64,000 bases of DNA from Mycobacterium sp. UM_CSW (GTDB lineage: Bacteria > Actinomycetota > Actinomycetes > Mycobacteriales > Mycobacteriaceae): positions 25,418 to 89,417 of the forward strand of contig NZ_AUWQ01000031.1 of NCBI RefSeq assembly GCF_000455205.1, written 5' to 3'. Shown one piece after another: positions 1 to 64,000 of this stretch. A program made the translations under genes and the position numbers. Below the pieces are notes generated by a model. That model was given only the letters and a program-made list of their open reading frames with translations, made no database searches and was not told where the DNA came from. How positions within the stretch are numbered: the first letter of the stretch is position 1; each line of letters starts with the position of its first letter.

Positions 1-1678
1 CGTAGCCGCCGGGGGCCGGCCCGAGCGGCGGGAGGCCTTCTGCCCCAAGGGTTGTCGGTGCGTCGACCTGCGGGCCGCTGCGCTCGGCGAGCCAGCCGGC
101 GTAGTCCGGCCACCAGGAGTCGCTGGCCTTCTGCGACGACTCCAGCCACTGCTTCGGGTCTTCGGCATCGACGGGACCGGTCCGGAAGGACGCCTTGGGG
201 TTGCCGGGCGGGTTGACCAACGCGGCGATGTGGCCGCTGGTCGACAGCACAAAGCGGTTGTCCTTGCTGCCCAGCAGCCGCGCGCTGCGATAGGTGGCCT
301 GCCACGGGCAGATGTGGTCGGCGATGCCCCCGACGACGTACGCGTCGGCGGTGACGTTCCCCAGGTCGACCGGGCTGCCCAGCATGGTGAGCGCGCCCGG
401 GGTGACCAGGGCGTTGCGCTGCGCCATCAGGATCATGTCGCGGTGCAACGCGGCGGTCATCCGGGTGGTGTCGGCGTTCCAGAACAAGACGTCGAAAGCC
501 GCCGGCTTGCGGCCCTGCACATAGTTGTTCACCCAGTAGCGCCAGACCAGGTCGGTGGGCCGCAGCCAGGCGAACATCTCCGCCATGTCGCGCCCGTCCA
601 GGTAGCCCTTCCGGCGCGAGACCCGGATCGCCGCCTGGGCCGCGCGGTCGCTCATCATGGCGGCCGCGAAACCGGCCCGAGTCTCGTCGAGCACGGTGAC
701 CGACAGGTTGAGGCCCGCGATCCGGTCGCCCTCTCCGATGTCGGCGAGGTGGGCCGCCGTCATCGCCGCCAGGATGCCACCCGAGCAGGTGGCCAGCAGG
801 TGGGTGCTGTCGGTCCCGGCGATCTTCTGCACCGCATCCATCGCCTCGACGATCGCGGCGCCGTACGCGTCGAAGCCCCAATCCCGGTGCCGCTTTTGCG
901 GATTGCGCCACGAAATCGCGAAGACCTGTTGCCCTTGCTGGACGAAGTACTCGATCATGCTGCGCCCGGGGGCGATGTCCATGATGTAGAACTTGTTGAT
1001 CACCGGCGGCACCATCAGCAACGGGATCTCGTTGACCTTCGGCGTTTGCGGCGCGTATTGGATCAGCTCGAACATCGACGTCCGCAGGACGACCGCCCCC
1101 TTCGTGACGGCCACCGTCTCGCCCACCACGAACGCGTCGGGCTCGACCATCGCGGGCACCCTGGGCTTCGAAAGCATGTCCCGCGCAAAGGCTTTCAGGC
1201 CGCGCACGGCGCTAAGCCCGCCGGTGTCGATCATCGCCTTCCAGCCCAGCGGGCTGATCAGCGGGTTGTTGCTCGGGGCCAGGCCCTCGACGAGGTTGTC
1301 GATGACGAACCGCATTCTCTCGTTGTCCCGCCAGTCCAGCTGGGCGTCGGCGAGCAGCCCCTCGGCGGCCTCGCTCGCCGCGAGGTAGGCCTGCATGATC
1401 CGGTGCAGGACCGGGTTGTCCTGCCAGGCGGGGTCGCTGAAGCGCTTGTCGGCCCGGACCGGGACGCGCTCCGAATTGCCCGCCGCGACGGCGCCGAGCT
1501 CACGCGTCAGCGCGCCGACCCGGCCGGCAACGGCGCCGGGTTGCTTGGCGAGGTTGACACCGAAGCGGGTCCAGGTGTCGTCGGGCATCATCCGGCTGAC
1601 GAACGGCTTGGTGGCGCTGGTCAGCAGCAGGTCGAGCGGGGCGGCGAGCTCGTCGGGTTTGGTCGTTTGGGTAGTCAT
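1..1678 (-). CDS. phaC: PHA synthase-like alpha/beta hydrolase (3' end off window)
   Basis: Poly(3-hydroxyalkanoate) synthase family protein, expected to polymerise (R)-3-hydroxyacyl-CoA into storage polyester. About 559 codons are visible from the ATG and the C-terminus runs off the left edge. The three residues of a PhaC active site can be read: Cys298 in ATCSGG, Asp454 in DHICPW, and His483 in GHIAALVNPPGNPKASF. The last stretch is nearly diagnostic for PhaC. The nucleophile motif begins with Ala rather than the usual Gly. The start lies 2 nt after the stop of the upstream acyl-CoA ligase, so the two are almost certainly co-transcribed and the ligase may supply CoA thioesters. No phasin or PhaE-like partner is visible here, so true polymer synthesis is inferred. 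Confidence 0.87.
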   Translation of the reverse strand, partial: MTTQTTKPDELAAPLDLLLTSATKPFVSRMMPDDTWTRFGVNLAKQPGAVAGRVGALTRELGAVAAGNSERVPVRADKRFSDPAWQDNPVLHRIMQAYLAASEAAEGLLADAQLDWRDNERMRFVIDNLVEGLAPSNNPLISPLGWKAMIDTGGLSAVRGLKAFARDMLSKPRVPAMVEPDAFVVGETVAVTKGAVVLRTSMFELIQYAPQTPKVNEIPLLMVPPVINKFYIMDIAPGRSMIEYFVQQGQQVFAISWRNPQKRHRDWGFDAYGAAIVEAMDAVQKIAGTDSTHLLATCSGGILAAMTAAHLADIGEGDRIAGLNLSVTVLDETRAGFAAAMMSDRAAQAAIRVSRRKGYLDGRDMAEMFAWLRPTDLVWRYWVNNYVQGRKPAAFDVLFWNADTTRMTAALHRDMILMAQRNALVTPGALTMLGSPVDLGNVTADAYVVGGIADHICPWQATYRSARLLGSKDNRFVLSTSGHIAALVNPPGNPKASFRTGPVDAEDPKQWLESSQKASDSWWPDYAGWLAERSGPQVDAPTTLGAEGLPPLGPAPGGY

Positions 1679-1680
1679 GG

Positions 1681-3192
1681 CTATCGCGTGCTTTCGGTTG
1701 TCGGGGCGGTGATTTCGCGTTTGAGGAGCTTGCCGGTCGGCCCCTTGGGCAGCGCGTCGACGAGCCACACCAGGCGCGGGTACTTGTACGCGGCCACCCG
1801 GGCTTTGACGTAGTCGCGCAACTCTTCCGGCGTCGCGACCGCGCCCTCTTTGAGCGCGACCGCGGCGCCGACGTCCTCGCCGAGGGAATCGTGCGGGACG
1901 CCGATGACGGCGGCCTCGGCCACCGCGGGGTGCTCATAGAGCACCTCCTCGATCTCGCGGGGATAGACGTTGTACCCGCCGCGGATGATCATGTCCTTGG
2001 TGCGGTCGACGATGTAGAAGTAGCCGTCTTCGTCGACGCGCCCGACGTCGCCGGTGTTGAGCCAGCCGTCGGCGGTGACCGCTGCCCTGGTCGCGTCCGG
2101 AAGGTTCCAGTAGCCCTTCATCACGTTGTGGCCGCGGATCTGGATCTCGCCCGTCTCCCCCCGCGGGACCTCGACGCCGTCTGGCCCGACCACCCGCATC
2201 TCGACACCCTCGATCGGGGTGCCGATCGAGCCCGCCTTGCGGGGCCGGTCCGGATGGTTGAACGCGGCCGCCGGGGAACTCTCGGAAAGCCCGTACCCCT
2301 CGAGAACCGTGCATCCGAAAGCCTTTTCGAAGTCGGTGAGGACCTGCAGAGGCAGCGCCGCGCCGCCCGAGACGCAGGTCCGCAGGCTCCGCGTCGCCCG
2401 GGCCGCGGCCTCGTCCGCCACGCTGAGCAACGCCGAATACATGGTCGGCACCCCTTCGAACACCGTGACGGCGTCCCGCTCGATCACCTCGAGGGCCTTG
2501 GCCGGGTGGAAGCGCGGAATGAGCGTCAGCGTCGCACCGCTGAGGACAGAACCGTTGAGGGCGCACGTCAACCCGAAGACGTGGAACAGCGGCAGGCAGC
2601 CCATCACGACGTCGTCGGGCCCGAGCTTGACCAGCGTCCGGATACTGACCTCGGCGTTGCGGCCGAGGTTGCCGTGGGTCAGCGTGGCGCCCTTGGGTTT
2701 ACCCGTGGTCCCGGACGTGTGCAGGATGACGGCGACGTCGTCGTCGTCACGCTGCACCGGGGAGGTTTGGGCGGGCAGGTCGGCGATGAGGTCCGCCAGC
2801 GCGGCGTCGTCGACGATCCAGCAGTGCGCCCCGGCCTCGGCCGCCCCGGCGGTCGCCTCCTCGGCGAAGGCGGGCGTGGCGAACATGGCCTTGGCGGCGG
2901 TGTTGGACAGGTAGTAGGAGACCTCGCGGGCCTTGAGCAACGGGTTCATGGGGACCGCGACGGCGCCCCGATACATGATGCCGTAGAACGCGATGGCGAA
3001 CGCCGGTGTATTGGGCAGCATCACGCCTACCCGGTCGCCCGGCCCGACCCCCGCGCGCTCGAGCAGCGTCGCGACCCGGGCCGCGGCGGCGTCGAATTCG
3101 GCGTAGCTGAACCGCAAGTCGTCGCAGCGCAGCGCCACCCGTTGCGGGTGACGATCTTTCGATGCGACGAGGTTGGCGCTCAACGAGGTCAT
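1681..3192 (-). CDS. fatty-acid/acyl-CoA ligase (FadD-type, ANL superfamily)
   Basis: Adenylate-forming ligase of 503 aa that should activate a carboxylic acid to its acyl-adenylate and then to acyl-CoA. Motifs in order: the P-loop-like HTSGTTGKPKG at residues 158-168, YGLSESSP around 299-306, the hinge and adenylate region GWLNTGDVGRVDEDGYFYIV around 377-396, and PKGPTGKLLKREI with the catalytic Lys near the C-terminus. At about 500 aa it belongs with short, medium-chain or aromatic-acid ligases rather than the longer FadD group. It is first in an apparent operon with the PHA synthase. The promoter lies in the 142-bp divergent region shared with a PucR-type regulator. The substrate cannot be read from the sequence. 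Confidence 0.92.
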   Translation of the reverse strand: MTSLSANLVASKDRHPQRVALRCDDLRFSYAEFDAAAARVATLLERAGVGPGDRVGVMLPNTPAFAIAFYGIMYRGAVAVPMNPLLKAREVSYYLSNTAAKAMFATPAFAEEATAGAAEAGAHCWIVDDAALADLIADLPAQTSPVQRDDDDVAVILHTSGTTGKPKGATLTHGNLGRNAEVSIRTLVKLGPDDVVMGCLPLFHVFGLTCALNGSVLSGATLTLIPRFHPAKALEVIERDAVTVFEGVPTMYSALLSVADEAAARATRSLRTCVSGGAALPLQVLTDFEKAFGCTVLEGYGLSESSPAAAFNHPDRPRKAGSIGTPIEGVEMRVVGPDGVEVPRGETGEIQIRGHNVMKGYWNLPDATRAAVTADGWLNTGDVGRVDEDGYFYIVDRTKDMIIRGGYNVYPREIEEVLYEHPAVAEAAVIGVPHDSLGEDVGAAVALKEGAVATPEELRDYVKARVAAYKYPRLVWLVDALPKGPTGKLLKREITAPTTESTR

Positions 3193-3257
3193 AGGGTGCC
3201 TCCGGGACGTGGTTTCCTGCGTGCATCAAGCGTTATCCGGGCGGCCCGGGGGGACAA

Positions 3258-3303
3258 TGTTTGCGGAAACAACGACCGTGCCGGTTGGCTGTGACCGGTC
3301 ACA
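3258..3303. promoter_or_regulatory. two palindromes in the fadD / PucR divergent promoter
   Basis: Two perfect inverted repeats sit between the ligase start (3192) and the regulator start (3335): TGTTT-GCGG-AAACA at 3258-3271 and TGTGACCGGTCACA at 3290-3303. The second looks like a CRP half-site pair, but the spacer is 4 nt instead of 6, so it is not a standard CRP site. They are candidate operators, perhaps for the adjacent PucR-type protein. The repeats are seen directly and the function is inferred. Confidence 0.45.
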
Positions 3304-3334
3304 TTCGCCGGCGCCCGGGCATAAGGTTTGCGGT

Positions 3335-4558
3335 ATGGGCGTGGCATCGAAAAGCCGCGGCGTCCGGCCGGGCGCAGCGGTGGACCCGCACGTCGTGGAA
3401 CTGGGCAGGCTCATGCTGGCCCGCGCCCCGGCGTTGGGGACGGCGATGGCCGACCTGCTGTGCCGCGAGATTGCGGCCTACCGCGACGGCAGCGTCGTCA
3501 CGAAGGAGCAAGTGGCCGAAAGCTGCGTCGCGAACGTGACGTTCATCTTCGACTCGCTCACCGGCGGCGCCGACGTCGACGTCTCGCCCGCGGAGCGCAC
3601 CGGCACCGAGCGCGCGCTCGCCGGTGTGCCGTTGCCGGCGGTGATGACCGCCTACCGCATCGGTTTTCGCTCCGTGTGGGAGGAGACGCTGTCCGTCGCC
3701 CGTGCCGCGGCGATACCTACCGACGCCATCTTGGATGCCACCGCCCGGATCTTCTTCGCGCAGGACACCTTCACCCAGGCGATGGCCACCGCCTACCGCC
3801 AGCAGCTCACCACGCAGATTCTCGAGCGCGAGGAAGAACGGTCGGCGTTGGTGGAAGCGCTGCTGGCTCACCGGATCACCGACAGCCAAAGCCTTTGGGA
3901 GGCAGCGGATTTGCTGCGATTACCCACGTCGGGGCCCTACGCCGTGGTGGCGGCCGAGCTGCCCGCGATCGGGAAGCTGGGATTGCCGGCGATCGAAAAC
4001 AAGCTGTCGGCCCGCGACATCCGGTCGGCGTGGCGGCTGCTGCCCGACCTGCAGGTGGGCATCGTCCACCTTCGGGGCCCCGAACCGACCGACGGGCTGA
4101 ACGCCCTCGTCGAGGTGCTCGGCCAGGCCGCAACCGCGCGAGTGGGCATCAGCCCGGCGTTTCAGGAGCTTGCCGACACCAGCGACGCGCTGCGACTGGC
4201 CAGGGTCGCGGTCACCGGCAAGCCCTCCGGCCAATCGCTGGTCTCCCTTTTCGACGACACCCCGCTCGCCGTCGCGGCGGTCAGCGCGCCCGAAGCGATG
4301 GCCAGGATCAAATCGATGGTGCTGTCGCGCGTCGACGAACTGCCCGACGAGGAACGCACCATCCTGATCGACACGTTCCGGGCCTGGGTCGAGGCGGGCG
4401 GCTCGGCCAACGACACCGCGACGAAGATCTTCTGCCACCCCAACACGGTGCGGCACCGGTTGCGCCGCATCGAGGAGCTGACGAGCCGATCCCTCTCGCG
4501 GCCAAGGGATCTCGCCGAGCTGTGCCTGGCCTTCGAGGTCGAGCGGCGACTGCCCTAG
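3335..4558 (+). CDS. PucR-family transcriptional regulator (CdaR/GGDEF-like plus C-terminal HTH)
   Basis: A 407-aa regulator. The N-terminal two thirds is a mostly helical sensor region. The C-terminus (about 350-407) has the PucR-type helix-turn-helix, including ETFRAW-like and HPNTVRHRLRRIEEL segments. PucR/CdaR proteins usually activate genes for catabolism of small organic compounds, and the effector here is unknown. The ATG at 3335 was chosen because upstream in-frame sequence lies in the palindrome-bearing promoter and lacks coding character. It is divergent from the acyl-CoA ligase/PHA synthase pair, which makes that operon the likely target. The 3' end overlaps the convergent HdeD-like gene by 4 nt. 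A second PucR-type gene lies at 5595-6989. Confidence 0.9.
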   Translation: MGVASKSRGVRPGAAVDPHVVELGRLMLARAPALGTAMADLLCREIAAYRDGSVVTKEQVAESCVANVTFIFDSLTGGADVDVSPAERTGTERALAGVPLPAVMTAYRIGFRSVWEETLSVARAAAIPTDAILDATARIFFAQDTFTQAMATAYRQQLTTQILEREEERSALVEALLAHRITDSQSLWEAADLLRLPTSGPYAVVAAELPAIGKLGLPAIENKLSARDIRSAWRLLPDLQVGIVHLRGPEPTDGLNALVEVLGQAATARVGISPAFQELADTSDALRLARVAVTGKPSGQSLVSLFDDTPLAVAAVSAPEAMARIKSMVLSRVDELPDEERTILIDTFRAWVEAGGSANDTATKIFCHPNTVRHRLRRIEELTSRSLSRPRDLAELCLAFEVERRLP

Positions 4559-5136
4559 CCGGTCAACGCCTTCGCCCGGCTGCGGGTTTGGAACGCCGTG
4601 ATGACGTCCATGATGCCGATGACTATCAGCCACCACCCGGCCACCAGCGTCAGGACCGCCATCGAATCGATCGGCGAGATGATCAGCACGCCGCCGCCGA
4701 TCACGAGGATCACACCGGAGAGTGCCTGCCAGCCGCGTCCGGGCATGTGGTCGAAGGACAGCGCAGCGACGAGCAGGGTCATCCCGCGGAACACCCAGCC
4801 AATGCCGATCCACAGCGCCAAAAGCCAGATCGCCTCGAATTTGTCGCGGAAGCAGAAGAATCCCAGCACCAGCGATACGACGCCGGTGAGGAATGCCAGC
4901 ACTCGCATTGCCGCGCCGGCGTGTGTGCCAAATGCAGCAAACATGTATCCGATTCCGGACACCACCAGGTAGATGCCGAACAGGACACCCGCCACCAGCA
5001 GTGTCTTGCCAGGCCAGACCAGCACGATGACGCCCAGCGCCACGGCGGAGAGGCCGATGAGCAGGAGCAGCTGCCACGCACTGCGAGCAAGCTGCTGTAA
5101 CGGACCTTCAAACACGGTCTGATCGGTATTCGTCAT
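4555..5136 (-). CDS. HdeD/DUF308-family membrane protein
   Basis: A 193-aa protein made almost entirely of six hydrophobic helices with short loops. The sequence has an internal repeat pattern (LVWPGKTLLVAGVLFGIYL, then IGGGVLIISPIDSMAVLTLVAGWWLIVIGI) typical of HdeD/DUF308 proteins. In enterobacteria HdeD is linked to acid resistance, but the mycobacterial role is unknown. The ATG at 5136 was preferred because the longer frame (to 5289) adds a polar, cysteine-rich stretch with no family resemblance. It converges on the PucR gene with a 4-nt overlap, and its own promoter lies in 5137-5396. Confidence 0.85.
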   Translation of the reverse strand: MTNTDQTVFEGPLQQLARSAWQLLLLIGLSAVALGVIVLVWPGKTLLVAGVLFGIYLVVSGIGYMFAAFGTHAGAAMRVLAFLTGVVSLVLGFFCFRDKFEAIWLLALWIGIGWVFRGMTLLVAALSFDHMPGRGWQALSGVILVIGGGVLIISPIDSMAVLTLVAGWWLIVIGIMDVITAFQTRSRAKALTG

Positions 5137-5260
5137 GACAATATGATTCGCCCCCGTCGGCGTAAAGAAAATGTCTTTGGCAACACAATTCGGTATCGCA
5201 CAATGGCGCGGCCAACACCGCGCAGCGCTCTGTGATAACGGATCGTCCGCGGCGCCCCAT

Positions 5261-5275
5261 TGTCCCCGGAAGACA
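5261..5275. promoter_or_regulatory. TGTC-N7-GACA inverted repeat upstream of the HdeD-like gene
   Basis: TGTC-CCCGGAA-GACA lies in the gap between the HdeD-like gene (minus strand) and the small plus-strand gene at 5397. The same arrangement, TGTC-CCCGGGC-GACA, occurs at 10292-10306 upstream of the acyl-CoA dehydrogenase. The spacing is identical and CCCGG is shared in the spacer. This is a candidate common operator. With such short arms chance is a real alternative. Confidence 0.35.
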
Positions 5276-5396
5276 ACAACGCGTCGCAAGTTCGTCGCTC
5301 GGCGACATCCGTGCGGCGCCGCGGCGCCGTTAAGTTCTGCCGCGAATCAGACCGCAACATCTTCGATTCCGCTCAGCGGGGAAACGCAGGCACATC

Positions 5397-5591
5397 ATGT
5401 TCGAATCAATGCTGGTGATCGCGAGCTACGTGACGGCGGTCTTCGCCCCCGTGCTGATTCCGGTGACCGTCCACGCCGTCCACTTCTTCCGCGACCTGCG
5501 ACCGACCTACCGGCCGATCCGTGCGGTCTCGGCGGTTCGCCTCCCGCGGCTCGCGGTGCCTCGTCGCGTCGCCGCTCCCGCCATGGGCTGA
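5397..5591 (+). CDS. small membrane-anchored hypothetical protein
   Basis: A 64-aa open frame whose first half is one hydrophobic helix (about residues 5-30, ending in HAVHFFRDL), followed by an Arg/Pro-rich tail that reads as cytoplasmic. No family is recognised. The GGGGAAACGCAGGCACATC upstream contains only a weak ribosome-binding signal. It ends 3 nt before the convergent PucR gene, so it could be real or chance in GC-rich DNA. It is kept because the hydrophobic-then-basic design is protein-like. Confidence 0.45.
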   Translation: MFESMLVIASYVTAVFAPVLIPVTVHAVHFFRDLRPTYRPIRAVSAVRLPRLAVPRRVAAPAMG

Positions 5592-5594
5592 CCC

Positions 5595-6989
5595 TCAGGG
5601 CTGGCGCAGCACCGCGCTTCCGTACCAGTGGCAGGCGAGCAACGCGACCTCCACGTCGAGCCGGTCGGCGCCGATCTCCCGCCCGCGCCTCGCGACGGCA
5701 CGTCCGACCCGGTACTTGACCGAGTTGAAGTGCATGTTCAACTCCTCGGCGGCCAGCTTGTAGCTGGAACCGCAACCCAGAAAGACACGCAACGTCTCCC
5801 GCAGTCGCGCGTCGTTGTCGTTGTCGCTCGCGAGATCGCCGAGCACCGTGGCGACCCAGCCCCGCATCCGTTCGACGTCGCCGCCCAGTCCCGCCACGAC
5901 CGACAGCCCCGGATCGGTGGCGGCGACCACCGTCGGAGCCGAAGCGTTCGGCCGCCGCCCGGCCGCCGCGACGCCGCGGGCCTCCATCGCGTCCCGGTGG
6001 GTGCGGCGAAAACCTTCGACGCCGGCTCCGGCCGACCCGAGCGCCACGTTCGGCGAGTCCGGACGGGTGAGCACAAACCGGCGGATCTTCGTGACCACGT
6101 CGGCGGCGTCGATCGGCGCGGCACGGTAGGGCAGCCACCCCCATGCGCAGCTTTGGTCGGCGGCCACGAACAGCGGCCCGGCGTCGACGGCGGCGGCTTC
6201 GCCCAGCTCGCGCAGGAATCGTTGCAGCCTGGCCAGTTCGTCACCCGCGCCGTCCCGCTCCGGGTACCACATGACGAGGCCCAGGTGGTACCAGCGCAGC
6301 GGGTAGCGGATCGCCGTGGTGGCCGCGTCGGCGTCGACGGCCTTGGTGGCGGCCAACACCTCGCGCACCCGCAGGCCGCGCAGGCTGTTCTGGTTCTCCA
6401 GCCACCGCTCGCGTTCGTCTTCGTAGACGGCGACGACCTGTTGGGACATCCAGTCGATGTAGGAGAACATCGCGGCACTCATCGCCTCGATGACCGCCAC
6501 CCGCAACCCGTCCGGGATATCGACCTCGCGCAGCTCGGCGAAGATCAGCTCGTTCATCCGGCGCTGGCCGAGCCGGTAGGCGCGCACCAGCGCGTTGACG
6601 GGCACCCCGTGCTGCGCCAATCGGCGGGCATACTCCAGCGCCGCGGTCGGCGCCTCGACGCGCTCGACCGCGATGTCGTAACGCAACGCGCGCAACATCG
6701 TGTCGACGTTTCCCTCGATGCTGGCACCGAGCAGCTCCATGATCCGTGCCTCGCGCGGCAGGTCCGGAATCTGGTTTTCCAGGGCGCGATGGATCTCCGC
6801 CGTCGCGTCGGCCAACCGCCCGTGCAATCGGCCGGCGACCTCGGCGACGCAACCCCTCACTCCGACGACGTCGGCGTCCGGGGCGTCGACGTGCGATTTC
6901 TTCACCTCAATGACGTTAGACGCGACGTTGTCTTCTGGCGATAACTCCGGCGAGCGGTTTTGTCGATCGGCGACTGTGTCCCGCCGCAC
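5595..6989 (-). CDS. PucR-family transcriptional regulator
   Basis: A 464-aa regulator (435 aa if the in-frame GTG at 6905, giving MKKSHVDAPD, is used). A long helical N-terminal domain contains RLAQHGVPVNALVRAYRLGQRRMNE, a middle domain follows, and the C-terminus has a PucR HTH in LGCGSSYKLAAEELNMHFNSVKYRVGRAV. The start is uncertain because both candidates are GTG with poor ribosome-binding sites. It is divergent from the DUF3556 membrane-protein gene, with at most about 140 bp between starts, so it probably controls that module. It is only distantly similar to the PucR-type gene at 3335. Confidence 0.88.
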   Translation of the reverse strand: MRRDTVADRQNRSPELSPEDNVASNVIEVKKSHVDAPDADVVGVRGCVAEVAGRLHGRLADATAEIHRALENQIPDLPREARIMELLGASIEGNVDTMLRALRYDIAVERVEAPTAALEYARRLAQHGVPVNALVRAYRLGQRRMNELIFAELREVDIPDGLRVAVIEAMSAAMFSYIDWMSQQVVAVYEDERERWLENQNSLRGLRVREVLAATKAVDADAATTAIRYPLRWYHLGLVMWYPERDGAGDELARLQRFLRELGEAAAVDAGPLFVAADQSCAWGWLPYRAAPIDAADVVTKIRRFVLTRPDSPNVALGSAGAGVEGFRRTHRDAMEARGVAAAGRRPNASAPTVVAATDPGLSVVAGLGGDVERMRGWVATVLGDLASDNDNDARLRETLRVFLGCGSSYKLAAEELNMHFNSVKYRVGRAVARRGREIGADRLDVEVALLACHWYGSAVLRQP

Positions 6990-7043
6990 ACGGAACCTAG
7001 CGTTGCGGCCACGCTTACTCCCGACGCCGAAGGAGCGAAGGAA

Positions 7044-8852
7044 ATGGGATTCACCAAGCCGGCTCTCCCAGCGGTCGACCCGGATAGCTTCCTCGGGAAG
7101 CCACTGATGGAACGAATGCGGATCCTCGTCCTCGATTGGGCCGAAAACGGCTTCGGCTCACCGAGGATGGTGCACACCATCTACCTCCTGAAGTTGGTCG
7201 TGTTCTTCGCGATCGGCGGCATCACGGTCGCGACGGCGACCTCGGGGCTGCCCGCCTTCTGGCACGTCACCCAGTGGTGGAACCAACCGATCGTCTACCA
7301 GAAGGTGATCCTGTGGACGGTGCTGCTGGAAGCCATTGGCGTGGCCGGTTCATGGGGACCGCTGGCCGGCAAGGTCAAGCCGATGACCGGCGGCATTCTG
7401 TTCTGGGCCCGGCCCGGCACCATCCGGCTGCGCCCGTGGAAGTGGGTGCCGTTCACCGCCGGTGACCGGCGGACCTGGTTCGACATCGCGGTGTACCTGG
7501 CGCTGCTGGGCAGCCTGGCCGTCGCGCTCCTGTCGCCCGGTGTGCACAGCGATTCGCTGTCAAAGGCGTTGCCCCACAACACTTCCGGGCTGGTGAACCC
7601 TGCGCTGCTGGTCGCGCCGATCGCGCTGCTGGTGCTGATCGGGCTGCGCGACAAAACCATCTTCCTCGGCGCCCGCGGCGAACAGTACTTGCCGGCGCTG
7701 TTGTTCTTCGCCGCATTGCCGTTCGTCAACATGATCATCGCGTGCAAGATGCTCATCGTGGTGGTGTGGACCGGCGCCGGGTTCTCGAAATTCGGCAAGC
7801 ACTTCTCCAACGTCATCCCGCCGATGGTTTCCAACACGATATTCGCCCCCAAATGGGTGCGGCGGGCGCACTATCGCGACTTCGGGCGCGACATGCGGCC
7901 GTCGCGGCTCGCGGACTTCATGGCGCACGTGAACGGCACCACCGTCGAGATCGCCGCCCCACTGGTGCTGTTCTTCTCGACGAACAAGTGGCTGACGCTG
8001 GCGGCGGCAATGCTGATGGTGGGGTTCCACCTGTTCATCATCTCGACGTTCCCGCTGGCGGTGCCGCTGGAATGGAACGTCGTGTTCGCGTACACCACGA
8101 TCTTCCTGTTCCTCGGCTTTCCGAACTGGAACGGGTACGCCCCGTGGGACATGACGCCACCGTGGCTGGCCCTCGTGATTGCCGCCGCCCTGCTCGTCTA
8201 CCCGGTGCTAGGCAACATCCGGCCGGACAAGGTGTCCTTCCTGCCGTCGCTGCGTCAGTACGCGGGCAACTGGGCGTCGGCGGTGTGGACCTTCACACCG
8301 GGCGCCGAACAGAAACTGAACCGGGTCACCCGCACCGCGTCCAACCAGATCGACCAGTTCGTCGGGGCCGGCTACGAGCCGAAGTGGGCGGAGATCACCC
8401 TGCAGAAGGTGGCCGCGTGGCGCTGCATGCACAGCCAGGGGCGCGGCCTGTACTCGCTGCTGTTGACCCACCTGCCCGATGTTGACACCCGCGCCGTGCG
8501 CGACGGTGAGTTCATCTGCAACTCTCTGATCGGCTTTAACTTTGGCGACGGTCACCTGCACAATGAAGACTTGATCAGTGCCGTGCAGAGTCAAGCCGCG
8601 TTCGAACCGGGCGAATGTGTCATCGCCTGGGTCGAGTCGGAGGCCTTCGGCAGCGGTGTGCAGCACTACAAGCTGATCGACGCGGCGCTCGGAGTAGTGG
8701 AGCGCGGCACGTGGAAGGTGGCCGACGCGGTCGCCGAGCAGCCCTGGCTGCCCAACGGCCCGATCCCGACCGAGGTCGAATGGTCGCTGCGCGACGCGGC
8801 CGTTGGGTCGCTGCTCGGCTCGGCCGCGGTTAAGGAAAGTGCGCTGGCATGA
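7044..8852 (+). CDS. DUF3556 multi-pass membrane protein
   Basis: A 602-aa protein matching the mycobacterial DUF3556 family (start MGFTKPALPAVDPDSFLGKP). About eight to ten hydrophobic helices span residues 45-420. They are followed by a soluble C-terminal region of about 170 aa with no motif I can name. The ATG at 7044 follows AGGAGCGAAGGAA, a good ribosome-binding site. Its stop overlaps the ATG of the next gene (ATGA), so it is translationally coupled to the phytoene-desaturase-like oxidoreductase. Function is unknown. The pairing suggests a membrane step acting on a lipid or isoprenoid. A PucR regulator is divergent. Confidence 0.85.
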   Translation: MGFTKPALPAVDPDSFLGKPLMERMRILVLDWAENGFGSPRMVHTIYLLKLVVFFAIGGITVATATSGLPAFWHVTQWWNQPIVYQKVILWTVLLEAIGVAGSWGPLAGKVKPMTGGILFWARPGTIRLRPWKWVPFTAGDRRTWFDIAVYLALLGSLAVALLSPGVHSDSLSKALPHNTSGLVNPALLVAPIALLVLIGLRDKTIFLGARGEQYLPALLFFAALPFVNMIIACKMLIVVVWTGAGFSKFGKHFSNVIPPMVSNTIFAPKWVRRAHYRDFGRDMRPSRLADFMAHVNGTTVEIAAPLVLFFSTNKWLTLAAAMLMVGFHLFIISTFPLAVPLEWNVVFAYTTIFLFLGFPNWNGYAPWDMTPPWLALVIAAALLVYPVLGNIRPDKVSFLPSLRQYAGNWASAVWTFTPGAEQKLNRVTRTASNQIDQFVGAGYEPKWAEITLQKVAAWRCMHSQGRGLYSLLLTHLPDVDTRAVRDGEFICNSLIGFNFGDGHLHNEDLISAVQSQAAFEPGECVIAWVESEAFGSGVQHYKLIDAALGVVERGTWKVADAVAEQPWLPNGPIPTEVEWSLRDAAVGSLLGSAAVKESALA

Positions 8853-10270
8853 CTACCGCAGCGGTGGTGGGGGGCGGGCCCAACGGGCTCGCCGCCGCCA
8901 TCTGCCTGGCCGCCGAGGGCGTGCAGGTCACCCTGCTCGAGGCCGCCGACGAGGTGGGTGGCGGTGCCCGCAGCAGCGAGGCGATTTTGCCGGGCCTGCT
9001 GCACGACCACTGCTCGGCGATTCACCCGATGGCCGTCGGCTCGCCGTTCCTGAGCCGTTTCGAGTTGGAGCGGTACGGCCTGACATGGCGCTGGCCCGCA
9101 ATCGATTGCGTGCATCCCCTCGACGGCGGCGGCGCCGGCGTCCTGCACCGGTCGGTGGGGCGGACCGCGGCCGGTCTCGGACGCGACGGATCGCGCTGGC
9201 GGCTCGCGTTCGGCTATTCGGCGGCCCGGTTCGACGCGCTGAGCGAGGACATCATGCGGCCCCTGCTGCGGCCGCCGCACCACCCGTTGATGCTGGCCCG
9301 GTTCGGCGCGCCCACCGTGCTTCCGGGTTCGACGTTCGCCCGCTTCTTCCGCACCGACGAGGGGCGGGCGTTGTTCGGAGGCGTTGCCGCCCATGCCTTC
9401 AGGCCGCTGCACTACCCGATGACGTCGGCCATCGGGATGGGCATCCTGGCCGCCGGTCACCGGTACGGCTGGGCGGTCGCCGAAGGTGGGTCGCAGGCGA
9501 TCACCAACGCGATGGTGGCGCTGCTGACCGACCTGGGCGGCAAGATCGAGACCGGCGTCCGGGTCCAGGCGGCGTCGGAGCTGCCACCGGCGGACGTCAC
9601 GATGTTCGATCTGGCACCGGAGGCGGTGGCGGGTATTTTGGGCGACCGGCTGCCGCGTCGAGTTTCGCGCGCCTTCACCAGGTTTCGCCGCGGGCCGGGC
9701 GCGTTCAAGGTCGACTTCGCCGTCGAGGGCGGCGTGCCATGGACAAACCCCGATGCCCGCCGGGCGGGCACCGTTCACCTGGCCGGCACGTACGCCGAAC
9801 TGGCGGCGACCGAGCGGGACATCCATGCCGGGCGCATGCCCGAGCGGCCGTTCGTGTTGGTGGGCCAGCAGTACCTGGCGGATCCGCAACGCTCGGTGGG
9901 CAATACGCATCCCGTGTGGAGCTACGCCCACGTGCCCAACGGCTATGCCGGCGACGCGACCGAGGCGATCATCGCCCAGATCGAGCGCTTCGCACCCGGC
10001 TTCCGGGAGCGCATCGTCGGCCAGGCGGTGCGCTCGACGACGCAGATGGCGTCCTACAACGCAAACTATGCCGGCGGCGACATCATGACCGGGGCCAAGG
10101 ACATTCGCCAGTTGACGTTTGGCCCACGAATCACGCTGTCCCCGTATGCCGTTGGCATTCCCGGCATGTACATCTGCTCGGCCGCCACCCCACCGGGGCC
10201 CGGAGCGCACGGAATGTGCGGCGCCAACGCCGCCGCGCAGGCCCTCGGCTACCTGCGCGCCGTCGCCTGA
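8849..10270 (+). CDS. phytoene desaturase-like FAD-dependent oxidoreductase
   Basis: A 473-aa NAD(P)/FAD-dependent oxidoreductase of the phytoene dehydrogenase/amine oxidase-like group. The dinucleotide fold is at the N-terminus (VVGGGPNGLAAA, residues 6-17), with the acidic LLEAADEVGGGARS that follows in this family. The C-terminal FAD motif region is GIPGMYICSAATPPGPGAHG. The family includes carotenoid desaturases and isomerases, but no crtB or crtE gene is in the window, so carotenoid work is not implied. It overlaps the DUF3556 gene by 4 nt and is followed 139 bp later by an acyl-CoA dehydrogenase. Confidence 0.9.
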   Translation: MTTAAVVGGGPNGLAAAICLAAEGVQVTLLEAADEVGGGARSSEAILPGLLHDHCSAIHPMAVGSPFLSRFELERYGLTWRWPAIDCVHPLDGGGAGVLHRSVGRTAAGLGRDGSRWRLAFGYSAARFDALSEDIMRPLLRPPHHPLMLARFGAPTVLPGSTFARFFRTDEGRALFGGVAAHAFRPLHYPMTSAIGMGILAAGHRYGWAVAEGGSQAITNAMVALLTDLGGKIETGVRVQAASELPPADVTMFDLAPEAVAGILGDRLPRRVSRAFTRFRRGPGAFKVDFAVEGGVPWTNPDARRAGTVHLAGTYAELAATERDIHAGRMPERPFVLVGQQYLADPQRSVGNTHPVWSYAHVPNGYAGDATEAIIAQIERFAPGFRERIVGQAVRSTTQMASYNANYAGGDIMTGAKDIRQLTFGPRITLSPYAVGIPGMYICSAATPPGPGAHGMCGANAAAQALGYLRAVA

Positions 10271-10291
10271 TCGCCGCCCCGCCGGACGACC

Positions 10292-10306
10292 TGTCCCCGG
10301 GCGACA
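10292..10306. promoter_or_regulatory. TGTC-N7-GACA inverted repeat upstream of acyl-CoA dehydrogenase
   Basis: TGTC-CCCGGGC-GACA is the second copy of the motif seen at 5261-5275, with the same spacing and the same CCCGG. It lies 104 bp before the acyl-CoA dehydrogenase start. It could be an operator shared across this cluster. Confidence 0.35.
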
Positions 10307-10362
10307 AACGCGGCGCCATTCTTCGTCGATCCGCGACGATGGAATCGACGGGCCGAGACCTT

Positions 10363-10379
10363 AACGTCGTCACGACGTT
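10363..10379. promoter_or_regulatory. 17-bp palindrome before acyl-CoA dehydrogenase
   Basis: AACGTCGT-C-ACGACGTT is a perfect inverted repeat with 8-bp arms and a single-base centre, ending 30 bp before the ATG at 10410. Size and position suit a repressor operator. No cognate regulator can be assigned. Confidence 0.45.
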
Positions 10380-10409
10380 TCATTCCTCTCCCAACGAAGG
10401 GACCTCGCC

Positions 10410-11576
10410 ATGGCATCGCCCGGCAAATCGGATTTCGAGCTGTTCAAGCTTCCCGACGAGCACCACGAGCTGCGCGTCGCGTTGAGGGACATCTGCGAGG
10501 CCGAGATCGCGCCGTATGCGGCCGACGTCGACGAGCACGCGCGTTTCCCGGAGGAGGCGCTCAAAGTCCTGAACGACACCGGCTTTCCGGCGGTCCACGT
10601 CCCGGAGGCGTACGGCGGGCCGGGCGCCGACTCGGTCGCCACCTGCATCGTGATCGAAGAGGTTGCCCGCGTGTGCGTCTCGTCGTCGCTGATCCCCGGG
10701 GTCAACAAGCTCGGCACCATCGGGCTGATCCTGAACGGATCGGAGGAACTGAAGCAGCAGGTGCTGTCGACGCTGGCATCGGGCGACGCGATGGCGTCGT
10801 ACGCGCTTTCCGAGCGGGAGGCCGGCAGCGACCCGGCGTCGATGCGCACCCGTGCGCGCGCCGCCGGCGACGACTGGGTGCTCACCGGCACCAAGTGCTG
10901 GATTACCAACGGCGGCAAGTCAACCTGGTACACCGTCATGGCGGTAACAGACCCGGACAAGGGCGCGAACGGGATCTCGGCGTTCGTCGTGCACAAGGAC
11001 GATCCCGGCTTCGCCGTCGGCCCCTGCGAACGAAAGATGGGCATCAAGGGCTCACCGACCACCGAACTCTATTTCGAGGACTGCCGCATCCCGGGCGACC
11101 GGATCATCGGCGAGCCCGGCACCGGCCTGAAGACCGCGTTCGCCAGCCTCGACCACACGCGGCCGACGATCGGCGCGCAGGCCGTCGGCATCGCCCAGGG
11201 CGCCCTCGATGCCGCCATCGCGTACACGAAGGAGCGCAAGCAGTTTCGCCGCGCGGTCAGCGACTTCCAGGGCGTGCAGTTCATGCTCGCGGACATGGCC
11301 ATGCGGGTGGAGGCCGCGCGGCTGCTGGTCTACACGGCCGCCGCGCGGGCGGAACGTGGCGAAAAGGGTTTGGGATTCATCTCATCGGCCGCCAAGTGCT
11401 TCGCCTCCGACGTCGCAATGGAAGTCACCACCAACGCCGTGCAACTGTTCGGCGGCGCGGGCTACACCCGCGATTTCCCGGTCGAACGGATGATGCGCGA
11501 CGCCAAGATCACCCAGATCTACGAGGGCACCAACCAGATTCAGCGCGTCGTCATGGCGCGCGCGTTGCTGGCGTGA
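10410..11576 (+). CDS. acyl-CoA dehydrogenase (FadE25-like paralogue)
   Basis: A 388-aa FAD-dependent acyl-CoA dehydrogenase that introduces the alpha-beta double bond of an acyl-CoA in beta-oxidation. Family motifs are [11 protein letters not shown] (substrate/FAD loop), [25 protein letters not shown], and the C-terminal [11 protein letters not shown], whose Glu372 is the expected catalytic base. From memory, the sequence closely resembles M. tuberculosis FadE25 but with many substitutions. It is more likely an extra FadE than the orthologue, which lies elsewhere in that genome. A good ribosome-binding site (GAAGGGA) precedes ATG 10410. A perfect hairpin follows the stop. Confidence 0.93.
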
Positions 11577-11595
11577 CGCTTGATTGGGCGGACCC

Positions 11596-11631
11596 TTGCG
11601 CTACTGTAGTCGCTTGACTACAGTAGCGCAA
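11596..11631 (+). terminator. perfect 16-bp hairpin after acyl-CoA dehydrogenase
   Basis: TTGCGCTACTGTAGTC and its exact reverse complement flank the 4-nt loop GCTT, starting 19 nt after the acyl-CoA dehydrogenase stop and ending 34 nt before the next start. There is no U tract, as is common for proposed mycobacterial terminators. Because the arms are so long and perfect, and the site is close to the next gene, it could also be an operator. Confidence 0.65.
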
Positions 11632-11665
11632 TACGGTGCCACCTGAGGCATCACAGGAGGATTCG

Positions 11666-11917
11666 ATGGGTACGTTTGTCAATGCGGCCGCCAAGATGGT
11701 CGCCGCGAGCGTGCTGGCTTTCGCGGGTTTGATGACGGTCGGCGCCGGCGTCGGCCACGCTGACACCATCCAGACCGAGGGCAGCTATCCGACCCGGGAG
11801 GCCTGCCAGGACGCCGGCCCGGGCGTGAAGGCCTCGACGCCGGGGAACTGGAACAACTTCTGGTGCGTCCCGGACCATACGGCCGCCGGCCAGTGGCGCT
11901 TGGTGTTGAGCAACTGA
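11666..11917 (+). CDS. small secreted protein
   Basis: An 83-aa protein with an N-terminal signal peptide (hydrophobic MVAASVLAFAGLMTVGAGVG ending in AXA-like GHA, cleavage before DTIQ, about residue 34). The mature domain is about 50 aa with two Cys (EACQDAG and FWCVPDH), consistent with one disulfide outside the membrane. The ATG at 11666 follows a strong AGGAGG. The pattern (TEGSYPTREACQDAG...WCVPDH...WRLVLSN) matches short exported mycobacterial orphans of unknown role. It is preceded by the large hairpin and followed immediately by a P-loop kinase frame. Confidence 0.8.
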   Translation: MGTFVNAAAKMVAASVLAFAGLMTVGAGVGHADTIQTEGSYPTREACQDAGPGVKASTPGNWNNFWCVPDHTAAGQWRLVLSN

Positions 11918-12510
11918 CGTCACGCGGCAATTCTCAGGGATCGCCCGGGCGGCTCGTCGTGCTGACCGGGCCGCCCGGAGCCGGGAAGACGACCGTCGCC
12001 GCGCTCCTCGTCCAGCGCCACCCCCTCGCCGTGCACTTGCACGCCGACGACTTTTGGCACTTCATCCGCAGCGGTGCCATCCCGCCCTACCTTCCGGAGG
12101 CACACGGGCAAAACACCGTTGTCATCACGGCGCTTGCGCGCGCGGCAGCCGGGTATGCCGCCGGGGGTTACCGGGTAATCGTGGACGGCATCGTCGGCCC
12201 GTGGTTCATCGAACGCTTTTGCGCCGCCTTGGATCCCGCGCCCGAGCAAATCCACTACGTGATCCTGCGCCCGGACGAGGCGACCACCTTGCAGCGCGCG
12301 CTGAACCGCGGTCCTGATGCGCTAACCGCCACCGAACCGATCCGGACCATGTATCGCCAATTCACCGACCTCGAACGCTACGAGCGCCACGTCATCGATA
12401 CGACGGCCCTCGACCCGACGGCGACCGCCGATCGTATCGAGCAGGCTTTGGACACAGGACAATTCGTCGTCGGCACTACGAATACCGGTAGAAGCCCTCG
12501 CCGCTCTTGA
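11863..12510 (+). CDS. P-loop small-molecule kinase / AAA-type ATPase
   Basis: A 215-aa frame with a Walker A motif, GPPGAGKTT, close to its N-terminus, then HLHADDFWHFI and a Walker-B-like YRVIVDGIVG. This is the layout of small nucleoside- or antibiotic-kinase-like proteins such as the chloramphenicol phosphotransferase or zeta-toxin-like group. The substrate is unknown. The start is unclear: GTG 11863 overlaps the secreted-protein gene, and GTG 11893 or GTG 11959 are alternatives, none with a good ribosome-binding site. The 3' end overlaps the convergent 3-hydroxyacyl-CoA dehydrogenase gene by 35 nt. Confidence 0.75.
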   Translation: MRPGPYGRRPVALGVEQLTSRGNSQGSPGRLVVLTGPPGAGKTTVAALLVQRHPLAVHLHADDFWHFIRSGAIPPYLPEAHGQNTVVITALARAAAGYAAGGYRVIVDGIVGPWFIERFCAALDPAPEQIHYVILRPDEATTLQRALNRGPDALTATEPIRTMYRQFTDLERYERHVIDTTALDPTATADRIEQALDTGQFVVGTTNTGRSPRRS

Positions 12511-13345
12511 GGCCGAGCTTGCCGGCATCGACGTAGGACTGCAGCAACTCGCGCACGTGCTTCGGTAGGTGCGGAAACTCTTCGGCGTAATGGTTTTCGA
12601 TGTCGAGCACCACGTCGAGCCCCACCAGGTCCATCATCTGGAACGGCCCGGCGGGCACGCCCCAGTTGACCCGAAACATCCCGTCGACGTCCTCTGGCCG
12701 GGCCACGCCCTCGGCGACCACAGCCAGCGACTCGCGCTTGATGGCCGCCCAGATCCGGTTGAAGATGAAGCCGGTGGACTCCTTGCGCGCCTCGAAGGGG
12801 AAGACGCCGAATTCCGGCAGCACGGCCAGCAGCGTGTCGAGGAGCCCGCGATCGGTCTGACCGTCGGACATCAGGTCGACCGCGTTGATCTCCGGTGGCA
12901 TGTAGAAGTGCACGTTGCATAACCGGGTTTTGTCGCGGACCCCGGCCGCCATCAGGCGCGAGGGGTACGACGAGGAATTCGTGCCGAAGATGGTGTCGGG
13001 AGGCGCCGCTTGATCAATCTGGTCCCAAGTCGCGATCTTGATCTCGAGCTTCTCCGGGACGGATTCGATGACGAGCCAGGCGTCGGCCAATGCCTCCTCG
13101 AGCGATCCCGCGCCGGCCGCGCTGCCCACTTCGCCGAAGCCCCGATCGGCCACTACCTTCGGCACCGTCTCGGTCACGTATTGCACGGCGGCGGCGCGCT
13201 GTTCGGCGCGCGGCGCGAAGATCCGAACGGTGCCGCCGCGGGTGGCGAACATGAGCGCGATGCGCCGGCCCAATGTTCCGGCTCCGATCACCGCGACCGG
13301 GCGGTGCTGGATGTCCTCGAACGTGTACGTGTACGAACCACTCAC
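12476..13345 (-). CDS. 3-hydroxyacyl-CoA dehydrogenase family protein
   Basis: A 289-aa NAD-dependent dehydrogenase. The N-terminal Rossmann motif is VAVIGAGTLGRRIALMFA (GxGxxG) and the acidic ESVPEKLEIK follows. GTNSSSYPSRLMA and NVHFYMPPEINAVDLM correspond to the catalytic region, with His in the FNPP-like position replaced in context by HFYMPPE. The C-terminal helical domain includes GFIFNRIWAAIKRESL and GLKSGEGFYRYS. It should oxidise a 3-hydroxyacyl-CoA or a related hydroxyacid. No thiolase is adjacent on this side. It converges on the P-loop kinase gene. Confidence 0.88.
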   Translation of the reverse strand: MSGSYTYTFEDIQHRPVAVIGAGTLGRRIALMFATRGGTVRIFAPRAEQRAAAVQYVTETVPKVVADRGFGEVGSAAGAGSLEEALADAWLVIESVPEKLEIKIATWDQIDQAAPPDTIFGTNSSSYPSRLMAAGVRDKTRLCNVHFYMPPEINAVDLMSDGQTDRGLLDTLLAVLPEFGVFPFEARKESTGFIFNRIWAAIKRESLAVVAEGVARPEDVDGMFRVNWGVPAGPFQMMDLVGLDVVLDIENHYAEEFPHLPKHVRELLQSYVDAGKLGLKSGEGFYRYS

Positions 13346-13435
13346 ACGAACACACTAAGCCGCGCCCGCACGCGAAGCTCCGTCGCCGAAACACAAACGA
13401 TGCGCCGAGGATTGTCGCGCGAAGACAGCCGATTA

Positions 13436-14833
13436 CTACAGCACGATCCCGGCGGCGTTGCCCAGGATGATCTGCTGGCCCCCGGGCGGCAGGTAGCCGC
13501 CGGTCGGCCCGTAGACGCCGTAGATCGGGTCGGTGGGGCCGGCCCCGGCGTAGATGTCGTTGATCCAGCCCGTGGCCAGGGTGTACACGGCCGCGGTGTT
13601 CCCGGGCGGGGAGAACCGGGTCACCAGCTGGGCGACGAAGTCGACGAGGGGATGGCCGCCGATCATCGAATCGACGTGCGAGCCGTTGACGAGTTCGACC
13701 CCGACGAACTGCCCCGGATACAGGCTGATCAGTTGGTTGGTGGTGGCGCCGAACGCGTTCCACGGCTGGGGCGGCGCGGCCACCACGTAGTCGGGAATGT
13801 GCAACGCCTGCAGGTTGGCCACCGACGTGGCGAAGGCCGAGGAATCCATCGCGACGCCGTCGAACATGATCACGCCGAGGAGGTGATTGTTGGCGGTGTT
13901 GGTCCCGAGGTCGGCGATGTAGTCGCCGGCGGCGATGGTGGCGAGGCCCCCGCCGGCGGAGTGTCCGGTGAGGATGAAGTCCGCCGGCAGCGTGCCCTGG
14001 TAACCGGCGTGGTTGGCGCTGATGTTCAGCGCCGTCTCGCTGCCGAGGAACAGCGAGGCGACGCCCTGCTGCAGCTGCGGGCCGCCCAGCCAGGCGCCGA
14101 ACGGCAACGGCAGCGACGGCACGGTGGGCACCACCACGATGCTGTCGGTTTGCTGGGCCAGCTGCATGGCCAGCGGGTCGTAGAACCACCCGATCGCCCC
14201 GAAGCCGTGCTGCAGGTAGATGACGCCGTTGGCGTGCACGGAGCCGTCGGCCTGGGTCGGGAAGTACCAGTGCGCGGGGGCGGGCAGGCTGAGCTGACCA
14301 AGCGGAATTCCGAAGATCGAGGCTTCACCAAGCGGAATCTGCAGGAAGGAGAACCCGGTCTTGACCCCGGTCACCCCGTTGGTGGTCGGCGCGGTGGTCA
14401 CCGCCCCGCCGGTGGGCGTCGTGGCGAGCAGCGACTCGGTTTGACCGGTGCCGGTCGCGCTGGCGAACAGCGGGTGCCCGAGCAGCCGTTCGATGGGCGA
14501 CAGGACTCCCAGGCTCTCCACCTGTTGCTCCAGCGACTGCAGCGGCGGCACGTTCGCGGCCTCGGATGCCGCATACGCGGCGCCGGCCGCGCTCAACGCC
14601 CGCACGAACTGGGTCTGCAATGCCATCGTCCGCGCGGTCAGCGTCTGAAACTCTTTGGCGCAGCTGCCGAAAACGTTCGCGACGGTCGCCGACACCTCGT
14701 CGCCGGCCGCGGCGACGATCCCCGTCGTCGGCGGCGCCGCCCCGGCGGCGGCCCCCTTGACCGCCTCCACGATCCCGGTCAGGTCCTGCGACGCGTCGAC
14801 GAGGGCCGCGGGCGCTGCGATCACGTACGACAT
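13436..14833 (-). CDS. PE-family protein with C-terminal alpha/beta hydrolase
   Basis: A 465-aa two-part protein. Residues 1-100 form a PE domain (start MSYVIAAPAALVDASQDL; helix-turn-helix rich in Ala) ending with YAASE at 87-91, which fits the YxxxD/E export signal of type VII (ESX) secretion. A 60-residue linker leads to an alpha/beta hydrolase domain with the nucleophile motif GHSAGG (Ser292). NGSHVDSM around residue 395 is a likely catalytic His region. This resembles the PE-lipase/PE-esterase architecture, so an exported lipase or esterase of the cell envelope is the likely role. PE partners of this kind usually pair with a PPE protein, but none is nearby. The ATG has a GGAGATGGGAGCC upstream. 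Confidence 0.87.
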   Translation of the reverse strand: MSYVIAAPAALVDASQDLTGIVEAVKGAAAGAAPPTTGIVAAAGDEVSATVANVFGSCAKEFQTLTARTMALQTQFVRALSAAGAAYAASEAANVPPLQSLEQQVESLGVLSPIERLLGHPLFASATGTGQTESLLATTPTGGAVTTAPTTNGVTGVKTGFSFLQIPLGEASIFGIPLGQLSLPAPAHWYFPTQADGSVHANGVIYLQHGFGAIGWFYDPLAMQLAQQTDSIVVVPTVPSLPLPFGAWLGGPQLQQGVASLFLGSETALNISANHAGYQGTLPADFILTGHSAGGGLATIAAGDYIADLGTNTANNHLLGVIMFDGVAMDSSAFATSVANLQALHIPDYVVAAPPQPWNAFGATTNQLISLYPGQFVGVELVNGSHVDSMIGGHPLVDFVAQLVTRFSPPGNTAAVYTLATGWINDIYAGAGPTDPIYGVYGPTGGYLPPGGQQIILGNAAGIVL

Positions 14834-14887
14834 CGGTGGCTCCCATCTCCTGCACCGCCAGGCTCAAGATGGTAGCCAGGTCGCGGC

Positions 14888-15649
14888 CTACAGGAGCTTC
14901 ATTTGCTCCGACTGCTCTTCGACCGGATCCAGCAGCTGCGGCCCGTTGTTGCGCACGCTGTTGACCAGCGTCGACACCTCGCGCATGCGGATGTCCCGCA
15001 CGTCGGGTGGTCGGGTGAGCAGCTCCTCGTCGATGGGGGCGTCCGGGTCCAGCCAGCGGTCCCAGTCGCGTTCGGGCAGCGCCAGCGGCATGCGGTCGTG
15101 GATCTCGGCGAGTTCGCCCGGCGCGTCGGTGGTGATGATCGTGCAGCTCAACAGCGGCGAACCGTCTTTGGCCGGTTTCCAAACCGACCACAACCCCGCC
15201 ATGAACAGCGGCTCGCCGTCTTCGCGGTACATGAAGAACGGCGTCTTGGCCGACTTCTTGCCGGTGCCGTCGGAATTGACGCGCCACTCGTAGTAGCCGT
15301 CCATCGGGATCAGGCAACGCTTCGACTTGGCGCTCGAGCGAAAGGCGGGCGAGCTGGTCACCTTGTCGGCGCGGGCGTTGATCAGCAGCGGGCCCTTGCC
15401 CTCCGGCGCCCCGTCGGGGCCGGCCTTGACCCACGGCGGGATCAGGCCCCAGCGCATCAGCCGGACCCGCCGCGTGGGGTCGTCGTCGGGCTCGGTGTGC
15501 CGGGTGACGACTGTCGCGATGGTCGCGGTCGGGGCCACGTTGTAGTTGGGCTCGCCCGCGCGTTCAGACGCCCCGGTCGCCTCGTCGATCGCCTTGATCT
15601 TCTCGGCCAGCTTGGCCGGATCGGTCGTCACGGCAAAACGTCCGCACAT
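14888..15649 (-). CDS. SOS response-associated peptidase (SRAP/HMCES family)
   Basis: A 253-aa SRAP protein. The start was fixed by Cys2 (MCGRFAVT), which must become the N-terminal residue that crosslinks to abasic sites in single-stranded DNA. A strong GGAGG lies 5 nt upstream. Other family hallmarks are NYNVAPT (Asn near 36), the central LINARADKV and [11 protein letters not shown] with the conserved Glu, and HDRMPL with the conserved His. Such proteins protect abasic sites during replication. The position next to aroA matches M. tuberculosis Rv3226c-Rv3227. It is divergent from aroA with about 58 bp between. Confidence 0.94.
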
Positions 15650-15707
15650 AACCTCCATAGTGCTCCGCACCCGATCCCTGAGTGCCCGGTACGGCAGGAT
15701 GAAGCAC

Positions 15708-16994
15708 GTGAGCTCATGGACGGCCCCCCAGACGACCGCACCGGTGCACGCGACCGTCACGGTTCCGGGCTCGAAGTCGCAGACCAACCGGGCGCTGGTG
15801 CTGGCGGGGCTGGCGGCCGCGCAGGGGCAGGGCGCCTCGACCATCACGGGTGCGCTGCGCAGCCGCGACACCGATCTGATGATCGGGGCGCTGCGCACCT
15901 TGGGCCTGCGCGTCGACGGGCCCGGCTCCGAGCTGACGGTGAGCGGCGCGATCGCCCCGGCGCCCGGCGCGACGGTGGATTGCGGCCTGGCGGGCACGGT
16001 CCTGCGCTTCGTTCCGCCGCTGGCGGCGCTGGCCGATTCGGTCGTCGAGTTCGACGGCGACGAGCAGGCCCGGGCCCGGCCCATCGCGCCGCTGCTGGAC
16101 GCCCTGCGCGGCCTGGGCGTGAAGATCGACGGGAACGGTCTGCCCTTCCGGGTCCACGGCGGCGGGTCCGTCGCGGGCGGCACCGTGGCCATCGACGCCT
16201 CGGCGTCCTCGCAGTTCGTTTCGGGCCTGCTGTTGTCCGCGGCTTCGTTCACCGACGGCCTGACCGTCCAGCACACCGGGGCGGCGGTGCCGTCCGCCCC
16301 GCACATCGCGATGACGATCGTGATGCTGCGCCAGGCCGGGGTCGACGTCGACGACTCCGTCGCCAACCGATGGCGGGTAGCGGCCGGCGCGGTCGCGGCC
16401 CGGCACTGGGAAGTGGAACCCGACCTGACCAACGCCGTCCCGTTCCTGGCGGCGGCCGTGGTGAGCGGCGGAACGGTGCGCATCACCGGCTGGCCGTCGA
16501 CCAGCGTGCAACCCGCCGGCGACATCCTGAGTGTCCTGGAAAAGATCAATGCCGTGGTGACGCAAACAGATTCGTTTCTCGAGGTGAGCGGGTCGGCCGA
16601 TTACGCCGGCTTTGACGTCGACCTGCGCGCGGTCGGGGAGCTGACGCCGTCGGTGGCGGCGCTGGCCGCCCTGGCCACACCGGGATCGGTGTCACGCCTG
16701 TCCGGCATCGCCCATCTGCGCGGCCACGAGACCGACCGGCTGGCCGCGCTGAGCGCCGAGATCAACCGCCTTGGCGGCGACTGCGCCGAGACGCCCGACG
16801 GTCTGGTGATCACCGCGAAACCGCTGCACGCCGGGACCTGGCGCGCCTACGCCGACCACCGGATGGCGATGGCCGGCGCGATCGTCGGGCTGCGCGTCAC
16901 CGGGGTGGAGGTGGACGACATCGGCTCGACCGGCAAGACACTGCCGGAGTTCCCACAGCTGTGGGCGCGCATGTTGGAGGGTTCCGGCGGTTGA
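15708..16994 (+). CDS. aroA: 3-phosphoshikimate 1-carboxyvinyltransferase (EPSP synthase)
   Basis: A 428-aa enzyme that adds enolpyruvate from PEP to shikimate-3-phosphate in the chorismate pathway, in the cytoplasm. Recognised by [17 protein letters not shown] at the N-terminus, [30 protein letters not shown], and [17 protein letters not shown] near the C-terminus. GTG 15708 gives [19 protein letters not shown], which matches the length of known mycobacterial AroA and has AGGATG upstream. ATG 15699 is possible and adds three residues. The stop overlaps the TTG start of rsgA (TTGA), so the two are coupled. Confidence 0.95.
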
Positions 16995-17971
16995 AGCCCG
17001 GCGACTACGACGAGTCCGACGTCAAGGTCCGCTCCGGCAGGGGCTCGCGACCGCGAACGAAGACCCGTCCGGAGCACGCCGACGCCGAGGCCGCGATGGT
17101 GGTCAGCGTCGACCGCGGACGCTGGGGGTGCGTGCTGGGCGGCCGGCCCGATCGCCGGGTCACGGCCATGCGGGCGCGCGAGCTGGGCCGCACCCCGATC
17201 GTCGTCGGCGACGACGTCGACCTGGTCGGCGACCTGTCCGGGCGCACGGACACCCTGGCCCGCATCGTGCGCCGCGGCGAGCGGCGAACGGTGTTGCGGC
17301 GCACCGCCGATGACACCGATCCCACCGAACGCGTGGTGGTCGCCAACGCCGACCAGCTGCTGATCGTCGTCGCGCTCGCCGACCCGCCGCCGCGCACCGG
17401 GCTGGTCGACCGGGCGCTGATCGCCGCCTACGCCGGCGGCCTGACGCCGATCCTGTGTCTGACCAAGACCGACCTCGCCCCGCCGGGGCCGTTCGCCGAG
17501 CAGTTCGTGGACCTGGACCTGACGGTGGTCGCCGCCGGAGTCGACGACCCGCTGCTGGCGGTGGCCGGCCTGATCGCCGGGAAGATCACCGTGCTACTCG
17601 GGCATTCCGGCGTTGGCAAGTCGACGCTGGTGAATCGCCTTGTGCCGGAAGCGGACCGGGCCGTCGGCGAGGTCACCGAGATCGGCCGGGGCCGGCACAC
17701 GTCCACCCAGTCGGTCGCCCTGCCGCTGGAAGGCTCCGGCTGGGTGATCGACACGCCGGGGATCCGCTCCTTCGGCCTGGCCCACATCCGGCCCGACGAC
17801 GTGCTGGACGCGTTCTCGGACCTGGCCGAGGCGATCGACGACTGCCCGCGGGGCTGCGGACACATGGGGCCGCCGGCCGACCCGGAATGCGCACTCGACA
17901 CCCTGTCCGGGCCGGCGGTGCGCCGCGTGGCCGCGGCCCGCCGGCTGCTCGCGGTGCTCAGGGAGACCTGA
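16991..17971 (+). CDS. rsgA: ribosome small-subunit GTPase RsgA
   Basis: A 326-aa circularly permuted GTPase that helps late maturation of the 30S subunit. Motifs appear in permuted order: G4 TKTD (in [11 protein letters not shown]), G1 [10 protein letters not shown]2 region RHTSTQ, and G3 DTPG ([13 protein letters not shown]). The C-terminal zinc-binding region is [16 protein letters not shown]. The likely start is the TTG at 16991, which overlaps the aroA stop by 4 nt and gives [16 protein letters not shown], the same N-terminal plan as the M. tuberculosis protein. It is the last core gene before the accessory stretch. Confidence 0.93.
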
Positions 17972-18050
17972 CGGCCTATCGAGCGCGCGTGTCTGTGCGG
18001 CGACACGCCGCGAAAGCCGTACGTTTGCGGACCCTCGCTGCTCGCGATGC

Positions 18051-18524
18051 TCAACCAGACTTAGCCAGCCGCATGCCGAGCTCGCCCGGCGGCACCAGAT
18101 GCCCCTCGGCGCAGCGGATTTCGACGCTCACCTCGGCGCCGCAGCCTACGTGCGTGAGTCGCAGCCGGTGACGGCCCGGCAGGTGCCGGCGGCCCCACTC
18201 GAACATCGCCCAGACCACCGGCATGAAATCGACGCCAGCCTGGGTCAGCACGTACTCTTCTCGGGCCCGCTGCCCCGGCTCGCGGTAGGGCCGCCGCTCC
18301 AGCAGGCCCAGCTCGACTAGCTCGGCAAGCCGCGCCGACGTGGCCGCCTTCGTGATGCCGACCCGGCGGGCGAAGTCGTCGAACCGGGTGGTGCCGTAAT
18401 ACGCCTCGCGCATGATCAGCATCGCGGACTTGGTGCCGACCACCGCCATGGTCTTCTCGATCGCGCACTCACCGACCGGCGACCACTTCTCGCGGTCCGC
18501 CAGAGCGCCTTGAAGGAATGTCAT
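18051..18524 (-). CDS. HxlR-family winged-helix regulator
   Basis: A 157-aa regulator. The winged helix covers about residues 15-105, with the HxlR signature CAIEKTMAVVGTKSAMLIMRE and RFDDFARRVGITKAATSARLAELVELGLLERRPY. A C-terminal extension with CGAEVSVEIRCAEGHLVPP may bind metal or respond to thiol stress, since it carries two Cys. The ATG at 18524 was chosen because a near-perfect GGAGGTGATC lies 3-12 nt upstream; a GTG three codons earlier would lie inside it. It is divergent from a thiolase operon, and the palindrome between them is the likely operator. Confidence 0.9.
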   Translation of the reverse strand: MTFLQGALADREKWSPVGECAIEKTMAVVGTKSAMLIMREAYYGTTRFDDFARRVGITKAATSARLAELVELGLLERRPYREPGQRAREEYVLTQAGVDFMPVVWAMFEWGRRHLPGRHRLRLTHVGCGAEVSVEIRCAEGHLVPPGELGMRLAKSG

Positions 18525-18556
18525 GTAGATCACCTCCCAGTCTGGGTTGATTTTAG

Positions 18557-18582
18557 TGTACCCAGATGTTTACCTGGGTACA
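18557..18582. promoter_or_regulatory. 26-bp operator between HxlR and thiolase genes
   Basis: TGTACCCAG and its exact reverse complement CTGGGTACA flank an 8-nt spacer, 33 bp before the HxlR start and 38 bp before the thiolase start. Perfect 9-bp arms with this spacing suit a dimeric winged-helix regulator. The adjacent HxlR protein is the obvious candidate, autoregulating and controlling the divergent operon. Confidence 0.65.
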
Positions 18583-18620
18583 GCTAGCAATACCTAGCTA
18601 CTAGGCCTCAAGGAGGAGCC

Positions 18621-19802
18621 ATGGTTCAAGGTCGCGACGCCGTCATCGTCGGTGCGGTACGCACCCCGATCGGCAAGGGCAAGGCCAGCGGCGCGCTGCA
18701 CGACGTGCTGCCCGCCGACCTGCTGGCGCACAGCCTGCGCGAACTGGTAGCCCGCACGGGCGTCGACCCGGAGCGCATCGACGACGTCATCGCCGGTGCC
18801 GTCACCCAGGCGGGCGACCAGGCCGTCAACATCGCGCGCAACGCGCTGCTGGGCGCGGGATTCCCGGAGTCGGTTCCCGGCGTCACCATCGACCGGCAGT
18901 GCGGCAGCAGCCAGCAGGCGATCAGTTTCGCCGCGCAGGGCGTGCTGGCCGGCGCCTACGACCTCGTCGTCGCGGGTGGCGTCGAGTCGATGAGCCGCGT
19001 CCCGATGGGTAGCTCGGTGCTGCCCGGCAGCGACCCGTTCGGTCACGACATGGCGCAGCGCTACCCCGACGAGCTTGTCCCGCAGGGCATCAGCGCCGAG
19101 CTGATCGCCGCGAAGTGGGGCTTCTCGCGCACCCAGCTCGACGAGTTCTCCGCCGGCAGCCACGACAAGGCCGCCCGCGCCACCAAGGACGGGCTGTTCG
19201 ACAACGAGCTGATCCCGATCGCGGGGCTGGCCACCGACGAGATCATCCGGCCTGGCACCACGGTCGAGACGCTGGCCGCCCTGCAGCCCGCGTTCTACAG
19301 CGACGCGATGAACGAGCGCTTCCCGCAGATCAAGTGGGAGATCACGCCCGGTAACTCGTCGCCGCTGTCCGACGGCAGCGCCGCGGTGTTGATCACCACC
19401 AGCGAGGTCGCCAAACAACTCGGACTCCGTCCGCTGGCGCGCATCCACACCACCACCGTGGTGGGCTCCGACCCGCTGTACATGCTGACCGGGGTCATCC
19501 CGGCTACGGAGAAGGTGCTGCGCCGCGCCGGGCTGACGCTGGCCGACATCGACCTGTTCGAGGTGAACGAGGCCTTCGCGCCCGTCGTCCTCGCCTGGGC
19601 GCACGACACCGGGGCCGACCTGGCCAAGACGAACGTCAACGGCGGCGCCATCGCGATCGGCCACCCGCTCGGGGCCAGCGGCGCGCGCATCATGACCACC
19701 CTGGTCAACGCTCTGGAACAGCGCGGCGGACGCTATGGGCTGCAGACGATGTGCGAGGGCGGCGGCATGGCCAACGCCACCATCATCGAGCGGTTGGGCT
19801 AA
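18621..19802 (+). CDS. acetyl-CoA acyltransferase (thiolase)
   Basis: A 393-aa thiolase that cleaves 3-ketoacyl-CoA with CoA, or runs in reverse. The nucleophile is Cys94 in DRQCGSSQQA. EVNEAFAP, GGAIAIGHPLGASGARI (catalytic His) and MCEGGGMANATI (second Cys) complete the active site. A strong AAGGAGGAGCC precedes ATG 18621. It is first in an operon with an NmrA-like protein (8-nt gap) and a DUF302 protein, under a likely HxlR operator. No beta-oxidation partner is in the operon, so the substrate is uncertain. A role in detoxification or in catabolism of an unusual acyl chain is possible. Confidence 0.93.
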   Translation: MVQGRDAVIVGAVRTPIGKGKASGALHDVLPADLLAHSLRELVARTGVDPERIDDVIAGAVTQAGDQAVNIARNALLGAGFPESVPGVTIDRQCGSSQQAISFAAQGVLAGAYDLVVAGGVESMSRVPMGSSVLPGSDPFGHDMAQRYPDELVPQGISAELIAAKWGFSRTQLDEFSAGSHDKAARATKDGLFDNELIPIAGLATDEIIRPGTTVETLAALQPAFYSDAMNERFPQIKWEITPGNSSPLSDGSAAVLITTSEVAKQLGLRPLARIHTTTVVGSDPLYMLTGVIPATEKVLRRAGLTLADIDLFEVNEAFAPVVLAWAHDTGADLAKTNVNGGAIAIGHPLGASGARIMTTLVNALEQRGGRYGLQTMCEGGGMANATIIERLG

Positions 19803-19810
19803 CCGCGGCC

Positions 19811-20704
19811 ATGACAAGGATCCTGGTGACCACCGCCAATGGTGATACCGGCCGTCCGATGGTCGATTGCCTGCTCGACCTCGGACTGCCGGTCACGGCG
19901 ATGGTCCGACGGGACGACGACCGCGCCCAACGCCTCCGCGACGCCGGTGCCGAAGTTGTGGTCGGAGACCAGCTCAATCTCGGTGACGTGCGCGCAGCAC
20001 TCGACGGCGTGCAGCGCGCCTACTTCAATTTCCCGGTCGGTGAGGGACTCGTTGAAGCGGCGGTGATGTTCGCCCAGGCGGCCAGAGAGCAAAACCTCGA
20101 GCTGATCGTCAACATGAGCCACATTCAGTCGCGACCGCGGGCCCGGAGCAAGGCCACGCAGAATCACTGGCTTTCCGAGCAGGTATTCGACTGGTCGGGG
20201 ATTCCGACGACCAATCTGCGGGTCACGTTCTTCATGGAATGGCTGACTTACATCGCCGCGTTGATCCGCGCCGGCCGCTATGTCATGCCCTTTGACGCCG
20301 ACAGTCGCTTTGCTCCAATCGCCGCACGAGACATCGCGTTGACCGCCGCGACCATCTTGAGCGATCCGCACGGGCACGGCAGCCGGACGTACACCCTGAC
20401 CGGCCCGGTCGAGTACAGCCACCAGGAACTGGCTGCCGAGGTCGGCCGCGTCCTCGGTCGAGAACTCCCGTTCGAAAGCGTAACCGCGACAACATTTCTG
20501 GACCTTATCGGGATTCCCGACGACACCGCCAAGCTGAGGCACTTCGAGGCTGTGGCGATCGACCAGCGCGAAGGGCGCCTGGCCGGCATCAGTGATGCGG
20601 CCCTCAAGATCATCGGCCGCCCGCTCACCACGGTCGAGGACTTCGTCAACGACCACCGCTCGGCGTTCGAACAAAACCACGACAGGGAGGCCGAACATGT
20701 CTGA
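19811..20704 (+). CDS. NmrA-like NAD(P)-binding protein
   Basis: A 297-aa atypical short-chain dehydrogenase of the NmrA/HSCARG type. The N-terminal glycine motif is ILVTTANGDTGRPMVD and NAD(P)-binding strands follow with MVRRDDDRA. The fold continues through PFDADSRFAPIAARDIA. Members are redox sensors or reductases such as quinone oxidoreductases, and there is no classical YxxxK pair in the expected place. It starts 8 nt after the thiolase stop and its end overlaps the DUF302 gene by 8 nt, a tight operon. In an HxlR-controlled unit a quinone or aldehyde stress role is plausible, but inferred. Confidence 0.86.
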   Translation: MTRILVTTANGDTGRPMVDCLLDLGLPVTAMVRRDDDRAQRLRDAGAEVVVGDQLNLGDVRAALDGVQRAYFNFPVGEGLVEAAVMFAQAAREQNLELIVNMSHIQSRPRARSKATQNHWLSEQVFDWSGIPTTNLRVTFFMEWLTYIAALIRAGRYVMPFDADSRFAPIAARDIALTAATILSDPHGHGSRTYTLTGPVEYSHQELAAEVGRVLGRELPFESVTATTFLDLIGIPDDTAKLRHFEAVAIDQREGRLAGISDAALKIIGRPLTTVEDFVNDHRSAFEQNHDREAEHV

Positions 20705-21197
20705 GCGCACCGAAATCAAGTTCGACGGCATACGGGTCCGCTACGACAGCGCCAAGGGTTTCGACGAGCTGGTCGCTGCGCTGCTGGCCGACATCGGCGA
20801 CAAACCGGTACCGATCAACGAGATCGCCCAGGCGCATGACGACTGGGAATCGTATCGGCAGGACGTCGAACAATACGTCGGGCCAAGCGGATTCATGCTG
20901 TTCGGCTTGTTCGACCACGGCGCATGGACCATCAAGGCCGGCATCGACCGCAAGGTGCTGCGGGTCATCCTCGGCAACCCGCTGATCGCGATCACGATGC
21001 TGCGCCACGACGTGACCGCGGGCTTGTTCGCCCCGGTCGAACTGCTGCTGACCGACGAAGGCGAAGGCAGCAGCCTGACCTACGTCAAGCCGTCGTCGCT
21101 GATGGTTGTCGAGGAAAATCCCGAATTGCTCAGCGCCGCAGAGGCGCTGGACGCGAAGCTGGACGCCCTGGCCAGCAAGGTGGCCAACGGCGCGTAG
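20697..21197 (+). CDS. DUF302-domain protein
   Basis: A 166-aa protein with a DUF302-like domain (residues about 25-130; IRVRYDSAKGFDELVAALLADIGD, then VILGNPLIAITMLRHDVTAGLFAPVELLL). DUF302 proteins have no established biochemical role. The pattern NPLIA plus a short peptide ending in PVELLLTDEG is typical. There is no signal peptide, so it is cytoplasmic. The ATG at 20697 overlaps the NmrA-like stop, so it is translationally coupled as the third gene of the HxlR-controlled operon. A convergent nitrilase follows. Confidence 0.82.
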   Translation: MSERTEIKFDGIRVRYDSAKGFDELVAALLADIGDKPVPINEIAQAHDDWESYRQDVEQYVGPSGFMLFGLFDHGAWTIKAGIDRKVLRVILGNPLIAITMLRHDVTAGLFAPVELLLTDEGEGSSLTYVKPSSLMVVEENPELLSAAEALDAKLDALASKVANGA

Positions 21198-21221
21198 CGC
21201 GCCAGATGGCATGGGCCGCGT

Positions 21222-22193
21222 TCAACGAGTGAACATCTCGCGGACGTAGGGCAGCGTCGTCGACAAGTAGTACTGGTGGCCGGTCTCGAGGTCACGTTCC
21301 CATTGGCGATAAACCGCTTCGGGAAACTCGGCGATCCAGAAGCTGTCCGGTACCGCGTCCGGCTCGTCCGATACGGGACCGAGCGTGACGTCAGCGGTGA
21401 TAACGCCTTCGCCTTCTTCGCGAGACATCCGCGCGAGAATGCGGCCGTTACCGTCGACGATTTGAGCCTCGCCCAGGTAGCGAGACGGGTAGCTCTCGCC
21501 CGAAGCAGGCCAGGACTGCCCAACGAACCGTCCCGCGTGCGCGGCGTGAACCACCGGCACCCCAAGCATTCTGGCGAATCGGCTCGGCGCGGCCTTCATG
21601 ATTTCGAGGCCGAAATCGGCTGCAGGACCATCCGACTGCCCGCTGTCCTTTCCGCCCCACCATCCCGAACCGCCCACCACGATGTCGACCTTTCCCTTCA
21701 ACCGCGCGGCCGTCCTGGATCGGATGAGCTCCCAACAAAGCGCCGCGCCGATATTGCCTTGCGGCGTGTTCAGAACGCCGTCGTCGTCCCCTCCGATGTA
21801 GTAGCAGTTCTCCCAGAACGTCGGGTCATCCTTGTCGTGTCGGTGGCTACTTCCGTCGGGTAGCGCCAGAACAAAGGTGTTATAGACGTGGCCGTCGCGC
21901 CACGCCAGGAACGACCCGCCGACAATGGCGTTGCCTTCGCGCGCCAAGTCAGAGAGCAACTGGGCCGGCGACCCGTCGATCGCCCGAGTCGTCGACGCCA
22001 TGTGCGGGAAGAACGCATTGCCGGAGGCGAATAGCTCCGGCAGGATGACCAAGTTTGCGCCGCGCTCGAAAGCGACCCGGACGAGGCGTTGCGCCATAGC
22101 CAGGTTGGCGTCGACATCCCCCAATTCGGCGAGCATCTGAATCGCCGCGACACGAATCGTCGGCGACGGGGCGGCCGCAATGTCGTTCGACAT
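21222..22193 (-). CDS. carbon-nitrogen hydrolase (nitrilase superfamily)
   Basis: A 323-aa nitrilase-superfamily enzyme with the full Glu-Lys-Cys triad: Glu53 in LPELFASGN, Lys121 in DKDDPTFWEN and Cys153 in ALCWELIR. It hydrolyses a nitrile or amide C-N bond of unknown identity. The N-terminus (TIRVAAIQM) starts the alpha-beta-beta-alpha sandwich. The ATG at 22193 was chosen because the longer frame adds a non-homologous stretch (MRASGGSFSW). A convergent neighbour is the DUF302 gene and a divergent neighbour is an orphan family gene. It may belong with neither. Confidence 0.9.
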   Translation of the reverse strand: MSNDIAAAPSPTIRVAAIQMLAELGDVDANLAMAQRLVRVAFERGANLVILPELFASGNAFFPHMASTTRAIDGSPAQLLSDLAREGNAIVGGSFLAWRDGHVYNTFVLALPDGSSHRHDKDDPTFWENCYYIGGDDDGVLNTPQGNIGAALCWELIRSRTAARLKGKVDIVVGGSGWWGGKDSGQSDGPAADFGLEIMKAAPSRFARMLGVPVVHAAHAGRFVGQSWPASGESYPSRYLGEAQIVDGNGRILARMSREEGEGVITADVTLGPVSDEPDAVPDSFWIAEFPEAVYRQWERDLETGHQYYLSTTLPYVREMFTR

Positions 22194-22315
22194 CGCCCGG
22201 ATGATACCCGCACGGCGAGCCTCCGACCAGGAAAAAGACCCGCCGGACGCGCGCATCGCAGGAACTGCGGGTGCGGACGCGACGTAGAGTACGTGTGGAG
22301 CAAGGGAGCACCGCG

Positions 22316-22978
22316 ATGGCTGAAAATGAGCCCACCTCGGGTGGCGGGTCCGGCAACTACAGCAACAGCGCTATTACGGGAGTGGGCTCCGGAGGACCGC
22401 TTCCCCATTCCCGCGAGGAGCAAATACTCGCTGCCAAAATATCGCGGGCCATGTTGTCGGGTCCGCGCCACATCACCAGGGATGCCACCGTTGCCGACAT
22501 GGACGAACAAGGCAACCGCGTGGTGCTTCGCCAGGGAACCAACGACTGGGTGTGCTTCCCGGGTGATGAGAACAAAATCGGCGATGTTCCCATGTGCGCC
22601 GATCCCAACGGTCTGCAGTGGATGGACGACCTCAAGGCCCGCAAGCCGGCACCGACCAATACCGCTCCCGGGATCATCTACATGCTCTGCGGCGCAATGC
22701 AGCACAGCAACACCGATCCTTTCGACAAGACCAGTCCCGCCATTCCCATTGGCCCGCACTGGATGATCATCTGGCCCTACAACGCGGCGCGCGACGGTCT
22801 GCCCAACACCGTGCGCGATGCGGGGGCCTGGGTGATGTTCGATGGAACGCCCTACGCCTATCTGCACATCTGCGGTACGCCCTGGGCCGGAAACGAGTAC
22901 ACCCCCGACCAGGTCCCCGTGTGGACGATGCGGTACAGCCCACCGGCCGAGCCGCCGGCGAATAACCCTCGCCCGTAA
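22316..22978 (+). CDS. conserved hypothetical protein, orphan bacterial family
   Basis: A 220-aa protein with no signal peptide, though its start is polar and Gly/Ser rich. The conserved-looking core runs from REEQILAAKISRAM through VLRQGTNDWVCFPGD, DVPMCADPNGLQWMDDLKA, PGIIYMLCGAMQHSNTDPF and GPHWMIIWPYN. From memory it matches a widespread uncharacterised family found in proteobacteria and actinobacteria, but I cannot name a function. Three Cys and several His could bind a metal. The ribosome-binding site AAGGGAG precedes the ATG. It is divergent from the nitrilase with about 120 bp between. Confidence 0.75.
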   Translation: MAENEPTSGGGSGNYSNSAITGVGSGGPLPHSREEQILAAKISRAMLSGPRHITRDATVADMDEQGNRVVLRQGTNDWVCFPGDENKIGDVPMCADPNGLQWMDDLKARKPAPTNTAPGIIYMLCGAMQHSNTDPFDKTSPAIPIGPHWMIIWPYNAARDGLPNTVRDAGAWVMFDGTPYAYLHICGTPWAGNEYTPDQVPVWTMRYSPPAEPPANNPRP

Positions 22979-23011
22979 GGGTTTCCGTCCAGTGGCGTCC
23001 CGAGCGGTGTG

Positions 23012-24379
23012 TCAGATTTGAAGCGACGAGCTCCCTAGCCCGGCGATGCCGCCGTGTGCGAAGGCAGCCCAGTAACCGCGCGTCCTGCGAGCCACATCGG
23101 CGTCGATGGGATCGGGTTCGGGGCCAAGCATTGGCGCGTCGGCCCAGCACTCTGGAGAGCCGAAAAGCAGCGGCAGCTCGATGCAATGGCATGAGCGAAA
23201 CGGCGCGCCTGGCGGTGACCAGTCCACGCGGAAAGTCGCTGCGGCACCGCCATGTGAAATCCAAGATCTGGCGAGTTCGAGCGCCGGCCGGCCGAATATC
23301 CGCCGGGTCACCACGTCGCCGAGCAGTCGAGCGGCGGCCCGACCCGGTGGGCCAAGGCGCTGGAGTCGTTGCCCTCGCGAGTCCATGGCGACGAACGCGT
23401 CCGCATCATTGCGGGCGTAGCCGACGAGCATCTCAATTCGGGCTGCCGCGTCGGCAAGTTTGCGACTTTCGTCGCGGGCGGAAGGTAGCGGGTCCATGCC
23501 ATCGATCGGTGCGAACGGGAACCCGCCGACCAGTCCGAATCGCTGTGCCGTTGTCACAGCGGCGGTTTGAGCGTTGAGAAGCTGCTCGACGCTGGCCTCG
23601 CCCGGGGCCACACCGCCAAGCGCGCCGGTCACCGCTTCTCGCATTGCCGCCGTCATCGCCTCCCTGCCGCTTCGCACACCGAGCGGGGCACTTTGCAGGA
23701 TGGCGCGGTGGAACAGACCCGTCGCTTCCTCACTGAGGATCAGTGACAACACCGAATCTCCGCCCGCCGACTGGCCGAAGATCGTCACTTGCGATGGGTC
23801 GCCGCCGAACGCCGCGATGTGCTGCTGGGTCCAACGCAACGCCATGATCTGATCCCGCAGCCCCAAGTTCTCTTCCCCGCCCGCGTTGGGGTTGAGGTAT
23901 CCGAAGATGCCGAGCCGGTAGCTGACGGTGACGACGACGACGCGACCCTCCCCGGCCAGCGCATCGGGGTCGTACTTGGGCGCCTCCCCGCTGCCCGACA
24001 TGTACGCCCCACCGTGGAACCACACCATCACCGGGAGTCCCTGAGCGCCGGAAGGCGCTGTGACGCTGAGTATCTGACATTGCTCGCTGACGGCGAGGCC
24101 CTCGACCACCGGGCCATTCACGAAATCCAAACGTGACGGCAACTGCGGACACACCGGACCGCGCCTCGTCGCATCGCGCACATCGGTATGCCGTGGAGCG
24201 GGAACCGGCGCGGAGAATCGTTCGGCGGTCGCGTAGGGAATGCCGTGCGCCCTGATCAGAACGCCGTCATCGTCGACAAGTAGCGGACCGCAATCCGCGT
24301 CAAGGCGTCGTTGCGCCACCAGGTCACCGTACCGATCCGGGAAAAGCCGCATCCGAACCCCCGACGCAATGTCCGTCAT
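23012..24379 (-). CDS. type-B carboxylesterase/lipase
   Basis: A 455-aa alpha/beta hydrolase of the carboxylesterase type-B family. HGGAYMSGSG (residues 122-131) is the oxyanion motif and Ser204 in FGQSAGGDS is the nucleophile. PCPQL and the rest of the N-terminal half are typical. A His-containing region near HCIELPLLFG likely completes the triad. It is somewhat shorter than the usual 500 aa, with a short C-terminus. It has no signal peptide. It is divergent from the F420-type oxidoreductase gene with a 171-bp gap containing an inverted repeat. Confidence 0.9.
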   Translation of the reverse strand: MTDIASGVRMRLFPDRYGDLVAQRRLDADCGPLLVDDDGVLIRAHGIPYATAERFSAPVPAPRHTDVRDATRRGPVCPQLPSRLDFVNGPVVEGLAVSEQCQILSVTAPSGAQGLPVMVWFHGGAYMSGSGEAPKYDPDALAGEGRVVVVTVSYRLGIFGYLNPNAGGEENLGLRDQIMALRWTQQHIAAFGGDPSQVTIFGQSAGGDSVLSLILSEEATGLFHRAILQSAPLGVRSGREAMTAAMREAVTGALGGVAPGEASVEQLLNAQTAAVTTAQRFGLVGGFPFAPIDGMDPLPSARDESRKLADAAARIEMLVGYARNDADAFVAMDSRGQRLQRLGPPGRAAARLLGDVVTRRIFGRPALELARSWISHGGAAATFRVDWSPPGAPFRSCHCIELPLLFGSPECWADAPMLGPEPDPIDADVARRTRGYWAAFAHGGIAGLGSSSLQI

Positions 24380-24418
24380 GGACCACTGCTCGCCGCGGCG
24401 TGGAATTTCCAGGGCCTT

Positions 24419-24444
24419 TGGTCAGTCTCTTCGACAACTGACCA
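24419..24444. promoter_or_regulatory. inverted repeat in the esterase / F420-oxidoreductase divergent promoter
   Basis: TGGTCAGT and ACTGACCA (8-bp perfect arms) flank a 10-nt spacer, 39 bp before the esterase start and 106 bp before the oxidoreductase start. Position and size fit an operator. No regulator gene is adjacent. Confidence 0.45.
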
Positions 24445-24550
24445 CAGAAGGTCTGACAGCGTGACGGCACATGGTTGCACGATCGGCCTGGCAAAATCAC
24501 TCATGGAGGCGCGTCGTGCGGCCTCGTTTCGTTTGCGGGAGGAGTCATCC

Positions 24551-25051
24551 ATGAGCGACGCCGATGCGGCATCAATCCGAGCGGCGCGCAGTGACTGGGT
24601 CAGCGAGCACCTCAAGGCGTACCTGACCTCCGGCGGCACGCGAGGCCACATCATGGATGTGAGTGCGGTCGGGGGACGCGAACTGACCACGCACTGCTTG
24701 ATCAAGGTCGTCGGTCGCAAATCGGGTAAGAGCTATATCAGACCGTTGATCTACGGCAACGTCGGCGGGGAGATCGTGATCGTCGCATCCAAGGGAGGCG
24801 CCGACACGCACCCGGAGTGGTACCTGAATGTCTTACAGAGCAACACGATTGGCGTTCAGATCGCCACCCAGGCATTCGAGGCCACGTGGCGGGAGCCCGA
24901 AGGCGAGGAACGCCATGAGGTGTGGGCGTACATGGCGCACCTGTATCCGCCCTACCTCGCCTACCAGAAATCAACCAGTCGTCAGATCCCGCTGGTGATG
25001 TTGACACCCGTCCGTGCGATCGACGTCTTCTCCGCGGAGCACTCAGGCTAG
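24551..25051 (+). CDS. deazaflavin (F420)-dependent nitroreductase family protein
   Basis: A 166-aa protein of the Ddn-like F420-dependent oxidoreductase family. It has the split-barrel pattern HCLIKVVGRKSGKSYIRPLIYGNVGGEIVIVASKGGADTHPEWYLNV with the KGG and HPxWxxN segments that bind F420. Such enzymes reduce quinones and, in M. tuberculosis, activate nitroimidazole prodrugs. The ATG at 24551 has GGGAGGAGTCATCC upstream. The natural substrate is not deducible. It has a divergent esterase and is followed by small hypothetical genes. Confidence 0.9.
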   Translation: MSDADAASIRAARSDWVSEHLKAYLTSGGTRGHIMDVSAVGGRELTTHCLIKVVGRKSGKSYIRPLIYGNVGGEIVIVASKGGADTHPEWYLNVLQSNTIGVQIATQAFEATWREPEGEERHEVWAYMAHLYPPYLAYQKSTSRQIPLVMLTPVRAIDVFSAEHSG

Positions 25052-25098
25052 CGGGCGGTCGAGTCGGGCGGATGCCATTAAACGTCGTCCGCGGAGCC

Positions 25099-25503
25099 CT
25101 AGTGCTGCGTCGAGCGCCCGGAGCGCGACCTCGCCGCCGTGCGCGGCCGCCTCGACGGCCGCGAGCCGGAGCGGCCCTTGGCTCCAGATCGCGACGCGAC
25201 GCGCCGGGTCGACCCGCCGTCGGAGCGATGGGTCAGATAATGCACCCCCAAAAGTGTGCCGCCGACGGGCAATAACAGCGGCCACTCCACCAGACCGACC
25301 GCACCGACCGCGGCCACCGTCAGTGCCGCCGCGGGAATGGACCGGCTTCCGGTGCTCAGGCCGCTTTGGACACCGCCGACCACACCCTGGACACCGCCGA
25401 CCACTCCATTGACAGCCGCACCGCCGATCGCGCCGGCCGCCGCAACGCTGGCGTCGACCGTGCGACTGGCCGCATGCAGCGTTCCTCTCAAGACGTCCAT
25501 CAT
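25099..25503 (-). CDS. small hydrophobic protein with basic tail
   Basis: A 134-aa orphan. Residues 1-60 are Ala/Gly/Val rich, with a repeated VVGGVQGVVGGVQSG segment. One or two hydrophobic helices follow (AALTVAAVGAVGLVEWPLLLPVGGTLLGVHYL). The last 45 residues are Arg/Ser-rich and strongly basic (RRVASRSGAKGRSGSR). It has two adjacent ATGs after GGAGGAGCA, and the upstream one was taken. The design resembles other small mycobacterial proteins with a short membrane segment and a cationic tail, possibly membrane- and DNA- or lipid-associating. No function can be given. Confidence 0.6.
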   Translation of the reverse strand: MMDVLRGTLHAASRTVDASVAAAGAIGGAAVNGVVGGVQGVVGGVQSGLSTGSRSIPAAALTVAAVGAVGLVEWPLLLPVGGTLLGVHYLTHRSDGGSTRRVASRSGAKGRSGSRPSRRPRTAARSRSGRSTQH

Positions 25504-25606
25504 TGCTCCTCCATCTGTCTCCAATTCAGCGGCCCTTCAACGGGATTCGGTGCTCGTATGGCGAGCACGATCTGCGGCTGCACCCCTAGCGAGCGTTCCG
25601 GATTCG

Positions 25607-25828
25607 CTACGCTCCCGACGCCGACTTGGCCAGTTCTTCCCTGGCGCGGCGCTCTACCAGCAGTGGAACGAAATCGCGCAAGGTGCAGTGGCTAAACCGC
25701 CCATAGGTTTGCTCGACTACCTGCGCGACATGTGTGTGCGATAGTTGCGCGTACTTTTGGGCAAGACGACGCTGAACCGCCTCGATCTGTGCCCGCTCTT
25801 CTTGAGGCACACCCGCGACCCCATACAC
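25607..25828 (-). CDS. three-helix bundle dimerization domain protein
   Basis: A 73-aa protein, mostly helical: EERAQIEAVQRRLAQKYAQLSHTHVAQVVEQTYGRF, then TLRDFVPLLVERRAREELAK. The pattern matches the small mycobacterial three-helix bundle dimerization domain proteins, whose partners are mostly unknown. The start is a GTG (25828), with another in-frame GTG at 25810 as an alternative. There are no transmembrane segments. It stands alone in the accessory region. Confidence 0.7.
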   Translation of the reverse strand: MYGVAGVPQEERAQIEAVQRRLAQKYAQLSHTHVAQVVEQTYGRFSHCTLRDFVPLLVERRAREELAKSASGA

Positions 25829-26045
25829 CGAAAGATTTTAACCTGGTAGTCGCCACAAATAAACGCCGCGTTCACTCTCGGTTGCCGACGGCGAATTGGC
25901 GCGGGAGAGCGGATGCGGCTCACAGGCCGGAGAAACACCGCGCGTGCGGAAGGGCAAGGGCGCCAGGCGTTTCCGCGGGGTCATTTTGCGAAGTTTTGTC
26001 GCCAGAAAGGCGGCGGGTTGCAAATGGGTGGGGGAAGATCGCTCG

Positions 26046-26315
26046 ATGGATAGGCGCCAGGTCGCTCAGGCTTCCGAGTTCGTCCGAGCCTTGCGCGTCC
26101 AGCTAGGCGAGATGACCAGCCAGCTATCTCGGATAGAACGGCTCAATCTGACGGCGAACAACAGCCGAGCGTGCGCACTGCGGGTCGAAGCGGCCAATCT
26201 GCGCCGCGACATCAAAGAAGCACAGTCTCTCGTCGATCGACTCGAACGTCGCTACCTCGAGCGACATGTCGGAAATAGAGTTCCGCGGGCTGCGCCGAGG
26301 CCCGTCAGGGGTTAA
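26046..26315 (+). CDS. small coiled-coil protein
   Basis: An 89-aa helical protein with alternating charged and hydrophobic residues (RALRVQLGEMTSQLSRIERL, then VEAANLRRDIKEAQSLVDRLERRYLERH), a coiled-coil signature, and a basic tail. The ATG at 26046 has GGGGGAAGATCGC upstream. The longer frame back to 25896 adds a basic non-homologous stretch and is rejected. No family was recognised. It may be a small structural or DNA-associated protein, and could also be spurious. Confidence 0.5.
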   Translation: MDRRQVAQASEFVRALRVQLGEMTSQLSRIERLNLTANNSRACALRVEAANLRRDIKEAQSLVDRLERRYLERHVGNRVPRAAPRPVRG

Positions 26316-26341
26316 GGGCCAAGCCGGACCGCTGGCGCCCC

Positions 26342-26728
26342 TTACGGGGTGCCCTGCCAATGTTTGGCAAGCGGGGTGCCGGAATACTTTTCGAGCATTA
26401 GACGGGAGAAGGACAGCAACGCACTGCGCGGGCGGTGGTTCACCACGACCTGCCGCGTCTGTCCCGCCGCGTTGAAAGTGACCCAGACAATTACGTTGGT
26501 GCGCACGCCGCGGATCTCGCATGTGTAGTCCTCGACGAAGCCATAGTCGCCAGCGGGCCCGGCGAAGTTGAACTCCTGCTTGTCGTACACCTCGCGGGCG
26601 GTCACCACGATCGAGCGAACGTCTTCCGCGCCGTGGGCGGTGCCGTCCATTGCTGCGGCTTCCAGGGTGACGTCCTCGGCGAGGTTGTCCAGCCACACCG
26701 GGTAATAGGGCTTGCCCAGGTAGGTCAT
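26342..26728 (-). CDS. NTF2/SnoaL-like conserved protein
   Basis: A 128-aa protein of the NTF2-like cone fold: an N-terminal WLDNLAEDVTLEAAAMDG with an early GAEDVRSIVVTAREVYDKQEF, and later strands VEDYTCEIRGVRTNVIVWVTFN and RQVVVNHRP. No catalytic pair can be assigned, so enzyme, isomerase and binding roles are all open. The ATG at 26728 follows GGGAGACGCACC. It lies upstream of the DUF732 gene's end with 48 bp between. Confidence 0.78.
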   Translation of the reverse strand: MTYLGKPYYPVWLDNLAEDVTLEAAAMDGTAHGAEDVRSIVVTAREVYDKQEFNFAGPAGDYGFVEDYTCEIRGVRTNVIVWVTFNAAGQTRQVVVNHRPRSALLSFSRLMLEKYSGTPLAKHWQGTP

Positions 26729-26776
26729 GGTGCGTCTCCCTCGGGACCCGGTCAGCCGGCCGGACGCTGCGCTCGA

Positions 26777-27109
26777 TCAGTCAAACTTGCTCGAGTACTG
26801 CGGGCAGTAAACCCCCGTCGCCGCACCCATGATCTTGGCCAGCGAGGTGTCCTGCAACTGCGGGAGCCCCTGTTTCGCATCGGCGAAGGTCTGCTCGAAC
26901 GTGAACCCGTGAGCCCAGTCGGTGCAAACGGCATGGCCGATTTGGACCATCGTCTGGTCCGAGCCGCTCGCCCAGGTGATTCCCTTGTCCTTCAGGGTCT
27001 GCAGGTAAGCGTCATCCGACGAATCGGCGTTCGCGATCGCGGCGGTGAAGACCGCGATACCTCCCAGAAAGGCGGCGAGCGGGGCGGTCAAGCGTGCGGT
27101 CTTCTTCAT
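26777..27109 (-). CDS. secreted DUF732 protein
   Basis: A 110-aa exported protein. The signal peptide is MKKTARLTAPLAAFLGGIAVFTAAIANA, with cleavage after ANA. The mature part carries the DUF732 hallmark: DDAYLQTLKDKGITW, GHAVCTDWAHG and GVYCPQYSSKFD, with two Cys likely forming a disulfide. DUF732 proteins are abundant small mycobacterial exported proteins of unknown role. The AGGAGCCAGCAA before the ATG is a good ribosome-binding site. Confidence 0.93.
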   Translation of the reverse strand: MKKTARLTAPLAAFLGGIAVFTAAIANADSSDDAYLQTLKDKGITWASGSDQTMVQIGHAVCTDWAHGFTFEQTFADAKQGLPQLQDTSLAKIMGAATGVYCPQYSSKFD

Positions 27110-27180
27110 TTGCTGGCTCCTCAGTCTGGGCGGCAGCAGTTAGATTATCCGGAACCTACCCGCTAGCAAATCGAAACGGA

Positions 27181-27717
27181 TCAAAGCCACCCGGTGCGCG
27201 CGGCGGCGACGGGTTCGGCGGGGGCTGGGGCCAGTTCGCCGTCGCGCACGCCGTCCAGCATTCGCTTGACCGCGGCCACGATCTCCGGGGCCGTCGCCGC
27301 GAGGCCGGCCAGATCGGCCTCGCTGACCTCACCCACGTCGACGCCGGCCCGCTCCAGCACGGCGGCCGGATCGGCCAGTTGGCCGGCCAGCCAGGACACC
27401 GGGTCGGCGGTGAGTTCGGGGACGAAGTTCCGGCGGCCCGGTTCCCAACCGTCGAAACGCGGATGGTGATGGGCCCGGTCGAGCGTGCCCGGCGGGCTCT
27501 CGGTGGACCCGAACAGGTCCACCCGCCACACCGGCCGGCTGAAGGCGATCGGAACGCCGGCGTAGATCGATCCCTGCGGCTCGCCCCGGTCGACGAGGCG
27601 CAGTTCGAGCCTGACTCCCCGTTCCGGCGTCTCCTGACCGGTGAGCGGGCGCGGGTCGACGAAGTACATGTCCCCGACGACGACACCGAGGGTTTCGAAT
27701 CCGAACGCTGCGAACAT
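27181..27717 (-). CDS. conserved hypothetical protein
   Basis: A 178-aa protein with no signal peptide, transmembrane segment or recognised domain. N-terminus MFAAFGFETLGVVVGDMYFVDPRPLTG and a central PVWRVDLFGSTESPPGTLDRAHHHPRF with several His are the notable parts. The C-terminal half is Ala/Val helical. The start is set by GGAGG lying 6 nt before ATG 27717; a GTG one codon earlier is possible. It sits between the desaturase and the accessory region and may mark the right edge of the insertion. Confidence 0.75.
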   Translation of the reverse strand: MFAAFGFETLGVVVGDMYFVDPRPLTGQETPERGVRLELRLVDRGEPQGSIYAGVPIAFSRPVWRVDLFGSTESPPGTLDRAHHHPRFDGWEPGRRNFVPELTADPVSWLAGQLADPAAVLERAGVDVGEVSEADLAGLAATAPEIVAAVKRMLDGVRDGELAPAPAEPVAAARTGWL

Positions 27718-27759
27718 CACGTGCCTCCTAGTCCCGCATCGAGCCTAGGACGCGCGCCG

Positions 27760-29040
27760 TCAGGCGGCCAGGTCGTCCCTGCGGCCCTGCTTCGCTTCCT
27801 TCTTGGCGCGCCGCCAATCCCGCACGGTGGCGATCGCGGTCTTCAGGCCGCGCCGGCGTCCGGTCGCCGGGTCGGTGCCGGCGAAACCGGGCTCCAATTC
27901 GGCGAACATCCGCTCGCTGCGCGTCTCCGGCGCGTTGTCGGCGTCGTCGCGCAGGTACTTGTTCGGCAGCGACAGCTTGGCCAGCGTGCGCCACGTCTTG
28001 GCGTACTGCACCAGGAAAGAGCCCGTGGTGTAAGGCAAGTCGTACTTGTCGCACAGCGCGCGCACCCGGACAGAAATCTCGTGCAGCCGGTTGCTCGGCA
28101 GATCGGGATACAGGTGGTGCTCGATCTGGTGGCACAGGTTGCCGCTCATGAACCGCAGCGCGGGGCCGGCCTCGAAGTTGGCGCTACCCAGCATCTGGCG
28201 CAGGTACCACTGGCCCTTGGTCTCGCCGATCATGTCGGTCTTGGTGAATTTCTCTGCGCCGTCGGGGAAGTGGCCGCAGAAGATCACGGCGTTCGCCCAG
28301 ACGTTGCGGATGATGTTGGCGACCGCGTTGGCCGTCAGCGTGGACCGATAGGTCGCGCCGGGCGACAGCGCGGTCAGCGCCGGGAACGCGACGTAATCCT
28401 TGACGACCTGACGGCCGGCCTTGGCGAGAAACTCGTCGATGCGTTGCCGGGCGTCGTCGTTGTCCATCCGCTTCTTGACGATCTTGCCCAATTCCACGTG
28501 CTGCAGGCCGACGCCCCACTCGAAGAGCAGCGCCAGCATGGTGTTGTAGAACAGGTTCAAGACGTTGAAGCGCTTCCAGCGCTGATCCCGGGTGACGCGC
28601 AGCAAGCCGTAGCCGACGTCGTCGTCCATCCCGAGGATGTTGGTGTACTTGTGGTGCACGAAGTTGTGCGTGTAGCGCCAGTGCTTGGACGACCCGCTCA
28701 TGTCCCACTCCCACGTCGAGGAGTGGATCTCCGGGTCGTTCATCCAGTCCCACTGGCCGTGCATGACGTTGTGGCCGATCTCCATGTTCTCGACGATCTT
28801 GGCCACGCCCAAGGTCACGGTGCCGGCCCACCACGCCGAGCGGCGCGAACTGGCGGCCAGCAGCACGCGGCCGGCCACCTCCAGCGCACGCTGCGCGGCG
28901 ATGGTGCGACGGATGTAGCGGGCGTCGCGCGCCCCTCGAGAGTCTTCGATGTCCTGGCGGATGGCATCCAGCTCAACGGCCAGGCTTTCGATGTCAGCGT
29001 CCGTCAGATGGGCGAATACGTCGACGTCTGTGATTGCCAC
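27760..29040 (-). CDS. desA3: membrane fatty acid / acyl-CoA desaturase (DesA3-like)
   Basis: A 426-aa membrane di-iron desaturase that introduces a cis double bond in a long-chain acyl-CoA (oleate formation from stearoyl-CoA in M. tuberculosis DesA3, Rv3229c). Histidine boxes are all present: GHNVMH (HxxxH), THNFVHHKYTN (HxxHH) and HQIEHHLYPD (HxxHH). The GTG start at 29040 follows GGGAGATGAC. Its electron donor is encoded just upstream by the ferredoxin-reductase gene, the same pairing as Rv3230c-Rv3229c. A tandem palindromic operator sits in the gap before it. Confidence 0.95.
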   Translation of the reverse strand: MAITDVDVFAHLTDADIESLAVELDAIRQDIEDSRGARDARYIRRTIAAQRALEVAGRVLLAASSRRSAWWAGTVTLGVAKIVENMEIGHNVMHGQWDWMNDPEIHSSTWEWDMSGSSKHWRYTHNFVHHKYTNILGMDDDVGYGLLRVTRDQRWKRFNVLNLFYNTMLALLFEWGVGLQHVELGKIVKKRMDNDDARQRIDEFLAKAGRQVVKDYVAFPALTALSPGATYRSTLTANAVANIIRNVWANAVIFCGHFPDGAEKFTKTDMIGETKGQWYLRQMLGSANFEAGPALRFMSGNLCHQIEHHLYPDLPSNRLHEISVRVRALCDKYDLPYTTGSFLVQYAKTWRTLAKLSLPNKYLRDDADNAPETRSERMFAELEPGFAGTDPATGRRRGLKTAIATVRDWRRAKKEAKQGRRDDLAA

Positions 29041-29079
29041 TCGTCGTCATCTCCCTACGGTCGTGTCGTCGGTGCAATA

Positions 29080-29114
29080 CCTACGCTATCGTAACCTACG
29101 AATCCGTAGGTTAC
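29080..29114. promoter_or_regulatory. tandem TACG-N4-CGTA operator before desA3
   Basis: CCTACG-CTAT-CGTA, a single A, then CCTACG-AATC-CGTAGG. The right half extends into a perfect 10-bp-arm palindrome (29091-29114, loop AATC). The left half is a second TACG-N4-CGTA. The same 30-bp layout occurs at 30347-30376 with 24 of 30 bases equal, suggesting one regulator binds both promoters. Confidence 0.7.
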
Positions 29115-29127
29115 CTGTGAGTAATCT

Positions 29128-30318
29128 TTAAATGTCGAGCACGCAATCGCCGGACGCGGCCGACACACAGGTCTGAATCCGGGTTCCGGGCTCGTGTTCG
29201 GCGCCGGTTCGCAGATCGCGGACGTGCCCGTCCACCAGGCTTACCACGCAGGACTGGCAGATACCCATCCGGCAGCCGAAGGGCATCTGCACACCCGCCC
29301 CCTCGCCGGCATCCATCAACGGCGTCGCTCCGTCGGCCGCGACGGCGCGCCCGCTGCGCGCGAACGTCACCGTGCCGCCGGCTCCGGCAGGCGCGGCCTT
29401 GGACACGGCGAACCGCTCCAGGTGCAGCCGGTCGCCGATGCCCGCCGCCGACCACACCTTCTGCGCTTGGTTGAGCATGCCCTCCGGCCCGCAGGCCCAG
29501 GTCTGCCGCTCACGCCAGTCCGCGACCTGTTGATCCAGGGCGGCCAGGTCGAGCCGGCCCTGCTTGCGGGTCTCTCGCACCTGCAAGCGGTAGCCCGGCT
29601 GGTTGGCGGCCAGCGCGCCCAGCTCGGCGCGGAACATCACGTCGGATTCGGTGGGCGCCGAATGCAAATGCGTGACGTCACCAATCTGGTTGCGGCGCAC
29701 CAACGTTCGCAGCATCGACATCACCGGCGTTATCCCGGAACCGGCGGTCAGGAACAGGATCGACGACGGCGCCGGGTCCGGCAGGACGAAGTTGCCCTGG
29801 GGCGCGGCCAGCCGCACGATGGTCCCGGGCTCGACGCCGGCCACCAGGTGGGTGGACAGGAAACCCTCGGGCATCGCCTTGACGGTGATGGTCACCGTGC
29901 GGGGCGAGCCGCTGGTCTCGGCCGGGCTCGAGGTCAGCGAATACGACCGCCACCGCCAGCGCCCGTCGACGAGCAGCCCGATCCCGATGTACTGGCCGGG
30001 CTGATAGTCGAAGCTGAAGCCCCAGCCCGGTTTGATCACCAGGGTCGCGGAATCCTCGGTCTCGCGGCGGACCTCGAGGACGCGGCCCCGCAGTTCCCGC
30101 GCGGACCACAGCGGGTTGGCCAGATGCAGGTAGTCATCGGGCAAAAGCGGCGTCGTGATCCGCGCGGCGAGCTTGCGTAGCGCGTGCCAGCCGGGGTGCC
30201 GCTCGGCGCCGGCCACAACGGGTCGCTTGGTGTCGACGACGTTGCCCCTGATCGATGGGTTACGTCTGCCCAGCGGAAGCTCCTGCTCACTAGCCGGCGT
30301 CTGGCTTACGCCCAACAT
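29128..30318 (-). CDS. ferredoxin--NADP-type reductase with C-terminal 2Fe-2S domain
   Basis: A 396-aa oxidoreductase (404 aa if GTG 30342 is used). The FAD domain holds [11 protein letters not shown]. The NAD(P) domain holds [18 protein letters not shown] and WACGPEGML. The C-terminal plant-type 2Fe-2S ferredoxin has CRMGICQSC and a final Cys in IQTC. It transfers electrons from NAD(P)H to the adjacent desaturase, as Rv3230c does for DesA3. The ATG at 30318 was preferred because the operator at 30347-30376 would almost touch the GTG start. Confidence 0.94.
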
Positions 30319-30346
30319 TGTCGCCGATTCTGTGCGCTCCACGAAA

Positions 30347-30376
30347 CCTACGGTAGCGTAACCTACGGTGTCGTAG
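30347..30376. promoter_or_regulatory. tandem TACG-N4-CGTA operator before the reductase gene
   Basis: CCTACG-GTAG-CGTA, an A, CCTACG-GTGT-CGTAG. It is the upstream copy of the operator in front of desA3, in the same orientation relative to its gene and 28 nt before ATG 30318. Confidence 0.65.
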
Positions 30377-30404
30377 CTAGTCGGAATCCGTCACATTCGG
30401 CGCG

Positions 30405-30917
30405 TCAGAGCAGGTCAAGCAGGAACGGCAACTCCTGGTTCGCATACCAGGCCAGGTCGTGGTCCAGCGCGTCGCCGACGATCAGCTCGGCGTCCTCGTC
30501 GCCCAGGTCGGCGGCGTCGATGATCTCGATGGCCCGGATGACGTCCGGCTCGGCGGCGGCGTTGTCGACGTAGGCGGCGACGACCTGGTCGAGCGTGACG
30601 GGGGCGCCGAGGCGCACGACGGCGTCGTCGAGGTCGGGACGGAACTTGGCCTCCTCGACCTCGGCGGCCAACACCGCCCGCCGGGGCGGCAGGCCGGTGT
30701 CGGCTCCCCCGGCGTCCTGGGCCGCGAGCAGTCGCAGCGACGCCAGCGCCGCCTCGCGCAGCGCCACGTCGGCGAGCTCGTCGTCGTCGCCCTCGGCGTA
30801 GGCCTCGCGCAACGTCGGCGTCACCGCGAACGCGGTGCCGTTGACCGGCCAGACGGAGCCCTCGGCGACGAGCCGCTGCAACATCTCCAGGGTGGCCGGG
30901 ATGTAGACCTGGATCAT
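30405..30917 (-). CDS. DUF6912 conserved protein (Rv3231c-like)
   Basis: A 170-aa acidic protein. The N-terminus is IQVYIPATLEMLQRLVAEGSVW. A long helical middle (EGDDDELADVALREAALASLRLLAA) and the C-terminal AIEIIDAADLGDEDAELIVGDALDHDLAWYANQELPFLLDLL look like a small regulatory or scaffold protein. It matches Rv3231c by order and length. Its start overlaps the ppk2 stop by 1 nt (TGATG), so it is translationally coupled to polyphosphate kinase 2. No catalytic motif is visible. Confidence 0.87.
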   Translation of the reverse strand: MIQVYIPATLEMLQRLVAEGSVWPVNGTAFAVTPTLREAYAEGDDDELADVALREAALASLRLLAAQDAGGADTGLPPRRAVLAAEVEEAKFRPDLDDAVVRLGAPVTLDQVVAAYVDNAAAEPDVIRAIEIIDAADLGDEDAELIVGDALDHDLAWYANQELPFLLDLL

Positions 30918-31783
30918 CAGCCCCCGACCAACGTGGCCGCGTAGTCGTCGACGTAGTTCGACAGCTCGCGCGGCGGGCGCTGGTAGTTCTCAGCCACCAC
31001 CGGCTCCTTGGGCAGCTTGACCTTGGGCCGGCCCACGTCGTAGTACTCGATCGTGGACAGCAGGTGGGCCATCATGTTCAGCCGCGCGTGCTTCTTGATG
31101 TCGGATTCCACTATGTACCAAGGGCTTACCGGGGTGTCGGTGTGGACCATCATCTCGTCCTTGGCGCGCGAATAGTCCTCCCACCGATACAGCGATTCCA
31201 TGTCCATTGGGCTGAGTTTCCATTGGCGGACAGGGTCATTCAGGCGCGCCCTGAACCGGTGCAGCTGTTCGGCCTCGGACACGGAGAACCAGTACTTGCG
31301 CAACAGGATCCCGTCGTCGATCAGCATCTGCTCGAAGATGGGCGTCTGGCGCAAGAAGAGCACATACTCCTGCGGCGTGCAGAATCCCATCACCTTTTCC
31401 ACGCCAGCCCGGTTGTACCACGACCGATCGAAGAGCACGATTTCGCCCCTGGCGGGCAGGTGCGCGATGTAGCGCTGGTAGTACCACTGGCCCCGCTCCC
31501 GGTCGCTCGGCGCGGGTAGTGCCGCGATCCGGGCGACACGCGGGTTCAGGTATTCGGTGATGCGTTTGATCGTTCCGCCCTTGCCGGCCCCGTCCCGGCC
31601 CTCGAAAAGGATCACGATGCGCGCGCCGACGTGGCGCGCCCACTCCTGCAACTTCACGAATTCCGTTTGCAGCCGGTATATTTCGGTTCGGTAGACATCG
31701 TCGGAGATTTTGCGCGTGGTAGCGGTGCCCGATTTCTTACCGCTCGCCTTCGCCGACGCCCCGTCATTTATCGCGGTGCTCAC
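30917..31783 (-). CDS. ppk2: polyphosphate kinase 2
   Basis: A 288-aa PPK2-family enzyme that uses polyphosphate to phosphorylate nucleoside diphosphates, or the reverse. Walker A is GRDGAGKGGT (residues 62-71) and Walker B/lid is VLFDRSWYNRAGVEKVMGF; the ERGQWYYQRYIAHLPARGE segment is also typical. The order matches M. tuberculosis Rv3232c. It is coupled to the DUF6912 gene. The 44-bp gap to the wax-ester synthase suggests they may share transcription. Confidence 0.94.
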   Translation of the reverse strand: MSTAINDGASAKASGKKSGTATTRKISDDVYRTEIYRLQTEFVKLQEWARHVGARIVILFEGRDGAGKGGTIKRITEYLNPRVARIAALPAPSDRERGQWYYQRYIAHLPARGEIVLFDRSWYNRAGVEKVMGFCTPQEYVLFLRQTPIFEQMLIDDGILLRKYWFSVSEAEQLHRFRARLNDPVRQWKLSPMDMESLYRWEDYSRAKDEMMVHTDTPVSPWYIVESDIKKHARLNMMAHLLSTIEYYDVGRPKVKLPKEPVVAENYQRPPRELSNYVDDYAATLVGG

Positions 31784-31827
31784 AATTACGAATCATAGAA
31801 CCAGGCACCGATTTTCACCCCGACTAA

Positions 31828-33246
31828 TCAGCGGGAAGCTTCGAGTAATTCCTCGAGGGATTGGGCCAACAGTCCCGGCAGCAGGTCGACGTCGCTCATC
31901 GCCTCGCGGTCGGCGTTGATCCCGAAATACAACATGCCGTTGTAGGACGTCACGCTGATCGCCAGCGCCTGATTGTGCAGCAGCGGCGGTACGGCGTAGG
32001 TCTCCAGCAGCTTGGTGCCGGCGATGTACATCTGCGACTGAGCGCCCGGGGCGTTGGTGATCAAGAGGTTGAATGTCCGCTTGGAAAAGCTCGGGAAGCC
32101 GGTCGCGACTCGGATGCCCATGGCGTGCAGCGTCGGTGGGGCGAAACCCGACAGGGTCACGATGGTCCGGGCGTCCACCAAGCTGCCGGCGGTCGGGTTG
32201 GACTCGGTGGCGTGGGCGATCTGAGACAGCCGCACCACCGGGTTGGCCTCCCCCACCGGCAGATCCACCAAAAACGGCGTGACCTGACTGATCGTCTGGC
32301 CCGGGCCGGTCGAGTCGAGGTCGTCGTCGGCGTAGACGGACAGCGGCGCCATCGCGCGGATCGTCGCGGTCGGTGACACCGCCACGCCGCGGGACAACAG
32401 CCAGTTGCCCAGCGCGCCGGCCACGACGGCGAGCACCACGTCGTTGATGTCGCAGTCGTAGCGCGCGCGCACGGCGCGGTAGTCCTCGAGGTTGCCGCGG
32501 GCGACCGTGAACCTGCGGTGCCGCGAAACGGTCGCGTTCAGCGGGCTGCTGGGCGCGGTGCCCCGCGCCACCGCCCGCGCGATGTCGACGGCGCGGCGGC
32601 CCGCTTCGAGCAGCTCGTCATAGCTCGTGACCAGTCCGGCCACCGAGGACCCGACGGCCTGCAGCTGCGCACCCGGCCTCGCGATCCAGTCGCCGATCGC
32701 GCCCAAGGCCAACCGCGTGTTACCGGGGTCGCGTTCCGGTATCCAGATGTCTTCGGGGAACGGCGGCGGGCGGCGCGTCCGGTCGGCGATGACGTGGCCG
32801 ATCTCCACCGCCGTCATGCCGTTGATCAGCGCCTGATGCGACTTCGTGTACAGCGCGATCCGGTTCTTGGACAGGCCCTCGACCAGGTACATCTCCCACA
32901 GCGGCCGCGACTTGTCCAGTGGCCGCGCGGCCAGCCGCGCGATCAGCTCGTGCAGCTGCTCGTCGCTGCCCGGGGACGGCAGCGCCGACCGCCGCACGTG
33001 ATAGGTGATGTCGAAGTCGTTGTCGTCAAGCCACACCGGCCTGGCCGTGCCGATCAGCACCTCCCGGACCTTCTGCCGGTAACGCGGTATCTGGGGCAGT
33101 CGCTGTTCGATGGTGGCGAGCAGCGTCTCGTAGCTCAACCCGGCGCGCGGACGCTGCAGGATGGACAACGACCCCACGTACATGGGGGTGGCGGTGTTCT
33201 CGAGCCGGTAGAAGGACGCGTCCGTGGGGGACAACCGGGTCACCAT
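31828..33246 (-). CDS. tgs3: WS/DGAT-family acyltransferase, intact, altered active site
   Basis: A 472-aa full-length wax ester synthase/diacylglycerol acyltransferase-like protein. From memory, the M. tuberculosis counterpart is divided into Rv3233c and Rv3234c (tgs3); here the frame is continuous. The usual HHxxxDG is HQALING at residues 137-143: the catalytic second His is Gln and the Asp is Asn. The rest of the fold is complete (PLWEMYLVEGL, NDVVLAVVAGALGNWLL, NLLITNAPGAQSQMYIAG). The protein may therefore be non-catalytic, or use a different mechanism. ATG 33246 was chosen by family N-terminus VTRLSPTDASFYRLE. It runs from the promoter region shared with the Rv3235-like gene. Confidence 0.9.
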   Translation of the reverse strand: MVTRLSPTDASFYRLENTATPMYVGSLSILQRPRAGLSYETLLATIEQRLPQIPRYRQKVREVLIGTARPVWLDDNDFDITYHVRRSALPSPGSDEQLHELIARLAARPLDKSRPLWEMYLVEGLSKNRIALYTKSHQALINGMTAVEIGHVIADRTRRPPPFPEDIWIPERDPGNTRLALGAIGDWIARPGAQLQAVGSSVAGLVTSYDELLEAGRRAVDIARAVARGTAPSSPLNATVSRHRRFTVARGNLEDYRAVRARYDCDINDVVLAVVAGALGNWLLSRGVAVSPTATIRAMAPLSVYADDDLDSTGPGQTISQVTPFLVDLPVGEANPVVRLSQIAHATESNPTAGSLVDARTIVTLSGFAPPTLHAMGIRVATGFPSFSKRTFNLLITNAPGAQSQMYIAGTKLLETYAVPPLLHNQALAISVTSYNGMLYFGINADREAMSDVDLLPGLLAQSLEELLEASR

Positions 33247-33376
33247 TACGGCGCGTCCCTCCTGGTCAATTCGTCCTCGGTTCCTTGGGTGAACGGGTGT
33301 ACCCGCCCACGGTAATCGAGCGGATACGCGCCGGATCGAGCTGTGCCATGATGACCACTTACCAGTCCCCGTCTGC

Positions 33377-33407
33377 CACTCTCCAGCAGGCCAATCCATG
33401 GAGAGTG
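33377..33407. promoter_or_regulatory. 9-bp inverted repeat just before the Rv3235-like gene
   Basis: CACTCTCCA and TGGAGAGTG flank 13 nt, ending 4 nt before the TTG start at 33412. The arms are perfect. This is either an operator in the divergent promoter or an mRNA hairpin that would hide the start of the plus-strand gene. Confidence 0.45.
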
Positions 33408-33411
33408 CGCG

Positions 33412-33915
33412 TTGACCGTTTTCGCCGTGACACCCGTCGTCGACTACGAGCCGCCCAGGCGGGACGTCCCGCAGTGCCGGCAGCCACCCCATCCGACGCC
33501 GCGCCGCCGCGCGCGTGCGCCCCGCCGCCCCCTGGCCGGCCAGCCGGTCAGACCACCGAGACCGTCGGCGCCGATGCGCCAGGCGGCCGCCTTCGCCGAC
33601 GCCGCGCTGCGCCGGGTGCTGGAGGTCGTCGACCGCCGCCGTCCCGCGGCGCAGCTGCGCCCGATGCTGGCGCCCGGCCTGGTGGACTCGGTGGTCGCGA
33701 TCGGCGCTTCGGCGGCCTGCCGCGCACGCGGGCGTGACGGGACGGCGGTGCTGCGCCGGATGCGGCTGCAGCCCTCCGGGCGCCGCGACCCCGAGGCCGC
33801 GGCCGAGGTCTTCGGGTCCTACAGCCGCGGCGACCGGATCCACGCCATCGCGTGCCGCGTGGAACGGATGCCCTCCAGCGGCCGCTGGCAGGTGGTGGCC
33901 CTGCACATCGGTTAG
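33412..33915 (+). CDS. Rv3235-family protein
   Basis: A 167-aa protein. The first 60 residues are Pro/Arg-rich and probably disordered. The folded part starts at APMRQAAAFADAALRRVLEVVDRRRPAAQLRPMLAPGLVDSVV and ends GRWQVVALHIG. The order matches Rv3235. Members are found beside SecA or cell-division genes in actinobacteria, and the function is unknown. The start is TTG 33412 or GTG 33427, neither with a clear ribosome-binding site. It is followed by the convergent kefB-like gene. Confidence 0.8.
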   Translation: MTVFAVTPVVDYEPPRRDVPQCRQPPHPTPRRRARAPRRPLAGQPVRPPRPSAPMRQAAAFADAALRRVLEVVDRRRPAAQLRPMLAPGLVDSVVAIGASAACRARGRDGTAVLRRMRLQPSGRRDPEAAAEVFGSYSRGDRIHAIACRVERMPSSGRWQVVALHIG

Positions 33916-33922
33916 TTGGGGG

Positions 33923-35062
33923 CTAGTTGGCGGCGCGACCGCCCGCGTACCGGGCCGCCACCGGGCCCATGATCGCCATGACGAAGACGTAGGACGTCGC
34001 CAGCGCGGCGACGGCGGGGATCGAGGTGCCCACCAGGCCGATGATGATCAGCGAGAACTCGCCCCTGGCGATGAGCGCGGCGCCCGCGCGCAGCTGCCCG
34101 CGCCGCGCCACGCCGTCGCGCCGGGCGGCGAGCATTCCGGTGGCCACCTTCGTGGCCGCGGTGACGGCGGCCAGGGCCAGCGCCGCCGGGAGCATCGGCA
34201 AGAGCTCGTGTGGGTCGACCGAGAGGCCGATCGCGAGGAAGAAGATGGCGGCGAACAGGTCTCGGAGCGGGCCGAGCACCTGGCGGGCCCGGTCGGCCGT
34301 CGCGCCGGTCAGGGTCAGGCCCACCAGGAAGGCGCCGACGGCGGCCGACGCGTGCAGGACCTCCGCCACCGCCGCGACCATGAGGGTGATGCCCAGGACC
34401 CGCAGCAACAGCTGCTCGGAATCGGGGTGTTCGACCAGCCGCCCGACGTGGTGGCCCCAGCGGTAGGAGGCGGCGAACGCGGCCAGCAGCGCACCGACCG
34501 CGGCGGCCATCCCGACGACGGCATGCACCCAGCCCCCACCCGACGCCAGCACCGCGAACAGCGGCAGGTAGGCCGCCATCGCGAAGTCCTCGAGCACGAG
34601 CACCGAGAGCACCGCCGGCGTTTCCCGGTTGCCGAGCCGGCCCAGGTCGACCAGCACGCGCGCGATGACGCCCGACGAAGAGATGTAGGTGACCCCGGCC
34701 AAAGCCAGGATGGCAACGCCGTCCAACCCCAGCAGCCAGCCGGCCACCGCGCCGGGGGTGGCGTTGAGGACGATGTCGACGCCGGCGGAGGGCAGGTGGT
34801 GCCGCAGGCTGGCCGCGAATTCGGTCGCCGAGAATTCCAGGCCCAGGGTCAGCAGCAACAGCACGATGCCGATGGGCGCGGCCGTCGCGATGAACTCGCC
34901 GGCCGCGGCCACCGGCAGCAGGCCACCCTTGCCCAGCGACAGACCCGCCAACAGGTAGACCGGTATGGGGGACAACGCGAAACGCCTTGCCAGGGCGCCC
35001 AATACGGCAAGTGTGGCCAGGAGGGCGCCGAGTTGAAACAGCAGCGCCCCCGAAACCTGCAT
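33923..35062 (-). CDS. kefB: cation:proton antiporter (KefB-like, CPA2)
   Basis: A 379-aa membrane protein of about eleven to twelve helices, belonging to the CPA2 (Kef/Nha-type) family. Signature stretches are PVYLLAGLSLG, LLLLTLGLEFS, ISSSGVIARVLVD, VLEDFAMAAYLPL, and HASAAVGAFLVGLTLTG. It exports K+ or Na+ for protons. The start at 35062 is 4 nt after the stop of the TrkA-C gene, so the pair is co-transcribed like Rv3236c-Rv3237c. There is no C-terminal KTN domain; that regulatory role is probably filled by the separate TrkA-C protein. Confidence 0.9.
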   Translation of the reverse strand: MQVSGALLFQLGALLATLAVLGALARRFALSPIPVYLLAGLSLGKGGLLPVAAAGEFIATAAPIGIVLLLLTLGLEFSATEFAASLRHHLPSAGVDIVLNATPGAVAGWLLGLDGVAILALAGVTYISSSGVIARVLVDLGRLGNRETPAVLSVLVLEDFAMAAYLPLFAVLASGGGWVHAVVGMAAAVGALLAAFAASYRWGHHVGRLVEHPDSEQLLLRVLGITLMVAAVAEVLHASAAVGAFLVGLTLTGATADRARQVLGPLRDLFAAIFFLAIGLSVDPHELLPMLPAALALAAVTAATKVATGMLAARRDGVARRGQLRAGAALIARGEFSLIIIGLVGTSIPAVAALATSYVFVMAIMGPVAARYAGGRAAN

Positions 35063-35066
35063 CGGC

Positions 35067-35549
35067 TCAACCCTTGTCGATGATGCGCTCGACACCGGCG
35101 ATGCCGTCTTCGGTGCCGATCACGATCAAAACGTCTCGCGCGCGCAACATTTCGGCCGGGCCGGGCGAGGCGAGCACTTCGTCGTTGCGTACGATGGCGA
35201 CGATCGATGCCCCGGTGCGGGTGCGGGCGCGCGTGTCGCCCAGCGGGTGTCCGACGAACGGGCTGCCGGCCACGATGTGGACCTGTCCCGTCTCGATGCC
35301 CGGCAGCCCGCGGGAAAGCTCGGTGAACCGCTCCGCGATGCGCGGTGCGCCCAGGATCTGGGCCACCGCCTCGGCCTCGGCGTCGGTCAGGTGCAGGACG
35401 GGTCTGGCCTGGTCGGGATCGTCGGGGCCATACAGGACGACGTCGAAATCGCCGCCGCGGCGGGCGATGATCCCGATACGGTCACCGGTGTGGCTGGTGA
35501 ATTCGTACCGAAGACCGACCCCGGGCAGCAACACCTCCTTGACATCCAT
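35067..35549 (-). CDS. TrkA-C / RCK-C-domain potassium channel regulator
   Basis: A 160-aa cytoplasmic protein. A novel N-terminal half (VKEVLLPGVGLRYEFTSHTGDRIGIIARRGGDFDVVLYG) is followed by a C-terminal TrkA-C domain (HIVAGSPFVGHPLGDTRARTRTGASIVAIVRNDEVLASPGPAEMLRARDVLIVIGTEDGI). The domain typically binds cyclic di-AMP or nucleotides and gates the partner transporter. The M4-like start at 35549 was chosen from GGAAGGATGG lying upstream. It overlaps nothing but is 4 nt from the antiporter start. It matches Rv3237c. Confidence 0.9.
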   Translation of the reverse strand: MDVKEVLLPGVGLRYEFTSHTGDRIGIIARRGGDFDVVLYGPDDPDQARPVLHLTDAEAEAVAQILGAPRIAERFTELSRGLPGIETGQVHIVAGSPFVGHPLGDTRARTRTGASIVAIVRNDEVLASPGPAEMLRARDVLIVIGTEDGIAGVERIIDKG

Positions 35550-35591
35550 GCCGTCCATCCTTCCAGCAGGACGGGCCCTGCTACATCTGAG

Positions 35592-37532
35592 CTACACCTG
35601 AATCCGCGCGCCCATGACCACTGTCCGGTCGATGGGCAGGCCGAAGTATTCGGCGGCGTCGGCGGCGATGTAGGCGGTGGCGATGAAGAGGCGCTTGCGC
35701 CACGGCGCCATGGTCGGCGCGGGGCCGGCCCTCAGCTCCAGCTTCGACAGGAAATACGAGGCCTCGTCGACGGCGATCCGACCCTCGGTTTGCTTCGGGT
35801 CGAGCAGGCGCAGGGCGGCCGGGATGTTGGGCCGTTCCATGTAGCCGAACTTCGCGGTGACGTGCACGACCCCGTCTTCGGCATAGCCCAGGGAATCGAC
35901 CTCGATGCGTTCCTCGTCCACCACCCGCGGCGCCGGGAGCGTCTCGATCGACATGATCACCGAATGCTCGTGCAGCACCCGGTTGTGTTCGACGTTGGCC
36001 CGCATCGCCAGCGGCGCGGTCTCCTTGCCGCGGTTGAGGAACACGGCAGTCCCGGGTGTCCGCACCAGCGGTGGCTTACAGCCGGCCAGCTGGTCGACGA
36101 ATTCGCGCAGCGGTCCCTCGGCCCGCGACCGGGCCTGCGTGACCAGCTCCCGGCCCCGCTGCCAGGTGGTCATGACGGTGAACGCGGCGGCCGCGATCAG
36201 GAGCGGCACCCATGCCCCGTGCACCAGCTTGGTCAGATTTGCCGCCAGGAAGAGCAGGTCCACCGACAACAACGACCCGGCGCCGACCACGATCAGCCAC
36301 ACGGGCGTGCGCCAGCGCCTGCGGGCGACATAGAAGAAGAGCAGCGTGGTGATGGTGATCGTCCCGGTCACCGCCATCCCGAACGCGAAGGCCAGTGCCG
36401 CCGAGCTGCGGAACGCGAAAACCAGGATCAGCACCGAGACCATCAGCAAGCCGTTGATCCAGGGCACGTAGATCTGGCCGATCGTCGACTCAGACGTGTG
36501 CACGACCCGCACCCTGGGCAGGTAGCCGAGCTGCGCGGCCTGCGACGCGACCGAGTAGGCGCCGGTGATCACCGCCTGGGAGGCGATAACGGTCGCGGCC
36601 GTCGCCAGCAACACCATCGGCAACCGCGCCCAGCCCGGCGGCAGCAGAAAGAAGGGCGCGTCGACGACGCTCTTGTTGCCCAACAGCAGCGCGGCCTGAC
36701 CGAAATAGCTGAGCACGCACGCCGGCATGACCACGAGCAGCCAGGCCCGGGTGATTGCCGGGCGACCGAAGTGGCCCATGTCGGCGTACAGCGCCTCGGC
36801 GCCCGTCACCGCCAGCACGACCGCGGCAAGCGAGAAAAACGCGACGTCGAAGTGCTCGACCATGAACGTCAGCGCGTAGGTCGGCGACAGCGCTTCGAGG
36901 ATCTGCGGGTGCGTGGTGATCCCGGCGACCCCGCACGCGCCGATCGCGGCGAACCACACAACCATCACGGGCCCGAACATGCGCCCGATGGCGGCGGTAC
37001 CGCGGCTCTGAAAGGCGAACAGCGCCACGATGATCACCGCGGTGATCGGCACGACCCAGTCACCCAGGCGCGGCTGTATCACCTTGAGACCCTCGACCGA
37101 GGAAATCACGGAGATCGCCGGGGTGATCATGCTGTCGCCGAAGAACAGCGACGCGCCGAAAATGCCGAGCACGGCCAGCGTCGCCGCCGTGCGACGGCCC
37201 CCGGGCCCGCCGAGCCGGCTCACCAGGGTGATGAGCGCCATGATGCCGCCCTCGCCGTCGTTGTCGGCGCGCATCACCAGAGTGACGTAGGTGAGGGTGA
37301 CGATGATCATCACCGACCAAAAGACCAGGGACACAACGCCATACAGGTTGGCGGTGGTGATCGGTATCGGGTGTGGGTCGTGGGGGTCGAAGATCGTCTG
37401 GATCGTGTAGATCGGGCTGGTCCCGAGGTCGCCGAACACGACACCGAGCGCGCCTATCACGAGCGACGAGCGGGCCCCGTCGGTGCCGAAGACGCTGCGA
37501 AGCGGCGACGCGGGCTTGGCTTGCGTGGGCAT
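35592..37532 (-). CDS. kup: Kup potassium uptake transporter
   Basis: A 646-aa K+:H+ symporter of the KUP/HAK family. Roughly twelve membrane segments fill residues 20-440 and a soluble C-terminal domain of about 180 aa follows. Diagnostic motifs are ALGVVFGDLGTSPIYT, FGDSMITPAISVISSVEGL and GNKSVVDAPFFLLPPGW. It takes up K+ into the cell. From memory, M. tuberculosis lacks a kup gene here, so this is a gain relative to it. It follows a GtrA gene and precedes the TrkA-C gene, forming a K+ homeostasis block. Confidence 0.95.
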   Translation of the reverse strand: MPTQAKPASPLRSVFGTDGARSSLVIGALGVVFGDLGTSPIYTIQTIFDPHDPHPIPITTANLYGVVSLVFWSVMIIVTLTYVTLVMRADNDGEGGIMALITLVSRLGGPGGRRTAATLAVLGIFGASLFFGDSMITPAISVISSVEGLKVIQPRLGDWVVPITAVIIVALFAFQSRGTAAIGRMFGPVMVVWFAAIGACGVAGITTHPQILEALSPTYALTFMVEHFDVAFFSLAAVVLAVTGAEALYADMGHFGRPAITRAWLLVVMPACVLSYFGQAALLLGNKSVVDAPFFLLPPGWARLPMVLLATAATVIASQAVITGAYSVASQAAQLGYLPRVRVVHTSESTIGQIYVPWINGLLMVSVLILVFAFRSSAALAFAFGMAVTGTITITTLLFFYVARRRWRTPVWLIVVGAGSLLSVDLLFLAANLTKLVHGAWVPLLIAAAAFTVMTTWQRGRELVTQARSRAEGPLREFVDQLAGCKPPLVRTPGTAVFLNRGKETAPLAMRANVEHNRVLHEHSVIMSIETLPAPRVVDEERIEVDSLGYAEDGVVHVTAKFGYMERPNIPAALRLLDPKQTEGRIAVDEASYFLSKLELRAGPAPTMAPWRKRLFIATAYIAADAAEYFGLPIDRTVVMGARIQV

Positions 37533-37580
37533 GGCGACGTTCCTCCACCGAGGACTAGCGGGAGGTCGATCCTAAGGCCG

Positions 37581-38087
37581 TCAACGGCGGAAGACCACCC
37601 AGCGCATCGCGCAGTACATGTACACCGCCTCGCAAACGCCCGCCAGCACTCGCGACAGCTGGTATTGCACCCCGATGGCCGTCAGCGCGCTGGAGACCCC
37701 GAGGATCAGCGCCAGGTAATTGACGACGACCACCGTGACGTAGACGGCGACCTGCTTCCCGACCGGCGCGTGGGACTGAAAGTTGAAGGTGCGGTTGAAC
37801 ACATAGCTGAGCGCGAAGGCACACGAGTAGGCCACGGTGACGGCGATCGGCACCGGAAGACCGAGCCCGCCGCGCAGGCCCGTGAGGATCGCCAGATCGA
37901 TGCCGAACGTGAGCCCGTTGATCAGGCAGAAGCCGAGAAACGTGGGCGCAACGACCGATCCGAGCCCGAACGGAAGCCGATCGACCACCACCTCGCACCA
38001 CTGATGGAATCGGTCCACCCAGCGCGATTGAGCGACCCGCGACCCGGTTTGCACACCGGTACCGTGGCATGTCCAGGTATCCGGCAC
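37581..38087 (-). CDS. GtrA-family membrane protein
   Basis: A 168-aa GtrA-like protein with four transmembrane segments after an N-terminal polar region of about 45 aa. Helix signatures are LGFCLINGLTFGIDLAILTGL, AVTVAYSCAFALSYVFNRTFNF, and VYVTVVVVNYLALILGV. The GtrA family is thought to flip or position polyprenyl-linked sugars for cell-wall glycosylation. It is 48 bp upstream of kup on the same strand. The SRPBCC gene diverges from it. Confidence 0.88.
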   Translation of the reverse strand: MPDTWTCHGTGVQTGSRVAQSRWVDRFHQWCEVVVDRLPFGLGSVVAPTFLGFCLINGLTFGIDLAILTGLRGGLGLPVPIAVTVAYSCAFALSYVFNRTFNFQSHAPVGKQVAVYVTVVVVNYLALILGVSSALTAIGVQYQLSRVLAGVCEAVYMYCAMRWVVFRR

Positions 38088-38137
38088 GTGATCAATTGGC
38101 CAACGCCGGGCAGAGCCTGCGGCGCTAGTGTTGCCGG

Positions 38138-38602
38138 ATGGACGGAAGCACGCTCAGCGTCGAGCGGGTCATCAAGGCGCCACCGGAAGAGATCTTCGCG
38201 CTGCTGGCCGATGCCGGCAGGCACGCCAGCTTCGACGGTTCGGAGTCGGTGAATCACGCCTCGCGGCAGTCGGTTCCCTTGTCGATGGGTTCGAAATTCG
38301 GGATGGCGATGAAGGGGCGGAAGGAAACTCTGTTCGTCCCGTACCGCACCACCAACACCGTCATCGAGTACGAGCCCGCCCGCCGCATCGCCTGGCAGAC
38401 CAGGTCGATGGGCGGGCTGATCGGCGGCCGCATCTGGCGCTACGAACTAACACCCACCGAGGGGGGGACGCTGGTACGCGAAACCTGGGACGTGTCACAG
38501 GACAAACAGAAGCGGATGATCACCGCCGGTTCCATGCCCCGGCAGACCCAGGACGGCATGCGCGCCACCCTGGATCGGATCGCCGGGCTCCTCGAAAGTT
38601 AG
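38138..38602 (+). CDS. SRPBCC-family small ligand-binding protein
   Basis: A 154-aa START/Bet v1-like protein. STLSVERVIKAPPEEIFALLADAGRHASFDGS is the canonical first strand and helix, and RRIAWQTRSMGGLIGGRIWRYELTPTEGGTLVRETWDVS the barrel strands. The final DGMRATLDRIAGLL is the long C-terminal helix. Such proteins bind lipids or polyketides. The ligand is unknown. It overlaps the convergent mddA gene by 4 nt. Confidence 0.88.
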   Translation: MDGSTLSVERVIKAPPEEIFALLADAGRHASFDGSESVNHASRQSVPLSMGSKFGMAMKGRKETLFVPYRTTNTVIEYEPARRIAWQTRSMGGLIGGRIWRYELTPTEGGTLVRETWDVSQDKQKRMITAGSMPRQTQDGMRATLDRIAGLLES

Positions 38603-39363
38603 TGTTGGCCAATCGCTTCCGCTGAGCGCCGGCGCGGCCCGTGCTTGATCGGGACCAGCATCGGGACCTCGCGACGGTACTGGCGATAGTCGCTGCCCAG
38701 CGCCGCGACGAGGCCGCGCTCTTCGATGTGCACCGCGATCAGGATGTATGTCGTCATCGCGATCGAGAAGAGCAGATGCCCGGCCGTCATCGTGGGGGCC
38801 GCCCAGAACGAGATGAGGAAGCCCAGCATGAGCGGGTGGCGCACCAACCGATAGAACAAATGAGTGCGGAAATGCAGTTCGGTGTAAGGCTTTTGGCGCC
38901 ACGCCAAATACACCTGCCGCAGCCCGAACAGGTCGAAGTGGTTGATCATGAACGTCGCGCCCAGCGCGATCACCCAACCCAGCCAGAACAATCCCCACAG
39001 CAGCACGCGCGCCGCCGGCTGCCGCACGTCCCAAACGACCGCCGGCATAGTCCGCCACTGCCAATAGAGCAGCAGCAGCACGGCGCTCGACAGCACTACG
39101 TAGGTGCTGCGCTCTATCGACGGCGGCACGTACCGGGTCCACCACGCCTTGAACGCCGAGCGCGCCATGACGCTGTGCTGCAGGCCGAACGCCCCGACCA
39201 GCAACACGTTGACCACGATGGCCTCAACGATGGGCGACGACAGCCCGTGATCGACGGTGCGCGGCACCCACAGGTTCGCCACGAACGCAACGAGATACAG
39301 AAAGGCGACGAGGAACAGCAGGTAAGCCGCCGCGCCATAAGCAAGAGTCAAGTAACGCTTCAT
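38599..39363 (-). CDS. mddA: methanethiol S-methyltransferase (MddA-like)
   Basis: A 254-aa integral-membrane methyltransferase (about six helices), of the MddA/isoprenylcysteine carboxyl methyltransferase-like fold. Notable residues are QHSVMARSAFKAWW, YTELHFRTHLFYRLVRHPLMLGFLI with the RHPL SAM-binding signature, and IHIEERGL-like AVHIEERGLVAALGSDYRQYRREVPM. It methylates methanethiol to dimethyl sulfide. It corresponds to Rv3238c, as recalled. The gene starts at ATG 39363. Confidence 0.85.
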   Translation of the reverse strand: MKRYLTLAYGAAAYLLFLVAFLYLVAFVANLWVPRTVDHGLSSPIVEAIVVNVLLVGAFGLQHSVMARSAFKAWWTRYVPPSIERSTYVVLSSAVLLLLYWQWRTMPAVVWDVRQPAARVLLWGLFWLGWVIALGATFMINHFDLFGLRQVYLAWRQKPYTELHFRTHLFYRLVRHPLMLGFLISFWAAPTMTAGHLLFSIAMTTYILIAVHIEERGLVAALGSDYRQYRREVPMLVPIKHGPRRRSAEAIGQH

Positions 39364-39470
39364 GGCCCAAGTGTCGACCGCATCGGCAGCCGGGTATATA
39401 GGTCATCTGCCTCATCTTTGCGCGGCGGCGCCCTAGTTATTTCTGACTAGTCGGCCCCCGCTTGACGATT

Positions 39471-39486
39471 TGAGGCAAACGCCTCA
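39471..39486. promoter_or_regulatory. palindrome in the mddA / ABC transporter divergent promoter
   Basis: TGAGGC-AAAC-GCCTCA is a perfect 6-bp-arm palindrome, with another GCCTCA half-site at 39409-39414. A second small palindrome, CTAGT-TATTTCTG-ACTAG, lies at 39433-39450. They lie in the gap between the mddA start and the ABC transporter start. These are candidate operators, with function inferred only. Confidence 0.4.
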
Positions 39487-39558
39487 TGCGGCCGGCGCAG
39501 CGGCGGACCGATGATCGCCCGTGACAAGGCCACTTCGAGAAGGCACGGAGCCCAGATC

Positions 39559-41295
39559 ATGAGCGAATCAACATGTGACACATCAGCCATCGAGTTACTC
39601 GGTACTCGGGACGCCGAACCGCTGGGCGGCGCACGGATCGACGCGATCGACGTCAGCAGGCGAGTCGGCGGCCGGCAGATCCTCGACAAGCTGTCGCTCT
39701 CAGTGGAACCCGGCGAATTGGTCGCGATCGCCGGCGGCAGCGGAGCCGGCAAGACCACATTGCTGGAAATCCTTGCGGGGCTGCGAGCGCCGTCCGCCGG
39801 TGAGGTTCGGCACGACGGGGTCGTTCGTCGCGGCAAAGCGCTCGGGGCCAGCGCCGCCTCGAAAGTCGGCTTCGTGCCCCAGGACGACATCATTCATCTC
39901 GAGATGCCCCTGCGCCGGACGCTGCGCTACGCCGCGCGGCTTCGGCTCCCGGCGGGCACGCCCGCGGTCGAAGCGGAGCGGATCGTCGAGGAGACAATGC
40001 GCGACCTCGACTTGGCCGATCGGGCCGACGTGCCGGTGCGTTCCCTGTCCGGCGGCCAGCGCAAGCGGGCCAGCATCGCCGTGGAGCTCCTGACCCGGCC
40101 ACGCCTTTTCTTCCTCGACGAACCCACCTCCGGGCTCGACCCGTCGACTGCGGCCGACGTGATGCGCCTGCTGCGCCGGCTCAGCCAGCGCGGGGTCACC
40201 GTCGTTCTCACCACCCACGAGCCGGCCGGCATCGACTTGTGCGACCGGGTCGTCTTCCTGGCCCGCGACGGCCACCTGGCCTTCACCGGCAGTCCGGCCG
40301 CCGCGCGGCACTACTTCGGCGTGGAGAACCTCACCGAGGTCTACGAGCGCCTGGCCGCGGAGCACACGCCGCGGATCTGGGCCGAGCGGTTCGCACAGAG
40401 CCGCGCGAAGTCAAACGCCCGGCCCGGGTTCAGCCGCCAGGCCGTCTCGGCCACCAAATCCGACGTCACGCGAACCGGCATGGTCCGGCAATGGTGGCTG
40501 CTCACCCGGCGCAACGTCGACGTACTCGCCCGCAACCGGCTGACCCTTGCGATCCTGCTGGGATCACCGGTGCTGGTGACGGCGATGATGGCGACGCTGT
40601 TCAGGCGTGGCGCGTTCGATCCCCGTGGCGCAGCCGGCGTCGGCCCGGCCCAGATCGTCTTCTGGATCGCGTTCGACGGCTTCTTCTTCGGGCTGACGTA
40701 CGGCCTGCTGCAGATCGTCGGCGAGATGGCCGTCTTCCGGCGCGAACGCCTGGCCGGGCTCAGCGTGGGCGCGTACGTGGCGTCAAAGGTGACGGCGCTG
40801 CTTCCGGTTCTGGCGGGCGTGAGCGCGGTGTTGCTGCTTGTGTTGCGGGCGCTCGGGCGGCTGCCCGCGGCGGGATGGGACGTTTACGCCTCGTTGTTCG
40901 CGACGCTTGTGATCGAAGCGATTTCAGCGCTGGCCCTGGGCCTCTTCGCCTCGGCCGCCGTCTCCAACGCCGCGCAGGCGGCCCTCGCCCTGCCGATGTT
41001 GTGCTTCCCTCAGGTGCTGTTCGGTGGTGCGATCGTGCCGACCGACCAGATGGCCACCCCCGGACGCCTGATGAGCCTGGCCCTGTCCAACCGCCACGCG
41101 TTCGATGCGTTGGGGCGCGACCTGGAACTCGACCGCTACACCGCGACGCTGCCGGCCATGTCCGTATACCGCGAGACCTTCCAGGGCGGGAACGCCGTCA
41201 GTCTCATCGCGCTCGCCTCGTTCGCCATCGCCCTCACGGTGGCCACCGCCTGGCTGTTGGACCGGCGATCGCGGCCCGGCGCGTCCATGCGGTGA
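39559..41295 (+). CDS. ABCG-type exporter: ATPase fused to ABC-2 permease
   Basis: A 578-aa half-transporter (594 aa from ATG 39511). The nucleotide-binding domain comes first: Walker A GGSGAGKTT, signature SLSGGQRKR, Walker B RLFFLDEPTSGLD and an H-loop THEP. The permease follows: six helices from about residue 340, including ILLGSPVLVTAMMATLF and MLCFPQVLFGGAIVPTDQMATPGRLM. The fusion order (ATPase then membrane domain) is that of the WHITE/ABCG group, which moves lipids, sterols or drugs outward. GGAG precedes ATG 39559. It converges with the adenylate cyclase gene. Substrate unknown. Confidence 0.92.
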   Translation: MSESTCDTSAIELLGTRDAEPLGGARIDAIDVSRRVGGRQILDKLSLSVEPGELVAIAGGSGAGKTTLLEILAGLRAPSAGEVRHDGVVRRGKALGASAASKVGFVPQDDIIHLEMPLRRTLRYAARLRLPAGTPAVEAERIVEETMRDLDLADRADVPVRSLSGGQRKRASIAVELLTRPRLFFLDEPTSGLDPSTAADVMRLLRRLSQRGVTVVLTTHEPAGIDLCDRVVFLARDGHLAFTGSPAAARHYFGVENLTEVYERLAAEHTPRIWAERFAQSRAKSNARPGFSRQAVSATKSDVTRTGMVRQWWLLTRRNVDVLARNRLTLAILLGSPVLVTAMMATLFRRGAFDPRGAAGVGPAQIVFWIAFDGFFFGLTYGLLQIVGEMAVFRRERLAGLSVGAYVASKVTALLPVLAGVSAVLLLVLRALGRLPAAGWDVYASLFATLVIEAISALALGLFASAAVSNAAQAALALPMLCFPQVLFGGAIVPTDQMATPGRLMSLALSNRHAFDALGRDLELDRYTATLPAMSVYRETFQGGNAVSLIALASFAIALTVATAWLLDRRSRPGASMR

Positions 41296-41317
41296 CGGGA
41301 GCGAGCCGAACGAACGC

Positions 41318-42112
41318 TCAGAACTTGTGGACGAAGACGTTAATCGGCTCATCCTGCCCCCGCAGGATCAGCGTGCGGCGCTGCATGCCGGCCGTCATTT
41401 CGTCGGCGACCCCACTGGCAACCAGCAACTCCCCGCCGGCGGCGCGTTGTTGCATCCGGGCCGCGGCGTTGACCGGGCGGCCCAGGGCGGTGAAGTCGAC
41501 CACGGCGCCGCCGACGTTGCCGACGTATGCGACGCCCGCGTGCACGGCGACGCCGGCGTCCAGCCAAGGTCCGTTCGGCGTGCCGTAGCCGATGGCCCGG
41601 AGCAGCTCGATTCCCGCCTCGACAGCTCGTTGCCGATACCGCGGGCCGCTGATGCCCCGCACGAAAAACGCCATCACCTCGTCACCGATGAGCTTGTCGA
41701 TCACGGCGTCATGGCGCAGCAGGGTTTGCGTCGCGGCGCCGTAGAACCGGTTGAGCAACGCGGCGAAGTCTGCGGCGGCCTGACGGTGACCCAACGCCGT
41801 GGAGCCTCGAACGTCGACGAACAGCACCGCGATATCGACCTCAGCTCCTCCGCGCGGCAGCGCATCGCAGCACCGCGTGCACAGGTTGGGGTTCTTGCGG
41901 GACCGGCGGAAGCCGGCAACGGCAAAGAGCCGGCCGACGGGGCCGCCGAACGGGTTGTTGCACAGCTTGCAGCGCGGCGCCGACGGTAGGTAGCGGAAAG
42001 CGTGCCGCGCCCGGACCAGCGATGAGTGGCCCTCGGTCAGCACCGCGTCCCACAACCGCGGCGAGAGCCCCGGGTGCGATTCGTAGAGTTGGCTTCGGCC
42101 AGTGCTAAACAT
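41318..42112 (-). CDS. class III adenylate/guanylate cyclase with zinc-ribbon-like N-terminus
   Basis: A 264-aa protein. Residues 40-90 form a Cys-rich module with CKLCNNPF and CTRCCDAL, likely zinc binding. The catalytic cyclase domain follows: FVDVRGST carries the first metal Asp, DKLIGDEVMAFF the second Asp and the Lys, and VDFTALGRPVNAAARMQ the transition-state Asn and Arg. All needed catalytic residues are present, so an active class III cyclase making cAMP is likely. The ATG at 42112 was preferred to a GTG at 42163. No membrane segment is present. It is next to an HD-GYP/LuxR gene. Confidence 0.88.
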   Translation of the reverse strand: MFSTGRSQLYESHPGLSPRLWDAVLTEGHSSLVRARHAFRYLPSAPRCKLCNNPFGGPVGRLFAVAGFRRSRKNPNLCTRCCDALPRGGAEVDIAVLFVDVRGSTALGHRQAAADFAALLNRFYGAATQTLLRHDAVIDKLIGDEVMAFFVRGISGPRYRQRAVEAGIELLRAIGYGTPNGPWLDAGVAVHAGVAYVGNVGGAVVDFTALGRPVNAAARMQQRAAGGELLVASGVADEMTAGMQRRTLILRGQDEPINVFVHKF

Positions 42113-42187
42113 GCAGAAATGGTCGCCTCGATTTCCCGCGTGCACATGAGGCATTCGCCCCAAACATTCCGGCTACCGGGGCAGGTT

Positions 42188-43738
42188 TCAGCCGGGCGCG
42201 CCGCCGGTCAGGCCGTGCCGGGTCGCATACAGGCTGGCCCCGATCCGGTTCGAGACCCCGATCTTGGCATAGATGTGCTCAACATGATTGCGCACGGTCT
42301 TCTCGGAGATCCAAAGCGCCGAGGCGATTTCGCGGTTAGACCGCCCCTGGGCCACATGGAGCAAGACCTCGGCCTCGCGCCGGGTCAGGCCCGACGGCCT
42401 GGTAGCTCTGCGCGACGGCTGGTGACCCGCGGCCTCCAGCACGGCTTCAACCGCGTCGCCGTCCAGGCGACCCCGCGCGGCTTCGCTGCGCAATTGCGTG
42501 GCCGCGGCGGCCCCATCCAGCGCATCGCGATATGGTCGCGGCTCGGTTGAGCCGCAATAGCTTTCGGCCGCGGCGAGTACCCGCTCGCGCATCGACAGAT
42601 CGTCGCCACGGAGCCCGTTCGGGTACCCCGACCCGTCCAGCCGTTCGTGGTGGTTGACCGCGACCTCCCGGACGGCCTTGAGCCCACCGACGCGGGCCAA
42701 GATCCTCCCGGTCAGATACGGATGCAAGTGCACACGCTCGCGTTCGGCGTGGGTCAACCCGTGCGGCTTTTCCCACACCCGGTTGGACACACCGATCCGG
42801 CCGAGATCGTGAACGTAGCCGGCCCGGCGCAGCGTGTCGATCTCGTCCGTCGCCAGCCCGGCGCACTTGCCGGCTTTCTCCGCCAGCTCGGCCACCGCTC
42901 GCGAATGGCCAAGGGTGAAGGGGCATTTCAGGTCGACGAAATCGCCCATCGCACACAAGAGCCGGTCCAGCGACGAACCACTCAGCGTTTCCCCGGGATC
43001 CGGCGCCAACCCGGCGGCCGTCTCCCACGCGTCTTCGTCGTCGCGCAGCAGCTCGTCGGCGACGTCGCAAAACACTGCGACTATGTCGGGGTCGAACTGT
43101 TTGCCGCTGCGACGGCGAACCTCCGCGATCGCGCGGCTCGCGCCGTAGGCGCGATGGTGCACTTCGGCGATGTCGGCGAGCTGCGCCACCCGCATGGTCA
43201 CGGGTATCTGGCTTCCCGCGGCACCGGTAGGAAGGCCGCTGCCGTCCCACCGCTCGTACGCGAAGGGCAGGGCTTCGCACACGTCCTCGCCGAGGCCGAT
43301 CTCCTCGGCGAGCAGCGCGGCCGACAGGCAATGTGAGTGCATCAACGTGCCGAGGTTGCCGCGTGCGTCCAAAAACAGCTTCGCCGCCAGCTGGGCCCGT
43401 TTCGGCAATGTCGACCCGCGGCCGAGGTTGCTGACGAGGAATCGCCGGAACTCAGCGCCGGACCAGTCGATGAAGTGGCTGTCATGTCGCGCCGCGATGT
43501 CGTCGCCGAACCACCGCGCGTACTCGTGCGAGTCGGCATGACACCCGATCCACATCACCAGGCCCGTGTAGAAAACCGTCCCGCGCTCACGCTCGCCGAG
43601 GCCGAGGCGCTCGGCGAGCCGCGTTCCCATCGCCGCCGACCGCAGCATGTGATCCATGGGCTGGCCGAGCCCGAGGTCGATCGCCAAAGACAGCGCCGCC
43701 AATACCTCAGTCCGCGACACCGCGCCGTCGAAGGGCAT
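42188..43738 (-). CDS. HD-GYP-domain phosphohydrolase with C-terminal LuxR DNA-binding domain
   Basis: A 516-aa fusion. The N-terminal half is a degenerate HD-like domain with several His (HADSHEYARWF). The second half has a full HD-GYP motif: HDLGRIGVSNRVWEKP (HD), HPYLTGRIL, HHERLDGSGYPNGLRGDDLS (GYP). These normally cleave cyclic-di-GMP. The last 65 residues are a LuxR-type HTH (LTRREAEVLLHVAQGRSNREIASALWISEKTVRNHVEHIYAKIGVSNR). A nucleotide-sensing transcription factor is inferred. It lies 75 bp from the adenylate cyclase on the same strand, so the two may form an operon. Confidence 0.9.
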   Translation of the reverse strand: MPFDGAVSRTEVLAALSLAIDLGLGQPMDHMLRSAAMGTRLAERLGLGERERGTVFYTGLVMWIGCHADSHEYARWFGDDIAARHDSHFIDWSGAEFRRFLVSNLGRGSTLPKRAQLAAKLFLDARGNLGTLMHSHCLSAALLAEEIGLGEDVCEALPFAYERWDGSGLPTGAAGSQIPVTMRVAQLADIAEVHHRAYGASRAIAEVRRRSGKQFDPDIVAVFCDVADELLRDDEDAWETAAGLAPDPGETLSGSSLDRLLCAMGDFVDLKCPFTLGHSRAVAELAEKAGKCAGLATDEIDTLRRAGYVHDLGRIGVSNRVWEKPHGLTHAERERVHLHPYLTGRILARVGGLKAVREVAVNHHERLDGSGYPNGLRGDDLSMRERVLAAAESYCGSTEPRPYRDALDGAAAATQLRSEAARGRLDGDAVEAVLEAAGHQPSRRATRPSGLTRREAEVLLHVAQGRSNREIASALWISEKTVRNHVEHIYAKIGVSNRIGASLYATRHGLTGGAPG

Positions 43739-43841
43739 AAACCCGCCCCTTCCCGGCCTGTCACGGTGGCGACGCCGGTGTAGCCAGACAGAAGCCGACG
43801 CCTGATAAGCCTATGGCATCGGCGTTGCCAGGTGGCCGATT

Positions 43842-43887
43842 GTGCGGCCAGCCGCACACTGGCTGCCGAACGTGCGGCCAGCCGCAC
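43842..43887 (-). terminator. tandem GTGCGGC-CA-GCCGCAC hairpins after secA1
   Basis: Two identical 16-nt inverted repeats (GTGCGGC, CA, GCCGCAC) occur at 43842-43857 and 43872-43887, spaced 30 nt apart, just beyond the secA1 stop codon. Each forms a 7-bp GC stem. They are best read as tandem terminators of secA1, though no U tract follows. Confidence 0.6.
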
Positions 43888-43900
43888 ACTCGGCGCCGGG

Positions 43901-46750
<2,850 letters not shown>

Positions 46751-46846
46751 AGCTATATCCCCTGTGGGTTGGAGTCTTCCTCTTTTTGCGAGGCGGCATC
46801 CATCCTAGGTGAAGAGGCAGTTAAGGCCCTCAAACGTCGCTGAACG

Positions 46847-47554
46847 TCAGGCCAGCCTGATCAGCCCGTAGTCGTAGGCGTGCCGGCGGTACACGACGGA
46901 CGGCCGTTCGGTCTCCTTGTCGTAGAACAAGAAGAAGTTGTGCCCGACCAGCTCCATCTCGTAAAGCGCCTCGTCGACGGTCATGGGCGTGGCCTGGTGT
47001 TCCTTGGTGCGGACCACCCGGCCCGGCTCGTGGTCTTGCCGCTCGCCGTGGTCGACCCCCGCGCCGTCGTGTTGATGCGGCTCGACGGGTTCGGAGTTGA
47101 AGGCCTTCGCGGGAAGCGGCGACACCGCGGTGGCGGCGGCCAGCGACACCGGCGTCTTGTCGCCGTAGTGCACCTTGCGGCGGTCCTTAGCGCGGCGCAG
47201 CCGGTTCTCCAGCTTGTCGACCGCGGACTCGAAGGCGGCGTAGAAGCTGTCCGCGCAGGCCTCCGCGCGGCTGACCGGGCCGCGGCCGCGCGCGGTGATT
47301 TCGACGCGCTGACAGGACTTGCGCTGACGGCGGTTGGGAGCGTGTTTGAGCTCGACGTCGAAGAGATAGATGGACCGATCGAATCGTTCGAGGCGGGCGA
47401 GTTTTTGCGAGACGTAGAAGCGGTAATGATCGGGGATTTCGACGTTGCGGCCCTTGAACACGACTTCGGCGTTGAGGGTCGGCTCGGCCGGCTCGCTGCT
47501 TTCTGCTGGCGCTTGGTCGAGAGTCTGACCGGAATCCACGGTAAGCCTTGACAT
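46847..47554 (-). CDS. hpf: long ribosome hibernation promoting factor
   Basis: A 235-aa long-form HPF. The N-terminal S30AE domain contains EVVFKGRNVEIPDHYRFYVSQKLARLERF and VEITARGRG. A linker with SLAAATAVSPLPAKAFNSEPVEPHQHD follows. The C-terminal dimerisation domain contains ATPMTVDEALYEMELVGHNFFLFYDKETERPSVVYRRHAYDYGLIRL. It pairs two ribosomes into inactive 100S dimers in stationary phase or hypoxia. It corresponds to Rv3241c. ATG 47554 was taken; the preceding frame back to 47587 is not conserved. Confidence 0.94.
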   Translation of the reverse strand: MSRLTVDSGQTLDQAPAESSEPAEPTLNAEVVFKGRNVEIPDHYRFYVSQKLARLERFDRSIYLFDVELKHAPNRRQRKSCQRVEITARGRGPVSRAEACADSFYAAFESAVDKLENRLRRAKDRRKVHYGDKTPVSLAAATAVSPLPAKAFNSEPVEPHQHDGAGVDHGERQDHEPGRVVRTKEHQATPMTVDEALYEMELVGHNFFLFYDKETERPSVVYRRHAYDYGLIRLA

Positions 47555-47869
47555 ACGTGTCAACTCGTTTCCTTTTCCACGTCGCACGCTGTGCGTGCCG
47601 GCTTCCTACATGACGCGCCGACGGGGGGTTGGGAGCGGTTTCTTCAGGTCACCGCCGCAGGCTGCCCGCCGATGCAAGGTGTCGGATTCTCACCCCCTCC
47701 ACGTGTGGCGTATCAACCCGGAAATCGACGACTGCGTTGCGCCGGGTCAAAGATGTTCCTGAAGGTTGTCCTCGACGTTAGCTCGTGTTCGCCTTGGGAT
47801 GCCACCAATTCCGGGCAGCTGTTGCGAGTTCTTCACATGCGCGTGGCTCGTCAACGGAGAAGGGCGGCT
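47555..47869. other. intergenic region between hpf and the ComF-like gene
   Basis: This 315-bp gap carries the hpf 5' region. It holds no convincing gene. On the hpf strand there is a GGAGGGGGTGAGA ribosome-binding-like sequence around 47693-47705 that could precede a 14-codon peptide, but the spacing is poor. No strong palindrome was found. A stress-responsive hpf promoter is expected here but cannot be assigned. Confidence 0.6.
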
Positions 47870-48511
47870 TCACGCGGCCGCGATCGCCAGCACCGCGGCC
47901 ACGCGGACCCCGGCGGCGCGCAGCGTCCGCACCGACTCGCGGGCCGTCGCCCCGGTGGTGACGACGTCGTCGACAACGATGACCTCGCGCGTTTGGGGGC
48001 GCGCCGGCCGCCCGCGCAGCACCACCCGGCCGGCGATGTTGCGCTCGCGCGCCGAGGTGCCGAGGCCGACGGAGTCGCGGGCCAGGGCCTTCATCCGCAG
48101 CGCCGGCGCGACGGCGATGTCGGGGTGCCCGGCAACCGCGGCGCGCGCCAGCCGGGTGACGGGGTCGCCGCCGCGTGCGCGCGCCGCCGACCGCCTCGTC
48201 GGCGCGGGCACGATCGTCAGCGGTGTCTCGACCATCCCCCAGGTCAACAGCCGGTGGACCCCGACGGCCAGCGCCCGGGCCAGAGGACTGACCAGGTCGC
48301 CGCGCCCGTTCTCCTTCAGCGCGAGGATCGCCGCGCGCCGGGCGCCGGCGTAGCGGCCCAGCGCGAACACCGGCGCCTCGGGTTCGATGCGGGGGTTGAC
48401 GACGTGCGGCTCGTCGGCCCTGACGTCAAGTTCCGCCGCGCAGGCGTCGCACCAGCGGGTCGACGGCGCCCCGCAGCCGCCGCATTCCAGCGGCAGGATG
48501 AGATCGAGCAC
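47870..48511 (-). CDS. ComF-family phosphoribosyltransferase-like protein
   Basis: A 213-aa ComF-family protein. Two CxxC pairs near the N-terminus (CGGCGAPSTRWCDAC) make a likely zinc-binding region. The C-terminal phosphoribosyltransferase signature VIVVDDVVTTGATARES binds PRPP. ComF proteins are linked to DNA uptake in naturally competent bacteria. In mycobacteria the role is unknown. It matches Rv3242c. The start is a GTG (48511). The next gene, an MFS transporter, ends 45 bp upstream. Confidence 0.88.
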   Translation of the reverse strand: MLDLILPLECGGCGAPSTRWCDACAAELDVRADEPHVVNPRIEPEAPVFALGRYAGARRAAILALKENGRGDLVSPLARALAVGVHRLLTWGMVETPLTIVPAPTRRSAARARGGDPVTRLARAAVAGHPDIAVAPALRMKALARDSVGLGTSARERNIAGRVVLRGRPARPQTREVIVVDDVVTTGATARESVRTLRAAGVRVAAVLAIAAA

Positions 48512-48556
48512 GGAGTCAGTGTGGCGGGCACGGCCGACAACTACTGCTGAGGGCGC

Positions 48557-49852
48557 TCACGACGCCGCGATCGGTGCGGCTTCGACGAAACGCCGACGCG
48601 CCGGCTTCAACACGAAGACGGCCAGCGCCGCGGTTCCCAGATCGAGTGCAATCGCACACCCGAACACCGGAATCCAGCTCCCGGCGTGCTGATGCAGCAG
48701 CGCCGCGAGCGGACCACCGAAGACCGAACCGATCCCGAACGAGATGTAGAGCCAGCCATAGTTCGCTGTCGCATAACGGGCCCCGAACGTATCGGTCAAG
48801 GTGGATGGGAACAGCGAGAAGATCTCACCCCAGCCAAAGAACACCAAACCCGACAGGAGGACGAACAGCGTGGCGTCGTGTCGCGTCAGCAACCAGAGCG
48901 TCATGGCAACAGCCTCCAGCGCGAAGGCAAACGCCATGGTGTTTTCCCGGCCCAGTCGGTCCGATACCCAACCGAAAAACGGCCGCGTCAGCCCGTTCGT
49001 GAAGCGGTCGATCGTCAAGGCCAGCGGCAGCGCGGCGAGCCCGAACACCAGCACCTTGCTCACACCGAAGTCGGTCGCGAACGTAGCCATCTGCGACGTG
49101 ACCATCAGGCCCGAAGTGGCCATCATCGTCATCATGACGAACATCAGCCAGAAGAGTGGCCGCTTGAGCATCTCGGCGGGCCGGTAATCACGCCGAGCGG
49201 CGGACGGCCGGGCGCTCGGTACGGTCAACCCGAGATCCGCCGGCGGCACCCGCAACCCCTGCGCCGCAACGAAACCGACGGCGGCGAACACGATGCCGAA
49301 GAGCCACAACGTCGACTCGACACCATGCGCGGCGAGCGACGAGGCGATCGGAAAAGTCGTCAAAATCGCGCCCATCCCGTAGCCGGCCGCCACCACACCG
49401 GCGGCGAATCCGCGTCGATCGGGAAACCACCGGACCACCAGCCCCACGACGCCGACATACACAATTCCCGTGCCGAGACCACCGACGCCGCCATAGGTGA
49501 GATACAGCATCGACACGGTGTGCGCGTAAGAAGCGAGCACCCAGCTCGCGCCCGCCAGCAGCGTGCCGATCGAGATCAACCGGCGGGGCCCGAAGCGGTC
49601 GACCAGCGCACCCTGGAACGGCGAGAAAAACGCCTGTAACAGCACCAGAATCGAGAACGTAACCTGCAATTCGGGCAAGGCAATCCCGAGTTTGGTGGCA
49701 AGTGGCTTGGTCATCAGCGTCCACACATACTGGGGACTCGATATCGCCATCATGCACACCAGCCCAAGGCCGAGCTGAAGCCAGCGGGTCTGCGCGACGG
49801 TCGGCGCACTGGGTACAGCCGTGCCGCCCATGGTGTCCGCGTGAACAATCAA
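48557..49852 (-). CDS. oxalate/formate antiporter-like MFS transporter
   Basis: A 431-aa twelve-helix major facilitator transporter of the oxalate:formate antiporter (OFA) type. Signature stretches are FSPFQGALVDRFGPRRL (the A-loop DRFGPRR), YGGVGGLGTGIVYVGVVGLVVRWFPDRRGFAAG, and FGWVSDRLGRENTMAFAF. Substrate may be a small carboxylate. The start is inferred as TTG 49852 because a clear GGAGG lies 6 nt upstream. The ATG at 49831 would lose seven residues. From memory, M. tuberculosis has no such gene between Rv3242c and lpqB, so this is probably gained. Its upstream region is unusually AT-rich. Confidence 0.87.
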   Translation of the reverse strand: MIVHADTMGGTAVPSAPTVAQTRWLQLGLGLVCMMAISSPQYVWTLMTKPLATKLGIALPELQVTFSILVLLQAFFSPFQGALVDRFGPRRLISIGTLLAGASWVLASYAHTVSMLYLTYGGVGGLGTGIVYVGVVGLVVRWFPDRRGFAAGVVAAGYGMGAILTTFPIASSLAAHGVESTLWLFGIVFAAVGFVAAQGLRVPPADLGLTVPSARPSAARRDYRPAEMLKRPLFWLMFVMMTMMATSGLMVTSQMATFATDFGVSKVLVFGLAALPLALTIDRFTNGLTRPFFGWVSDRLGRENTMAFAFALEAVAMTLWLLTRHDATLFVLLSGLVFFGWGEIFSLFPSTLTDTFGARYATANYGWLYISFGIGSVFGGPLAALLHQHAGSWIPVFGCAIALDLGTAALAVFVLKPARRRFVEAAPIAAS

Positions 49853-50369
49853 CGTGTTCCTCCGTTCCGATTGCGGCTCGGCCCGCCCGCCATTGAGCCA
49901 CTCGCGCACCTACATTGCCCGCACCATTCCGCCCGGCGAAAAATCGGAAAACGGCTTCCTGCAGGAGTTTTCAACTGAAATCGAGTTATGCGACGCCAAT
50001 GTGCGGTCCTGACAGTAATTTTCGCTTGTTACCCAGGCGTTACTCCCAGTAGCGGGCTTATCAACATCCACTCACAGAAAGCAACAGCCTGGAGTGCGAA
50101 ATATGAACAGTATTGTCAGATAACGACATACATTGATAAATCTTACATATGCGACGATAAGTCGTGTGTATCAGCCCTGCAGAATAGCGGGTCGCCAATT
50201 GACCTTTTCGTCGCTGCGGGGCCGCGAGAACAATCTCGGGTGTGAGCTGGCGTGGGGCTGGTCAGCACTGACTCGTCGAGGCGCGCTTACGATCCGATCA
50301 GCACGGCGCTGGACGTCAGCGTCTTCCGAAACGATATGTGGCACAAGGCATGAGCCACGGCCGACGTCG
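49853..50369. other. AT-rich intergenic region upstream of the MFS gene
   Basis: This 517-bp gap contains about 190 bp (50000-50190) near 45% GC, far below the surrounding 65-70%. A possible 85-aa frame at 49988-50245 shows no family resemblance and no clear ribosome-binding site, so it is not called. A 10-bp palindrome TCCTGCAGGA lies at 49957-49966. The region probably contains the MFS promoter and perhaps a remnant of transferred DNA. Confidence 0.6.
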
Positions 50370-52127
50370 CTAGCCCGGCAGCACCGGCAGTGCGCCGGGC
50401 ACCGACAGCCCGGACACCTCCGACCAGCTCTGCTGGCTTTCGGGGGCCGACGCCGAATACTGCAGCACCCCTTCGGGGGCCGCGACGTAGACGGCCGACG
50501 GGTTGGCCGCGACCGTCGTGACCGGCATCTGCAGGCCGCGGGCCGGCGCATCGGAGTTCACCCCGTCGAGGTTGACGTAGGACACCGGGTGGCTGGCGTC
50601 GGTGCGGGTCACCACGATGTCATCGCCGGTCCGCCACGACAGCGAGACCACCGAGTTGCCGAGGCCGAAACCCAGCCGCCGCGGGTAGGTCAGCGCGTAC
50701 TGCCCGGCCTGGGTCTGCTCTACACCGGCGAGGATCACCTGACCGTTGATCACCATCGCGGCGCGCGTGCTGTCGCGGGACAGCTGCAGGTCGGTGATCG
50801 GCCCGGGGAAGCTGGAGGCCACCACCGCGGAATCCACCGGAATGCGCGCGGGCTGCCCCGACGCCGGTTCCTGAATCGCGCGCAGCACGTTGTTGTTGTC
50901 GACCACCACCCACACCGCGTCGTCCAGCGACCAGCTGGGCCGCGTCAGGCTGTGCCCGTCGGCGGCCTGGACCGCCTCGCCGCCGAGGTCGCCGATCCAC
51001 AGCGACGCCGCCTGGTCCGGGGCGCCGCGGCGCAGTGTCACCACCGACGCCACCTGCCGCCCGCTGCGCGACAGCGCGGCGCCGGTCTGGTCGCCCACCC
51101 GCCCGAACGCCCCGGGCACGGTGTTGGCATGCTGGCCGTCCAGCCCGACCAGCGACCCGTTGACCAGGGCGTGCAAGCCCGCCCCCGCACCGTCGGCCAC
51201 ACCGGGGTCGGTGGCGGCGACGTCGGAGGTGGTCCACCCTTCGGCGAACCGGTCGTCCAGCGGCGCGCCGTCGGCGTTGATCACGTACGGGCCCCGGATG
51301 TCGGCCCGGGCCAACGTCCAGATGATCTGTGCCGCAAGCAATTGCCTGCTGTGCGGATCGGTGGTGGACAACTTCTCCAGGTCGATGCGGGCGCCGCCGT
51401 AGCCCTTGCCGATGCCGTTCTTACCGCCGTCGGCCCGGGTCACCGGGCCGCGCAGCCGCAGCGGCGGGGCCAGCAGGTTGCGCACGGTGTGGGCCATCTC
51501 GGGCCGCGGCCCGGCCAGCATCTTGGACACCAGCTCGGTGGCCAGCTGGTCGTGGTCGGACACCGCGACGTAGCGGGGATCGGGCACCACGGTCTTGCCG
51601 GTCGGGTCGGCGAAGTACAGCGTGTTGCGTTTGTAGGTGGACTGGAACTGCTGCCAGTCCAGGAACACGCCGTTGGGCAGCCGGTCGATGCGCCAGCCTC
51701 CCGACGTCTTGACCAGCTCGATCGGCCCCGGGTCGGGCAGCACGCCCTCGGCGGTTTCGAACACGCCCACGTCGGACAGCGAGCCCAGGATGTCGGCGCG
51801 CATGGTCGCCGAAACCCGTTCGGCACCACGGGTTTCCACGAACACCACGTGGTCGATCAGCAGGGCGCTACCGGCGTCGTCCCACGCGTTGGACGCCGAC
51901 TGGGTGAGAAATTGCCGGGCCGCCAGGTGCCGGTTCGCGGGATCGGCTGTGGCCTTGAGGAATTCGCGCAGCAACACGTCGGGGTCCATGCCCGGGGTCG
52001 GCTTGGGCAGGTTGGACGGCGCCGGCCGCTCGACCGTGCCGATGGCCTGCGGGGCCGACGAGCTGGGCACCCCCGCGCAGCCGGCCAGGACGAACGCCAG
52101 CGATAGGAGGGCGAGCAGCCGTCGCAT
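50370..52127 (-). CDS. lpqB: lipoprotein LpqB, MtrAB accessory
   Basis: A 585-aa membrane-anchored lipoprotein. The signal peptide ends in the lipobox LAGC ([19 protein letters not shown]), giving acylated Cys at about residue 17. The following GerMN-like domain and C-terminal propeller-like repeats are typical. LpqB binds the extracytoplasmic part of MtrB and modulates the MtrAB system. The order lpqB-mtrB-mtrA is that of M. tuberculosis Rv3244c-Rv3246c and the start overlaps the mtrB stop by 1 nt (TGATG). Confidence 0.95.
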
Positions 52128-53794
52128 CAGACGCTCCGCTCGGCGTGCTCGCGCGGGCGCTGCGGCTCGGGGCGCGGCGGCGCGGGCGGCTCGGGGATCG
52201 GCTTCAGCGGCAGCGGGCTGGTGGTCACCTTGTGACCGCGAATCAGGGGCAGTGTCAGCCGGAAGCACGCGCCCTCGCCGGGCTCGCCCCACGCCTCCAG
52301 CCGGCCCTGGTGCAGCCGCGCGTCCTCGACGCTGATCGCCAGGCCCAGCCCGGTGCCGCCGGAGCGACGCACCCGCGACGGGTCCGAGCGCCAGAACCGG
52401 CTGAACACCAGTTTCTCCTCGCCGGGTCGCAGACCCACCCCGTAGTCGCGGACGGTGACGGCGACGGTGTCCTCGTCGACGCCCATCCGGATCTGCACCG
52501 GCTTGCGCTCGGCGTGGTCGATGGCGTTGGCGATCAGGTTGCGCAGGATCCGCTCCACCCGGCGCGGGTCGACCTCGGCGATCACCTCCTCGTCGGGCAG
52601 GTCGACGAGCAGCTCGATGCCGGCGTCCTCGGCCAGGTGTCCCACGTTGCCCAGCGCGCTTTGCACGGTGGTGCGCAGGTCCACCGCCTCGACGGACAGC
52701 TCGGCCACGCCGGCGTCGTGCCGGGAGATCTCGAGCAGGTCGTTGAGCAGCGTCTCGAACCGGTCCAGCTCGTTGACCATCAGCTCGGTGGACCGGGCCA
52801 GGGTGGGGTCGAGGTCGGCGCTGTGGTCGTAGATCAGGTCGGCGGCCATCCGCACGGTGGTCAGCGGGGTGCGAAGTTCGTGGCTGACGTCGGAGGTGAA
52901 CCGGCGCTGCAGGTTGCCGAACTCCTCGAGCTGGGTGATCTGGCGGGACAGGCTCTCGGCCATGTCGTTGAACGACACGGCCAGCCGCGCCATGTCGTCC
53001 TCGCCGCGCACCGGCATCCGTTCGGACAGGTGCCCCTCGGCGAACCGCTCGGCGATCCGCGACGCCGACCGGACCGGCACCACCACCTGGCGGGACACCA
53101 GCAGCGCGATCCCGGCGAGCAGCACCAGCAGCACCGCGCCGCCGGTGATCATCGTGCCGCGCACCAGCTGGATGGTGGCCTGCTCGTTCTTCAACGGGAA
53201 GATCAGGTAGAGCTCGAGGTTGGCCACCTGCGACGACGTCGGCGTGCCGATGACCAGCGCCGGCCCGGAGAACCCGTCGGTGTGCACGGTGGCGTACTGA
53301 TACGCCGCCTGCCCGGCCTTGACGAAGCCGCGCAATGCGTTGGGCACCTGGTCGACGGGTCCGGCCGTGGTGGCGGCGCGCGGACCGTCGCCGGGCACCA
53401 TCAGCGCCGCGTCGAAGGCGCCGGCCAGCCCCGCGCCCGAGGCGGGGTCGGTCTTGGACGTCAGCGTGTTGCGGGCCAGCTGGAGGCTGCTGTCCAGCGA
53501 GCGGGTCTCCTCGCCGTTGACGATCCCGGCGACGGTGGTGCGCGCCCGCTCGATCTGCTCCATGGCGCCGCGGACCTTCACGTCCAGCACCCGGTTGGTC
53601 ACCTGGCTGGTCAGCACGAAGCCGAGCGCGAGGATGACGGCGAGCGACAGGCCCAGGGTCAGCGCGACGACCCGCAATTGCAGTGATCGGCGCCAGGCAG
53701 CGCCCACAACGCGACTCACCGCACCCATGCCCCGCGTCATGGGGCCGGAGCGCCCCCAGCGACTTCTAGTGCGTTGCCGAGACCCCCAGATCAA
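52127..53794 (-). CDS. mtrB: two-component sensor histidine kinase MtrB
   Basis: A 555-aa membrane sensor. Two transmembrane segments (about 41-62 and 212-234) flank an extracytoplasmic domain. HAMP follows ([26 protein letters not shown]), then the dimerisation/phosphotransfer helix with His305 in [15 protein letters not shown], and the ATPase domain with [11 protein letters not shown] (N box), RDYGVGL and [10 protein letters not shown]. The start is TTG 53794 with GGGAGG just upstream. It phosphorylates MtrA and controls cell division and envelope genes. It differs from the M. tuberculosis protein mainly in the Pro-rich C-terminus. Confidence 0.96.
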
Positions 53795-53807
53795 TGAACC
53801 TCCCGGA

Positions 53808-54494
53808 TCACGGAGGTCCGGCCTTGTATCCCACTCCTCGAACGGTCAACACCACGGTCGGGTTCTCAGGGTCTTTCTCGACCTTGGCCCGCAGACGCTG
53901 GACGTGCACGTTCACCAGGCGGGTGTCCGCCGGGTGCCGATACCCCCACACCTGTTCGAGCAGCACATCACGAGTAAACACCTGGCGCGGTTTGCGTGCC
54001 AGCGCGACCAACAGGTCGAACTCCAGCGGTGTGAGGGAGATCTGCTCGCCGTTGCGGGTGACCTTGTGCGCCGGCACGTCGATGTCGACGTCGGCGATGG
54101 AAAGCATCTCGGCGGGCTCGTCGTCGTTGCGCCGCAGCCGCGCGCGCACCCGGGCGACCAGCTCCTTGGGCTTGAACGGCTTCATGATGTAGTCGTCGGC
54201 GCCCGACTCCAGGCCGAGCACCACGTCCACGGTGTCGGTCTTGGCGGTCAGCATCACGATGGGCACGCCGGAGTCGGCGCGCAACACCCGGCACACGTCG
54301 ATGCCGTTCATGCCCGGCAGCATCAGGTCCAGCAGCACCAGATCCGGGCGCAACTCGCGCACCGCGGTCAGCGCCTGAGTGCCGTCGCCGATGACTGCGG
54401 TGTCGAAGCCCTCCCCACGCAGCACGATGGTGAGCATCTCGGCCAGCGAAGCGTCGTCGTCGACGACCAAAATCCTTTGCCTCATGGAGTCCAT
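53808..54494 (-). CDS. mtrA: response regulator MtrA
   Basis: A 228-aa OmpR-family regulator, almost identical to the M. tuberculosis protein. The receiver domain has the acidic pair in [11 protein letters not shown], phospho-acceptor Asp56 in [11 protein letters not shown] and Lys in [12 protein letters not shown] winged-helix DNA-binding domain follows ([55 protein letters not shown]). It controls oriC, rpfs and cell-wall genes. ATG 54494 was chosen as the family start ([14 protein letters not shown]). MtrB follows 13 nt downstream. Confidence 0.97.
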
Positions 54495-54574
54495 GGTGTC
54501 ACCAGATCGGGACAAATTCGGCGCACCACACGGGCGTTTCTTATTCGATACGGCCAAATCGTGACAATTTTGTG

Positions 54575-55207
54575 CTAGCCGGCGGTCAAAGACGCCGCCA
54601 ACCGCCCCGGATCGACGTCGGCGTCGACGACCAGCCACCGCCCGCCCCAGCCCGCCGCGGCCAGCTCGGCATAGACCGCGCCGGTGCGCTGCTGCAGCCC
54701 GTCGTCGCGCTCATAACTGTCCCGCGCGCGGCCCGGCTCGTGCTCGGCCCGGTGCCGGGCCCGCCGCGCGGCGAGTTCGGCGGGCACCGCGAGCAGCACC
54801 TGCCAGTCCGGCGCGGGCAGTCCCAACCGCTCGTATTCGAACCGGAGCACCCACGCCGCCGCCTCCCCGGCCGCGTCCTGGTGCAGGCGCGCCGCGCTGT
54901 AGGCCGCGTTGGAGGCGACGTAGCGATCCAGGATCACCACGTCGTGGTCGCGGCCCAGCGCCGCGATCTGCCCGATCGCCCCGGCGCGGTCGAGCGCAAA
55001 CAGCGTGGCCATCGCATACACCGACGACGCCAGGTCGCCGTGCCCGCCGTGCAACGCTTCGGCCGCGATGTCGGCGGTCACCGACTGCCCGTAACGCGGG
55101 AACGCCAGGGTGGCAACCGACTTCCCGGCGGCTTCGAAGGCCTTACGCAGGCCGTCGGACAGCGTCCGCTTGCCGGAACCGTCGACCCCTTCGATCGCGA
55201 TCAGCAC
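54575..55207 (-). CDS. tmk: thymidylate kinase
   Basis: A 210-aa dTMP kinase that phosphorylates dTMP for DNA synthesis. Walker A is EGVDGSGKRTL, and LAFPRYGQSVTADIAAEALHG, LDRYVASNAAYSAAR (DRY) and the lid region follow. The start is GTG 55207. It lies 80 bp upstream of mtrA, following the M. tuberculosis order Rv3247c-Rv3246c. Confidence 0.95.
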   Translation of the reverse strand: MLIAIEGVDGSGKRTLSDGLRKAFEAAGKSVATLAFPRYGQSVTADIAAEALHGGHGDLASSVYAMATLFALDRAGAIGQIAALGRDHDVVILDRYVASNAAYSAARLHQDAAGEAAAWVLRFEYERLGLPAPDWQVLLAVPAELAARRARHRAEHEPGRARDSYERDDGLQQRTGAVYAELAAAGWGGRWLVVDADVDPGRLAASLTAG

Positions 55208-55230
55208 GGCGCGAGCCTATCCCGGCCCGC

Positions 55231-55288
55231 GAGCGCCACGCTGGCGTGACGCTCGAGGCCGAACGCCGCGCTGGCGTGACGCTCGGCG
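55231..55288 (-). terminator. ahcY/tmk intergenic repeats, likely ahcY terminator
   Basis: GAGCGCCACGC-TG-GCGTGACGCTC at 55231-55254 is an 11-bp-arm inverted repeat with one mismatch. A direct copy of its core (GCTGGCGTGACGCTCG) recurs at 55270-55285. The repeats fill the 91-bp gap after the ahcY stop. They probably form the ahcY terminator or a short mobile-type repeat. Confidence 0.5.
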
Positions 55289-55298
55289 ATTCAGCGCA

Positions 55299-56771
<1,473 letters not shown>

Positions 56772-56829
56772 AGCGTGGTCTTCCTTCTTCGACGTTTGGG
56801 GGGCTCGCTCGAGCCAAGCGGTACTTAGC

Positions 56830-57507
56830 TTAGGTATGTTCTTCCGCCACTGTAGCCGCGACCCCATGACGCTCCGCGAACGGCGTCATCAGCCGGGCCA
56901 GGTCCGCCGCCACGTCTCCCCCGCCTTCGGCGGGAGGTGCCCCCAGATCGGCGCTCGGCGGCATGGACACGTAGCTCAGCGCCAGCCGCACGATGGCGCG
57001 GGCGAGCACCCCGGCGTCCTCGTCGCTGGTCGCCACCCAGCTCTGGGTGAGCGCCGTGGTCAGCCGCGCCGACGCCCGGTTGATGATGGGCCCGCTGTCG
57101 GTGGTGATGATCTGCAGCAGGTCGGGCTTAGCGACGCCGGTCAACAACGAGATCACCAGCGGGTCGGCGGCCGACTCCGCGAAGAAGGAGCGAAAACCCT
57201 GCAGGAACGCCTCGTGGATGTGGCCGACGTTGGCGTCGATCGCGGATCCGACCGCGTCGACCAGGCGATCGGCCAGGCGCAGGGCGTACCCCTGCGCTAG
57301 GCCTTGGCGCGACCCGAACTCGTTATAGATGGTCTGCCGGCTGATGCCCGCGGCGCGGGCCACGTCCGACAGCGTGATCGCCGACCAGTCCCGGGCCAGC
57401 AGCAGGTCGCGCATCGCGTCGAGCACCGAGTCGCGCAACAGGACGCGTGACGCCTCGGCATACGGCATCCGCTTCACAGGCGCGACAGTAGTAGTCGAGG
57501 CGTTCAC
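56830..57507 (-). CDS. TetR-family regulator of the alkB-rubredoxin operon
   Basis: A 225-aa TetR protein. The HTH is [35 protein letters not shown] around residues 44-75. The C-terminal helical domain is for ligand binding. The GTG start overlaps the rubB stop by 4 nt (GTGA), so it is the last gene of alkB-rubA-rubB-tetR. By order it is Rv3249c. Autoregulation of the operon through the 16-bp palindrome at 59212-59227 is the simplest model, inferred. Confidence 0.92.
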
Positions 57508-57686
57508 GGTCTGGCCACTTCCACCATTTCGAAGTCGGATTTCGCGGCGCCGCAGTCCGGGCAGCTCCAGTCGTCGGGGATGTCGTCCCAGCGGGTGCCG
57601 GGCGCGATGCCGTCTTCCGGCCAGCCCAGCGCCTCGTCGTACTCGAAGCCGCACTGGATGCATCGGAACAGCTTGTAGTCGCTCAT
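57504..57686 (-). CDS. rubB: rubredoxin RubB
   Basis: A 60-aa rubredoxin carrying one iron on four Cys: CIQCG near the N-terminus and CPDCGA near the C-terminus, with the usual [25 protein letters not shown] between. It passes electrons from a reductase to the alkane monooxygenase. ATG 57686 overlaps the rubA stop (ATGA), and its stop overlaps the tetR start. Confidence 0.95.
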
Positions 57687-57856
57687 GCCGTCACACCTTC
57701 CTTCTCGAAGTCCGCCTTCTCGCGCACCGCACAATCGGGGCAGCACCAGTCGTCGGGGATGTCGCTGAAGGGCGTGCCCGCGGGAAAGCCTTCCCGCGGA
57801 GCGCCTTTGGCCTCGTCATAAAGGTAGCCGCAACCCGGGCAGCGGTAGGCGATCAT
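57683..57856 (-). CDS. rubA: rubredoxin RubA
   Basis: A 57-aa rubredoxin read directly from the minus strand: [20 protein letters not shown] at the start, then [18 protein letters not shown]. The first Cys pair is CPGC and the second CPDC, giving the Fe(Cys)4 site; the Cys just before the second pair is extra. It begins at ATG 57856, overlapping the alkB stop (ATGA), and overlaps rubB by 4 nt. It is distinct from RubB by its shorter length and sequence. Confidence 0.93.
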
Positions 57857-59076
57857 GCCGCCACCTCATGCCGGGCGAGCAGCTTTTCGCGCAGCCGCGG
57901 CGCGATGTTGACCCGGGTGATGTCGCCGTCGTAGTGCGCCAGCACGCGGTGGTCCATCACCCGGCGCCACAGCGGCGGGAAGTAGGTCAGCGAGATCATC
58001 GACGCGTACCCGCTCGGCAGGTTGGGCGAGCCCTCCAGGCTGCGCAGCGTCTGGTAGCGACGGGTCGGGTTGGCGTGGTGATCGCTGTGCCGCTGCAGGT
58101 GATACAGGAACAGGTTGGTCACCACGTGATCGGAGTTCCAGCTGTGCACCGGGGCGCAGCGCTCGTAGCGGCCGTTCGTGCCTTTTTGCCGCAGCAGCCC
58201 GTAGTGCTCGAGGTAGTTGACCGCCTCGAGCAGGCTGAACCCGAAGACCGCCTGGATGACCACGAACGGGATCAGGCCCGGGCCGAAGATCTCGATCAGC
58301 GCGCCCCACAGCACCACCGACATCAGCCACGCGTTGAGCACGTCGTTGGACAGGTAGGTCCGGGGGTCCCACGGGCTCTTGCCGAGCCGGCGCAGCCGCT
58401 GCGCCTCCAGCCCCAGCGCCGAGCGCAGGCTGCCGAACACGCTGCGCGGCAAGAACTCCCAGAAGGTCTCGCCGAAGCGCGCCGACGCCGGGTCCTCCGG
58501 GGTCGAGACGCGCACGTGGTGGCCGCGGTTGTGCTCGATGTAGAAGTGGCCGTAGCAGGACTGCGCGAGGGTGACCTTGGAAAGCCAGCGCTCCAGGGAG
58601 TCCTTCTTGTGCCCCATCTCGTGGGCCGTGTTGATCCCCACCCCGCCGAGGACCCCGACCGACAGCGCCACACCCAGCTTGCCCGCCCAGCCCAGCGCTC
58701 CGTCAAAGCCGAGCCAGCCCAGGTTCGACGCGGTGAACAGGTAGGCGCCCAGGACCACACTGAGGTACTGGAACGGGATGTAGACGTAGGTGCAGTAGCG
58801 GTAGTACTTGTCGTTCTCCAGCCGTTCCATCACCTCGTCGGGCGGGTTCTGCCCGTCGGGCCCGAACCGCAGGTCGAGGATCGGCAGCAGCACGTAGAGC
58901 AGGATCGGCCCGATCCACAGTGGTACCTGCGCGGCGGCGTGCCAGCCCAGCCGGTTGAGCCCCCAGATAATCGGCAGCATCACGAACAGGGCCGTCGGGG
59001 CGATCAGCCCCATCAGCCACAGGTGGCGCTTCTTGTCCCGCCAGACCGGCGCTTCCTCGGGCCGCAATGCGGTCAT
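57853..59076 (-). CDS. alkB: alkane 1-monooxygenase (AlkB)
   Basis: A 407-aa integral-membrane di-iron hydroxylase that oxidises medium-chain n-alkanes or fatty acids at the terminal carbon. Histidine boxes are HEMGHKKDS, EHNRGHHVRVSTPED and LQRHSDHHANP, and NYLEHYGLLRQ is also characteristic. Six or so membrane helices surround them. AGGAGGTTTGGCAG precedes ATG 59076. The downstream rubredoxins and TetR overlap it, forming one operon matching Rv3252c-Rv3249c. Confidence 0.95.
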   Translation of the reverse strand: MTALRPEEAPVWRDKKRHLWLMGLIAPTALFVMLPIIWGLNRLGWHAAAQVPLWIGPILLYVLLPILDLRFGPDGQNPPDEVMERLENDKYYRYCTYVYIPFQYLSVVLGAYLFTASNLGWLGFDGALGWAGKLGVALSVGVLGGVGINTAHEMGHKKDSLERWLSKVTLAQSCYGHFYIEHNRGHHVRVSTPEDPASARFGETFWEFLPRSVFGSLRSALGLEAQRLRRLGKSPWDPRTYLSNDVLNAWLMSVVLWGALIEIFGPGLIPFVVIQAVFGFSLLEAVNYLEHYGLLRQKGTNGRYERCAPVHSWNSDHVVTNLFLYHLQRHSDHHANPTRRYQTLRSLEGSPNLPSGYASMISLTYFPPLWRRVMDHRVLAHYDGDITRVNIAPRLREKLLARHEVAA

Positions 59077-59105
59077 CTGCCAAACCTCCTCGAAGTCATG
59101 GACCG

Positions 59106-59170
59106 TCGCCGAGCCTGTAAATCTGCAGACAAAGTGCGAGTAAAGACCTGCGGAATTACAGGCTCGGCGA
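59106..59170. repeat. 15-bp inverted repeat upstream of alkB
   Basis: TCGCCGAGCCTGTAA (59106-59120) and its exact reverse complement (59156-59170) flank 35 nt. Inside, a further near-perfect seven-base pairing (TCTGCAG against CTGCGGA) would extend the stem. It lies 30-94 bp before the alkB ATG and downstream of the permease stop. It may be the terminator of the permease gene, an alkB leader structure, or an operator. Confidence 0.5.
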
Positions 59171-59211
59171 ACCGGTCGCATCTCGATTTGGACAATACGG
59201 CAGTTTGCGTC

Positions 59212-59227
59212 TTGTGTCTAGACACAA
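59212..59227. promoter_or_regulatory. 16-bp palindrome TTGTGTCTAGACACAA
   Basis: An unspaced perfect palindrome, 135 bp before the alkB start and 23 bp beyond the permease stop. It has the size and symmetry of TetR-family operators. The co-transcribed TetR is the proposed ligand, which is inferred. Confidence 0.55.
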
Positions 59228-59250
59228 ACCGCTATTTTGTAAACCGAGGA

Positions 59251-60759
59251 TCAGCCGGCCGGGCCCGCCTCCGCCGGGGCCACCGAGGCGAGCTCCCCGG
59301 ATTGCCGGCGCCCCTGAACCGAGTGCCGGTACCCATAGCCCACGTATATCGCCGTGCCCACCACCAGCCAGACGCCGAATCGCACCCAGGTCAGGGCGCT
59401 GAGGTTCAGCATCAGCCACGCGCAGGCGACGATCGACGCGATGGGCAGCAGCGGCACCCACGGCGCCCGGAACCCCCGCTCCAGGTCCGGACGGGTGCGC
59501 CGCAGGACCATGACGCCCGCCGACACCAGGACGAACGCGAACAGCGTGCCGACGTTGACCATCTCCTCGAGCTTGGCGATCGGAAAGACCGAGGCCGTCG
59601 CCGCGATCACGACGGCGACCAGCACGGTGATCCGGACGGGGGTCCCGCGCGCGCCGGTCTTGGCCAGCGACCGCGGCAGCAGCCCGTCGCGCGCCATCGC
59701 GAACAGCACCCGGCACTGCCCCAGCACCAGCACCATCACCACCGTGGTCAACCCGGCCAGCGCGCCGACGGCGATGATCTTGCTGGCCCAGTCGATCCCG
59801 TTGGCCGCGAAGGCCGTGGCAAGGTTGGCCGGCTTGTGGCCGGGCACGGTCTTGAGCTGGGTGTAGGACACCATGCCGGAGAGCACGACCGAAACCGCGA
59901 CGTAGAGGACGGTCACGATCGCCAGCGACGCCAGGATGCCCCTGGGCACGTCGCGCTGCGGCTTCTTGGTTTCCTCGGCCATGGTGGCCACGATGTCGAA
60001 TCCGATGAACGCGAAGAACACGATCGAGGCCCCCGCCAGCACGCCGTAGAGGCCGTAGTGGCTGCTGTGCGCCCCCGTCAGCAGCGAGAGCACGGACTGG
60101 TTGATGCCCGACGACTCGTGCCCGGCCTCCGGCTTCGGGATGAACGGCGAGTAGTTGGAGCGCTTGATGTAGAAGACCCCGACCAGCACGACGAAAATCA
60201 CCACCGACACCTTGATGCCGGTGACCACCGCGGAGAATCGGGACGACAGCTTGGTGCCCAGGGCGACCAGGGTCGCGACCACCGCGACGATCAGCAACGC
60301 GCCCCAGTCGAGGTTGACCGATCCGAGTTGGACTGTGCCACCGGCGAATCCGAACACGTTCCCCAGGTAGCTCGACCAGCCCTTGGACACCACGGCGGCC
60401 CCGATCGCCAACTCCAGGACCAGGTTCCAGCCGATGATCCAGGCCAGGAACTCACCGAAGGTGGCATAGGAGAAGGTGTAGGCGCTGCCCGCCACCGGCA
60501 GGGTCGAGGCGAACTCGGCGTAGCACAGGGCCGCCAGCGCGCAGGTGACCGCGGCGATCACGAACGAAATCCAGATGGCCGGTCCGGTGATGTCGCCGGT
60601 GGTCGACGCGGTGACCGTGAAGATGCCCGCGCCGATCACCACCGCGACGCCGAACACGACCAGGTCCCACCAGGTCAACTCCCTGCGCAGCCGGGTCTCC
60701 GGCTCGTCGGTGTCGGCGATCGATTGCTCGACCGACTTCGTGCGCCATCGATTTGCCAT
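59251..60759 (-). CDS. amino-acid permease (APC family)
   Basis: A 502-aa transporter of the APC superfamily with about twelve helices. The first helices carry DLVVFGVAVVIGAGIFTVTAS and CALAALCYAEFASTLPVAGSAYTF, typical of cationic amino acid-type permeases. It takes up an unidentified amino acid or polyamine. ATG 60759 follows GGAGGCGGACTA. The order matches Rv3253c. It is divergent from the FAD-dependent oxidoreductase gene. Confidence 0.92.
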   Translation of the reverse strand: MANRWRTKSVEQSIADTDEPETRLRRELTWWDLVVFGVAVVIGAGIFTVTASTTGDITGPAIWISFVIAAVTCALAALCYAEFASTLPVAGSAYTFSYATFGEFLAWIIGWNLVLELAIGAAVVSKGWSSYLGNVFGFAGGTVQLGSVNLDWGALLIVAVVATLVALGTKLSSRFSAVVTGIKVSVVIFVVLVGVFYIKRSNYSPFIPKPEAGHESSGINQSVLSLLTGAHSSHYGLYGVLAGASIVFFAFIGFDIVATMAEETKKPQRDVPRGILASLAIVTVLYVAVSVVLSGMVSYTQLKTVPGHKPANLATAFAANGIDWASKIIAVGALAGLTTVVMVLVLGQCRVLFAMARDGLLPRSLAKTGARGTPVRITVLVAVVIAATASVFPIAKLEEMVNVGTLFAFVLVSAGVMVLRRTRPDLERGFRAPWVPLLPIASIVACAWLMLNLSALTWVRFGVWLVVGTAIYVGYGYRHSVQGRRQSGELASVAPAEAGPAG

Positions 60760-60852
60760 TAGTCCGCCTCCGGGACCCGTTGGGACCCGTTGGGTCCCGT
60801 TGGACCGCACAGTACTGGGTAGTCTGCGGGCATAGCGGAAAGCGGGGGAAAC

Positions 60853-62232
60853 ATGCGGGACCATGCCGTGGTCATCGGGGGAAGCATCGCCGGGCTGTGC
60901 GCCGCGCGGGTGCTGTCGGACTTCTATACGCGAGTCAGCGTGTACGAGCGCGACGAGTTGCCGAGCGCGCCGGCGAACCGCGCGACGGTCCCCCAGGACC
61001 GGCACCTGCACATGCTGATGGCCCGCGGCGCGGCGGAGTTCGAGGACCTGTTCCCCGGCCTGCTCGACGACATGGTCGACGCGGGCGTGCCCATCCTGGA
61101 GAACCGGCCGGATTGCATTCACCTGGGCGCCGCGGGCCACGTCCTGGGAACGGGGCACACGCTGCGCGACGAGTTCACCGCCTACGTGCCCAGCCGCCCG
61201 CACCTGGAGTGGCAGGTGCGCCGGCGCGTCCAGGACATCGAGAACGTCGAGATCATCCGCCGCTCGGTGGCCGAGCCGCGGTTCGACCCCGCGCGCCAGC
61301 GCGTGACCGGCGTGCTGCTCGACCCGCAGGGGGATGCGGAGCCGGAGTTCGTGCCGGCCGATCTCGTCGTCGACGCCGCCGGCCGAGGGACCCGCCTGCC
61401 GGTGTGGTTGGAGCAGTGGGGATTCGAGCGCCCGGTCGAGGCCACCATCGACATCGGCATCAACTACGCCACCCAGCAGTTCCGCATGCCGGAGGGCCTG
61501 ATTGCCGAGAAGGTGGTGGTGGCCGGGGCGTCCCACGACGAGTCGCTGGGGCTGGGCATGCTGCACTACGAGGACCGGGTCTGGGTGCTGACCACGTTCG
61601 GGGTGGCGGGCGCCAAGCCGCCCGCGACGTTCCCGGAGATGCTGGCGCTGGCCGGCAAGCTGCTGCCCGCGCACTTCAATTCCGCTCTGGCGCAGGCCGA
61701 ACCCGTCGGCGAGCCGGCGTATCACGCGTTTCCGGCCAGCCGGTGGCGCCGCTACCACAGGCTGGACCGCTTCCCGGACGGCATCGTCCCGCTCGGTGAC
61801 GCCGTCGCGAGCTTCAACCCGACCTTCGGGCAGGGCATGACGATGACGGTGCTGCAGGCCGGTCATCTGCGCCGGGCGCTGCAATCGAATGACCTTGCCC
61901 GCGAACTGAATCGGGCCACCGCCCGGACGACCTACCCGGTATGGATGATGAACGCGATCGGCGACATCACCTTCCACCACGCCCGGCCCAAGGGGCGGAC
62001 GCCGTGGTGGTGGCGGCCGTCCGGCGCGCTGTTCGACCAGTTCCTCGGGGCGGCCGAGACGGATCCCGTTCTGGCCGAATGGTTTTTGCGCCGGTTCTCG
62101 CTGCTGGACAGCCTGTACATGGTCCCGCCGCCGCGGATCGTGGGCCGCGCCATGGCGCACAACATGCGGCTGTGGCTGCGCGAGCGCCGGGAAGCCCGGC
62201 AGCGCCCGCTCACAGCCCTACGGTCGCCCTGA
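60853..62232 (+). CDS. FAD-dependent monooxygenase-like oxidoreductase (Rv3254-like)
   Basis: A 459-aa FAD-binding protein. The N-terminal dinucleotide motif is VVIGGSIAGLCAARVLSDFY, and a second FAD motif is PLGDAVASFNPTFGQGMTMT. The fold resembles class A flavoprotein monooxygenases or geranylgeranyl-reductase-like proteins. The C-terminal 80 residues contain a Trp-rich GRTPWWWRPSG. Substrate is unknown. GGGGGAAAC precedes the ATG. It overlaps the convergent manA gene by 23 nt. Confidence 0.9.
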   Translation: MRDHAVVIGGSIAGLCAARVLSDFYTRVSVYERDELPSAPANRATVPQDRHLHMLMARGAAEFEDLFPGLLDDMVDAGVPILENRPDCIHLGAAGHVLGTGHTLRDEFTAYVPSRPHLEWQVRRRVQDIENVEIIRRSVAEPRFDPARQRVTGVLLDPQGDAEPEFVPADLVVDAAGRGTRLPVWLEQWGFERPVEATIDIGINYATQQFRMPEGLIAEKVVVAGASHDESLGLGMLHYEDRVWVLTTFGVAGAKPPATFPEMLALAGKLLPAHFNSALAQAEPVGEPAYHAFPASRWRRYHRLDRFPDGIVPLGDAVASFNPTFGQGMTMTVLQAGHLRRALQSNDLARELNRATARTTYPVWMMNAIGDITFHHARPKGRTPWWWRPSGALFDQFLGAAETDPVLAEWFLRRFSLLDSLYMVPPPRIVGRAMAHNMRLWLRERREARQRPLTALRSP

Positions 62233-63436
62233 ACAGTTTGGAGGGCTCGCGCGCGACGAGGCGGATCGGTCCGTCGTCGGCCGCCACCCAGGCCGCCATT
62301 CCGCGCTCCAGCGTGAGCGATCCGGACTTGGCGTGCACCGTCGTGCAGCCCTGGGTGCTCAACAGGATCTGCGGGCCCTCGTGGGCGCAGCCCGCGTCGA
62401 CCTCGTGGCCGAGGTACTCGCCGTCGAGTGCCAGCAGCGCGACGGCGAACTCGTCGGTCGGCGTCTGGTAGATCTGGCCGAACCCCTCGCGGCGGATCGG
62501 CGGGCGCAGCTGCGCCTCGGTGGTGGGCGTGAAGTCCAGCACCCGCAGCAGCTCGGGCACGTCGACGTGCTTGGGGGTGAGCCCGCCGCGTAACACGTTG
62601 TCGGAGTTGGCCATCACCTCGACGGCGAAGCCGCGCAGATAGGTGTGCAGGTTGCCGGCCGACACGAAGATGGCCTCGCCGGGGGCCAGGGTGATGCGGT
62701 TGAGCAACAACGCCGCCAGCACGCCGGCGTCACCCGGATAGCGTTCCCCCAGCTCCAGCACGGTCTTGGCCTCGGCCGCGAATTCCGTTGCCCCGGAACT
62801 GACGTACTGGATCGCGCCGTCCAGCACGGCGGGCACCAGCACGTCGATGTCGGGCTGCGGAGCGGTGATCCAGGTGGTGAACAGCGCGCGCAGGCCGTCG
62901 GCGTCGGACTGGTCGTTCAGCAGGTCGATGTAGGGGTCGAGGTCGGAGACGTTCAGCGCGCGGAGCAGCTCGACGGTCCGCGACGCCTGGCGAAACCCGG
63001 CCAGCGCCTCGAACGACTGCAGCGCCACCAACAACTCCGGTTTGTGGGAGGTGTCGCGGTAGTTGCGGACCGGCGAGTTGACCGGGATGCCCAGGCGCTC
63101 CTCGCGCAGGTACCCCTCGACCGCCTGCTCGGTGCTCGGGTGCGCCTGCAGCGACAGCGGCTCGTCGGCGGCGAGCACCTTCACCAGGAACGGCAGCACG
63201 TCCCCGAACCGGGCGCGCGACCCCGGGCCGAGCTGTCCCTCCGGGTCGGCGACGACGGCCTCCAGCAACGACACCTCGCCCTTGTCGGTCTCCAGCCAGG
63301 CCGGGTCGCCGGGATGCGCCCCGAACCACAGCTCGGCCTCCGGATGAGCCGCCGGAACCGCCCGCCCGGTGAATTCCGCCAGGGCGGTGCGCGATCCCCA
63401 GGCGTACGTCCTCAAGGCCCCGCGAAGCAGTTCCAC
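62210..63436 (-). CDS. manA: mannose-6-phosphate isomerase, class I
   Basis: A 408-aa zinc enzyme interconverting mannose-6-P and fructose-6-P for GDP-mannose, needed for lipomannan and PIMs. Zinc-binding motifs are SLQAHPS (Gln, His), SHKPELLVAL (Glu) and SAGNLHTYL (His). The C-terminal cupin region ends PSKLFRATVGL. The start is GTG 63436 and the upstream gene ends 8 nt away. It corresponds to Rv3255c with the same length. Confidence 0.95.
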   Translation of the reverse strand: MELLRGALRTYAWGSRTALAEFTGRAVPAAHPEAELWFGAHPGDPAWLETDKGEVSLLEAVVADPEGQLGPGSRARFGDVLPFLVKVLAADEPLSLQAHPSTEQAVEGYLREERLGIPVNSPVRNYRDTSHKPELLVALQSFEALAGFRQASRTVELLRALNVSDLDPYIDLLNDQSDADGLRALFTTWITAPQPDIDVLVPAVLDGAIQYVSSGATEFAAEAKTVLELGERYPGDAGVLAALLLNRITLAPGEAIFVSAGNLHTYLRGFAVEVMANSDNVLRGGLTPKHVDVPELLRVLDFTPTTEAQLRPPIRREGFGQIYQTPTDEFAVALLALDGEYLGHEVDAGCAHEGPQILLSTQGCTTVHAKSGSLTLERGMAAWVAADDGPIRLVAREPSKLFRATVGL

Positions 63437-63444
63437 TTGTCTAT

Positions 63445-64000
63445 TTATCCCCGCACCAGTCGCATGTAAACCGCGGCCATCTCCAGCCGAACGGCCAATA
63501 CTGCCAGTTGCTGCTCGGCGCTGACGGCGCCCCCCAACGCCGGCGCAACCGTGGAGCCGGCCGAGCCGCCGGGCCCGTCCGGCACGTCCTCGGCGGCCAG
63601 CAAGTACACGTTTTCCAGGCCGGCGGTCCGGGCGGCCACCACCGTCTGCTCGTCGCGCAGCGTCAGGGCCAGCACCCGAAGCCGGTCGGGCCGGGGCCCG
63701 TCGATCTCCTCGTCGTGAAACAGGTCCTCGACCGAGGACGCGGAGCCCGCGGGGCCATCGGTCGCCGTCCGCAACGCCACCACCGCGTCGGCCAGCCCGG
63801 TGGCGGCGACGACCTCGTGGGCGAGCCGCAGCAGCACCGAACTGCCGTGCCGGGCCAGCGCCAGCGTCGCGGCGCAGTCGCCGGCCAGCACCGCCCGCCG
63901 ACCGACCAGCCGCTCGGCGATGTGCTTGGCCGGGTTGGTGAACAGCTCGCGGCCGGCGCTGTTGCGCAGCGCCTCGGCGTCCAACTCGTCGGCCAGCGGC
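63445..64000 (-). CDS. SIS-domain-like conserved protein (5' end off window)
   Basis: The C-terminal ~185 aa of a longer protein; the frame is open to the right edge. It resembles the C-terminal half of bifunctional phosphoglucose/phosphomannose isomerase-like (TobH/SIS) proteins, matching Rv3256c by order next to manA. Visible parts are VGRRAVLAGDCAATLALARHGSSVLLRLAHEVVAATGL and LALTLRDEQTVVAARTAGLENVYLLAAED. The start is outside the window. It is transcribed with manA (8-nt gap). Confidence 0.8.
   Translation of the reverse strand, partial: PLADELDAEALRNSAGRELFTNPAKHIAERLVGRRAVLAGDCAATLALARHGSSVLLRLAHEVVAATGLADAVVALRTATDGPAGSASSVEDLFHDEEIDGPRPDRLRVLALTLRDEQTVVAARTAGLENVYLLAAEDVPDGPGGSAGSTVAPALGGAVSAEQQLAVLAVRLEMAAVYMRLVRG

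Follow-up and report, generated by a model that had tools for sequence, protein, structure and literature searches.

Candidate operators of an Rv1019-type TetR repressor at a mycobacterial desA3-reductase locus, and matching sites across Actinomycetota

Introduction

A TAC-N6-GTA motif linked to palmitate-induced gene clusters was described by McGuire 2012 (PMC3388012), with three sites before Rv3229c, two before Rv3230c and three before Rv2524c (fas); the portion of that paper available to us names no regulator. The title of a 2022 FEBS J article by Pushparajan, Edison and Ajay Kumar (reference 62 of PMC9861118) states that Rv1019 negatively regulates Rv3230c-Rv3229c, and terms this pair an operon. 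According to an excerpt of a review, Rv1019 has also been reported to repress mfd (mfd-mazG). An excerpt of PMC9861118 describes M. kansasii mutants in desA3 or its reductase gene that grow poorly and are restored by a supply of oleic acid, and the desaturase/reductase pair therefore matters for growth. The core of the present finding, namely the motif, its 3 + 2 arrangement and the pairing of Rv1019 with these targets, is already known.

Several related systems invite comparison. DesT of Pseudomonas aeruginosa represses an oxidoreductase-desaturase pair. It too is a TetR regulator, sensing saturated versus unsaturated acyl-CoA (excerpt of PMC7382501); it belongs to another phylum, and we liken it to the present system by description, without claiming membership. 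MadR (Rv0472c), the controller of desA1/desA2, is likewise TetR-like and exerts acyl-CoA-dependent control over desaturases. It differs in its consensus (TCTGTG-N7-GT), and the part of its own paper available to us reports that deletion of madR in M. smegmatis left desA3 unaffected, with no up-regulation. FasR (Rv3208) is released from DNA by acyl-CoA of C16 or longer and differs from the repressor considered here in that it activates fas-acpS. Here we compare a mycobacterial locus with these systems, using computation to follow the sites, their register, conservation and genome-wide scarcity, their target classes, and their co-occurrence and linkage with a TetR gene.

Results

The locus lies in a 64-kb stretch of DNA, the whole of which we call the window. 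Its genes and repeated sites are as follows.

27760-29040, minus strand: desA3-type membrane fatty-acid (stearoyl-CoA 9-) desaturase, 426 aa (Pfam FA_desaturase, E 1.5e-33)
29128-30342, minus strand: ferredoxin-NADP reductase-type oxidoreductase, the electron donor, with FAD, NAD and 2Fe-2S domains (Pfam)
29077-29126, minus strand: predicted desA3 operator, three TAC-N6-GTA palindromes (29082-29093, 29097-29108, 29112-29123) at a 15-bp offset; includes 29080-29109
30344-30380, minus strand: predicted reductase operator, two palindromes (30349-30360, 30364-30375); includes 30347-30376
29092-29113, no strand assigned: perfect 22-bp palindrome TAACCTACG-N4-CGTAGGTTA, core of the desA3 operator, 0 mismatches, score 18/18

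The reductase domains (FAD_binding_6, NAD_binding_1 and Fer2) were found on 29131-30318. An earlier note on this DNA had described two 30-bp sites, at 29080-29109 and 30347-30376, alike at 24 of 30 bases and built on CCTACG-N4-CGTA; both the coordinates and this build were verified, as was their placement, one in the 87-bp gap before the desaturase gene (29041-29127) and the other just upstream of the reductase gene. The note had assigned nearly all differences to the N4 spacers, which understates the case, since six of six fall there. Its count of two palindromes per site holds for the reductase operator but misses the third palindrome of the desaturase operator (29112-29123), and with three palindromes against two the operators are not duplicates.

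Single TAC-N6-GTA palindromes are not in excess in the window: there are five, against about 4.9 expected from composition. Every one of them, however, falls inside the two operators and in 15-bp register. The tandem form TAC-N6-GTA-N3-TAC-N6-GTA occurs three times, always at these operators and nowhere else in the 64 kb, and 0 times in 100 dinucleotide-preserving shuffles. What is exceptional is the clustering and register of the palindromes, not their number. With up to one mismatch, CTACG-N4-CGTA occurs 20 times in the window against 7.3 expected, exact matches being confined to the two operators. The repeated sites are real and far above chance. The best operator unit is the 22-bp palindrome, which within 3 mismatches is found at only three sites in the 6.39-Mb genome, before the desaturase gene (0 mismatches), an alpha/beta-hydrolase gene on another contig (2) and the reductase gene (3), while the reversed control pattern gave 0.

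Conservation was examined in 60 genomes of the genus picked without regard to the motif, 59 of which had a DesA3 match at E <=1e-150; the closest 30 of these 59 supplied the loci in which the operators were scored. In all 30 of these orthologues desA3 is preceded by no fewer than two palindromes at the 15-bp spacing, and in 27/30 by three. Of the 29 orthologues in which the reductase operator could be scored, 25 carry a pair of palindromes in register, 4 a single one and 0 none. The palindromes and their register are thus kept in all 30 desA3 loci while the remaining gap sequence varies, which answers the question, raised earlier as a test of the operator reading, whether these bases are conserved upstream of desA3 in other species. 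A 20-bp core allowing <=1 mismatch gave 81 matches in 55 of the 60 genomes, versus 3 for the reversed control, and of the 75 core sites listed among these 81 matches, 53, spread over 52 genomes, have a DesA3-type gene no more than 150 bp downstream. In some members of the genus two DesA3-type genes adjoin (G046:C3:1878655-1881268; G080:C93:31331-33983).

The palindrome nearest each gene contains a hexamer that we read, from sequence, as a candidate -10 element overlaid on the operator.

29088-29093, minus strand: candidate -10 hexamer TACGAT in the promoter-proximal desA3 palindrome, TANNNT form kept in 27/30
30355-30360, minus strand: candidate -10 hexamer TACGCT in the promoter-proximal reductase palindrome, TANNNT form kept in 25/25

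A scan with the sigma-70 consensus, which is a generic one, found no promoter here. The spacers of the distal palindromes vary among orthologues and those of the promoter-proximal palindromes much less; among the 25 two-palindrome reductase operators, 22 have TACGGTACCGTA as the promoter-proximal spacer. The free-spacer pattern proposed earlier accordingly holds for the distal palindromes only, the promoter-proximal spacer being conserved. The start of the reductase gene is uncertain between GTG 30342 and a plausible later ATG 30318; the latter fits better, because a -10 element inside the operator would leave GTG 30342 nearly leaderless.

In the GTDB species collection the exact 22-bp palindrome was found in at least 119 stretches, with 120 sites among the matches listed; the record titles of the listed stretches are actinobacterial except for one, labelled Acidobacteria (L059). 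The listed palindromes lie upstream of one of seven gene classes in 115 of 120 cases; of 5950 positions drawn at random from these loci, 5.6% do so. The motif is thus not randomly distributed, an outcome that the earlier note had named as refuting its reading had it occurred otherwise. Among the 120 listed sites the targets are a DesA3-type desaturase (51), HlyIII (32), the reductase (11), an acyl-CoA ligase (8), an acyl-ACP desaturase (8), UppS alone (3) and an alpha/beta hydrolase (2), with Pfam confirming target identity for one representative per class. In 20 of the 120 listed exact sites, counted within the HlyIII 32, the operator sits in a divergent HlyIII-UppS gap (L016, L022, L034, L046, L079 and L099 among others), and undecaprenyl diphosphate synthase may therefore share the control. 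Five of the 120 listed sites precede none of the seven classes (L029, L053, L054, L094, L127); at L053 a frame of the HlyIII cluster adjoins the site yet fails the class-assignment rule. The same operator is thus present in many other actinobacteria before further genes, mostly of lipid or membrane function. Two of the records, L033 and L129, are MAGs labelled Bifidobacterium breve (about 3.7 and 3.0 Mb) with FasR-type genes; the label is doubtful, both being unlike the other Bifidobacterium record, L053.

A FasR query was run on the motif-bearing genomes of 23 of 24 loci, L039 being left out. A FasR-type protein was found at >=44% identity in 13 genomes and at 36-38% in 2, and in the remaining 8 of 23 the best match was a second TetR type with about 29-35% identity to FasR. 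This is the Rv1019 type, present in these eight genomes while a FasR-type protein is absent, the absence being weaker evidence in three of the eight (L019, L054, L127), whose titles mark them as MAGs or as uncultured. With a profile built on the second type, 22 of 24 genomes gave a match at E <=1e-90, the one studied here among them; two motif genomes, Phycicoccus G001 and the Frankiales MAG G022, showed a FasR-type protein only and none of the Rv1019 type. FasR is the nearest curated NCBIfam model of the Rv1019-type protein, four of which, the present one included, score 97-119 bits in it against a cut-off of 330. The top solved structures matching the protein are 6o6p and 6o6n, both of which we take to be FasR.

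In the genome under study the Rv1019-type gene (G000:C106:39490-40086, E 1.2e-96, with TetR_N and TetR_C) is on another contig, unlinked to the window, in keeping with the earlier statement that the repressor is not encoded there. It adjoins glmU, with tRNA-Gln between them, and mfd lies about 7 kb further on. G052 has the arrangement glmU - TetR - mfd - ... - eno, to which the H37Rv order Rv1018c-Rv1019-Rv1020-Rv1023 presumably corresponds. Upstream of mfd and of the TetR gene, neither of these two genomes showed an operator-like site (best 9-11 of 18), and the reported control of mfd-mazG would therefore use another sequence or be indirect.

Across 296 genomes of the phylum, with the exact tandem pattern as motif and an Rv1019-type call at E <=1e-40, the tandem occurs in 41, the protein in 66 and both in 40 (P = 1.1e-30, common descent being ignored); the sole motif genome without the protein is 62% complete. 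The reversed control pattern was found in 3 of the 296, and in 26 genomes the protein occurs without the tandem in its exact form. Of the 40 genomes with both, 27 have the tandem <=5 kb from the TetR gene, mostly at 1.0-1.3 kb. Among 29 phylum loci, a desaturase of this kind stands next to the site in 10, with the TetR gene following in 9 of these 10, and 13 had no match to the four seed proteins. Operator, desaturase and TetR gene run in this order and in one direction at five loci, four with the tandem (L180, L183, L189, L191; Nonomuraea, Planotetraspora, Nocardiopsis, Actinomadura) and one, L184 in Mumia, with a single palindrome; where the TetR gene thus follows an operator-led desaturase gene, the repressor is therefore probably self-controlling.

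A crude TetR profile identified nine genes in motif loci and one in the window. Two of the nine, from Rhodococcus and Antrihabitans, converge on HlyIII and are 42% alike; they were dropped, because their best match among the 55 TetR proteins of the present genome was only modest (E 4.2e-16); the other seven were mixed. The frame at 56833-57690 (minus strand) was the only TetR found in the window by this profile. We presume that it resembles the regulator beside an alkane hydroxylase cluster, and set it aside because the linkage evidence points elsewhere.

Discussion

The two sites are conserved operators, very probably of one TetR-family repressor whose gene lies outside the window, and we consider there to be a strong case that this repressor is of the Rv1019 type and controls oleic-acid synthesis. 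The analysis arrives by comparative genomics at the same regulator-target pair as the title of the FEBS J article, and adds to that title a regulon spanning the phylum and the placing of the TetR gene after a desaturase gene. A conserved operator tied to one named repressor would also account for the motif left without a regulator in the available part of McGuire 2012 (PMC3388012). That motif is the same palindrome in the same evenly spaced 3 + 2 arrangement at desaturase and reductase, as far as the accessible text describes it; it differs in including fas, whereas here fas is without a desA3-type core, and the core we define is longer (22 bp, with TACG-N4-CGTA inside).

We infer direct binding, with repressor dimers occupying TAACCTACG-N4-CGTAGGTTA-like palindromes 15 bp apart. 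At about 1.4 helical turns, this spacing would place neighbouring dimers on nearly opposite faces of the DNA. Bound dimers would cover the apparent -10 box of each gene, and RNA polymerase would thereby be blocked at reductase and desaturase alike. From kinship with FasR, the likely inducing signal and ligand of the Rv1019-type repressor would be a long-chain acyl-CoA.

The most serious rival to Rv1019 is FasR itself, an acyl-CoA-sensing TetR activator of fas-acpS that might use these sites. Its gene is on the same contig, 45 kb away (G000:C31:8945-9628), it is kin to the Rv1019 type, the recognition helices being closely alike (VSKPVLYQHF and VSKPVVYEHF), and the two motif genomes noted above have only a FasR-type protein; in addition, the accessible text of McGuire 2012 (PMC3388012) groups the fas promoter, with its three TAC-N6-GTA before Rv2524c, with that of desA3. 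Against this, a FasR-type protein is missing from 8 of 23 motif genomes, with the reservation made above for three of them. The present fas promoter, moreover, keeps the FasR crystal oligo (23/25), but its best score for the desA3-type core is 10/18, roughly what unrelated sequence gives; in 5.4 kb around the fas start there are two TAC-N6-GTA, 85 bp apart, counted in exact form where McGuire used a weight matrix. The motif is also strongly linked to the Rv1019-type gene, linkage having been measured for that type alone. Weakened by its absence from the eight genomes and by the fas promoter score, FasR is an unlikely occupant of these sites. That MadR controls desA3 through them, beyond desA1/desA2, has in its favour that it is a TetR-like desaturase regulator responding to acyl-CoA, as the excerpt of its paper describes; desA3 was nevertheless not up-regulated in the madR deletion reported there, and TCTGTG-N7-GT is absent from the operators, its two exact matches elsewhere in the window being at chance level, which makes this reading very improbable. 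We regard it as just as hard to believe that the repeats are a copied or structural spacer, such as a terminator or duplicated intergenic DNA. One terminator-like hairpin does overlap 29105-29119 on the plus strand, where shuffles lead one to expect 0.7, but the palindromes and their register persist in the 30 closest orthologues while other gap bases vary, and in other genera the motif recurs upstream of different genes, most of them of lipid or membrane function.

How far the two genes are regulated apart is a closer question. The earlier note had one repressor regulating electron donor and desaturase independently; the single repressor stands, but a repressor shared by both operators implies co-regulation of reductase and desaturase, and the FEBS J title speaks of an operon. 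Separate transcripts, each tuned by its own operator so that the enzyme could be induced without its electron donor, are nonetheless possible, although we lean against them. Each gene has its own operator and candidate -10 hexamer, and the palindrome number differs between the operators and is largely conserved (three in 27/30 for desA3, two in 25/29 for the reductase). The operon of the FEBS J title (reference 62 of PMC9861118) argues the other way, as do the Gordonia and Phycicoccus loci, where a palindrome, considered in its exact form only, precedes the reductase gene and not desA3.

The open PMC literature yielded no paper that names this operator for Rv1019 or reports the PAQR link, nor one that describes the pairing of operator and regulator throughout Actinomycetota, the operator - desaturase - TetR order, the HlyIII/PAQR, acyl-ACP desaturase, acyl-CoA ligase and alpha/beta-hydrolase targets, or the overlap of a -10-like hexamer with the promoter-proximal palindrome, though such papers may exist. 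Relative to that literature, the new elements are the operator's spread across the phylum and the prominence of HlyIII/PAQR genes among its targets. In animals, PAQR proteins are linked to fatty-acid desaturation. We think it reasonably probable that Rv1019-type repressors govern a phylum-wide membrane-unsaturation regulon, in which PAQR (AdipoR-like, HlyIII) proteins and delta-9 desaturases fall under the same operator and the target (desA3, PAQR, acyl-ACP desaturase, acyl-CoA ligase or hydrolase) changes by lineage while the operator stays constant, so that the animal link between PAQR and desaturation would extend to bacteria. A 2022 paper on a bacterial PAQR protein, in the part available to us, reports effects on membrane energetics homeostasis rather than on fluidity. 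The operator before HlyIII/PAQR genes offers a cheap test of whether bacterial PAQR proteins serve fatty-acid homeostasis.

The third operator-like site of the genome (G000:C33:42338-42359, L014) has the alpha/beta-hydrolase gene on one side and, on the other, a gene that by eye looks katG-like. It is identical in the near relative G074 (L288:1556), where it is again upstream of the hydrolase gene.
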